Source: Bacteroidota bacterium
GTDB taxonomy: Bacteria > Bacteroidota > Bacteroidia > UKL13-3
Assembly: GCA_027487835.1 (NCBI GenBank)
Contig: JAIYCU010000028.1
Span: 86,930-122,249, forward strand
Direction of reading: 5' to 3'
Length of the DNA stretch: 35,320 nt
Position numbers and translations under genes: made by a program
Notes under the pieces: model-generated
Told to the model about the DNA's origin: nothing
The model's input: only the letters and a program-made list of their open reading frames with translations
The model's database searches: none
Shown: positions 1-35,320 of the stretch, piece after piece
Numbering within the stretch: the stretch's first letter is position 1
Layout: each line of letters starts with the position of its first letter

Positions 1-875
1 TAAATTCTTCGGCTTGTAGCACTGGTTATGTGTTCAACAGCAGCCTTTCAACAGGTGCAACTAGTTATACATGGAATTTTGGAGATGGAGTTTCTGGAAT
101 AACTACAGCAGGAACTACTATCTTTCATACTTATGCAGCAACTGGAAGTTATACAGTTACTTTAACTGCTAGCAATGGTGCATGCTCAAATTCAACGTCT
201 AGTTCAATCACAGTAACAACCATTGGCAACCAGGTTCCAGATGCTAATATCTCATTGGCTTTTGGTGCACTTGGCACACAATGTATCACTGATAATAGAT
301 TTTATTTCAATAATGAAAGTCGCGTAAACTCACCTGAATGGATGCCAACACATGCTTGGAATTTTGGAGATGGCACTACTGCCACGCAAACACATATTCA
401 TTTCAGGAAAGAATATGCAAGCGCAGGCACCTATACAGTAACCTTAACTTCAACCGCTGCAAATGGTTGTTCTAACACTACCAGTATGTTAGTAACGGTT
501 AGTCCAACACCTTGTGCAGGCTTAGCTAGAAACTCAGACCCTAGTTATTATAATGGAAATGATGGTTTAAGTGGTATGACACCTGCAGGTTCTACAACTG
601 GTATTAATTCAATAAATCTTTCGGGTGAAATTACATTGTATCCAAATCCAACAACTGGTGATTTTAGAATTAGCATTGGAAATATTTCTGGTAAAAATGC
701 GAAATTCATTATCGTAGACATGCTTGGAAGGGAAGTACATAGTTTAACTAGAAACATCCGCATGAACTCAGAAATCGACATTCAAGATTTAAACTTGGCA
801 GGCGGTAAATACAATTTAATATTTATAAGTGACGACGAGCAAATCATCAATAAATCATTTGTCGTAATCAAATAA
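1..875 (+). CDS. Secreted PKD-domain protein with T9SS sorting domain (5'-truncated)
   Basis: The reading frame is open from position 3 with no stop, so the gene begins upstream of the window; the GTG at 30 is an internal valine and not a start. Two PKD-like domains are visible, each with the WNFGDG signature followed by a 'GTYTVTLT'-type strand. Paired cysteines after each domain may form disulfides. The last ~80 residues begin with 'LYPNPTTGDF' and end with 'KSFVVIK', which is the layout of a type A T9SS C-terminal sorting domain. In that family the domain targets cargo across the outer membrane and is cleaved on surface attachment. The product is therefore a cell-surface or secreted adhesion/scaffold-type protein. 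Its specific role cannot be seen because the N-terminal part is missing. A strong terminator follows. Confidence 0.9.
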   Translation, partial: NSSACSTGYVFNSSLSTGATSYTWNFGDGVSGITTAGTTIFHTYAATGSYTVTLTASNGACSNSTSSSITVTTIGNQVPDANISLAFGALGTQCITDNRFYFNNESRVNSPEWMPTHAWNFGDGTTATQTHIHFRKEYASAGTYTVTLTSTAANGCSNTTSMLVTVSPTPCAGLARNSDPSYYNGNDGLSGMTPAGSTTGINSINLSGEITLYPNPTTGDFRISIGNISGKNAKFIIVDMLGREVHSLTRNIRMNSEIDIQDLNLAGGKYNLIFISDDEQIINKSFVVIK

Positions 876-890
876 AAAAATATCCTTGAT

Positions 891-930
891 AAAAAAGGGG
901 CTGTTTCGAAAGAAACAGCCCCTTTTTTTT
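891..930 (+). terminator. Rho-independent terminator of the PKD gene
   Basis: A perfect 11-bp stem (GGGGCTGTTTC at 897-907 with GAAACAGCCCC at 912-922) closes on a GAAA loop. It is flanked by an A-run (891-896) and a T-run (923-930). It lies 15 nt after the stop of the PKD gene. Confidence 0.93.
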
Positions 931-1038
931 ATCCCAAAACTGGAATCTTTGGTTGACCTTGCAATAATATTATTGAAGGAATCACCCCTGATATTTGAAT
1001 AAATTTCTTTAGATTGCCAAACTCTATTTTAAGAATTG

Positions 1039-1602
1039 ATGCGCAAATTTATCTCAGAAGAAGATTTAATTCTGGTTTTAAATACCGGCACTGAGTCTGC
1101 ATTCAATTTACTGTACACTAATTATTCCGCAGCAATTTTTGGATCAATACTAAAAATAGTACATAATAGAGAATTAGCGGAAGACATTACCCAAGAAAGC
1201 TTCTTAAAAATTTGGAACAACTTTTCATCTTATGATTCGGCTAAGGGTAAACTGTATACATGGATGCTTAATATTGCAAGAAATACAGCCATTGATGCAC
1301 TCAAAAGCAAACAAGAAAGAAACAGCCTTCAAAACCAAAACATAGAAAATTCCGTATATGTCATTGATCAACAATATCAAACTGACTTCAATCCAGATCG
1401 TATTGGATTGAAAAAGATGGTTGAAGCCTTGCCAAAAGACCAATTGGAAATTCTTCAGAAAATGTATTTTGAAGGGTATACACAATCAGAAATTGCCAAA
1501 GATTTTGAAATTCCTCTAGGAACAGTCAAAACCAGAGCAAGACAAGCCATTCTAAAGTTAAGAGGTATATTTGATGAAAAACAGAAAGGAGGGATAAGTT
1601 GA
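1039..1602 (+). CDS. ECF-type RNA polymerase sigma factor
   Basis: The product is about 187 residues, the usual ECF size. Region 2 is near residues 20-85 ('LAEDITQESFLKIW' core-binding helix, then 'YTWMLNIARNTAID'). Region 4 is near residues 130-180 ('LPKDQLEILQKMYFEGYTQ', 'IPLGTVKTRARQAILKLR'), the helix-turn-helix that reads the -35 element. ECF sigma factors direct RNA polymerase to a small regulon on release by an anti-sigma factor. I chose ATG at 1039; the TTG one codon earlier (1036) is less likely. The stop overlaps the start of the next gene by 4 nt (TTGA, 1599-1602), so sigma and anti-sigma are made together. No convincing promoter was found in the 108 nt upstream. Confidence 0.93.
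   Translation: MRKFISEEDLILVLNTGTESAFNLLYTNYSAAIFGSILKIVHNRELAEDITQESFLKIWNNFSSYDSAKGKLYTWMLNIARNTAIDALKSKQERNSLQNQNIENSVYVIDQQYQTDFNPDRIGLKKMVEALPKDQLEILQKMYFEGYTQSEIAKDFEIPLGTVKTRARQAILKLRGIFDEKQKGGIS
1585..1593 (+). promoter_or_regulatory. Strong Shine-Dalgarno for the anti-sigma gene
   Basis: AAAGGAGGG sits inside the 3' end of the sigma gene, 5 nt before the TTG at 1599. Bacteroidota genes usually lack clear Shine-Dalgarno sites. This one decides the TTG start and implies coupled translation. Confidence 0.75.
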
Positions 1603-2414
1603 AATTAGAAGAATTTAAAGAAAGTGGTTTGCTTGAATTATATGCATTGAATGCTTGTTCTCCTGATGAAAAAGTACTGGTTGAGGAGCACCTTGAATTG
1701 TATCCATCCTTATTAATAGAATTGGATGAAATTAGCGCGGCCTTAGAGAACTATTCTGAACTTTATGCCGAAATGCCTCCAAAAGGACTCGATTTGAAAA
1801 TTAAAAACCAACTAGTTTTTAAGCCTGAAATAAAGGTTATACCAACAATTGCTAAGAACGATGCCCATAAAAATTATTTAAATTTTTATAAGATTTCGCT
1901 AGCTGCGAGTCTTCTTGCTGTGTTAGGTTTGAGTATAATTTTGTACTTTACACAAAGTAAATTGAAGGATACTGAAAAACAATTAGCAAGTTTAAATCAG
2001 GAAAAAGTACTCTTATCAGAAAATGTAAACCGTGCCTCCATAGAATTGGCAGACTTGAACCAAAACTTCAAAAAGATTAGTGCTGAGGATTTTATTCAAA
2101 TTAAACTCACCGGAACGGAAAAATATCCTACTGCACAAATGAAGGTTTATTGGAACAAAGAATCAAAAGAGACTTTTATTAGCCTTATACAAATCCCTCA
2201 ATTACCTTTAGGAAAACAATTTCAATTATGGGCCTTGGTAAATGGGAAGCCAATTAATGCAGGTGTTTTTGACAGTCTTCAAGGAATTTTAATACTTAGT
2301 GATATTTCTACCCTGCAAGCCGACCTTTTTGCAGTTACCATAGAAGATAAAGGCGGAAGTGTAAGTCCAACCCTCAGCGAAATGGTGGTTGCAGGAAAAG
2401 TAATTGGTTCCTAA
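1599..2414 (+). CDS. Membrane anti-sigma factor, RskA C-terminal family
   Basis: The 271-residue product starts at TTG and overlaps the sigma gene. N-terminal residues 1-75 ('ESGLLELYALNACSPDEKVLVEEHL' region) resemble the cytoplasmic sigma-binding domain of Bacteroidota anti-sigma factors, without the HxxxCxxC zinc motif of ZAS proteins. A single membrane segment spans about 95-118 ('ISLAASLLAVLGLSIILYF'). A short coiled-coil-like stretch follows at about 120-155. The periplasmic part (about 160-271: 'MKVYWNKES', 'KQFQLWALVNGKPINAGVF') matches the anti-sigma-K factor RskA C-terminal domain. The expected role is to hold the sigma factor at the membrane until an envelope signal or proteolysis frees it. 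The signal cannot be told from the sequence. The next two genes on the same strand are plausible regulon members. Confidence 0.9.
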   Translation: MKLEEFKESGLLELYALNACSPDEKVLVEEHLELYPSLLIELDEISAALENYSELYAEMPPKGLDLKIKNQLVFKPEIKVIPTIAKNDAHKNYLNFYKISLAASLLAVLGLSIILYFTQSKLKDTEKQLASLNQEKVLLSENVNRASIELADLNQNFKKISAEDFIQIKLTGTEKYPTAQMKVYWNKESKETFISLIQIPQLPLGKQFQLWALVNGKPINAGVFDSLQGILILSDISTLQADLFAVTIEDKGGSVSPTLSEMVVAGKVIGS

Positions 2415-2484
2415 TTTTTTTTATCGGATTTAAATCCACCCTTTTTATTTTCTCGTATATGTGTTTATAATAATTTATAAATAC

Positions 2485-2913
2485 ATGAAAAATCAAAATC
2501 TTAAAAGAACATTGCGATTCTCGCTGATTTTATTTGTTGGTCTTTTAGTTTCTTTAGCCATTCATTTATTTCTTATCCAAAAATCTAAAGAAAATCAAAA
2601 AGTTTTCGCAATGGGTAGGATAGATTTTAAGGCGCAAACAAGCCAAGAAAATTTAAATGGTATTAGAGAATATACCGCTTCAATAAATGGAATAAACAAT
2701 GCCATTTATAATTCTCAAGAGCGAATTTTGGTTTTCATTTATGAACCAAAAATTGTCGATGCCGAAATGGTTTTACGTAAGGTAAAACATCATTCTAAAG
2801 CAGTTGCCACTAGATATATTTCATCAGAAACCGAGCTCAAATCTGGCTGCCCAGTTGATTTAAATAAATTTTCCTTTATTGGAAAAGCCATTGCCTTTTT
2901 AAGTTCCAATTAA
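2485..2913 (+). CDS. Small single-pass membrane protein, ferredoxin-like fold suspected
   Basis: I do not recognise this 142-residue protein with certainty. An N-terminal basic stretch (MKNQNLKR) leads to one membrane helix (about 11-30: 'FSLILFVGLLVSLAIHLFLI'). The rest is predicted periplasmic or extracytoplasmic. Residues 45-110 can be read as a beta-alpha-beta-beta-alpha-beta pattern like a heavy-metal-associated domain ('MGRIDF', 'GIREYTASINGINNAIYN', 'RILVFIYEPKIVDAEMVLRKV'), but the CxxC metal site is absent. A single cysteine lies in 'SGCPVD' near the C-terminus. I chose ATG 2485 over GTG 2461, because the extra eight residues add nothing and the region upstream is non-coding. The stop is 22 nt before the haemoglobin-like gene, so the two are probably co-transcribed. 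Confidence 0.75.
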   Translation: MKNQNLKRTLRFSLILFVGLLVSLAIHLFLIQKSKENQKVFAMGRIDFKAQTSQENLNGIREYTASINGINNAIYNSQERILVFIYEPKIVDAEMVLRKVKHHSKAVATRYISSETELKSGCPVDLNKFSFIGKAIAFLSSN

Positions 2914-2935
2914 ACTTTAAACAATATAAAACAAC

Positions 2936-3511
2936 ATGAAAAAAACAACACTTGCTATTACCGCAGCATTTTTAATGCTCTTAGGTATCTCTTGTCAAAA
3001 AGAAGAATCAACAATTGAACAACCACAAACACCTGCTTCCCTATATACAAGGGTAGGCGGTAGCACTATGGTTGCAGATCCAAACAATCCTTCTACCATG
3101 ATTGAGTCTGGAAGGCTAACCCTTCGCGCTGTGGTTGACAGTTCCATTTTAATTATTGCCGCAGATCCTCAAATGGCAAAATTTTTCCCAGTTTTATTTG
3201 CCGAATTAGGTGCAGGTAATTCTAACGGCCTAGCTGCTTTGAGCAAAAACTTTACAGACTTTATGTGCGTTGCAACCGGTTGTAAAAATGCCAACTACGC
3301 ATACATGGGATTAAATATGAAGGATGCCCATAACCCAGCTAAACATAACCGCATGGGAGCAAAAGCAACCGCAGCAGATTTTGACAAATTTGTGGGACAT
3401 ATTGGGGCTGGACTTGCTAAAAATGGCGTAACTTCTGTTAATAACAAACAATTGGTTGATGATTTAGTGGCTTTACTTTACACAACAAAGACCGATATCG
3501 TTCAGCAATAA
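2936..3511 (+). CDS. Lipoprotein with truncated (group 1-like) haemoglobin domain
   Basis: The product is 191 residues. A lipoprotein signal ends at Cys20 ('LGISC') and is followed by QKEES, which matches the QKDDE-type surface-export signal described for Bacteroidota lipoproteins. From residue 36 the sequence follows truncated haemoglobins: 'LYTRVGG', 'AADPQMAKFF', 'YMGLNMKDAH', 'FDKFVGHIGAGLAKNGV'. His132 in 'KDAH' aligns with the proximal haem ligand (F8). By hand alignment to mycobacterial trHbN, the distal Tyr B10 and Gln E11 positions are Ile71 and Phe106. A Cys111/Cys116 pair sits at the end of helix E. The insert after LYTRVGG (about residues 43-60) is longer than in cytoplasmic globins. 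The role is unknown: gas or haem binding at the surface is possible. It lies downstream of the sigma/anti-sigma pair. Confidence 0.8.
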   Translation: MKKTTLAITAAFLMLLGISCQKEESTIEQPQTPASLYTRVGGSTMVADPNNPSTMIESGRLTLRAVVDSSILIIAADPQMAKFFPVLFAELGAGNSNGLAALSKNFTDFMCVATGCKNANYAYMGLNMKDAHNPAKHNRMGAKATAADFDKFVGHIGAGLAKNGVTSVNNKQLVDDLVALLYTTKTDIVQQ

Positions 3512-3831
3512 TTAAAAGCTTTCAGGTTTCATTTGCCTGAAATACCTTTATCAAGTAGTTGATTAATTTTGTATCGTCTAATCATGAAATAATTAGATAA
3601 TATAATTTTAAATTCACCATTTGATAAAGGTTTTGCTTTTTAAGCACCTTGAGGGAAACATGGAGAGAAAACTTCCCTTTCCTTTTGTTATTTTATATGA
3701 CGCTTTTGTTAAATTACCTAACAAAAAAATATTTGACGCCTAATTTTCAAAGAAGAAATTATATTTGCCGAACCTATAAATAAAGTGCTTCTTTTAAAAA
3801 AGTTGGACAAGGGAAATTTTAATACTAAAAA
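3512..3831 (+). other. Gene-free region with several inverted repeats
   Basis: This 320-nt stretch has no credible ORF. It holds a weak stem after the haemoglobin gene (TTTCAGG 3520-3526 with CCTGAAA 3536-3542). An 11-bp inverted repeat lies at 3544-3554 and 3621-3631, enclosing a 6-bp hairpin (3577-3582/3592-3597). A second hairpin at 3627-3650 uses part of the same arm. A further stem (AGGGAA 3652-3657 with TTCCCT 3673-3678) runs into T-rich sequence, like a weak terminator. A TAATTTTG box (3564-3571) resembles a -7 element but has no well-spaced partner. The promoter for the next gene is at the right end. Confidence 0.45.
3732..3767 (+). promoter_or_regulatory. Bacteroidota-type promoter for the OmpA gene at 3832
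   Basis: TATATTTG (3760-3767) fits the TAnnTTTG -7 element. A TTTG at 3732-3735 is the only upstream partner, with 24 nt between, which is longer than the usual 17-23. The predicted leader is about 58 nt. Confidence 0.5.
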
Positions 3832-5310
3832 ATGAAAACAAAAATTATACGAAAAATCAAGGTAGTATTTTTAGCAATTTTACTCTCGCAAGTAGTTGTT
3901 GCTCAAAATCAAAACCACCCATGGAGTGTGAGTCTAGGTGTAGGTATATTAGATTACAAAGGCGAATTAGGAAATGGATTGTTCCGTTTTCAACTTGCTC
4001 CGTATACCATTAATAGTACCACAGCAAAAAATAGACCTGGTATTGCCGTTGCAAGCGTTTCCCGCTACTTAAACCAAAAATTTGATGTTGCAGTAAACGG
4101 ACATTGGGGTGAATGGGGATTTTATAATAAAACTACTAAAGCTTTTTTCTACCGTAATTCAAGATATATTGATGCTAATATTAGGTGGAAATTCTTAAAA
4201 ACGCAGCCTAAATATTTCCAGCCCTTTGCTTTAACTGGTTTAGGTTTTAGAAACTTGCCAGCAACAAAAGTAACTGCTTCACAAAGCGAATTGGTTTTAC
4301 CACTTGGTTTAGGTGCAAATATTCCATTTGGCGAGCGCTGGGGACTAACCTTGCAATCAAATATGGGTTTGAAAACCGGAGATTTTGGTGATGCCAACAA
4401 AGGAGGTGCCAATGATTTACTTTGGAATCACACCATTGCCTTAACGTATGTATTTGGAAAACCAATTGTTCCAGAGGGTGATTTAGATAAAGATGGCGTA
4501 GTGGATTCAAAAGATAAATGTCCAAATACACCTGAAGGAGCTAAAGTCGATAAAGACGGTTGCGAATTTGACACTGACAAAGATGGTATTTCTGATAGAT
4601 TAGATTCTTGTCCTGCTGTTGCTGGCGTGCCAGCTCTTAATGGTTGCCCAGATAAAGACAATGATGGAGTAGCTGATGAAGAGGATAAATGTCCTGAAAC
4701 ACCTGGAGAAATTGCACTTAAAGGCTGCCCAGATAAAGACAAAGATGGCATTGCAGATAAAGATGATAAATGCCCTGACGAAGCGGGTTTAATTGAATTG
4801 AATGGTTGTCCTGATAGAGACAAAGATGGCATTGCTGATAAAGATGATAAATGCCCTGATGAAGCGGGCCCTGCCAGCAATAATGGCTGTCCAGATCCAA
4901 AACCAACTCCAGATCCAACTCCTGCTCCTACTCCAACTCCTGCTCCTACTCCAACTCCAATAGAAGTTGATACTATCGCTGTACAAAGCATTAGGTTCAA
5001 GAATAATTCAACTGAATTAACGTCTGAATCAATAGATCGTTTGGCCAAAGCAATTGCCTTTATTAAAGAAAATAAAGACTTTACACTTTTACTTACCGGA
5101 CATACAGACAATGTTGGTTCGGCAGCGTATAATTTAGAATTATCTAAGCGTCGTGCCCTAGCAGTTAAAAACTATTTAATTGGCAAAGGCGTTCCTGCTT
5201 CCAGAATCAAAACCCAAGGATTTGGTTTAAAATACCCTATCTCTACCAATGAAACATTGGAAGGGCGTTTTGAAAACAGAAGAGTTATGGTTGAGGGTGT
5301 TAAGAAATAA
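3832..5310 (+). CDS. OmpA-family outer-membrane protein with thrombospondin type 3 repeats
   Basis: The 492-residue product has a signal peptide ending 'VVVAQ' (about 1-24). An N-terminal beta-barrel-like domain spans about 25-210. About five calcium-binding TSP3-type repeats lie at 218-345 ('DKDKDGIADKDDKCPD', repeated CP/NGCPD). A Pro-Thr linker (about 348-370) follows. The C-terminal OmpA domain (about 385-490) has 'LTGHTDNVGSAAYNLELSKRRA' split over the helix and 'GRFENRRV', the peptidoglycan-binding Asp and Arg signatures. It should tie the outer membrane to the cell wall. A promoter-like TATATTTG lies upstream and a terminator follows, so it is probably a single-gene unit. The acidic repeats are near-identical at DNA level in one pair, suggesting recent duplication. 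Confidence 0.92.
   Translation: MKTKIIRKIKVVFLAILLSQVVVAQNQNHPWSVSLGVGILDYKGELGNGLFRFQLAPYTINSTTAKNRPGIAVASVSRYLNQKFDVAVNGHWGEWGFYNKTTKAFFYRNSRYIDANIRWKFLKTQPKYFQPFALTGLGFRNLPATKVTASQSELVLPLGLGANIPFGERWGLTLQSNMGLKTGDFGDANKGGANDLLWNHTIALTYVFGKPIVPEGDLDKDGVVDSKDKCPNTPEGAKVDKDGCEFDTDKDGISDRLDSCPAVAGVPALNGCPDKDNDGVADEEDKCPETPGEIALKGCPDKDKDGIADKDDKCPDEAGLIELNGCPDRDKDGIADKDDKCPDEAGPASNNGCPDPKPTPDPTPAPTPTPAPTPTPIEVDTIAVQSIRFKNNSTELTSESIDRLAKAIAFIKENKDFTLLLTGHTDNVGSAAYNLELSKRRALAVKNYLIGKGVPASRIKTQGFGLKYPISTNETLEGRFENRRVMVEGVKK
4732..4893 (+). repeat. Tandem 81-bp TSP3 repeat pair
   Basis: Two adjacent units of 81 nt (27 residues: 4732-4812 and 4813-4893) encode D-K/R-DKDGIADKDDKCPDEAG plus a variable tail ending NGCP. 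Most differences fall in the tail. The two other units upstream are more diverged. Confidence 0.8.
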
Positions 5311-5345
5311 TACTTTTCACTAACTCATAAAAACAGTTATTTTCG

Positions 5346-5378
5346 AAAGGCCATCGACAAGTTTGTTGATGGCCTTTT
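5346..5378 (+). terminator. Terminator of the OmpA gene
   Basis: A 10-bp stem (AAAGGCCATC 5346-5355 with GATGGCCTTT 5368-5377) is extended by weak inner pairs and followed by a short T-run. It lies 36 nt after the stop codon. Confidence 0.65.
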
Positions 5379-5407
5379 GAGTTAAAAAACTAGTAAAATC
5401 AATATAT

Positions 5408-5719
5408 ATGCGTTATCAAAATCATATTTTCGTTTGCACCAATCAAAAAGCTGAAGGCAAAGCCTGCTGTGGAGAAACCCGTGGCATGGAACTCGTAGAA
5501 AAATTTAGAGATGCCATTAAAGAAGCGGGTCTGGTTGGAAAGGTTCGGGCTCAAAAATCAGGATGCTTAGATGCTTGCAAGCACGGGCCTTCAATTGTTA
5601 TTTATCCAGAAGGCACTTATTATGGAAATGTACAGCCTGAAGATGTTAAGAAAATTATTGAAGAACATGTTGTTAATGGTAGAGAATACGCAGAGAAAGT
5701 AATCAACTTTGAGAATTAA
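5408..5719 (+). CDS. Thioredoxin-fold [2Fe-2S] ferredoxin
   Basis: The 103-residue protein has the cysteine layout of thioredoxin-like [2Fe-2S] ferredoxins: Cys10 ('FVCTN'), Cys20/Cys21 ('KACCGE'), then Cys53 and Cys57 ('SGCLDACKHGP'). 'SIVIYPEGTYYGNVQPEDV' follows, typical of the C-terminal part of the fold. Such proteins are small soluble cytoplasmic electron carriers, and their partner is often unknown. There is no redox enzyme next to it here. The 3' end overlaps the convergent DNA ligase gene by 4 nt, so the two genes share their terminal bases. No clear promoter was seen in the 97 nt after the OmpA gene. Confidence 0.9.
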   Translation: MRYQNHIFVCTNQKAEGKACCGETRGMELVEKFRDAIKEAGLVGKVRAQKSGCLDACKHGPSIVIYPEGTYYGNVQPEDVKKIIEEHVVNGREYAEKVINFEN

Positions 5720-7302
5720 AGCAATTGCTTAAGTTCTGCTAAAGTATTGGCTTCTTCTGGTTTTTTATCTTGACGCCACCTAAGAATTCTAGGAAATCTT
5801 AAGGCAACACCGCATTTATGTCTTGCACTTTCTTGTATGCCTTCAAAGCCAATTTGAAAAACCAATTGCGGGGTTACGGTTCTAACTGGACCAAACTTTT
5901 CAAGCGTATTCCTTTTTACAAACTGATCTACTGCGATTATTTCCTTATCTGTTAAACCAGAATAGGCTTTGGCAAAAGTTTGTAGTTTGCCCTCATTCCA
6001 AAGTGCAAAAGTATAATCAGTGTATAAATCGGCACGCCGGCCATGCCCTTTTTGTGCATAAACCAATACGGCATCAATGTGCATTGGATTAACTTTCCAT
6101 TTCCACCAATCTCCGCGTTTGCGCCCACTTTGGTAGCTAGATGATTTTCGTTTCAGCATCAAACCTTCCGCTTTTTGGCTCCTGCTTTCCAATCTAAGTT
6201 CAGTTAGTAAATTCCAATTCTCAACCTCCAACAGCGGCGAAAGTTGGATCAAACCGAAACCATTTGGTGTAATTAACTCTTCTAATAAATCCCTGCGTTG
6301 CGAAAGTGAATTTAACCTTTGATCTACCCCATTAAACTCCAATAAATCATATGCAATGATGGCACAAGGGCAAGCTTCGATTATTTTTTGAGAAGGCTTT
6401 TTGCGTGTAATGCGTTTTTGAAGCAAGGCAAAAGGAAGCGGCGCTTGGTCTTTCCAGGCCAAAAGCTCCCCATCTAAAACGGTTCCATTGGGCAGGTGTG
6501 AAGCAAAGGCAAGCAATTCAGGAAAGTTCTCGCTAATTAACTCTTCTCCTCTCGACCATAAATAGACATTGTTGTTTCGTTTAATTAACTGAACCCGTAT
6601 GCCGTCCCATTTCCATTCGGCCTGCCAATCCTGTATTTCACCTAGCGACTCCACTTCCCCTTCAATGGGATAAGAAAGATAAAATGGATAAGGCTTTGAA
6701 TCCTCTTGCTGAGCCAAGTCGCTCAATAATAATCCTTCAAAGGTTTGGTAAGTTGGCAGCCATTTACCCATGAGTCGGTGTGTTATTTCTGCGCTTTCTT
6801 TCTTCAAATGTTTGCTTAAGGCCTGAACCAAAAGTTGCTGCGAAACACCAATTCTAAAGCCACCTGTTAAAAATTTATTGTACAGAAAACAGGTGTTCTT
6901 ATCGAGTTGCAGCCAACGCTTTTCCAGAAATGCATGCTTATCATCAGCGGTAAGTCCTACCAACATTATCATTTCCTGCATCACTTCTGTTAGGCTTAGT
7001 TGCAAGGTTTCACCAGTGTTTTTATGGGCAAATAAAAGGGCAATTGTTTCTGCAATATCACCCACCACCCCATAACATTCTTCAAACAACCAAGGTTCTA
7101 TTCCGCTGGCCTGAGCAGCCCAAGTTCTCATTTCAGTGGCATTAATGGGCTTCTTAGGTTTTCTGCCAGTAAACAGTGCAATCAACCAAAGTTTATCAGT
7201 ATCGGTGGCCAGGTTCAAATAATTTAACAAAGCTTCTACTTTGTCATTGGTTTTATTGCTAGCATCAATCGCCTCAAAAAGTTTAGCCCAATCCGCTTGC
7301 AT
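5716..7302 (-). CDS. ATP-dependent DNA ligase (LigB/LigC-like bacterial type)
   Basis: The 528-residue product has an N-terminal DNA-binding helical domain (about 1-200), a nucleotidyltransferase domain and an OB fold. Motif I is 'EWKWDGIR' with the adenylated lysine Lys231. Motif III is 'VLDGELLAWK', motif IV 'AEGLMLKRK' and motif V 'WWKWK'. The C-terminal 'RFPRILRWRQDK' is typical of this family. It joins DNA nicks using ATP, beside the housekeeping NAD-dependent ligase. Its start overlaps the end of the upstream exonuclease by 20 nt. In many bacteria this ligase and exonuclease are part of a four-gene set with an Lhr-like helicase and a phosphoesterase; neither of those is in this window. 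Confidence 0.93.
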   Translation of the reverse strand: MQADWAKLFEAIDASNKTNDKVEALLNYLNLATDTDKLWLIALFTGRKPKKPINATEMRTWAAQASGIEPWLFEECYGVVGDIAETIALLFAHKNTGETLQLSLTEVMQEMIMLVGLTADDKHAFLEKRWLQLDKNTCFLYNKFLTGGFRIGVSQQLLVQALSKHLKKESAEITHRLMGKWLPTYQTFEGLLLSDLAQQEDSKPYPFYLSYPIEGEVESLGEIQDWQAEWKWDGIRVQLIKRNNNVYLWSRGEELISENFPELLAFASHLPNGTVLDGELLAWKDQAPLPFALLQKRITRKKPSQKIIEACPCAIIAYDLLEFNGVDQRLNSLSQRRDLLEELITPNGFGLIQLSPLLEVENWNLLTELRLESRSQKAEGLMLKRKSSSYQSGRKRGDWWKWKVNPMHIDAVLVYAQKGHGRRADLYTDYTFALWNEGKLQTFAKAYSGLTDKEIIAVDQFVKRNTLEKFGPVRTVTPQLVFQIGFEGIQESARHKCGVALRFPRILRWRQDKKPEEANTLAELKQLL

Positions 7303-8320
7303 GCGTTGCCTCCTCTTCTGGTTTGTTGTTTAAAGATTCTCCTTCGAACAGTGTATCCAACTCAAATGCATTATAATTTTGGGTTTGCAAATACCTGGCA
7401 AATGCTGATTTGTAACCATGGGTTAGAAAAACATTTTCTGCACCCGTTGCTTTTACGGCTGCATTCAGTTCTTTCCAATCGGCATGGTCTGATAATACAA
7501 ATCCCCTATCGGCAGATTGCCACCTGCGGCTACCGCGCATGGCCATCCATCCGCTAGCAAAGGCGGTTCTGTATGGTTCTAACTTTTTCATCCAAGGCGT
7601 GCCAGCTGCCGCGGGTGGAGCGATAATGAGAGAACCTTTTAAAGATTCTTTGGTGCCATCAGACAATCCTTCTGCCTGAAATACTTTTACGCCTGCCTCT
7701 CGCAAGGTTTGATTCATGGCCATTACGGCGCCGTGAGCATATATCTTTCCGATGGCAGGATTTAATGCGTTTAGGATGCGCTGGGCTTTGCCCAGCGCAT
7801 AAGCAAACACAACAGATTGAATTCCCATAGAAGCATTGTGTGCCCACCATTGGTTCATTTCTGCCATTACCTCTGCCTGTGATTTCCAGTTAAAAATGGG
7901 AAGTCCAAAGGTGCATTCACTTATAAAATGGGTGGCAGCAATGGGTTCAAATGGTTCTGAAATGCCGTCTGCATGGCATTTATAATCGCCAGAAACTACC
8001 CATGTTTCTGAACCTTTTCTTACCCTCACTTGCGCCGAACCAGGGATATGACCTGCAGGAAATAAAGTTACCCCTACCCCATTTATCATTCGCTCCTCTG
8101 CATAGGCTATGGTTTCGGTTTGAACCAAACCTAGTCGATGTTGAATTACTTTCTCAGTAATTGGATGACATAAGTATGCAGTTTGACCCAATCTGGCATG
8201 GTCTGAATGTCCGTGCGTAATAATGGCCTTGCCCGCAGGATACCATGGATCTATATAAAAATCTCCTTCAGCGCAATACAATCCTTTTGCGGTGAGTTGG
8301 ATCAAACCGAAACCTTGCAT
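7283..8320 (-). CDS. Ligase-associated DNA exonuclease (metallo-beta-lactamase/beta-CASP)
   Basis: The 345-residue product has the metallo-beta-lactamase metal motif 'THGHSDH' (residues 35-41), 'AGHIPGSAQV' and 'GDYKCHADG', and the late 'SDHADWKEL' and 'THGYKSAF' motifs of the beta-CASP branch. This matches the exonuclease that accompanies bacterial ATP-dependent ligases, related to mRNA 3'-processing factors and SNM1 nucleases. It is predicted to trim DNA ends before ligation by the downstream gene product. The start ATG is only 2 nt after the stop of the TonB receptor gene, and the 3' end overlaps the ligase by 20 nt. All three minus-strand genes thus look co-transcribed. The ATG fits the family, where 'LT..GLYC..GDFYIDPW' lies close to the N-terminus. 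Confidence 0.92.
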   Translation of the reverse strand: MQGFGLIQLTAKGLYCAEGDFYIDPWYPAGKAIITHGHSDHARLGQTAYLCHPITEKVIQHRLGLVQTETIAYAEERMINGVGVTLFPAGHIPGSAQVRVRKGSETWVVSGDYKCHADGISEPFEPIAATHFISECTFGLPIFNWKSQAEVMAEMNQWWAHNASMGIQSVVFAYALGKAQRILNALNPAIGKIYAHGAVMAMNQTLREAGVKVFQAEGLSDGTKESLKGSLIIAPPAAAGTPWMKKLEPYRTAFASGWMAMRGSRRWQSADRGFVLSDHADWKELNAAVKATGAENVFLTHGYKSAFARYLQTQNYNAFELDTLFEGESLNNKPEEEATHASGLG

Positions 8321-8322
8321 AA

Positions 8323-10419
8323 TTAAAATGAATACGCCAATTGAAGCATGGTTAAACGAGGTGGACGCATGTCGGCTGGCCTAGTCATAAGCTCTGCATT
8401 AGCTACATTGTTTATAATTAACGAAGCCTTGAATTTGTTTGTAACCTGATACGAAAATCGAACATCAAATATGGTTTTACCATTGGCAGAAAGCGCTCTG
8501 CCTTGGTTTATTCCAGTAATAAACAAACTGAGTGGAATGTCGATAAACGCTTTATCAATATTTTCTATGGCACTGTTATACCTTGCACTTATTCCAATTT
8601 GCAAACGTTTATAGCTGGTTTGAATATCTGCCCTTAGCAAATGTCTAAACCTATACTTTAACACATTTGTACTGTCGCTGCGGGTAGAGCTAAAACTAAT
8701 ATCATTCCCCAAAACATCGGTAGCAAATACCTCATTTGTATTGAGCATTATAGGATTGGTATAAGTATAGCCAATTAAGAAATTCCACTTGAGTTTTTCT
8801 TGTTTCCACTCTGCACCTGTGCTTATATCAAAACCATTTAGCTGAGCCTCGCCTGTATTAATAGACATGAACCCAAAGGATGGAAAAGGATTAAATGGAT
8901 CTGCAATTGGCCTCCAAACACCTAAATTAAAATCAATCATATTTTGGTAGCGAGTAAAAAAATAGGCAATATCAACATATCCTTTTAGCGACTTCCATTG
9001 AAAGCCTTGTTTAATACCTAACTCTGCATTCCAACCTGTTTCTGCTTGTAGGTTTGGATTTGGAAAAATATTGAGTAATCCCACAGAGGTTTGGATATAC
9101 CTTTCTGCAATAGACGGAAAACGAAACCCTTGCCCAAAAGAAGCCCGAAGAAAGGTTGCCTTTGCGGCTTCAAAGTTGGCACCTGCCCTAAAAACTGGCT
9201 TTTGCTCTCCCCTACCATTGATTTCATAATGCTCGAACCGTGCACCACCACTAAGGTTTAATCGCTTGCCAAAGGCTTTATCAATTTGCAGGAAAGCAGC
9301 TATATTCTTGCTTTCTTGAAACCCTTGGTACAAGGGCGAATTTGTTTTAGCATATTGATATAAAGCGCCAGCAGTAATGCTCATTCTATAAGCGCTTAAA
9401 TATTGTTGCACTTGGTATTCGCCAAAAAAATTATTGGAAGTATTATCTTGGTTAAGGGCATTTGGGTCGGAGTTTGATATATCATTATTTACTAAATACC
9501 ATCTGCCTCTTAGCGTATGTCTAGCGGTTCCAGTATAAAAATGGTAATATGGGTCGAGGTAAACATTTTTTGATAGCGTGCTAGTGGTTTGGGAATCGAG
9601 CGCGGTATACGCCAAGTCATAATTTTCCCAAAGCAAAAAAGAACCTCCGTCAGTTACCAATACCCCCGCATTGAGGCCATATTTAGAATTGTGCTTTCCT
9701 TTAAATTCTGAGCGACCTGTTAGCCTTAGCCTATGGTCATTTTCGCCCATGCGGTAACCTTGGTCTTTAAAATAATCCATTGATACTGCAAAGGTTTTAT
9801 TCTTTTTCTTTACACTATGAAAGGCATTAAAGCCATATTGAAAGCGTGTTTGCTCAGACCAATTGGCACTGGCTCTTTTGGGTTTACTAAATACCCCGCT
9901 ATGTAAATTAAAACGTGTGATGGGTTTATCAGAAGCCATTTCTGTTCTAAAATGAATGATGCCGCTTAGGGCACTTGAGCCATATAATACCGAGGATGCA
10001 CCTTTAATTACTTCTATTTGTTGAACATTTTCTATGGGTATAAAGTTCCATTTAACTTGGCCGGCATCGCCCGTTAAAAAAGGCATATCATCTACCAAAA
10101 TCATTACCCTCGAACCCACGCCATAGGTCCAGCCGCTCCCATTTCTTATATTCACTTGTCCATCTGTTACGTGCACCGAAGGAATATTATCTAGCAACTT
10201 ATCCATCATGGTGGTATTTCTATTTCGGATAAGATAGGGTTTAATAATTTCGGTGCCTACCATCATGCGCTTAACCGACTGTTCATACCTTCCGGCCGTA
10301 ACAACTGTTTGATTGAGCAGGTTATTTTTATTAGTAATTGTATCTTGTGCAGAGGCTCCAAAGAAGCCTATACCAAGAATTAAAATTATCGTATATCTTG
10401 CACAAAATTTAAAATCCAT
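8323..10419 (-). CDS. TonB-dependent outer-membrane receptor
   Basis: The 698-residue product has a signal peptide ending 'FFGASAQ' (about 1-25). A plug domain (about 35-155) carries 'TVVTAGRYEQSVKR', 'VMILVDDMPFL', and 'IEVIKGASSVLYGSSALSG'. The C-terminal barrel has the terminal aromatic residue expected for barrel assembly ('LQLAYSF'). It lacks the carboxypeptidase-like N-terminal extension of SusC. The plug style is that of siderophore, haem or cobalamin receptors, but the substrate cannot be told. Its ATG overlaps the ATG of the divergent gene at 10418 by 2 nt, so its promoter must lie inside that gene. It is followed after 2 nt by the DNA exonuclease and then the ligase, an unusual operon partner set. 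Confidence 0.92.
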   Translation of the reverse strand: MDFKFCARYTIILILGIGFFGASAQDTITNKNNLLNQTVVTAGRYEQSVKRMMVGTEIIKPYLIRNRNTTMMDKLLDNIPSVHVTDGQVNIRNGSGWTYGVGSRVMILVDDMPFLTGDAGQVKWNFIPIENVQQIEVIKGASSVLYGSSALSGIIHFRTEMASDKPITRFNLHSGVFSKPKRASANWSEQTRFQYGFNAFHSVKKKNKTFAVSMDYFKDQGYRMGENDHRLRLTGRSEFKGKHNSKYGLNAGVLVTDGGSFLLWENYDLAYTALDSQTTSTLSKNVYLDPYYHFYTGTARHTLRGRWYLVNNDISNSDPNALNQDNTSNNFFGEYQVQQYLSAYRMSITAGALYQYAKTNSPLYQGFQESKNIAAFLQIDKAFGKRLNLSGGARFEHYEINGRGEQKPVFRAGANFEAAKATFLRASFGQGFRFPSIAERYIQTSVGLLNIFPNPNLQAETGWNAELGIKQGFQWKSLKGYVDIAYFFTRYQNMIDFNLGVWRPIADPFNPFPSFGFMSINTGEAQLNGFDISTGAEWKQEKLKWNFLIGYTYTNPIMLNTNEVFATDVLGNDISFSSTRSDSTNVLKYRFRHLLRADIQTSYKRLQIGISARYNSAIENIDKAFIDIPLSLFITGINQGRALSANGKTIFDVRFSYQVTNKFKASLIINNVANAELMTRPADMRPPRLTMLQLAYSF

Positions 10420-11167
10420 GAAAAAGTTTTTACTTTCAATGATAGCAATTTACGCGCTTAGTTTCACGCAAAATGTAAACGCACAATGTACACCAGATCC
10501 AAGCATAAATTCATCAGGAACATTTCCAGCGGTATTAGACCAAGCAAAAGTTGGCGAGCCCTATGCGCAAGTAATTCAATATTTCATTACCAAAGACACA
10601 ACTGTTTTTGTGCCACAATTGGGTCAAACCGTTAATGCAAAAATAGATACCTTATGGATAGACAATGTGGTGGGCATGCCAGATGGTTTTACGTATTCAT
10701 GCCACAATTCGAAATGTAAAATTGTTGGAGGAACAGGCGGTTGCGCCAAAATGGTGGGCACGCCAAAACCGGGTCAAGCCGGTATATATCCTTTAATTGT
10801 TTTAATTACGATTAGAGCCACAGCCTACCTAGGACCTTTGCCAATTGGGCAAACTGTAAGTGATTCCAATGCGCGTTATTCTATCATTGTAAATCCAGCC
10901 AATGGAACTGCAGAAGTAAGCAGCGATATGAGCTTGTTGCTTTATCCAAATCCTGCGAAGGCACAATTACAGTTTTACCTACCAGATTTTAGAGGCCAAG
11001 CTTCTGTGGGCATTTATGATATGAAAGGCACAAAATTAATTGAAGATCAATTTACCTTGAATAGAACAACGGGAGAATTGAACATAGTTGAATTGCCACA
11101 AGGGGTTTACCGCGTAGTGATGCAAACAGAAAAAGGGCTTTTTTCAAAGACCTTCATTAAAGAGTAA
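10418..11167 (+). CDS. Secreted protein with T9SS type A sorting domain
   Basis: The 249-residue product has a signal peptide ending 'TQNVNAQ' (1-23). The central domain (about 24-170) has four cysteines ('CHNSKCKIVGGTGGC') and I recognise no family for it. The C-terminal ~75 residues start with 'LLYPNPAKAQLQF' and end 'KTFIKE', a type A T9SS sorting domain. The protein should therefore be exported and anchored at, or released from, the surface. I chose ATG 10418 because it begins a clean signal peptide; the frame is open further upstream (to 10313), but that part is antisense to the TonB receptor gene. It is divergent from that gene with overlapping start codons. The stop is 1 nt from the stop of the convergent YbaB gene. 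Confidence 0.83.
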   Translation: MKKFLLSMIAIYALSFTQNVNAQCTPDPSINSSGTFPAVLDQAKVGEPYAQVIQYFITKDTTVFVPQLGQTVNAKIDTLWIDNVVGMPDGFTYSCHNSKCKIVGGTGGCAKMVGTPKPGQAGIYPLIVLITIRATAYLGPLPIGQTVSDSNARYSIIVNPANGTAEVSSDMSLLLYPNPAKAQLQFYLPDFRGQASVGIYDMKGTKLIEDQFTLNRTTGELNIVELPQGVYRVVMQTEKGLFSKTFIKE

Positions 11168-11168
11168 G

Positions 11169-11465
11169 TTATTTAAAAAGACCGCCTAAACCAGGCATCA
11201 TGCTGCCCATCATGCTGCGCATTTCAGACTCCGAAACATTTTCGGCCGACTCTAATGCGCGGTTTATGGCTACACATAAAAGGTCTTGTAACTCATCTTT
11301 GTCATTTTTTTGAAGCAAGGCCTCAGAAATCGTCACTTCTTTAATTTTTCTATTACCATTTGCAATAACAGTAATTCCGCCAGCTTCGCCGCTAACAGTA
11401 ATTGTTTCTAATTTGGCTTTTACGCCATCAGCCATTTGCTTGGCTTGGTTTAACTTATCAAACAT
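11169..11465 (-). CDS. YbaB/EbfC family nucleoid-associated protein
   Basis: The 98-residue product has the YbaB layout: an N-terminal helix ('FDKLNQAKQMADGVKAKLE'), a central beta sheet ('TVSGEAGGITVIANGNRKIKEVTIS', read in parts), then a long helix ('DELQDLLCVAINRALESAE') and a Met-rich tail ending 'MMPGLGGLF'. The family forms dimers that bind DNA and influence nucleoid structure. In many bacteria it is next to dnaX/recR, but not here. Its 3' end is 1 nt from that of the T9SS cargo gene. Confidence 0.9.
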   Translation of the reverse strand: MFDKLNQAKQMADGVKAKLETITVSGEAGGITVIANGNRKIKEVTISEALLQKNDKDELQDLLCVAINRALESAENVSESEMRSMMGSMMPGLGGLFK

Positions 11466-11530
11466 GCTGCAATATTAAATAAAACTATTAATTTGGCTAC
11501 TCGTTTATATCAATTTACACCTAAATACAT

Positions 11531-12607
11531 ATGATTAAAAAACTACTATTTACTGCTGTATTGCTAGGCGCCTATACTTTGCAGGCACAAACAGATTCTA
11601 CCCAAGAAGAGATGATAGACTTTAGCCAATTTGAAGTGGTTGAACCAACAGGGGTTAAACGTTTTTGTACCAGTAAGGTTTTGGGTTTAAGCCCAAGTAA
11701 ATTAATTTCTATTGGCTATGATTTTCAAGGAAAACATGAGTTAACCAACTACATGGGAGGAGAAATTACAGATAAACCTGATGGTAATGCGGCCATCAAC
11801 AATGCATCTGGTTTAAGAATTGTAGCCAATTACCCTATTTTATCTAATACCAAATGGCTCATCAATATGGGTGCAACCTATTGGAGAACCAATTACAATA
11901 TGGGGAGCCATGATAAAAACAACCATGTTATTCATAAATTACATGAAAATGGATTAACAACCATTGGATTAAACACCACCATTTTTAAACCACTAAACGA
12001 GAAGTACTTTTTACTAGGATTTGTAAGCGCAGATGCCAATGGAGATTATAAGCTTAACAGCGATGATATAGGCAGCTACCTTAGTAAACCAAAAATAACT
12101 GTTGCTACATTTTTTGCAAAGAAAAGAAGTGATTATTCTATTTTAGGTTTCGGATTATCTAGAACATACAGGCCTGGCGCTTTGGGTGCAATTCCTTTAA
12201 TATTATTTAACCATACCTTCCCTAGCAGAAAGTGGGGCATTGAAAGCTTGTTCCCGGCTAGATTTGCCTTAAGAAGAACAATTAATACCAGAAACCTCCT
12301 ATTTGTGGGATATGAATTAGAAGGCAATAGTTACAGTATTGGTAACATGGGCGGAGCTGCCAGCCTTCCATTTTACGACAATTTAGAATTGCGTCGTTCA
12401 GAGTTAAGGCCGCGCATTACTTATGAGTGCTCTCTAACGGGCTTTATATGGCTTTCGGTTCAAGCCGGATATAGAATTAACTATAGCTTTGACATTGACC
12501 AAGGCGATAAATTTAGGTTGATTGGTTCGGATGAAAAATACCACATGGTGAACACCCTCACCAATCCCCTATATTTTCAAATATCTTTGAATTTAGTATC
12601 TCCTTAA
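11531..12607 (+). CDS. Outer-membrane beta-barrel protein, DUF6268-like
   Basis: The 358-residue product has a signal peptide ending 'YTLQAQ' (1-20) and then alternating hydrophobic/aromatic strands through the C-terminus, with conserved-looking pieces 'LSPSKLISIGYDFQG', 'WRTNYNMG' and 'LFPARFALRRTIN'. It looks like a DUF6268-type barrel; I am fairly but not fully sure of the family. There are no catalytic motifs. The function is unknown; such barrels are structural or transport proteins of the outer membrane. The stop codon lies in the loop of a terminator hairpin whose other arm runs into the convergent DUF2147 gene. Confidence 0.75.
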   Translation: MIKKLLFTAVLLGAYTLQAQTDSTQEEMIDFSQFEVVEPTGVKRFCTSKVLGLSPSKLISIGYDFQGKHELTNYMGGEITDKPDGNAAINNASGLRIVANYPILSNTKWLINMGATYWRTNYNMGSHDKNNHVIHKLHENGLTTIGLNTTIFKPLNEKYFLLGFVSADANGDYKLNSDDIGSYLSKPKITVATFFAKKRSDYSILGFGLSRTYRPGALGAIPLILFNHTFPSRKWGIESLFPARFALRRTINTRNLLFVGYELEGNSYSIGNMGGAASLPFYDNLELRRSELRPRITYECSLTGFIWLSVQAGYRINYSFDIDQGDKFRLIGSDEKYHMVNTLTNPLYFQISLNLVSP

Positions 12608-12628
12608 TGGGAGATACTATTTCTTTTT
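12594..12628 (+). terminator. Terminator shared with the end of the convergent gene
   Basis: A perfect 10-bp stem (TAGTATCTCC 12594-12603 with GGAGATACTA 12610-12619) has the stop of the plus gene in its loop, and the stop of the minus gene (12617-12619) in its right arm. The T-run TTTCTTTTT (12620-12628) is the complement of the lysine codons at the end of the DUF2147 gene. Confidence 0.85.
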
Positions 12629-13078
12629 AAGTTCTAAGCGCTTCCAAACATCGGTTCTACCAAAGGCTGAAATGCCAATGTAACCACGAATATTCATGGT
12701 ATTTTTGTCTGTCATTGTAATCGTACAGCTATAGGTACTGCCACTTTCTGGATCGTAAATGGTGCCATCTTCCCACAAATTTTTACCCTTGAATTCAAAT
12801 CCGGCTAACATTCTAAGGCCCATCAAAGGCACAGTTCTTTTGCTTTCCTCAGGATTATTTTTATCCACTTTAGGTTTGCCTTCTTCATTGTTTGGTTCGC
12901 GCAACCATACAATTCTGCCATAATAGAAATTACCCGATTTAATAATGTTTACCCTTGCTTTGCCTGTTCCCGTTTCCCAAAGTCCAACAATGGCATCTCC
13001 TTCGGCCTCTTGGGCAAACAATTGATTGCTAATAAATGTTGAAAGAAATAAACCTACAAGTAAAATTGCTTTTTTCAT
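12617..13078 (-). CDS. DUF2147 secreted protein
   Basis: The 153-residue product has a signal peptide ending 'SNQLFAQ' (about 1-22), then 'IVGLWETGTGKARVNI' near the start, 'FYYGRIVWL', 'NLWEDGTIYDPESGSTYSC' and 'IRGYIGISAFGRTDVWKR'. These are the strands of the lipocalin-like DUF2147 fold. The family is periplasmic or outer-membrane-associated with no proven reaction. The gene stands alone, convergent with the DUF6268-like barrel and divergent from gcvP. The final lysine-rich codons double as the T-run of the opposing terminator. Confidence 0.92.
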   Translation of the reverse strand: MKKAILLVGLFLSTFISNQLFAQEAEGDAIVGLWETGTGKARVNIIKSGNFYYGRIVWLREPNNEEGKPKVDKNNPEESKRTVPLMGLRMLAGFEFKGKNLWEDGTIYDPESGSTYSCTITMTDKNTMNIRGYIGISAFGRTDVWKRLELKKK

Positions 13079-13156
13079 GCGTTAATAATTTTAGTGAAGA
13101 ACAATAATAATAAATTTAGGTTTTAAACCACTTATAAACAGGTGCAAAATATTTCC

Positions 13157-13185
13157 TTGACAGCTAAAGAAAATAAATAAATTTG
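13157..13185 (+). promoter_or_regulatory. Promoter of gcvP
   Basis: TTG (13157-13159, within TTGACA) is followed after 18 nt by TAAATTTG (13178-13185), a full match to the Bacteroidota TTG/TAnnTTTG consensus. The expected leader is about 30 nt, too short for a glycine riboswitch. Confidence 0.8.
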
Positions 13186-13221
13186 CACTCCCTAACAGGC
13201 ATTAGATAAACAATTCAAAAT

Positions 13222-16080
13222 ATGCAAATCAAAGCAAATCATTCGGATGAATTCATTCATCGCCACATTTCACCCATGGCCAATGATACAGAGGCTATGT
13301 TAAAAACCATAGGCGTTAACAGCCTAGACCAGTTAATTGATGAGACGATTCCTGCGCACATTAGACTGAAAGAAAGAATGAAGCTTCCAGCAGCTTTGTC
13401 TGAACAGGAATTGTTGCAGCTATTACAATCTTATGCCAATGAGAATGTTATAAATAAAAACTATTTAGGTCAAGGTTATTTTGGCACCCATACGCCAAAC
13501 GTAATTCTTCGCAATATAATGGAGAATCCAGGCTGGTACACTGCCTACACACCTTATCAAGCAGAAATTGCCCAAGGCCGTTTAGAGGCGCTATTAAATT
13601 TCCAAACCATGATTATTGATTTAACAGGAATGGAAATTGCCAATGCTTCTTTATTAGATGAAGGCACGGCAGCGGCAGAAGCCATGCATATGTTGCATGC
13701 AGAAACTAAAAATACCCACGCCACTAAATTCTTCGTTTCTGAACTTTGCTACCCCCAAACCATTGATATTTTAAAAACCCGCACCGAACCCATTGGAGTT
13801 GAATTGGTAATTGGAAACCATGAATCGATTCAATTTGATGAAACCTATTTTGGTGCACTTATTCAATACCCTGCTGGCAACGGCGAAGTAATCGATTATA
13901 GTGAGTTCATGGCAAAAGCCATTGAAAATAAAGTAATGGTTGCCGTTGCAGCTGATTTGCTTTCTTTAACTTTATTAACCCCTCCGGGCGAATGGGGTGC
14001 TGATGTGGTATTGGGTTCTTCTCAACGTTTTGGTGTACCAATGGGATATGGCGGGCCACATGCTGGTTTCTTTGCCACTAAAGATGCATACAAACGTCAA
14101 ATGCCAGGCAGAATCATTGGCGTTTCGGTAGATAGCCAAGGTAACCCAGCGCTGCGCATGGCTTTGCAAACCCGAGAACAACACATTCGTAGAGAAAAAG
14201 CTACTTCCAATATTTGTACAGCCCAAGTATTGCTTTCTATTATGGCAGGCATGTATGGTGTTTACCATGGACCAAAAGGGTTAAAAGGCATTGCAGGCAG
14301 GGTTCACGGTTTGACCCAAACCTTAGCGAATGCAGTTAATGCAAATGGCGCTTCGGTAGTTAATTCAACTTACTTTGACACCTTAACAATTGCAGTTGAT
14401 AATGCAACAGATATGCAAGCTAATGCATTAGCGATGGGCATTAATATTGCTAAAGTTTCAGATAAACATGTTCGTGTATCTTTAGACGAAACACATACCA
14501 TTTCTGATATCAGCAACTTAGCAAGTATTATCTGTGGCAAAACTTTAAACCTTACACAAGCAGCAACAGTTGAGTTAAAGGCGGGTGCAAGGTTTGCAAG
14601 AACTTCAGCGTATATGACGCATCCTGTATTTAACAGCTATCACAGCGAGCACGAAATGTTGCGCTACATTAAATTGCTAGAATCAAAAGATTTATCACTC
14701 TGTCATTCTATGATTGCTTTGGGTTCATGCACCATGAAGTTGAATGCAACGGCAGAAATGATTCCAGTTACAATGCCTGGCTTTGGACAATTGCATCCGT
14801 TTATTCCGCGCAACCAAGCCAATGGATATACTAAAATTTTTAGCGAGTTAAGTGATTATTTAGAACAAGTAACTGGCTTTGCAGGTATTAGCTTACAACC
14901 CAATGCAGGCGCGCAAGGGGAATATGCCGGCTTAATGGTTATTCGTGAATATTTCAAAAGCATTGGTCAATCTCATAGAAACATTGCCTTAATTCCTTCA
15001 TCTGCACATGGTACCAACCCTGCAAGTGCAGTGATGGCTGGCATGAAAGTGGTTGTTACAAAAACATTAGACAATGGCTATGTAGACATTGAAGATTTAA
15101 GAGCAAAAGCTATCGAACACAAAGATAACTTAGCTTGTTTAATGGTAACCTATCCTTCAACTTACGGCGTTTTTGAAGAACAAATTACAGATGTTTGTGA
15201 ATTGATTCATCAGAATGGCGGACAAGTTTATATGGATGGGGCAAACATGAATGCACAAGTTGGCTTAACCTCACCTGCCAATATTGGCGCAGATGTTTGC
15301 CACTTAAACTTACATAAAACTTTTTGTATTCCACATGGTGGTGGTGGCCCTGGTATGGGACCCATTGGTGTGGCTGCGCACCTTGTGCCGTTTTTACCTG
15401 GCCATGCAGTGGTAGACATGGGTGCAAACAAACATGCAATGAATGCAGTATCTGCTGCTCCTTGGGGAAGTGCTTCTATCCTATTGATTTCATATGCTTA
15501 CATACGCATGATGGGAACTGAAGGTTTAGAAAACGCAACTAAGTATGCCATCTTAAATGCAAATTATATCAAAGCAAGATTAGAAGCCGACTACCAAATT
15601 TTATATGTTGGATTAAAAGGAAGATGTGCACACGAAATGATTTTAGATACCCGTGTATTTAAAGGAGCAAGTGGCGTAGAGGCAGAAGACATTGCAAAAC
15701 GTTTAATGGACTATGGATTTCATGCACCAACCATGAGTTTCCCAGTGGCAGGAACCATTATGATTGAGCCTACCGAAAGTGAGCCTAAATCTGAATTAGA
15801 CCGCTTTTGTGATGCCATGATTTCTATTAGAAATGAAGTACGCGCCATTGAAAATGGAACAGCAGATAAGGCAGACAATGTGCTTAAAAATGCACCACAT
15901 ACTGCTTCCATGGTTATTGCTGAAGAATGGAACCATGCTTATACTAGAAACCAAGCTGCCTATCCATTATCGTATGTAAGAGCTGCTAAATTTTGGCCAA
16001 CAGTAGGTAGAGTAAATAATACCTATGGAGATAGAAACTTAGTTTGTGCTTGCATTCCAACAGAAGCATACGCGCAGTAA
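13222..16080 (+). CDS. gcvP: Glycine dehydrogenase (decarboxylating), P-protein
   Basis: The 952-residue protein is the full-length fused P-protein of the glycine cleavage system. It decarboxylates glycine on PLP and passes the aminomethyl group to lipoylated H-protein. The N-terminal half shows '[14 protein letters not shown]' and '[17 protein letters not shown]', and the C-terminal half '[13 protein letters not shown]' and '[15 protein letters not shown]'. The PLP-binding lysine is Lys699 in '[19 protein letters not shown]'. Both halves are complete and no frameshift is seen. The T-protein and H-protein genes are not nearby, so the system is dispersed. A clear promoter lies upstream, and a terminator follows inside the 3' end of the convergent MOSC gene, so it is likely a single-gene transcript. 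Confidence 0.98.
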
Positions 16081-16083
16081 ATA

Positions 16084-16884
16084 TTAATTATTACCAACAA
16101 ACGGCACCAGTGGGTCTCCAACCCTAATGGTGCCGTTTTTGTTTAAGGCAATTAGGTTCACCCCAAACATTACTTTATTGTTAAAGGTTCTATATTTTGC
16201 CAGCGTAGCCAAGGGCTCTTTACCTTGAACTGCTGTTTCTTGGTTAATGGTAGTAACGGTGCATCGTGCACAAGGTTTAGCCATTTTAAATAGGGTTGAA
16301 CCAATCAAAAATTCGTTGAAAGTATCCTCCACAAATGCTTCTCCCCCGCTAAAAACAAGGTTTGGTCTGAACCGATTCATTGATACTTTTTCTGCTATTT
16401 TTTCATTTAAGTTGCCCAAAGAACTTTCACCAATTAACAAATAAGGAAAACCATCTGCAAAACTTAAGTCATAGGTATCATTCACATACCCAACAGGAAC
16501 TTCTCTGCTTGATGGAATTATCTTAACCAAGCTAATCTCCATATTAAACCAATTAGACAAGGTTAAATCAATTTCTGGATTAACACGATATGCCATTGGA
16601 AAATCATCCCAAACCTTGGTTAAAATGGGAATGCCATACACTTCATCTTTTCGAAACGAAATGTGAGCCCCTAAGTATGAAATCTCAATGAATTCATTCC
16701 GATCATGCACCATGGCTAAGGCCATGGATGGCAGATTTCTTTGAGAAATAAATTCATTATCCTTATTTACTAACATCCAGTTTCTATCCAATTCAAAACC
16801 ACCCGTTGCAATAGCTGCTTCATGAACTGCAATGCCTGCCATACCTTTAATAGGATAAATATTTAATTGGGTGATTTTATACAT
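16084..16884 (-). CDS. MOSC-domain protein (mARC/YcbX-like molybdenum cofactor protein)
   Basis: The product is about 266 residues. The N-terminal beta-barrel subdomain begins 'LNIYPIKGMAGI', and 'FELDRNWMLVN' is typical of MOSC_N. The MOSC domain has 'RFRPNLVFSGGEAF', 'KPCARCTVTTIN', 'KEPLATLAKYR' and 'VRVGDPL'-type ending. The second Cys of 'CARC' aligns, from memory, with the cofactor-ligating Cys of mARC. The family reduces N-hydroxylated compounds using a molybdenum cofactor. I prefer ATG 16884 (MYKITQL), matching the usual short N-terminus. ATG 16896 is in frame four codons upstream, but abuts the susD terminator T-run. The gene is convergent with gcvP, with 3 nt between the stops. No molybdopterin biosynthesis gene is in the window. 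Confidence 0.88.
   Translation of the reverse strand: MYKITQLNIYPIKGMAGIAVHEAAIATGGFELDRNWMLVNKDNEFISQRNLPSMALAMVHDRNEFIEISYLGAHISFRKDEVYGIPILTKVWDDFPMAYRVNPEIDLTLSNWFNMEISLVKIIPSSREVPVGYVNDTYDLSFADGFPYLLIGESSLGNLNEKIAEKVSMNRFRPNLVFSGGEAFVEDTFNEFLIGSTLFKMAKPCARCTVTTINQETAVQGKEPLATLAKYRTFNNKVMFGVNLIALNKNGTIRVGDPLVPFVGNN
16099..16144 (+). terminator. gcvP terminator inside the opposing gene
   Basis: A perfect 11-bp stem (AAACGGCACCA 16099-16109 with TGGTGCCGTTT 16128-16138) with an 18-nt loop is followed by TTGTTT. It lies within the last codons of the MOSC gene. Confidence 0.8.
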
Positions 16885-16896
16885 GGGTTCAAACAT

Positions 16897-16929
16897 AAAA
16901 AAAACGAGTCACCAATGGTGACCCGTTTT
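16897..16929 (-). terminator. Terminator of the susCD operon
   Basis: Read on the minus strand, the stem AAAACG-x-GGTCACC/GGTGAC-x-CGTTTT (arms 16917-16929 and 16901-16913, one mismatch, 3-nt loop) is followed by an eight-base T-run. It lies 38 nt after the susD stop and ends at the MOSC gene's first ATG. Confidence 0.88.
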
Positions 16930-16966
16930 CAAAATTTTGCAGGGTAACAAAAATTTTCTACTATGA

Positions 16967-18361
16967 TTAATTATCCCACCAAACCGTGGTACGGATATCT
17001 GTAATTTTTGGAGCCTTAGTATTATATAAACGCTCATCTAATACAGTTGGTAATCTGCGAGGAACAATTGGATCATTTGCATTAGAATTAACTTTCAACT
17101 TAGGAAAGCCTGTTCTTCTCCAATCGTTGTACACCTCAATCTGACCAAATAGCGAAAGATATTTTTGCCACATGATCTTTTCTAAACTAATAGAAGCAGC
17201 TGTTTCACTTGCATATGCGGTTATATAAGTTGCATTCGCAGCAGCACCAGATACTTGTTCAACACTTGCCTTAACGGCATCGTTAAATGCTGAAGCCGCG
17301 CCTGCTGCATCAGATTTTCTTAACTTAGCTTCTGCTTCGATAAATTTAGCTTCTGCATAAGAAACAAGTGGGAAAGCTGCATTTTGCGTTGCCAAGTATT
17401 CACCAATATCAGAAACAGTTGTGTTACCTTCATCTACATCTGTTCCTGTATAATCACCACTATCATCTGGTTGCGCATAAAAACTTAAACGAGGATCGTT
17501 CATTACATTTAAAGTATCTGTAATCATGCTTCCCATTCTGATATAACCTCTACGGTCAACCTGAGTATAGGCATACCATTGGTTATACTCATTACTATTG
17601 GTACCAAAGTTGGCATTACAATTTGCAGCGTTGCTAGAGAAACCAGCAGCATAGGCGGCAGTTAATGCGGTTAAAGCATTATCAGCGGAACCAGCAGCAT
17701 CACGCTTGCTAAGGTGGTTATAATAACGAGCCTTTAAAACGCTAGCAGTAGCTTTCCATGCAGCGATATCACCAGCAAAAATCAAATCATCATCACCGGG
17801 AATTAGGCTGTTATCTGCCTCAGCTTTTTCAAAAAGTGTAATTGCTTCACTTAAAAACAACTGAATATCCTTCATTACATCTTCTTGCTTATCGTAAGCA
17901 GGATTTACTACGCCATCAAATCCATTAACCGCTTCTTTATTTGGCACATCTCCCCATAAATCACTAGCAGTTCCTAAAAACATAGCTTGTAACACTCGGG
18001 CCATACCTTGGTAATATGGATTTTTTGAACCTGCTTGGTTATACAATTGCTTAAGATTTACTAAGCCATTGGTATAAATTACAGCCCATTCATTGCCATT
18101 TGTATTTTCGTCAATTTGGTAATCATTAACATCCTTTGCTTGAAATTCTAACCCAACAACTTGTTGTGTTATAATAGCAGACTGCCGAGATAATTGACCA
18201 TTCATGGTAGAGAAATACGCCACTTGTGCATTAGACAATAATAATTGTGGCGTTACAGCAGAAGGGCTATTTGGACTCTCATCATAGCCTTCTACAAACT
18301 TCTTACATCCTGTTGAAGCAAGAAGCGATATTAATATTAATACTGATACTATTCTTTTCAT
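16967..18361 (-). CDS. SusD/RagB-family outer-membrane lipoprotein
   Basis: The 464-residue product has a lipoprotein signal with Cys19 ('ASTGCKKF'). The first mature region 'YDESPNSPSAVTPQLLLSNAQVAYF' (in parts), then 'YYQGMARVLQAMFLGTASDLWGDVP' and the late 'EKIMWQKYLSLFGQIEVYNDWRRTGFP' motif, are those of the SusD-like_2 group. It is the surface lid that captures a ligand and hands it to the SusC channel. It follows susC after an 18-nt gap and is followed by a terminator, so the operon is just susC-susD. With no glycosidase, peptidase or regulator next to it, the ligand cannot be assigned; SusD-like_2 members are often linked to peptides or glycans. Confidence 0.95.
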   Translation of the reverse strand: MKRIVSVLILISLLASTGCKKFVEGYDESPNSPSAVTPQLLLSNAQVAYFSTMNGQLSRQSAIITQQVVGLEFQAKDVNDYQIDENTNGNEWAVIYTNGLVNLKQLYNQAGSKNPYYQGMARVLQAMFLGTASDLWGDVPNKEAVNGFDGVVNPAYDKQEDVMKDIQLFLSEAITLFEKAEADNSLIPGDDDLIFAGDIAAWKATASVLKARYYNHLSKRDAAGSADNALTALTAAYAAGFSSNAANCNANFGTNSNEYNQWYAYTQVDRRGYIRMGSMITDTLNVMNDPRLSFYAQPDDSGDYTGTDVDEGNTTVSDIGEYLATQNAAFPLVSYAEAKFIEAEAKLRKSDAAGAASAFNDAVKASVEQVSGAAANATYITAYASETAASISLEKIMWQKYLSLFGQIEVYNDWRRTGFPKLKVNSNANDPIVPRRLPTVLDERLYNTKAPKITDIRTTVWWDN

Positions 18362-18379
18362 AATACTTTCCTTTAAAAA

Positions 18380-21300
18380 TTAGAATGATGCTCTTACAGA
18401 GAATGCGTAAGATTTTGTTCCTGGGTTGTTAAAATAATCCCAACCACCAATGTTTGAACCAGCACCAGTTAAACTAGTTTCTGGATCAACACCTTTGTAT
18501 GGTGTTTTCAACCAAACGTTTCTTCCAACAACACCTACGGTTAAGCCTTTAATAACCTTCTTAGCTTTAGCGCTTAAATTAAAAGTATAGTTAATACCGA
18601 CGTCACGAAGTCTTATCCAGCTACCATCCTGAATTGCATTTTCTGCGGCATAACTGCCTCCATCACCTTTAAAAGTTCTGAAATAGTTAAATGCAGAAAT
18701 ATACTTGGTATTGTCTGCATAAACTGCAGAACCATCAGGATTAGTGCCAGTAATAACTTTACCCTCAATTAGGTAAGCCTTTTCTCTACCTTCACCAGAT
18801 TCATCTGTTTGACCAATTTGGTTCAAACGAGCCCAAGTACCATTCCAAATTTTACCACCACTGCGTCTGTCGAATAAGAAAGTGAAAGATAAGTTTTTGT
18901 AGGTAAATGTGTTTCTTAAGCCACCAAACCAATTAGGGTAAGGGCTTCCAAGGTTACCATTGGTTCCGCCACCTTCAAGTGTTGGAAGACCAGTAGCTGC
19001 ATTGATGATTAACTCGCCATTGGCAGTTCTTGCCCAACGAGTACCATAAAATACACCATAAGGTTGACCTTTAATGGCATAATTACCAATAGCAGCAAAA
19101 CCAGCTTCAAGGTTAATTTCTTCAACACCAGGAGCCAAAGCTAATACCTCATTACGAACACGGGTCCAGTTTAAGTTAACATCCCAAGTAAAGTTTTTCT
19201 TTTGAACAGGGATTAGGGTCAACACTAATTCATGACCTTTATTAACCATTTCCCCTAAGTTCTCGTAGCTGAAGCTAAATCCAGAAGAAGGAGCAATCGG
19301 TCTAAATACTAACAAATCTGAAGAAGTTTGATTGAAATAAGTATAATCAATTCCGATTCTATTTTCGAAAAAGCGTAAATCTAAACCAAATTCTTTACCT
19401 GTATTTCTTTCAGGTTTAAGGTTCTTATTACCCAAAGTAGACGAATATCCATATCCATTAATTCCTAAATAAGGGAAAGATAAACCATCTGTAAAACCAT
19501 CTGTATAAGTTGATCTTGTGAAATAAGTTCTTGAACCGTATGGATCTGGGTTAATACCAGCTTGTGCATAGGCAACTCTAATTTTACCAAATGACAGAGT
19601 AGGAATTGAAATCAATTCCGAAAATACAAATGATAAACTTGTAGATGGGTAAAAGAAATTATTTTTAGCCGCTCCAAATGTTGAAGCCCATTCGTTTCTA
19701 CCTGAAACCCCTAAGAATAAATAATTCTTATACGATAGATTCAAATCAAAAAACAAAGCAGCAGTTCTAATGGTAGAATTAGCTTCACTTGCATATAAAT
19801 TAGCTGCATTTGCCAAGTTGTAATTATTAGGAACACCTAAATCACGACCTCTGCTATAAGAATCTTTATTGAAGCGGTGGTTTAAGTTATTACCTACTAA
19901 TAGAGATGATTTAATGTCTTTTGTTAAATCCTTTTTAAAGGTTACCAATAAATCTGAATAATACTCTTGGTAAGTCAAAATATTTTCATTGATTTCGCCA
20001 CCTGGTGCATTGCTAGGTTGGTTTGAACCAACTGCGAAAATAGACTTACGTGTATCTGTGTAAACGTCGGTACCTACGCGGTAAGTTACAGACATCCACT
20101 CTACAGGATCAATGGTAGTATAAACATTACCTAAAACCCTGTTTACATTGTCTACTGCAGGATTTTCATATACTGACCAATATGGATTATCATAAGGTGC
20201 AAAATAGGTACGTTGTGTGCCATCTGGGTTTTTCCAACCTGGTGCGTCCAAATTATCAAAAGCTCCAATGCTGTTATCATTTAACTTATATGAATTTGGG
20301 GTACGTAATAAAGCTAACATTACACCTGATAAGTTACTACCATTTTGAGCGCGAATACCTCCAGAATTAATATAGTTAATGGTTCCTCCCATGGTAACTT
20401 TTTTGTTAAGGCGGGTATCAGTTGTTAAACGAACTGTAGTACGCTTAAAATCTGTATTTGGAACAACCCCATTTTGGTCTAAACGACCTACTGAAAATCT
20501 TACTGAGCTATTTTCACTATTGTTGGTGATTGAAATGTTATTGTTGAAAGAATAAGCATTTTGGAAAAACTCATCCATATTATTGGTTGGATCGATACCA
20601 GCAGATTCTTTTGTTCGTGAACCCCAACTTTGTGGTGTAATACCAGGCTCATATTTTCCCTCTGCTATAGAGTAATAAAACTTACCTACAGAATCATAGG
20701 CAAGACGACCACCACCTGTTGCAGTAGCGCCACGACCTTGGCTGTATTTGTATTGCAGATTTGGTAATTTATTAACCTGACTCATTTCAACAGATGAGCT
20801 AAAGTCAACACCAAAACTCTTAACACCTTTTTTACCTTTTTTAGTGGTAATAATAATTGCACCAGCACCAGCACGAACACCGTAAAGCGCAGCAGCGGCT
20901 GGTCCTTTCAAGATATTTACACTTTCAATATCTTCAGGATTGATGTCAATACCGCGATTTGAATTGTTTACACCTTGAAGATTTGAATTAAATGGATAAT
21001 CACCTGGTGTAGTTTGCGTTGTGCTATTATCAATAGGCACACCATCTACTACCATTAAAGGCTGATTGTTTCCGGTAAAGGTTGCATTTCCTCTAAGTAA
21101 TACCTTGGAAGAAGCACCTGGTGTACCACCAGAACCTTGCACAAAAACACCCGCTGCTTTACCTGATAAAGATTGTACCAAGTTTTGCTCGCCTGATTTA
21201 CGCATTTCATCTCCAGAAACTTTTTGTTGAGAGTAACCAAGTGTTTTTCTTTCTCTCTCGATACCAAAGGCGGTAACTACCATTTCACCTAAGTTGACAT

Positions 21301-21598
21301 TGTCTACATCAAGTTTTACATTGATTTCAGACAAGCCCGCAATGCTCACCTCACGGGTTTTCAAACCCACTGCTTTAATAACAATAGTTGAAGCATCTGC
21401 CGGTACATTTAAAACATACCTACCATTTGCATCAGTTACAGCTCCCATTGAGCTGCCTTTTAATTGTACTGATGCGCCAATTACTGGCTCTTTCCCATCT
21501 GTCACAAGCCCGGTAATTTGCCGCGTTTGTGCCCACAGTGCCGACATGGAAACCGTCCATGCCAACAACAACGTTAGTAGCTTTTTTCTCATTTGCAT
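18380..21598 (-). CDS. SusC/RagA-family TonB-linked outer-membrane transporter
   Basis: The 1072-residue product has a signal peptide ending 'SALWAQ' (about 1-24). A carboxypeptidase-regulatory-like domain (about 27-105) has 'ITGLVTDGKEPVIGASV', and the SusC signature 'VVTAFGIERERKTLGYS' follows. The plug (about 115-260) carries 'PLMVVDGVPID', 'IESVNILKGPAAAALYG' and 'GAGAIIITTKKGKKG'. A large barrel ends 'SYAFSVRASF'. It imports large ligands with the downstream SusD. ATG 21592 (third codon) is an equally good start. A near-consensus promoter lies immediately upstream and gives a very short leader (about 10 nt). No sigma/anti-sigma pair is adjacent, and no N-terminal signalling (STN) domain is present, so classical FecIR-type control is not seen. 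Confidence 0.97.
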   Translation of the reverse strand: MQMRKKLLTLLLAWTVSMSALWAQTRQITGLVTDGKEPVIGASVQLKGSSMGAVTDANGRYVLNVPADASTIVIKAVGLKTREVSIAGLSEINVKLDVDNVNLGEMVVTAFGIERERKTLGYSQQKVSGDEMRKSGEQNLVQSLSGKAAGVFVQGSGGTPGASSKVLLRGNATFTGNNQPLMVVDGVPIDNSTTQTTPGDYPFNSNLQGVNNSNRGIDINPEDIESVNILKGPAAAALYGVRAGAGAIIITTKKGKKGVKSFGVDFSSSVEMSQVNKLPNLQYKYSQGRGATATGGGRLAYDSVGKFYYSIAEGKYEPGITPQSWGSRTKESAGIDPTNNMDEFFQNAYSFNNNISITNNSENSSVRFSVGRLDQNGVVPNTDFKRTTVRLTTDTRLNKKVTMGGTINYINSGGIRAQNGSNLSGVMLALLRTPNSYKLNDNSIGAFDNLDAPGWKNPDGTQRTYFAPYDNPYWSVYENPAVDNVNRVLGNVYTTIDPVEWMSVTYRVGTDVYTDTRKSIFAVGSNQPSNAPGGEINENILTYQEYYSDLLVTFKKDLTKDIKSSLLVGNNLNHRFNKDSYSRGRDLGVPNNYNLANAANLYASEANSTIRTAALFFDLNLSYKNYLFLGVSGRNEWASTFGAAKNNFFYPSTSLSFVFSELISIPTLSFGKIRVAYAQAGINPDPYGSRTYFTRSTYTDGFTDGLSFPYLGINGYGYSSTLGNKNLKPERNTGKEFGLDLRFFENRIGIDYTYFNQTSSDLLVFRPIAPSSGFSFSYENLGEMVNKGHELVLTLIPVQKKNFTWDVNLNWTRVRNEVLALAPGVEEINLEAGFAAIGNYAIKGQPYGVFYGTRWARTANGELIINAATGLPTLEGGGTNGNLGSPYPNWFGGLRNTFTYKNLSFTFLFDRRSGGKIWNGTWARLNQIGQTDESGEGREKAYLIEGKVITGTNPDGSAVYADNTKYISAFNYFRTFKGDGGSYAAENAIQDGSWIRLRDVGINYTFNLSAKAKKVIKGLTVGVVGRNVWLKTPYKGVDPETSLTGAGSNIGGWDYFNNPGTKSYAFSVRASF

Positions 21599-21614
21599 TT
21601 TACATTTACAATAC

Positions 21615-21644
21615 CAAATTAAATTTCTGTTAAGTAAAATGCAA
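21615..21644 (-). promoter_or_regulatory. Promoter of susC
   Basis: On the minus strand, TTG (21644-21642) is separated by 19 nt from TTAATTTG (21622-21615), one base off TAnnTTTG. The start site would be near 21608, about 10 nt before the ATG. Confidence 0.6.
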
Positions 21645-21675
21645 GTTTTATTTTACACAGCTATGACAATTAATG

Positions 21676-22689
21676 TTAATTTAATAATGGTTTATAATTG
21701 CTTCTCTTGAGAATTTCATCCCATTTATTATTGTCCATCAACTCTTTAAGCGAATCAATTCCTTCATTTTCCACAAACTGTTGTATGATTCTATACCCTG
21801 CATAAATAGCAATAGAAGGGGCAGATTCTTGCGGTACTCCTTCGGCAATTGTAAAAGGACCATCATTTATGAGTCGCATATATTGCGTAGCATCTTTGCT
21901 AAACAGCATATTATTTGAAGCTATATGTTGCCAAATCATGGCTTCATTTGTTTCACACCACTTAAGTTGTTCAGCACTGTAACCAAATAGAATTGTATCA
22001 TGAATATTTGGTGCTAATGATTTTACAAAGTACTTAAGTTTACCTTCAAAAAGCATCATTGCTAAAAGGCGTTTATCAGTTAATTGCCTTTCAAATTTAC
22101 TAATGGCAAAAGCTTTAATCGTATTTGCTAACATGTATTCTTTGCGCAATTTTTTCACCATAAAATCAGGGAACTCAATTGAAGGTGCTTTATACAATGG
22201 ATAGTTTTGACCCAAATAAAAATCCAAGCCAATTCCAACTATATTATCATAGGTTACATGCGCAAAACTAAACTCAGAAATAAAACTGATGAACTGCGGG
22301 ATAGGTTCAGACCGAAATGCCTCTTGATACTTAAACATGGCCTTACCAAGTTCTTGTTCAAAGTCATTTAAATCAGGAAACACACTATCCACTTCTTGCT
22401 TCAATAAAAGGGTGCCAGGATATGAAATATAACCCTTTAAAGCATTGCGGTAATTATCGCTTGCTGCTGGAGCTTCCAAGGATAAAATATCTCTACAATA
22501 TCCTTCAAAAAATACAGGATACTCTTGTCTTAAAACCGAGTAATGTGATGATTTTTCAGCTTCACTAACCTGTATTAAATCTCTTTCAAATCTTTTTACT
22601 TTTATAGGAACACTTTTTTCTTTGCAAGCATTAAAAAGGAAAATTAGGGTTGAACCTAGGATGAGTAGCCAAAAATTTTTACAAAACAT
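21676..22689 (-). CDS. gldB: Gliding motility lipoprotein GldB
   Basis: The 337-residue product has a lipoprotein signal with Cys22 ('LFNACKEK'). 'VKRFERDLIQ' follows shortly after, as in GldB, then 'QEYPVFFEGYCRDIL', 'GIGLDFYLGQNYPLYK' (family-typical) and 'FEGKLKYFVKSLAPN'. GldB is needed for Flavobacterium gliding and for stable type IX secretion complexes; it is an inner-membrane-facing lipoprotein of unclear mechanism. The position next to nadE agrees with what I recall of flavobacterial gldB loci. gldC, often adjacent, is absent here. The gene is divergent from nadE with a 100-nt spacer. The susC gene follows on the same strand, 77 nt after its stop, but susC has its own promoter-like element. 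Confidence 0.88.
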   Translation of the reverse strand: MFCKNFWLLILGSTLIFLFNACKEKSVPIKVKRFERDLIQVSEAEKSSHYSVLRQEYPVFFEGYCRDILSLEAPAASDNYRNALKGYISYPGTLLLKQEVDSVFPDLNDFEQELGKAMFKYQEAFRSEPIPQFISFISEFSFAHVTYDNIVGIGLDFYLGQNYPLYKAPSIEFPDFMVKKLRKEYMLANTIKAFAISKFERQLTDKRLLAMMLFEGKLKYFVKSLAPNIHDTILFGYSAEQLKWCETNEAMIWQHIASNNMLFSKDATQYMRLINDGPFTIAEGVPQESAPSIAIYAGYRIIQQFVENEGIDSLKELMDNNKWDEILKRSNYKPLLN

Positions 22690-22713
22690 ATTAAAAGTCG
22701 ATTTATCAAATAT

Positions 22714-22744
22714 TTTGCAATATCTATATTTGAATCTACATTTG
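22714..22744 (+). promoter_or_regulatory. Promoter of nadE
   Basis: TTTG (22714-22717) is followed after 19 nt by TACATTTG (22737-22744), a full match to the consensus. A second TATATTTG (22725-22732) has no spaced partner. The leader would be about 39 nt. Confidence 0.75.
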
Positions 22745-22789
22745 AATTAAATTACACATAGGTAACTAGTAATTGTTAATCAAAATTTC

Positions 22790-24436
22790 TTGAAAATAAC
22801 ATTAGCGCAACTCAGTTTTCATACAGGAAACTTTGCAGGCAATACACAAAAAATGTTAGCAGCATTGCAGCTAGCAAAAACAGAAGGTTCTGACTTAATT
22901 GTATTTTCTGAGCTAGCCACTTGTGGTTACCCGGCTCGAGACTTTTTAGAATTTCAAGATTTCATCCTTGAATCAAAAAAGTGTATTGAAGCCATTGCCG
23001 TGCATTGTCATGGCATTGCAGCCATCGTAGGCTCTCCTGAACCAAATCCTAAAATTGAAGGTAAAGATTTATTTAATGCCGCCTTCTTTTTACAAGATGG
23101 CAGGGTGAAACAAATCATCAAAAAAACCTTATTGCCTAACTACGATATATTTGATGAGTACAGGTATTTTGAACCCAATCATATCTTTGATTTGGTGGAA
23201 TACAAAGGCGTTAAAATTGCGCTAACTATTTGTGAGGACTTATGGAACATAGATGACAATCCAATGTACTTAACCACACCAATGGATGAACTCATTAAAC
23301 TTGGCCCTGACTTAATTATAAATATTGCTGCATCACCCTATTCAAAAACACAAATACAAACTAGGCAAGAGGTAATTATGAAAAATGCCGCGAAGTATAA
23401 TCTTCCTGTATTTTATGTTAATCATATTGGGGCTCAAACACATCTTGTATTTGATGGCGGTAGTTGTGTGGCAGATAAAAATGGAGATGTTTTTGATGAA
23501 TTAGCTTATTTTGAAGAAGATCAAAAAACGTATACATTTGAAAGTGGCAAGGTTGAACTATTAAACAAAATAGCAAGTAAAGTAACACAGAGAAATCAAT
23601 GGCAAGATTTAGAAGCAGCTTTGGTTTTAGGTGTTCGTCAATATTTTCAAAAATTAAGTTTTAACAAGGCAATTTTAGGCCTTTCTGGCGGCATAGATTC
23701 TGCCTTAGTTACCTACTTAGCCGTTAAAGCTTTAGGGAAAGAAAATGTATTACCAGTTTTGTTGCCTTCCCAGTTTAGCAGCGACCATTCCATCAATGAC
23801 AGTAAAGCTTTATGTAATAATCTAGAGTTACCCTTCGAAACTATCCCTATTGAGCAAGTTTATACCAATTTTATGAAGGCATTAGATCCCTTTTTTAAGG
23901 ACACTGCCTTTGGTTTAGCTGAAGAAAATTTGCAATCAAGAACCAGAGGAGTATTGTTAATGGCTATGGCTAATAAACATGGGTATATTCTTTTAAACAC
24001 TACTAATAAAAGTGAACTTGCGGTTGGATATGGCACTTTGTATGGAGATATGTGTGGCGGCCTATCGGTAATTGGGGATTTATATAAAACAGAAATTTTT
24101 GAATTATGTAATTATATAAATAGAAACCAAGAGATTATTCCAATTCATATTTTACAAAAAGAACCTTCAGCAGAATTAAGGCCAAATCAAAAAGACAGTG
24201 ATAGTTTACCAGCCTATGAAATCTTGGATCAAATTATATACTATTATATAGAAGAAAGGCTAGGTCCACAACAAATCATTCAAAAAGGATTTGAAGCACA
24301 GTTGGTTCAAAAAACACTTAGAATGATAAATATGAATGAGTGGAAACGCTGGCAAGCTCCTCCTGTAATTCGACTATCAAAAAAGGCTTTTGGTCCAGGT
24401 AGAAGGGTGCCTATTTCTGGTAAATATCTAAATTAA
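22790..24436 (+). CDS. nadE: Glutamine-dependent NAD+ synthetase
   Basis: The 548-residue product starts at TTG; this start is right because the family begins 'MKI.LAQL'. The N-terminal nitrilase-type glutaminase domain has the catalytic triad Glu41 ('FSELATCGYP'), Lys112 ('KTLLPNY') and Cys148 ('LTICEDLWN'). The C-terminal synthetase has the ATP-pyrophosphatase loop 'LSGGIDSAL' (about 298-306) and 'NKSELAVGYGTLYGD'. It makes NAD+ from deamido-NAD+, ATP and glutamine. A consensus promoter lies upstream, and the gene is divergent from gldB. Its stop is 1 nt from that of the convergent metallophosphoesterase. Confidence 0.97.
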   Translation: MKITLAQLSFHTGNFAGNTQKMLAALQLAKTEGSDLIVFSELATCGYPARDFLEFQDFILESKKCIEAIAVHCHGIAAIVGSPEPNPKIEGKDLFNAAFFLQDGRVKQIIKKTLLPNYDIFDEYRYFEPNHIFDLVEYKGVKIALTICEDLWNIDDNPMYLTTPMDELIKLGPDLIINIAASPYSKTQIQTRQEVIMKNAAKYNLPVFYVNHIGAQTHLVFDGGSCVADKNGDVFDELAYFEEDQKTYTFESGKVELLNKIASKVTQRNQWQDLEAALVLGVRQYFQKLSFNKAILGLSGGIDSALVTYLAVKALGKENVLPVLLPSQFSSDHSINDSKALCNNLELPFETIPIEQVYTNFMKALDPFFKDTAFGLAEENLQSRTRGVLLMAMANKHGYILLNTTNKSELAVGYGTLYGDMCGGLSVIGDLYKTEIFELCNYINRNQEIIPIHILQKEPSAELRPNQKDSDSLPAYEILDQIIYYYIEERLGPQQIIQKGFEAQLVQKTLRMINMNEWKRWQAPPVIRLSKKAFGPGRRVPISGKYLN

Positions 24437-24437
24437 G

Positions 24438-25742
24438 TTAAGAAGTTTTATTAAGAGTGAATACAGTAATTTCAGGAAGTATTCCTACTCTTCCAGGGTA
24501 ACCAAGAAAACCAAAACCTCGGTTAACGTATAACATTTGCTTTTCAAGCAGGTATAAATCTGCCCAATGTTTATAAATGTACTGAGATGGACTCCATCTG
24601 ATATTTCCCATTTCTACACCAAACTGAAAACCATGTGTATGTCCTGATAAAGTTAAATCTATATCTTTATGATTTGGCTGAATAATGGTATCAAAATGAC
24701 TTGGGTCGTGGGAAAGCATAATTTTCACAGGAGCATCAGGCATTCCTTTTTTGGCCTTATCCACATCTCCAAATTTCTGAAAGCGACCTCTATCACCCCA
24801 ATTCTCAACTCCTAAAATGGCTAATCTTTTATTTTCTCTTTCAATGATAAAATGCTCATTCCTTAACAAATTCCATCCCATGTTTTTATGAACTGCATAT
24901 AAGTCCTCCAAGTTTTTTAACTTTTCTTCAGGGCTTTTCCAATCTGTAACATAATCTCCATAATCATGATTTCCCAATATAGAAAATACGCCCATAGGTG
25001 CCTTAATTTCAGAAAACATATCTGACCATTCATCGGCCTCGTTGGTCCTATTATTCACAAAATCACCTGTAAAAGCTACAATTTGGGCTTTTTGCTCCTT
25101 TATCATTTTAATGCCTCTATAAACAGCATCTCTATCATAAAAACTACCACAATGTACATCTGAAATTTGCAATAGTTTAACTCCATCAAAGGCCTCGGGT
25201 AAATTAGGAATAACCAAATTAACTCTTCGTAATTGGTAATTATAAGCCCCTCTTGAAATTCCACGCGTTAAAAATACAAAAGGAGCGGCGCCTGCTACTA
25301 AACCTGCACGAGCAATAAATTCGGAACGAGTTATTTTTTTTGTTTCTGTCTCTATAGCCTCCTCCATTTCTTCTTCATCTGCCTCTTTTTTCATGGAGAG
25401 TAAATGTCTTTCAATCCAATGCCAAATAAGCATAAAAAGACGTTTAATATCATCCAATAAAACAAAAAGGGCAGTAACTAATTTTGAAACATAAATGACA
25501 AAAAACATAGCCATGAACCATGTTCTTGCTATTTTATTTCCATCAAAGTAATGCCAAATGTTTTCACCCAATAAAACCAATAAAAATAAAACTGGAATAG
25601 TCCAATACGCCCATTTGATAATACTTCTATAAAGTTTAGACTTATTCTTTAAGAGTGTCTTTATAGCTTGCCAAACATAAATATCCACTAGTAGCACAAA
25701 CAATACAATTCCGAAAAACATTTTAATTCTAAACTCGCCCAT
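24438..25742 (-). CDS. Membrane-anchored YaeI-like metallophosphoesterase
   Basis: The 434-residue product has three N-terminal membrane helices (about 8-28, 42-60, 73-96). A charged stretch (about 115-138) leads to a fourth hydrophobic segment (about 143-160: 'RAGLVAGAAPFVFL') that resembles a Tat-type anchor but lacks twin arginines. The catalytic domain has all calcineurin-like motifs: 'SDVHCG' (Asp195, His197), 'TGDFVNN', 'GNHDYG', 'LSHDPSHF' and 'SGHTHGFQFG'. By analogy to YaeI it may hydrolyse lipid-linked phosphodiesters, but this is not established. It is not the phosphoesterase of the ligase cluster, which is small and soluble. Its 3' end is 1 nt from nadE, and an upstream spacer of 109 nt separates it from the divergent GT51 gene. 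Confidence 0.9.
   Translation of the reverse strand: MGEFRIKMFFGIVLFVLLVDIYVWQAIKTLLKNKSKLYRSIIKWAYWTIPVLFLLVLLGENIWHYFDGNKIARTWFMAMFFVIYVSKLVTALFVLLDDIKRLFMLIWHWIERHLLSMKKEADEEEMEEAIETETKKITRSEFIARAGLVAGAAPFVFLTRGISRGAYNYQLRRVNLVIPNLPEAFDGVKLLQISDVHCGSFYDRDAVYRGIKMIKEQKAQIVAFTGDFVNNRTNEADEWSDMFSEIKAPMGVFSILGNHDYGDYVTDWKSPEEKLKNLEDLYAVHKNMGWNLLRNEHFIIERENKRLAILGVENWGDRGRFQKFGDVDKAKKGMPDAPVKIMLSHDPSHFDTIIQPNHKDIDLTLSGHTHGFQFGVEMGNIRWSPSQYIYKHWADLYLLEKQMLYVNRGFGFLGYPGRVGILPEITVFTLNKTS
24453..24492. other. Hairpin at the nadE / metallophosphoesterase junction
   Basis: A 12-bp inverted repeat with a 2-nt bulge (24453-24464 with 24479-24484 and 24487-24492) lies in the last codons of the minus gene. 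There is no T-run on either side, so it is not a standard terminator. It may still help end convergent transcripts. Confidence 0.4.
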
Positions 25743-25851
25743 TTTTATAATTTAAGGTTCAAAGAAAAAATAAAAAGTTGAAACCATTTGATTTATTAGT
25801 GAAACAACACCAACTTTATAGACAAAGTTTATTAAAATTGCGACGAATAGT

Positions 25852-26601
25852 ATGGGAAAAACAATTAAAGCACTTGGTAAAAAGTTAAACCAATTAAAAA
25901 CGTGGTTACTCAAACTCCTGTTAATTTGTTTTCAGGTAAGTTTATTCTTTATAATTATCTATAGAATTGTACCAGTTTTTATTACCCCTTTGCCAATTGT
26001 CAGAATATTTGACCAAGCTTTTGGTGAGGACCCTATTAGACTGAAAAAAGATTGGGAACGCATAGAGGATTTGGGGCAAAACATAGCATTAGCAACCATT
26101 ACATCTGAAGATCCCAAATTTTTCAAACATTATGGTTTTGACTTTGAACAAATTTATGAGTCGATACAAAAGAGTTTACAAAAAGGAAAAAGACCAAGAG
26201 GTGCAAGCACGATTACCCAACAAACAGCCAAAAATTTATTCTTTACGCCAACAAGAAGTTATATTAGAAAAATTGCAGAGGTATATATTACAGTTGCCTT
26301 AGAAGTGTTATGGACTAAAAAACGAATTATTGAAGTATATCTCAATATCATAGAGATGGGAAATGGTGTATATGGAGCAGAAGCTGCAGCCCAATTTCAC
26401 TTTAAAAAGCCCGCTATAAAACTAACAAAGCAAGAAGCAGCAGCCATTGTTGCCTGTTATCCTAATCCTAGAAGGTGGACTGCCAGTAAACCTACAAGGT
26501 TTATTACTAAAAAGCAATCCTTAATCGTTAGGTATATGTATAAGCTTGGGCCTTTACCTTGGAGCAAAAAACCAACAACAGAGAAAAAGAAAACTAAGTA
26601 A
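25852..26601 (+). CDS. mtgA: Monofunctional GT51 peptidoglycan glycosyltransferase
   Basis: The 249-residue product has one N-terminal membrane helix (about 18-45). The GT51 domain has the catalytic Glu86 in 'TSEDPKFFKHYGFD', then 'RGASTITQQTAKNLF' (116-130) and 'KKRIIEVYLNIIEMGNGVYG' with the conserved second glutamate region. No transpeptidase domain follows, and the length fits MtgA. It polymerises lipid II into glycan strands on the outer face of the inner membrane. The C-terminus is lysine-rich. The gene is divergent from the metallophosphoesterase and convergent with the OmpA-like gene (2 nt between stops). No clear TAnnTTTG promoter was found upstream. Confidence 0.95.
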   Translation: MGKTIKALGKKLNQLKTWLLKLLLICFQVSLFFIIIYRIVPVFITPLPIVRIFDQAFGEDPIRLKKDWERIEDLGQNIALATITSEDPKFFKHYGFDFEQIYESIQKSLQKGKRPRGASTITQQTAKNLFFTPTRSYIRKIAEVYITVALEVLWTKKRIIEVYLNIIEMGNGVYGAEAAAQFHFKKPAIKLTKQEAAAIVACYPNPRRWTASKPTRFITKKQSLIVRYMYKLGPLPWSKKPTTEKKKTK

Positions 26602-26603
26602 GA

Positions 26604-28136
26604 TTAATCCTTTAAATCAAGTGTTTTTACCGGGCGAAGGTCTTCTTGGTCTACTCTTGGCTGTCTCTTCACAACTGGCCTAATGATTCTAAATTCCACT
26701 TTTCTATCCAATCCCTCGGTTGCCATTTGGTATTTTTGAACATAGGGATCCTTTTCTGAAAAAACCAACATTCTATTCTCAGGAATTTCATACACTTTAT
26801 ATAATCTGCGTTTAACCTCCAATGCTCTTTTTTCAGCTAAGGTAAGCTGTGTCAAATTTGGTTTATTGTTATCTGCATGTCCAACAATTACTAAAGAAGC
26901 AGTGGTATCAATCATTAATATTCTGGCGATTTGTTGAAGAATATTGTATTGCTCTACATGCACTGTAAAATGATTAGGTGGGAAAGTTAAAGTAGGCAAG
27001 CCCATTCCGCTTTGAGAAATCGTAACGAAATCTGTCATTGGAATAGAGTCATTTATTTTTAATACACCCCCATCAGAGCCCTGACCAGCATTTCCTTCTG
27101 GAAAATATTGCCCTAAGGCTTGGCTAAAACCGAATGGATCTTTATCTTCTGTGTCAGGAATTCCATCCCCATCACTGTCTAATGTTACTCCTTTACTATC
27201 TACTTTGTAACCTTCTTTAGTATTAAGTTCTTGGTCGATACTGTTAGGAATCCCATCTTTATCATCATCCAATTTCATCGCCTCAATTTCTTCTCTTGAC
27301 TTTTCTAAATCTCTATAAATTTTATCTATTGGATTGTACCAATCTATATGTTTAGGCTTGTTAGCAGAGGTAAAATTGTAAACAATATTAGCAACAAAAA
27401 AACCGTTACCATCTGGCGCAGAGCCGTAACCATCGAGTAAATCCAAATTATCGGTTTTATTTAATTGGTAGTTAAATTCAAAACCAAAATCGAAATTTTT
27501 TGTAATCTTTCTTTTATATCCAATTGTTACTGGAATTGAAATCGCGCGGTCATTAATAGATAAATAATAAGGTATAGCAGGATTACCAGTGTCTTGAGGA
27601 TTATCTCTTCTGGCATTGAAAAATTGCATACTAGCACCGGCACCAAAATAGAAATTGTCTCTTGGAAAACTTTTTCTAAAATCAACACTCCCCACATTAA
27701 ATAAAACTTGGAGGTTAAATGTATTTATTTTTGTAGTAAACCAAGCGTTCTTGTAATCATCTGTTTCTTTACCAGAAAATTTGCCATGAAGGTATTGTGC
27801 CCTGATTCCCAAAACATGACTAAATGAATATTTTACATATCCACCATAGGCTGGATACATAGCATCTGCTGGTACATCCCCTAAATAATAAGAAGCACCA
27901 TAGTTTGCCCCAAAGGAAAATTTACTATAATCTGTCTTAGGGATTATATTCATGGTATCCTTTGCCTTTTCTTTTTCTGAGGCAGGTGTGGCTTTACCGC
28001 CATAAATTGGCGTCATATCTGGGGTTGACAGTTTATTCATACCCTTTTCTTCACTTGATTTAAGTGATTTATTTTGGGCATAAATGCTGTTAGCAAATAC
28101 TACTATGCAAATGGTTATTAAAAGAAAAGTTCTCAT
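26604..28136 (-). CDS. Outer-membrane barrel protein with C-terminal OmpA domain
   Basis: The 510-residue product has a signal peptide ending 'NSIYAQ' (1-21). A barrel domain (about 70-258) ends in 'IVYNFTSANKPKHIDWYNP'. A short calcium-binding TSP3-like stretch (about 285-330: 'DDDKDGIPNSID', 'DSDGDGIPDTEDKDP') leads to a C-terminal OmpA-like domain (about 390-495: 'VIVGHADNNKP', 'AEKRALEVKRRLY', 'LDRKVEFR'). It should link the outer membrane to peptidoglycan. The 'HIDW' tail of the barrel recurs in the neighbouring upstream gene, so the two are probably related. The start codon is buried in a 12-bp RNA stem (see the element at 28127-28191). It is likely in one operon with the upstream gene (86-nt gap), with the hairpin controlling its share of expression. 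Confidence 0.88.
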   Translation of the reverse strand: MRTFLLITICIVVFANSIYAQNKSLKSSEEKGMNKLSTPDMTPIYGGKATPASEKEKAKDTMNIIPKTDYSKFSFGANYGASYYLGDVPADAMYPAYGGYVKYSFSHVLGIRAQYLHGKFSGKETDDYKNAWFTTKINTFNLQVLFNVGSVDFRKSFPRDNFYFGAGASMQFFNARRDNPQDTGNPAIPYYLSINDRAISIPVTIGYKRKITKNFDFGFEFNYQLNKTDNLDLLDGYGSAPDGNGFFVANIVYNFTSANKPKHIDWYNPIDKIYRDLEKSREEIEAMKLDDDKDGIPNSIDQELNTKEGYKVDSKGVTLDSDGDGIPDTEDKDPFGFSQALGQYFPEGNAGQGSDGGVLKINDSIPMTDFVTISQSGMGLPTLTFPPNHFTVHVEQYNILQQIARILMIDTTASLVIVGHADNNKPNLTQLTLAEKRALEVKRRLYKVYEIPENRMLVFSEKDPYVQKYQMATEGLDRKVEFRIIRPVVKRQPRVDQEDLRPVKTLDLKD

Positions 28137-28191
28137 ACGTTGGGACTTAGCCTGATTATGGTGCTAAGTTAATCCCAAAGTATGAGAACTT
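28127..28191 (-). promoter_or_regulatory. Long hairpin enclosing the start codon of the OmpA-like gene
   Basis: Outer stem of 12 bp: 28127-28138 pairs with 28180-28191 (AAGTTCTCATAC and its complement). After a 1x1 mismatch, TTGGGA/TCCCAA pairs (28140-28145 with 28173-28178). Then CTTAGC/GCTAAG pairs (28146-28151 with 28163-28168), with a 4-nt bulge and an 11-nt loop. In total 24 bp, perfect apart from the mismatch and bulge. The ATG at 28136-28134 is inside the outer stem. On the mRNA the 3' arm runs into TTTTCTTTTAAT, so it could act as a terminator/attenuator as well as hiding the start. Confidence 0.7.
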
Positions 28192-28222
28192 AAGAATATT
28201 TTTTTTCTCAGTTATCTACAAC

Positions 28223-30151
28223 CTATTGTGCATTGTATATATAGATCCAAGTATAAGGGTCTATTTCTTTTCTTGCTTTACGCGCCAATTTCAAAGCTTC
28301 TTCCTTATCATTAGTAGATAAAATAGATAATCTTAACAATTGCGATTTCATCGAGGTTCTGAAAATATTGGTAGTAAACCCTCTATTCTCAAGTTTCTTC
28401 TGATTAAGTTTAGCAATATTTAATTTGTTTACACTGTAACAAGCCACAACCACATTGTATTTATACATTGGCGGCGCAACTTCATTTGACTTTGGTTGAG
28501 CAGGCTGTTTAGCTGGTTCTGGTGTTGGCACAACTACTACTGGCGTAGGTTTTGGCTCTACAACTGGCTTAGGTGCAACTTTGGGTTCTACAACTGGCTC
28601 AGGTTTAGGCTCTACTACTGGCTCAACAACTGGCTCAGGTTTAGGCTCAGGCTTAGGCTCTTCTACTACTGGCTCAGGTTCAACAATTGGCGCAGGCTCA
28701 ACTTTTGCAATCGTGTCTACTGTTGGCTTTTCTAAAACTGGTAGTTTTGGCGTTAATTTCTTTCTGTTCTTAAAGTTATTATATGTACTATGTGACCAAT
28801 CGATATGTAATCTAGTCTTACTTGCTCCAATCTTGTATGTAATACCTGTATGAATAAATAAATGACTGTTCAAATTTGGTTTATCATAAGCTTGATCCAA
28901 CCATTTAGATTGGTTATAACTAAAATCAACACCTGCGATTAAGTCAAAGGAGTTGGTTAAAAACCTTCTAGCCTCATAGCCAAGAACTATGTTCTGAATA
29001 CCTGGTGACAAGTAAAGCTTCGTATCTTCAACTTTAGGTTTATTTGAAAAGCTTGCAGTACCAATTGCAGTTATATAACCAATACCAACAGACCCAAAAT
29101 GATTCCAATCTCTTCTTCCGAATGGCTCTTTAACCAAATTTCTCAAGTTAAAATGAATTCTACCTGTAAACTGGTTAATTGAAGTTTCATATGAAATTAT
29201 TGTTGCAGGTAATCCTGGGATTGCTCCGCTTGCATTTGAATTGCCACCAGCAAAATTACCTGAATTATAGTTTAAAGATAATCCAATTGCCTTGGTAAAT
29301 GAACGTCTTAGACCAACTCCCATCATACCCGTTAGCTTATATCCACCAACTGGAGAGAATAAATAGGGCACACCTGCCGTAATATCTAAGCCCCATTTAG
29401 CGTAGTTTGGAATAGGTTCATTGGGTTCTTCCATGTTTTTCTTACTCCAATCAATTAGATTATTCCAAGGTTTAGCGCCAAGTTTAACCGAAACTCCAAC
29501 ATAAAAATTTAGGTATTGGTCCAATTTTGGATTGGACGACTCTTTTAAACCATCCAAATAATATGTTTCTGCAATGTGGTATTCAACACCACCATACATA
29601 TCTAAGTTAGCATTTAAATAATAACGTGTACCTAAACCTAATTGCCAATCTCTGTATGGCTTTCCAAATTTCTTAAAATCCCAACCTGTACCATTAACAA
29701 ATCTTACTGTTGGTTTGTAATAGTTAATACCTGCTCCAAAATTTAAAAATGGCATCCAACGATTTTCTGACTTTCTATCTAAACCAAAAAGATTTTGAAG
29801 GTTATAATAAGCAATACCATTAAATCCATAAACTTGAGAACGATAGCTTAACACATCTGAAACTGTGCCATCTAAGGTAGTTTTTGGTGGATTACCTGTG
29901 CTATTGTAATAAGTATTTGAAGTTAATTTTGCTTCTAAAGACCATTTCTTATTAAATGAATACCTCAACGCACCTGTATATAAACCTACAAATTTAGATT
30001 TAACGGAGAAAAATGTAACAGGTACTCCTAATGCCATACTAGCAGATAACCTTTTTGGCTTAACTTGGGCAATAGCGGATGTACTCAAAGAAACAATCAA
30101 TAAAAACGCTATTAATTGATTAATTCTGATGGTTTTGGGAAAGCGTTTCAT
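28223..30151 (-). CDS. Double beta-barrel protein with Pro-rich linker and SPOR domain
   Basis: The 642-residue product has a signal peptide ending 'STSAIAQ'. Two similar barrel-like halves follow: the first ends 'VSVKLGAKPWNNLIDWSKK', the second 'ITYKIGASKTRLHIDWSHS'. A long Pro-Glu-Val linker comes next, and a C-terminal SPOR domain (about the last 80 residues, 'YKYNVVVACYSV', 'RGFTTNIF', 'LLRLSILS', 'WIYIYN'). SPOR domains bind septal or denuded peptidoglycan. I chose ATG 30151 (MKRFPKT), a clean signal peptide; ATG 30157 is possible. The upstream ATG at 30187 is unlikely because a consensus promoter overlaps that stretch and transcription would begin after it. The OmpA-like gene follows on the same strand. 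Confidence 0.82.
   Translation of the reverse strand: MKRFPKTIRINQLIAFLLIVSLSTSAIAQVKPKRLSASMALGVPVTFFSVKSKFVGLYTGALRYSFNKKWSLEAKLTSNTYYNSTGNPPKTTLDGTVSDVLSYRSQVYGFNGIAYYNLQNLFGLDRKSENRWMPFLNFGAGINYYKPTVRFVNGTGWDFKKFGKPYRDWQLGLGTRYYLNANLDMYGGVEYHIAETYYLDGLKESSNPKLDQYLNFYVGVSVKLGAKPWNNLIDWSKKNMEEPNEPIPNYAKWGLDITAGVPYLFSPVGGYKLTGMMGVGLRRSFTKAIGLSLNYNSGNFAGGNSNASGAIPGLPATIISYETSINQFTGRIHFNLRNLVKEPFGRRDWNHFGSVGIGYITAIGTASFSNKPKVEDTKLYLSPGIQNIVLGYEARRFLTNSFDLIAGVDFSYNQSKWLDQAYDKPNLNSHLFIHTGITYKIGASKTRLHIDWSHSTYNNFKNRKKLTPKLPVLEKPTVDTIAKVEPAPIVEPEPVVEEPKPEPKPEPVVEPVVEPKPEPVVEPKVAPKPVVEPKPTPVVVVPTPEPAKQPAQPKSNEVAPPMYKYNVVVACYSVNKLNIAKLNQKKLENRGFTTNIFRTSMKSQLLRLSILSTNDKEEALKLARKARKEIDPYTWIYIYNAQ
28515..28708 (-). 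repeat. Pro-Glu-Val low-complexity linker repeats
   Basis: DNA for about 65 residues of imperfect PEPVVEPK-type repeats, with recurrent ACTGGCTCAGG-like units on the plus strand. It is a flexible or rigid spacer between barrels and the SPOR domain, and a likely site of length variation. Confidence 0.8.
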
Positions 30152-30167
30152 AGTCATTAATTTGCAA

Positions 30168-30198
30168 CAAATATAAAGTAAATTCATTCTATGGCAAA
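30168..30198 (-). promoter_or_regulatory. Promoter of the SPOR-barrel gene with very short leader
   Basis: On the minus strand TTTG (30198-30195), a 19-nt spacer, then TATATTTG (30175-30168): a full consensus match. The start site would be near 30161, only about 4-10 nt before the ATG at 30157 or 30151. Confidence 0.8.
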
Positions 30199-30269
30199 GT
30201 AAATAAAAAGTTAAACCTTTTTATCTACCACCTAATAAATGAAACCTTCCATTAAAAATAGTAAAACTC

Positions 30270-30821
30270 ATGTTTGACCCAAAACTCTCCATGCAATCCT
30301 TGAATAGACTCAACAAAGTTGATTACGAACAGGCTTCAAAAAATAAAATTTATATTATTATAGATCAGGTGAGAAGCGGCTTAAATATTGGCTCTTTGTT
30401 CAGAAGTGCCGATGCTTTTAGAATTGAAAAGATATTTTTAACTGGTTTTTCTCCCCTTCCACCCAACAAAGAAATCCTAAAAACAGCTTTAGGCGCGACA
30501 GATACCGTAACCTGGGAACACCATGCAGATGTTGTAAGTTTGGTTCAAACATTACAATTAAATAACATAAAGGTATTTGCCATTGAACAAACCCAAAGCA
30601 GTGTTTCTCTCCAAGATTTTAATATTGAACCCAATGATTCTATCGCTATTATACTTGGAAACGAGGTGGAAGGGGTTCAACAATCCCTCATTGATATTTG
30701 TGATGGAACGCTTGAGATTCCACAATTTGGCACTAAACATTCGCTAAATGTTGCTGTTTGCGGAGGCATTGTCCTGTGGCACCTAACCTATCTTAAGTTG
30801 AAGTCTGGATTTCCGTTTTAA
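30270..30821 (+). CDS. TrmH/SpoU-family RNA 2'-O-methyltransferase
   Basis: The 183-residue product has the three SPOUT motifs: motif 1 'NIGSLFRSADAF' (39-50), motif 2 'IILGNEVEGV' (128-136) and motif 3 'IPQFGTKHSLNVAVCGGIV' (150-168). This is the short, single-domain form. It adds a methyl group to a ribose 2'-hydroxyl of tRNA or rRNA using S-adenosylmethionine through a knotted dimer; the exact RNA target is not visible. Its 3' end overlaps the convergent bshC gene by 29 nt. It is divergent from the SPOR-barrel gene. Confidence 0.93.
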   Translation: MFDPKLSMQSLNRLNKVDYEQASKNKIYIIIDQVRSGLNIGSLFRSADAFRIEKIFLTGFSPLPPNKEILKTALGATDTVTWEHHADVVSLVQTLQLNNIKVFAIEQTQSSVSLQDFNIEPNDSIAIILGNEVEGVQQSLIDICDGTLEIPQFGTKHSLNVAVCGGIVLWHLTYLKLKSGFPF

Positions 30822-32412
30822 GCAAATAAAATCCAGGGGAAAATGGTTCAATCAAGTTAAGCAGCTCCTGATTTAGGTTCAAACCAAACTTTAAACGTAA
30901 ACTTAAATAGGTTTCTATTCTCTCTTGAAGCGTACCATTTGGATACAACCTGCTTCTAATTTTAAGTAACTTTTGAATTGACTCCTCCTCAGCGTTTAAA
31001 ATCGTTTTTTTATAGGCTGATTGATGTCCTTCAAATTCCTTCTTTGCGGCCAATTTTAGGTTCAAAAATTGCTTTGCTAAGATTGGATTACTATCCTTAA
31101 CTCCCTCAATTATAGCTTGGTAATGCGCCAAGGTTTCCTCCACTTCCTTTTCATAATTGAAAGGATGTTTAAATTTTAAATATCTATCTGTTACTTCCTT
31201 TTCGCTCCCTAAGACAGCCTCAAGTGGCAAATTAAATTTTTCTAGTTTAGTTTGCATTTCATTTGGAGGAACTGCTGCCATAAACCTCAATGTTAAAGCC
31301 GGAAACCTTACCTCTGATTGGTTAAATAAAGGCTTTAATTGCAACCAATAAGCAATTTCTGCAGGCCCCCCGATATACGCCAAGTTGGGCAAAATTAACT
31401 CCTGATAAAGTGGCCTTAAATTTACATTTGGGCTAAATCGCTCAGGATGATTTTCAATCAATAGCTTTATTTCCTCATCTGTAAAGGTAGTTTCAGTATC
31501 TGCCAATTGAAACCCCTTTTTCTGCTTTTTTAGCATTTTACGGCCATGGGTTTCATGGAGGTAAAAGAAATTTCCATTTCGCGGCTTAATTTGAAGTTTA
31601 TAACGCTCTGATAAACGCCTATCACTGTTGGCTTGCACAGAGTAAAAGGCATCAGAGAACAAATCGGTTACCATGATTGGCTTAAGTGCCACCTTTAATG
31701 AAGCCGAATTTGCATCCAAAATCAAAAGGCCTTCTTCTGCAAAAAGGGAATGGTAAAATTTGATGGAGGCGTTGGCTAAGGTATGATTTCCTAAATAAGC
31801 TTGGTTGATCCAATCTTTTAAGGTAACTCCTAATCCGCCCATATTTTCTAAGGACTTGACTAATTCTTCCACCACTAATTGCAAAGATTGAACAGACAAT
31901 TGCCCAGTAGCTCGTTCCTTACTATCCAATTCCCAACTTAAATTTTTGTCATTCCACCAAGTAGATTTTATTTCTTCAAAATCATGGTCTTCTGATGCTA
32001 ACCAAAGTAAGGGTACAAAATTATGCTCTGGATGTCTAAGCTTAAGTTCTCTGGAAAGTTTAATGGCTGTAAGTATCTTAAAGGCCATAAAATAGGTACC
32101 ACCAAATAGACTTAATTGATGACCTGTTGTAATTGTAAACGTATTCTCAAGCGCTAAAATCTCTAATTGCTGTTTAGCCCTTTTATTATTTAACAAGTTT
32201 AACTCAGCATAATTTTGAGTTATGGTTTGAACCAATTTTTCTCTTTGAGCTGGTAAAAAATTGCGCGATTTAATTAAATCCTCAAATAATTTTGGTTCAA
32301 ACCAACCTTGCACTTGCGAAGCTAGAAAAGAATCTTTGGCCAGGTAATCTGCAACGATTGGAGGAATTAAACCTGCATAAGGCAAATTTACTTTCTTGTA
32401 TAACCCAAGCAT
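30793..32412 (-). CDS. bshC: Bacillithiol biosynthesis cysteine-adding enzyme BshC
   Basis: The 539-residue product has the BshC core: 'TTGHQLSLFGGTYFMAFKI' (about 95-113), 'PLLWLASEDHDFEEI' (134-148), 'FSPNVNLRPLYQELILPN' and 'YIGGPAEIAYWLQL', plus a long coiled-coil region near the C-terminus. It is thought to add cysteine to glucosaminyl-malate in the last step of bacillithiol synthesis. bshA and bshB are not in the window. The gene begins 1 nt after the rimO stop, so it is the last of a ftsY-rimO-bshC run. Its 3' end overlaps the TrmH-type gene by 29 nt. Confidence 0.96.
   Translation of the reverse strand: MLGLYKKVNLPYAGLIPPIVADYLAKDSFLASQVQGWFEPKLFEDLIKSRNFLPAQREKLVQTITQNYAELNLLNNKRAKQQLEILALENTFTITTGHQLSLFGGTYFMAFKILTAIKLSRELKLRHPEHNFVPLLWLASEDHDFEEIKSTWWNDKNLSWELDSKERATGQLSVQSLQLVVEELVKSLENMGGLGVTLKDWINQAYLGNHTLANASIKFYHSLFAEEGLLILDANSASLKVALKPIMVTDLFSDAFYSVQANSDRRLSERYKLQIKPRNGNFFYLHETHGRKMLKKQKKGFQLADTETTFTDEEIKLLIENHPERFSPNVNLRPLYQELILPNLAYIGGPAEIAYWLQLKPLFNQSEVRFPALTLRFMAAVPPNEMQTKLEKFNLPLEAVLGSEKEVTDRYLKFKHPFNYEKEVEETLAHYQAIIEGVKDSNPILAKQFLNLKLAAKKEFEGHQSAYKKTILNAEEESIQKLLKIRSRLYPNGTLQERIETYLSLRLKFGLNLNQELLNLIEPFSPGFYLLKTEIQTST
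30805..30836. other. Hairpin across the overlapping ends of the methyltransferase and bshC
   Basis: A perfect 8-bp inverted repeat (CTGGATTT 30805-30812 with AAATCCAG 30829-30836, 16-nt loop) spans the methyltransferase stop. No T-run follows, so a terminator role is uncertain. Confidence 0.35.
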
Positions 32413-32413
32413 A

Positions 32414-33730
32414 TTATTGAGCGATTACTTTGCCATATAAATCAAAATCTTCGGCAGATTCTATCATAACATTGGCAAAATCTCCAATTCTAAGATAAGT
32501 ATCTTTAGCGCTAACTAATACTTCATTGTCAACTTCTGGGCTGTCAAACTCGGTTCTACCAATATAGTAGCCACCCTCTTTTCTATCAAAAAGCACTTTA
32601 AAAATTTTACCTACCTTTTCTTTATTCACTTCTGCACTAATGGTTTGCTGAATTTCCATAATGGCAGCGGCCCTATCTTCTTTCACCTCGGCTGAAACAT
32701 CATCAACTAAAGTTCCAGCATGTGTGCCTTCTTCATGACTATAGGTAAAAATCCCCAAGCGGTCAAATCTCGAATTTTTGACAAATTCACAAAGGTCTTC
32801 AAAATCTTGTTGCGTTTCGCCTGGATGCCCTGCAATTAAAGTAGTTCTGATGGCAATTCCGGGTACTTTTTCTCTAATGGTTTTAACTAAATCTTCTGTT
32901 CTTTGGCGGGTGATTCCACGGCGCATTGTTTTAAGCATATTGTCGCTCACATGCTGCAAAGGAATATCAATATATTTACAGATATTATCTCTTTCGGCCA
33001 TTACCTCTAAGGCATCAAGCGGAAATTGGGAAGGATAGGCATAATGCAAACGAATCCATTCTACACCTTCAATGTCAGAAATTCTTCGTAACAATTCAGC
33101 CAATTTTCTTTCTCCGTATAAATCTAAACCATAAAATGTGCTGTCTTGGGCAATCAACAATAATTCTTTTGTGCCATTTTTCACTAATCCTCGAACTTCC
33201 GCTTCAATTTGCTCAAAACTTTTGCTCACATGTTTGCCTCTCATAATTGGGATGGCACAAAATGAGCAAGGTCTATCGCAGCCTTCAGAAATTTTAAGGT
33301 ATGCATAGTGAGATGGTGTGGTAATTAAACGCTCTCCAACCAACTCATTTTTATAATCGGCACCAACTGTTTTAAGTAATTGTGGTAAATGTGTAGTTCC
33401 AAAATATTGGTCTACTTCTGGAATTTCCTTTTCTAAATCAGGTTTATATCGCTGGGAAAGACAACCAGTAACATATAGCTTTTCAATTTCTCCAGCTTGC
33501 TTTGCCTCAGCCCAGCGGATAATGGTATTAATACTCTCCTCCTTCGCATTATCGATAAATCCGCAGGTATTAATAATAACAATATTGGCATCATCTTGTT
33601 CAGATTCATGCTCCACCTCAAAATCATTTGCCTTTAATTGAGAGTATAGTTCCTCGCTATCAACGATATTTTTGGAACAACCCAAGGTAATGATATTTAT
33701 TTTGTCCTTTTTTAATGTTTTGGTTTTCAT
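32414..33730 (-). CDS. rimO: Ribosomal protein S12 methylthiotransferase RimO
   Basis: The 438-residue radical-SAM enzyme has an N-terminal UPF0004 domain with cluster cysteines Cys18 ('LGCSKN'), Cys56 ('NTCGF') and Cys90 ('TGCLS'). The radical-SAM CxxxCxxC is Cys151, Cys155, Cys158 ('GCDRPCSFCAIP'). A C-terminal TRAM domain ends the protein. 'IDIPLQHVSDNMLKTMRRG' and 'AYPSQFP' favour RimO over MiaB. It adds a methylthio group to Asp88 (E. coli numbering) of S12. It follows ftsY after 2 nt and precedes bshC by 1 nt. The functional link to FtsY is only ribosomal. Confidence 0.96.
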   Translation of the reverse strand: MKTKTLKKDKINIITLGCSKNIVDSEELYSQLKANDFEVEHESEQDDANIVIINTCGFIDNAKEESINTIIRWAEAKQAGEIEKLYVTGCLSQRYKPDLEKEIPEVDQYFGTTHLPQLLKTVGADYKNELVGERLITTPSHYAYLKISEGCDRPCSFCAIPIMRGKHVSKSFEQIEAEVRGLVKNGTKELLLIAQDSTFYGLDLYGERKLAELLRRISDIEGVEWIRLHYAYPSQFPLDALEVMAERDNICKYIDIPLQHVSDNMLKTMRRGITRQRTEDLVKTIREKVPGIAIRTTLIAGHPGETQQDFEDLCEFVKNSRFDRLGIFTYSHEEGTHAGTLVDDVSAEVKEDRAAAIMEIQQTISAEVNKEKVGKIFKVLFDRKEGGYYIGRTEFDSPEVDNEVLVSAKDTYLRIGDFANVMIESAEDFDLYGKVIAQ

Positions 33731-33732
33731 GG

Positions 33733-34686
33733 TTAGCCTTTAAAAAGTGAATCCACAAATTCTTGTTTGTTAAAAAGTTGAAGGTCTTCAATTCCTTCTC
33801 CCACACCGATATACTTAACTGGAATCTTAAATTGGTCGGCAACCCCAATTACAACACCACCTTTTGCAGTACCATCCAGTTTTGTAAGGGCCAAGGCATT
33901 TACCTCGGTTGCCGCAGTAAACTGTTTTGCTTGTTCAAAGGCGTTTTGCCCAGTACTTGCATCGAGTACTAATAAAATTTCATGTGGTGCATCCTGTGTT
34001 ACTTTTTGCATTACACGTTTAATCTTACTCAATTCATTCATGAGTCCAATTTTATTGTGCAATCGGCCAGCAGTATCAATAATTGCCACATCAGCCCCAA
34101 TTTCTACAGCGTGTTTTACGGTATCAAAAGCAACAGATGCTGGATCCGTATTCATCCCATGAGAAATTACGTCTACATCATTTCTAGTTCCCCATATTTT
34201 GAGTTGTTCAACAGCTGCGGCCCTAAAAGTATCTCCTGCACCCAACACCACTTTTTTGCCCGCTTTTTTGTATTGATTGGCCATTTTACCAATGGTGGTA
34301 GTTTTGCCAACACCATTAACTCCAACAACCATAACGACATAGGGTTTTACTCCTTTCAAATCTGAAAAATCGGTTGGAATATTTGATTTATTTTCATCTA
34401 ACAATTTACCAATTTCATCTTTGAGCAAATTATTAAGTTCGCCAACACCCACATATTTATCTTTAGCAACGCGCGCTTGGAGACGTTCGATGATTCTAAG
34501 GGTAGTTTCGATTCCAACATCACTGCTCACTAATATTTCTTCTAGGTTATCAAGAAATTCATCATCAATGGCACTTTTACCGACTAGGGCTTTGCTTATT
34601 TTATCGAACAAACTTGATTTCGTTTTCTCAAGACCTTGGTCGAGCTTTTCCTTCTTTTCTTTGCTAAAAAAATTAAAAATTCCCAT
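33733..34686 (-). CDS. ftsY: Signal recognition particle receptor FtsY
   Basis: The 317-residue SRP GTPase has an N domain (about 15-100) and a G domain: P-loop 'VGVNGVGKTTT' (121-131), 'GDTFRAAAVEQL' (151-162), 'DTAGR' (204-208), 'TKLDGTAKGG' (268-277) and 'GVGEGIEDL' (294-302). It lacks the long acidic A domain of the E. coli protein, as in many bacteria; the N-terminus is a short basic amphipathic stretch (MGIFNFFSKEKK). It docks ribosome-SRP complexes at the membrane. A terminator separates it from the ribosomal-protein genes upstream. The next genes downstream, rimO and bshC, are 1-2 nt apart. Confidence 0.97.
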   Translation of the reverse strand: MGIFNFFSKEKKEKLDQGLEKTKSSLFDKISKALVGKSAIDDEFLDNLEEILVSSDVGIETTLRIIERLQARVAKDKYVGVGELNNLLKDEIGKLLDENKSNIPTDFSDLKGVKPYVVMVVGVNGVGKTTTIGKMANQYKKAGKKVVLGAGDTFRAAAVEQLKIWGTRNDVDVISHGMNTDPASVAFDTVKHAVEIGADVAIIDTAGRLHNKIGLMNELSKIKRVMQKVTQDAPHEILLVLDASTGQNAFEQAKQFTAATEVNALALTKLDGTAKGGVVIGVADQFKIPVKYIGVGEGIEDLQLFNKQEFVDSLFKG

Positions 34687-34703
34687 AATTTGACTAGATT
34701 ATA

Positions 34704-34737
34704 AACAAAAAAAGCACCCTGCAGAACAGAATGCTTT
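34704..34737 (-). terminator. Terminator after the rpmB-rpmG-DUF4295 cluster
   Basis: On the minus strand an 11-bp stem with two G-T pairs (34737-34727 with 34721-34711, 5-nt loop) is followed by seven Ts. It separates the ribosomal-protein genes from ftsY. Confidence 0.82.
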
Positions 34738-34758
34738 CATATGCTTTTATGTAAAGAA

Positions 34759-34908
34759 TTACTTCTTGAAATAATCTTTAACTTTATCGTTTGGAACGAT
34801 TTCAGATTTAAATGAGTAAGAACCTTTATCGTTCTTAACCGCTTTGTAAACCTTTGCAAAGTCTTTGCCTGCTCCGGTTTTTAATGTAGCAACTACCTTC
34901 TTAGCCAT
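34759..34908 (-). CDS. DUF4295 small basic protein
   Basis: The 49-residue ORF starts MAKKVVATLK and ends VPNDKVKDYFKK; it is too short for most ORF finders. It matches DUF4295, a small Bacteroidota protein regularly found directly after rpmG. The high Lys content and position suggest a ribosome-associated protein, but its function is not established. The start is 6 nt after the rpmG stop, so it is co-transcribed; the terminator follows. Confidence 0.9.
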   Translation of the reverse strand: MAKKVVATLKTGAGKDFAKVYKAVKNDKGSYSFKSEIVPNDKVKDYFKK

Positions 34909-34914
34909 GACGTA

Positions 34915-35097
34915 TTATTTAATTTCTTTGTGAACGGTTACTTTTTTCATAATCGAATTGTACTTCTTAAGCTCTAGACGCTCAGTAGTATTCTTGCGAT
35001 TCTTGGTTGTAATATACCTAGATGTTCCAGGCAAACCACTGGTTTTGTGCTCTGTGCACTCCATAATAACTTGGATTCTGTTACCTTTTTTAGCCAT
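34915..35097 (-). CDS. rpmG: 50S ribosomal protein L33
   Basis: The 60-residue product begins [18 protein letters not shown] and includes '[14 protein letters not shown]' and '[18 protein letters not shown]'. Only one cysteine remains (Cys14), so this is the zinc-free (C-) type typical of Bacteroidota. A Shine-Dalgarno-like AAGGAGG (35112-35106 on the minus strand) precedes the ATG by 8 nt and overlaps the L28 stop codon, an uncommon strength for this phylum. Confidence 0.97.
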
Positions 35098-35110
35098 TTC
35101 TTATTCCTCC

Positions 35111-35320
35111 TTAGATTTTGCCGTTACGAATATAATCGTTCAAAACGGCGGTGATCCCCTTTTTGTTAATGGTTTTAATGGCTTTACCTGAAACTTTCAG
35201 TGTAATCCAACGATTTTCTTCAGGGATAAAGAATTTCTTTTCCTGCAAATTTGGGTAAAATCTGCGTTTGGTCTTACGATTAGAGTGAGACACATTATTA
35301 CCCACCATCGGGCGCTTACC
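35111..35320 (-). CDS. rpmB: 50S ribosomal protein L28 (5'-truncated by window edge)
   Basis: The frame reads GKRPMVGNNVSHSNRKTKRR from the window edge, so the ATG at 35308 is an internal Met: L28 normally starts about ten residues earlier with a 'CQ.TGK' motif. The rest ('FYPNLQEKKFFIP', 'LKVSGKAIKTINKKGI') is typical. L28 is a component of the large ribosomal subunit. It heads the rpmB-rpmG-DUF4295 cluster. Confidence 0.95.
   Translation of the reverse strand, partial: GKRPMVGNNVSHSNRKTKRRFYPNLQEKKFFIPEENRWITLKVSGKAIKTINKKGITAVLNDYIRNGKI

Follow-up and report, generated by a model that had tools for sequence, protein, structure and literature searches.

A conserved hairpin encloses the start codon of an OmpA-family gene in a group of Bacteroidota and may insulate it from its upstream neighbour

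The locus

The stretch of DNA analysed here, 35,320 nucleotides from a Bacteroidota genome, is called the window below. On its minus strand two genes for outer-membrane proteins follow each other, and a long interrupted hairpin spans their junction. Its parts, with the evidence used, are:

28223 to 30187, minus strand: upstream gene, an outer-membrane beta-barrel protein of 654 amino acids if read from its first ATG (translation may in fact begin at 30157); ORF check, Pfam
26604 to 28136, minus strand: downstream gene, an OmpA-family outer-membrane protein of 510 amino acids; ORF check, Pfam
28180 to 28191, minus strand: left arm of the 12-bp outer stem; sequence reading, shuffled folds, inverted-repeat search
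28127 to 28138, minus strand: right arm of the outer stem, containing the ATG (28136-28134); sequence, ORF check, folding
28173 to 28178, minus strand: left arm of the 6-bp middle stem; sequence, folding
28140 to 28145, minus strand: right arm of the middle stem; sequence, folding
28146 to 28151, minus strand: right arm of the 6-bp inner stem; sequence, folding
28152 to 28162, minus strand: loop of 11 nt with the predicted transcription start of the OmpA-family gene (about 28155-28159), as judged from the position of the -7 box

The ORF coordinates of both genes were confirmed. Pfam assigns OmpA to the downstream gene, the product of which begins, judged by eye, with something resembling a signal peptide; to the upstream gene it assigns an outer-membrane barrel domain. 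An earlier, sequence-only reading of this DNA had spoken of a SPOR-barrel gene. The barrel is borne out by Pfam, which reports no SPOR domain there at E <= 0.001.

The hairpin

The outer stem is formed by 28191-28180 with 28138-28127. A 1 x 1 mismatch (T28179/C28139) separates it from the middle stem (28178-28173 with 28145-28140), and a 4-nt bulge (28172-28169) separates the latter from the inner stem (28168-28163 with 28151-28146). The sequence-only reading had described three stacked stems at 28127-28191 with the downstream ATG inside the 12-bp one; geometry and coordinates are borne out. The minimum free energy (MFE) of the 121-nt minus-strand RNA 28110-28230 is -37.7 kcal/mol, that of the hairpin alone -28.2 kcal/mol. 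Shuffles of the same stretch reach -16.25 +/- 3.01 and none of 200 folds as low (z -7.1), in line with the earlier statement that a stem of this length is unlikely by chance. When 312 genes from a total of about 435 kb of this genome are folded, no start codon is less accessible than that of the OmpA-family gene (0.0006 unpaired, followed by 0.0007), and the local MFE of the junction ranks second lowest.

The element is a single copy in its own genome: no other is found below E 0.7, the next match being at E 0.78. Across 62 genomes of the family, the strong matches to a model of the element sit at the OmpA junction, in 18 genomes (17 of genus g1 and G064); away from the junction the best match has an E value of 6.4e-5 (G015) and the rest 0.009 or weaker. 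Nor does the hairpin appear to belong to a named RNA family, and the earlier reading had known of none with this form: between 27900 and 28450 no Rfam family reaches its gathering score (best 21.5 bits versus 83).

Conservation and covariation

An OmpA-family orthologue is present in 19 of 19 genomes of the window's own genus, g1, and, at E <= 1e-60, in 35 of 64 genomes of the family. The 35 junctions compared are distributed over g1 (19), g7 (3), g5 (10), g10 (2) and g6 (1). The hairpin is found at all 19 g1 junctions, each time with the ATG in its outer stem; the one in L018 folds weakly (-11.3). Of the three orthologue-bearing genomes of g7, L046 has the same hairpin, L027 and L028 do not. 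In a tree of 32 OmpA-family proteins (L032, L074 and L075 were omitted as partial), one branch splits the hairpin rows from the labelled others, and the unlabelled L027 and L028 cluster with L046. This would fit a single origin of the hairpin with loss in L027 and L028.

The pairing was evaluated in an alignment of 20 sequences with 26 pairs, by counts that ignore relatedness: 90.2% of the cells are paired versus 85.3% after shuffling, nine pairs show double changes versus 4.8 (one of 500 shuffles is as high), and there are 24 further pair types versus 18.7. Slid registers yield at most 40.1% paired cells and at most 5 pairs with double changes. The double changes are found in several lineages, i.e., the own clade, L046, L021 and L020/L022/L024. 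Covarying pairs in orthologous loci had been suggested as a check of the proposal that the hairpin sequesters the start codon. These pairs, together with the predicted accessibility of the ATG described below, support it.

The palindrome might also act as DNA, as an operator that overlaps the OmpA promoter and binds a dimeric regulator. The predicted -7 box is indeed flanked by palindromic arms and the sequence of the outer arms is well conserved; conservation of the right arm, however, is to be expected from its coding role. Moreover, the double changes preserve pairs, GU cells outnumber AC cells by 35 to 9 in the 20 hairpin junctions, which a DNA palindrome does not favour, and in 15 of 20 the sense strand has a lower MFE than the antisense strand. 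The excess of GU over AC and the better folding of the sense strand argue for an RNA on the mRNA strand, and the element has a single copy in the genome; we consider this explanation very unlikely. The long inverted repeat could likewise be left over from a mobile or repetitive element such as REP or MITE. This origin is contradicted by the single copy in the own genome and by the location of the strong matches in the 62 family genomes, and it retains next to no probability.

Promoter-like signals

Three further motifs, all on the minus strand, have to be introduced here:

28163 to 28171, minus strand: TAACTTAGC, predicted -7 box of the OmpA-family gene, a conserved motif; with its final six bases it supplies the left arm of the inner stem
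28212 to 28220, minus strand: TGTAGATAA, a conserved motif 2 nt past the stop codon of the upstream gene; it may be an activator site or an upstream promoter element
30194 to 30201, minus strand: TACTTTGC, -7-like box of the upstream gene, resembling the TAnnTTGY motif of PMC9723704

A box TAnnTT[AG]GC lies 24-29 nt 5' of the ATG in 35 of 35 orthologue junctions, i.e., in all 20 with the hairpin and in all 15 without it. TGTAGATAA is invariant near the upstream stop codon in the same 35 junctions from five genera (its loci beyond the window are L009-L033, L046-L053, L074 and L075). The spacing from start to start is 47 bp in 32 of them, 48 in two and 49 in the window; the spacer itself shows 35% ungapped identity between genera.

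Primary-sigma promoters of Bacteroidota are described as having TAnnTTTG at -7 (PMC7366714, PMC9723704). The window's TAnnTTAGC is one base off this motif, and its distance to the ATG suits a promoter. It differs in that A replaces the third T of TTT, that by sequence reading a TTG near -33 (spacer 19-20) is absent, and that the fixed TGTAGATAA is found 47-49 bp upstream instead. In 163 upstream regions of the own genome TAnnTTTG occurs 45 times versus 21.7 in shuffles (antisense 31), TAnnTTAGC, with the window's own counted, 9 times versus 2.8 (3.1 in a first-order control; antisense 5). Of the 45 TAnnTTTG sites 10 have a TTG at spacer 19-20, as do 7 of 29 TAnnTTnGC sites. Among the 26 TGTAGATA sites in 645 kb of the own genome, the window locus is the only one with a -7 box at similar spacing. 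Because this pair is unique there, no regulon backs the promoter, and none is claimed.

From these motifs we infer that the OmpA-family gene has a promoter of its own, consisting of the -7 box and an upstream element. Transcription would begin within the loop, near 28155-28159, and the leader would comprise about 20 nt; the median leader reported for F. psychrophilum is 24 (PMC9723704). Since the box overlaps the left arm of the hairpin, this transcript should lack that arm. The sequence-only reading had considered its proposal incompatible with a transcript start downstream of 28180, and the predicted start in the loop comes close to this situation. The upstream gene, to judge from TACTTTGC, probably also has its own promoter. 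GTAGATAA, which precedes that gene in the window, was discarded, being absent from 6 of 6 other readable loci.

The start codon in two predicted RNAs

Bacteroidota mRNAs lack Shine-Dalgarno sequences; as none is expected here, it is the ATG itself that is paired. Its accessibility should depend on where the RNA begins. A read-through RNA from the upstream barrel gene would contain both arms, fold and bury the ATG. The own-promoter RNA would begin in the loop, and as it would lack the left arm, its start codon would be out of the hairpin's reach.

By prediction the two RNAs differ, though the start codon opens in the own-promoter RNA to a modest and uneven degree. In the read-through RNA the ATG is unpaired at 0.001-0.013 in 18 of 19 g1 junctions (median 0.001) and at 0.001 in L046; in the own-promoter RNA of g1 the median is 0.38 (range 0.03-0.65). 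Values below 0.1 are predicted for the own-promoter RNA in four of the 19 (L013, L015, L021, L032), via other local folds, and L021 reverses the contrast (0.374 in the read-through versus 0.09 in the own-promoter RNA). In the hairpin-free genus g5 the medians are close, 0.37 for read-through and 0.51 for own-promoter RNA. There is no contrast in g10, where both are low (0.05, 0.08).

Possible termination at the junction

The feature that brings termination into play is the following:

28120 to 28128, minus strand: TTTTCTTTT, T-rich tract starting at the third base of codon 3 and reaching codon 6 of the OmpA-family gene, candidate U-tract of a terminator; sequence, tract score

TTTTCTTTT follows directly 3' of the hairpin and has its first two bases in common with the right arm. 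The T-tract score is 3.31-5.86 in the 20 hairpin junctions versus 1.06-3.79 in the other 15. Randomisation of synonymous codons, with codon use from six genes of the window, reaches the observed tract in 0.15-0.53 of the trials in all 19 genus members tested; selection on the tract via codon choice was thus not found in these junctions. The U-rich stretch after the 3' arm that had been pointed out before does exist but is not enriched beyond synonymous codon use in the 19.

The terminator d-score (computed by script) is positive in 13 of 20 hairpin junctions in one scan and in 7 of 20 once an intact closing pair is required; three of the 13 that are not positive in the strict scan have no scored hairpin at all. 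A standard terminator scan did not list the hairpin, probably since its loops were limited to 3-8 nt.

Hairpin and canonical terminator are distributed complementarily. A canonical GCCC(C)/GGGC hairpin with a T-run lies between TGTAGATA and the box in 10 of 10 g5 junctions (d 16.4-43.0) and in none of the 25 non-g5 junctions, the 20 hairpin carriers included. Both g10 junctions have a hairpin with a T-run that includes the box and ends just 5' of the ATG (d 5.9). At the old terminator position L046 still has GCCC-ATT-GGGC but lacks the T-run, as if a terminator had eroded there. In L027, L028 and L030 the canonical terminator is missing and no hairpin scores positively.

In E. coli, as reported in PMC4824070, ribosomes repress terminators just past a stop codon, yet terminators can be active inside the first 100 bp of a coding sequence, so that the position of the hairpin is permissible. 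It is plausible from the sequence that the hairpin ends the upstream transcript. The attenuator- or terminator-like role that had been considered before is supported in this sense, more weakly than start sequestration, the T-tract not exceeding codon expectation.

A proposed insulating junction

The best explanation we can offer is a junction that insulates the OmpA-family gene from its neighbour, and we rate its chance of being right as about even. Read-through RNA would be locked and perhaps terminated, own-promoter RNA would escape, and several signals would share about 70 bp. The promoter would consist of the TAnnTTAGC -7 box in the left half of the hairpin and of TGTAGATAA 47-49 bp upstream; hairpin and T-tract might also terminate the upstream transcript, and the hairpin would then fill the role that a separate canonical terminator has in genus g5. 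A more far-reaching version has terminator, promoter, start codon and translational lock superimposed in one hairpin of the g1/g7 lineage, which replaces the canonical terminator, and a bipartite TGTAGATAA-TAnnTTAGC promoter with an almost rigid 47-bp spacing that is fixed in the family. This version is tentative and somewhat less probable than even.

Two other explanations at the RNA level have to be weighed. The hairpin may be nothing but an intrinsic terminator of the upstream gene, its overlap with the ATG being a by-product of the short intergenic space without any hiding role. Like such a terminator, it is a stable hairpin followed by a T-rich tract, with no other terminator found before the box, and the complementary distribution speaks for this function, as does the terminator-like hairpin of g10 that stands just before the ATG and leaves it outside. 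In the own genome, too, 4 of 180 tandem gaps (that of OmpA included) have a terminator-like hairpin next to or across the following start, versus 0.2 in shuffles, and one of these hairpins recurs in other genus members. Yet the T-tract is not above codon expectation, d is not positive in 7 of 20 junctions, or in 13 of 20 with the strict closing pair, and a long interrupted stem is uncommon among terminators; overlap with the start and first codons of the next gene and a promoter-like box inside are further differences. Termination alone is therefore rather unlikely to explain the element. A start-sequestering regulator in the OmpA gene's own leader, be it a thermometer or a ligand or protein switch, would account for an ATG in a conserved covarying stem, and in Flavobacterium johnsoniae initiation is reported to be tuned by structure near the start codon (PMC6847099). 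The family-conserved -7-like box in the left half, however, predicts an own mRNA without the left arm, no Rfam family reaches its gathering score, and the hairpin is very stable. RNA thermometers are weak, imperfect helices of low stability, whereas the hairpin has -28.2 and the 121-nt stretch -37.7 kcal/mol; a stem of about -28 kcal/mol would seem too stable for a physiological thermometer. The thermometer of the sequence-only reading is thus unlikely, its switch within one mRNA is not favoured, and regulation in the own leader as a whole appears improbable.

The insulating junction is best read, by analogy, as the principle of phage T4 gene e combined with that of a terminator. In the leaders of T4 gene e and I-TevI, as described in PMC3014915, a hairpin in the long early transcripts masks the ribosome binding site, and the late promoter is located within the region encoding the hairpin's 5' strand. 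The early long RNA of gene e is locked, the late-promoter RNA is well translated, and the two are about 100-fold apart (PMC3014915). The OmpA junction would share with gene e, as far as that source describes it, a promoter (here predicted) in the 5' strand and a lock that would affect only the RNA started upstream, and the initiation region of the latter is predicted to be paired in 18 of 19 g1 junctions and in L046. It differs from gene e in several respects: it concerns a bacterial chromosomal envelope gene with no known timing switch, a T-tract follows the stem, the hairpin substitutes for a terminator, and the ATG itself is paired, no Shine-Dalgarno sequence being expected. Our search of the accessible literature turned up no case in a bacterial chromosome of a promoter and a start codon enclosed together by a terminator hairpin; this argues only weakly that none exists.

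If the insulating junction is real, the same DNA tells RNAs apart by their starting point. Compact Bacteroidota genomes could then insulate neighbouring transcription units without extra DNA, simply by placing the promoter of the next gene inside the terminator-like hairpin of the upstream one. The family would offer a comparative case in which a canonical terminator is swapped for another insulation device at a fixed promoter, and with TGTAGATAA it would supply a specific sequence to consider as an upstream promoter element.

Other hairpins and paired starts

Some further sites deserve mention in their own right. At 16897-16925 of the window (minus strand) a strong terminator, CGGGTCACC/GGTGACTCG plus T8, adjoins the first ATG of the gene 16084-16896, the true start of which may lie a few codons downstream; in 12 of 18 loci of the genus, the own one included, a hairpin with d > 0 and a T-run stands ahead of the point where the match begins. 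A second hairpin with a T-run overlapping an ATG (d 9.6) is seen at L080 13861-13904 (C9 of the own genome, minus strand). Its gene has a match in only 1 other of 19 genus genomes, and no such hairpin was scored there. At L061 13129-13319 (C23 of the own genome, about 153130-153320) a start codon is predicted to be almost fully paired (0.001); it is situated 89 nt past an ORF on the same strand, with a canonical-looking terminator upstream of the start. Finally, positions 891-928 of the window form a perfect, terminator-like inverted repeat of 17 bp with a 4-nt loop.
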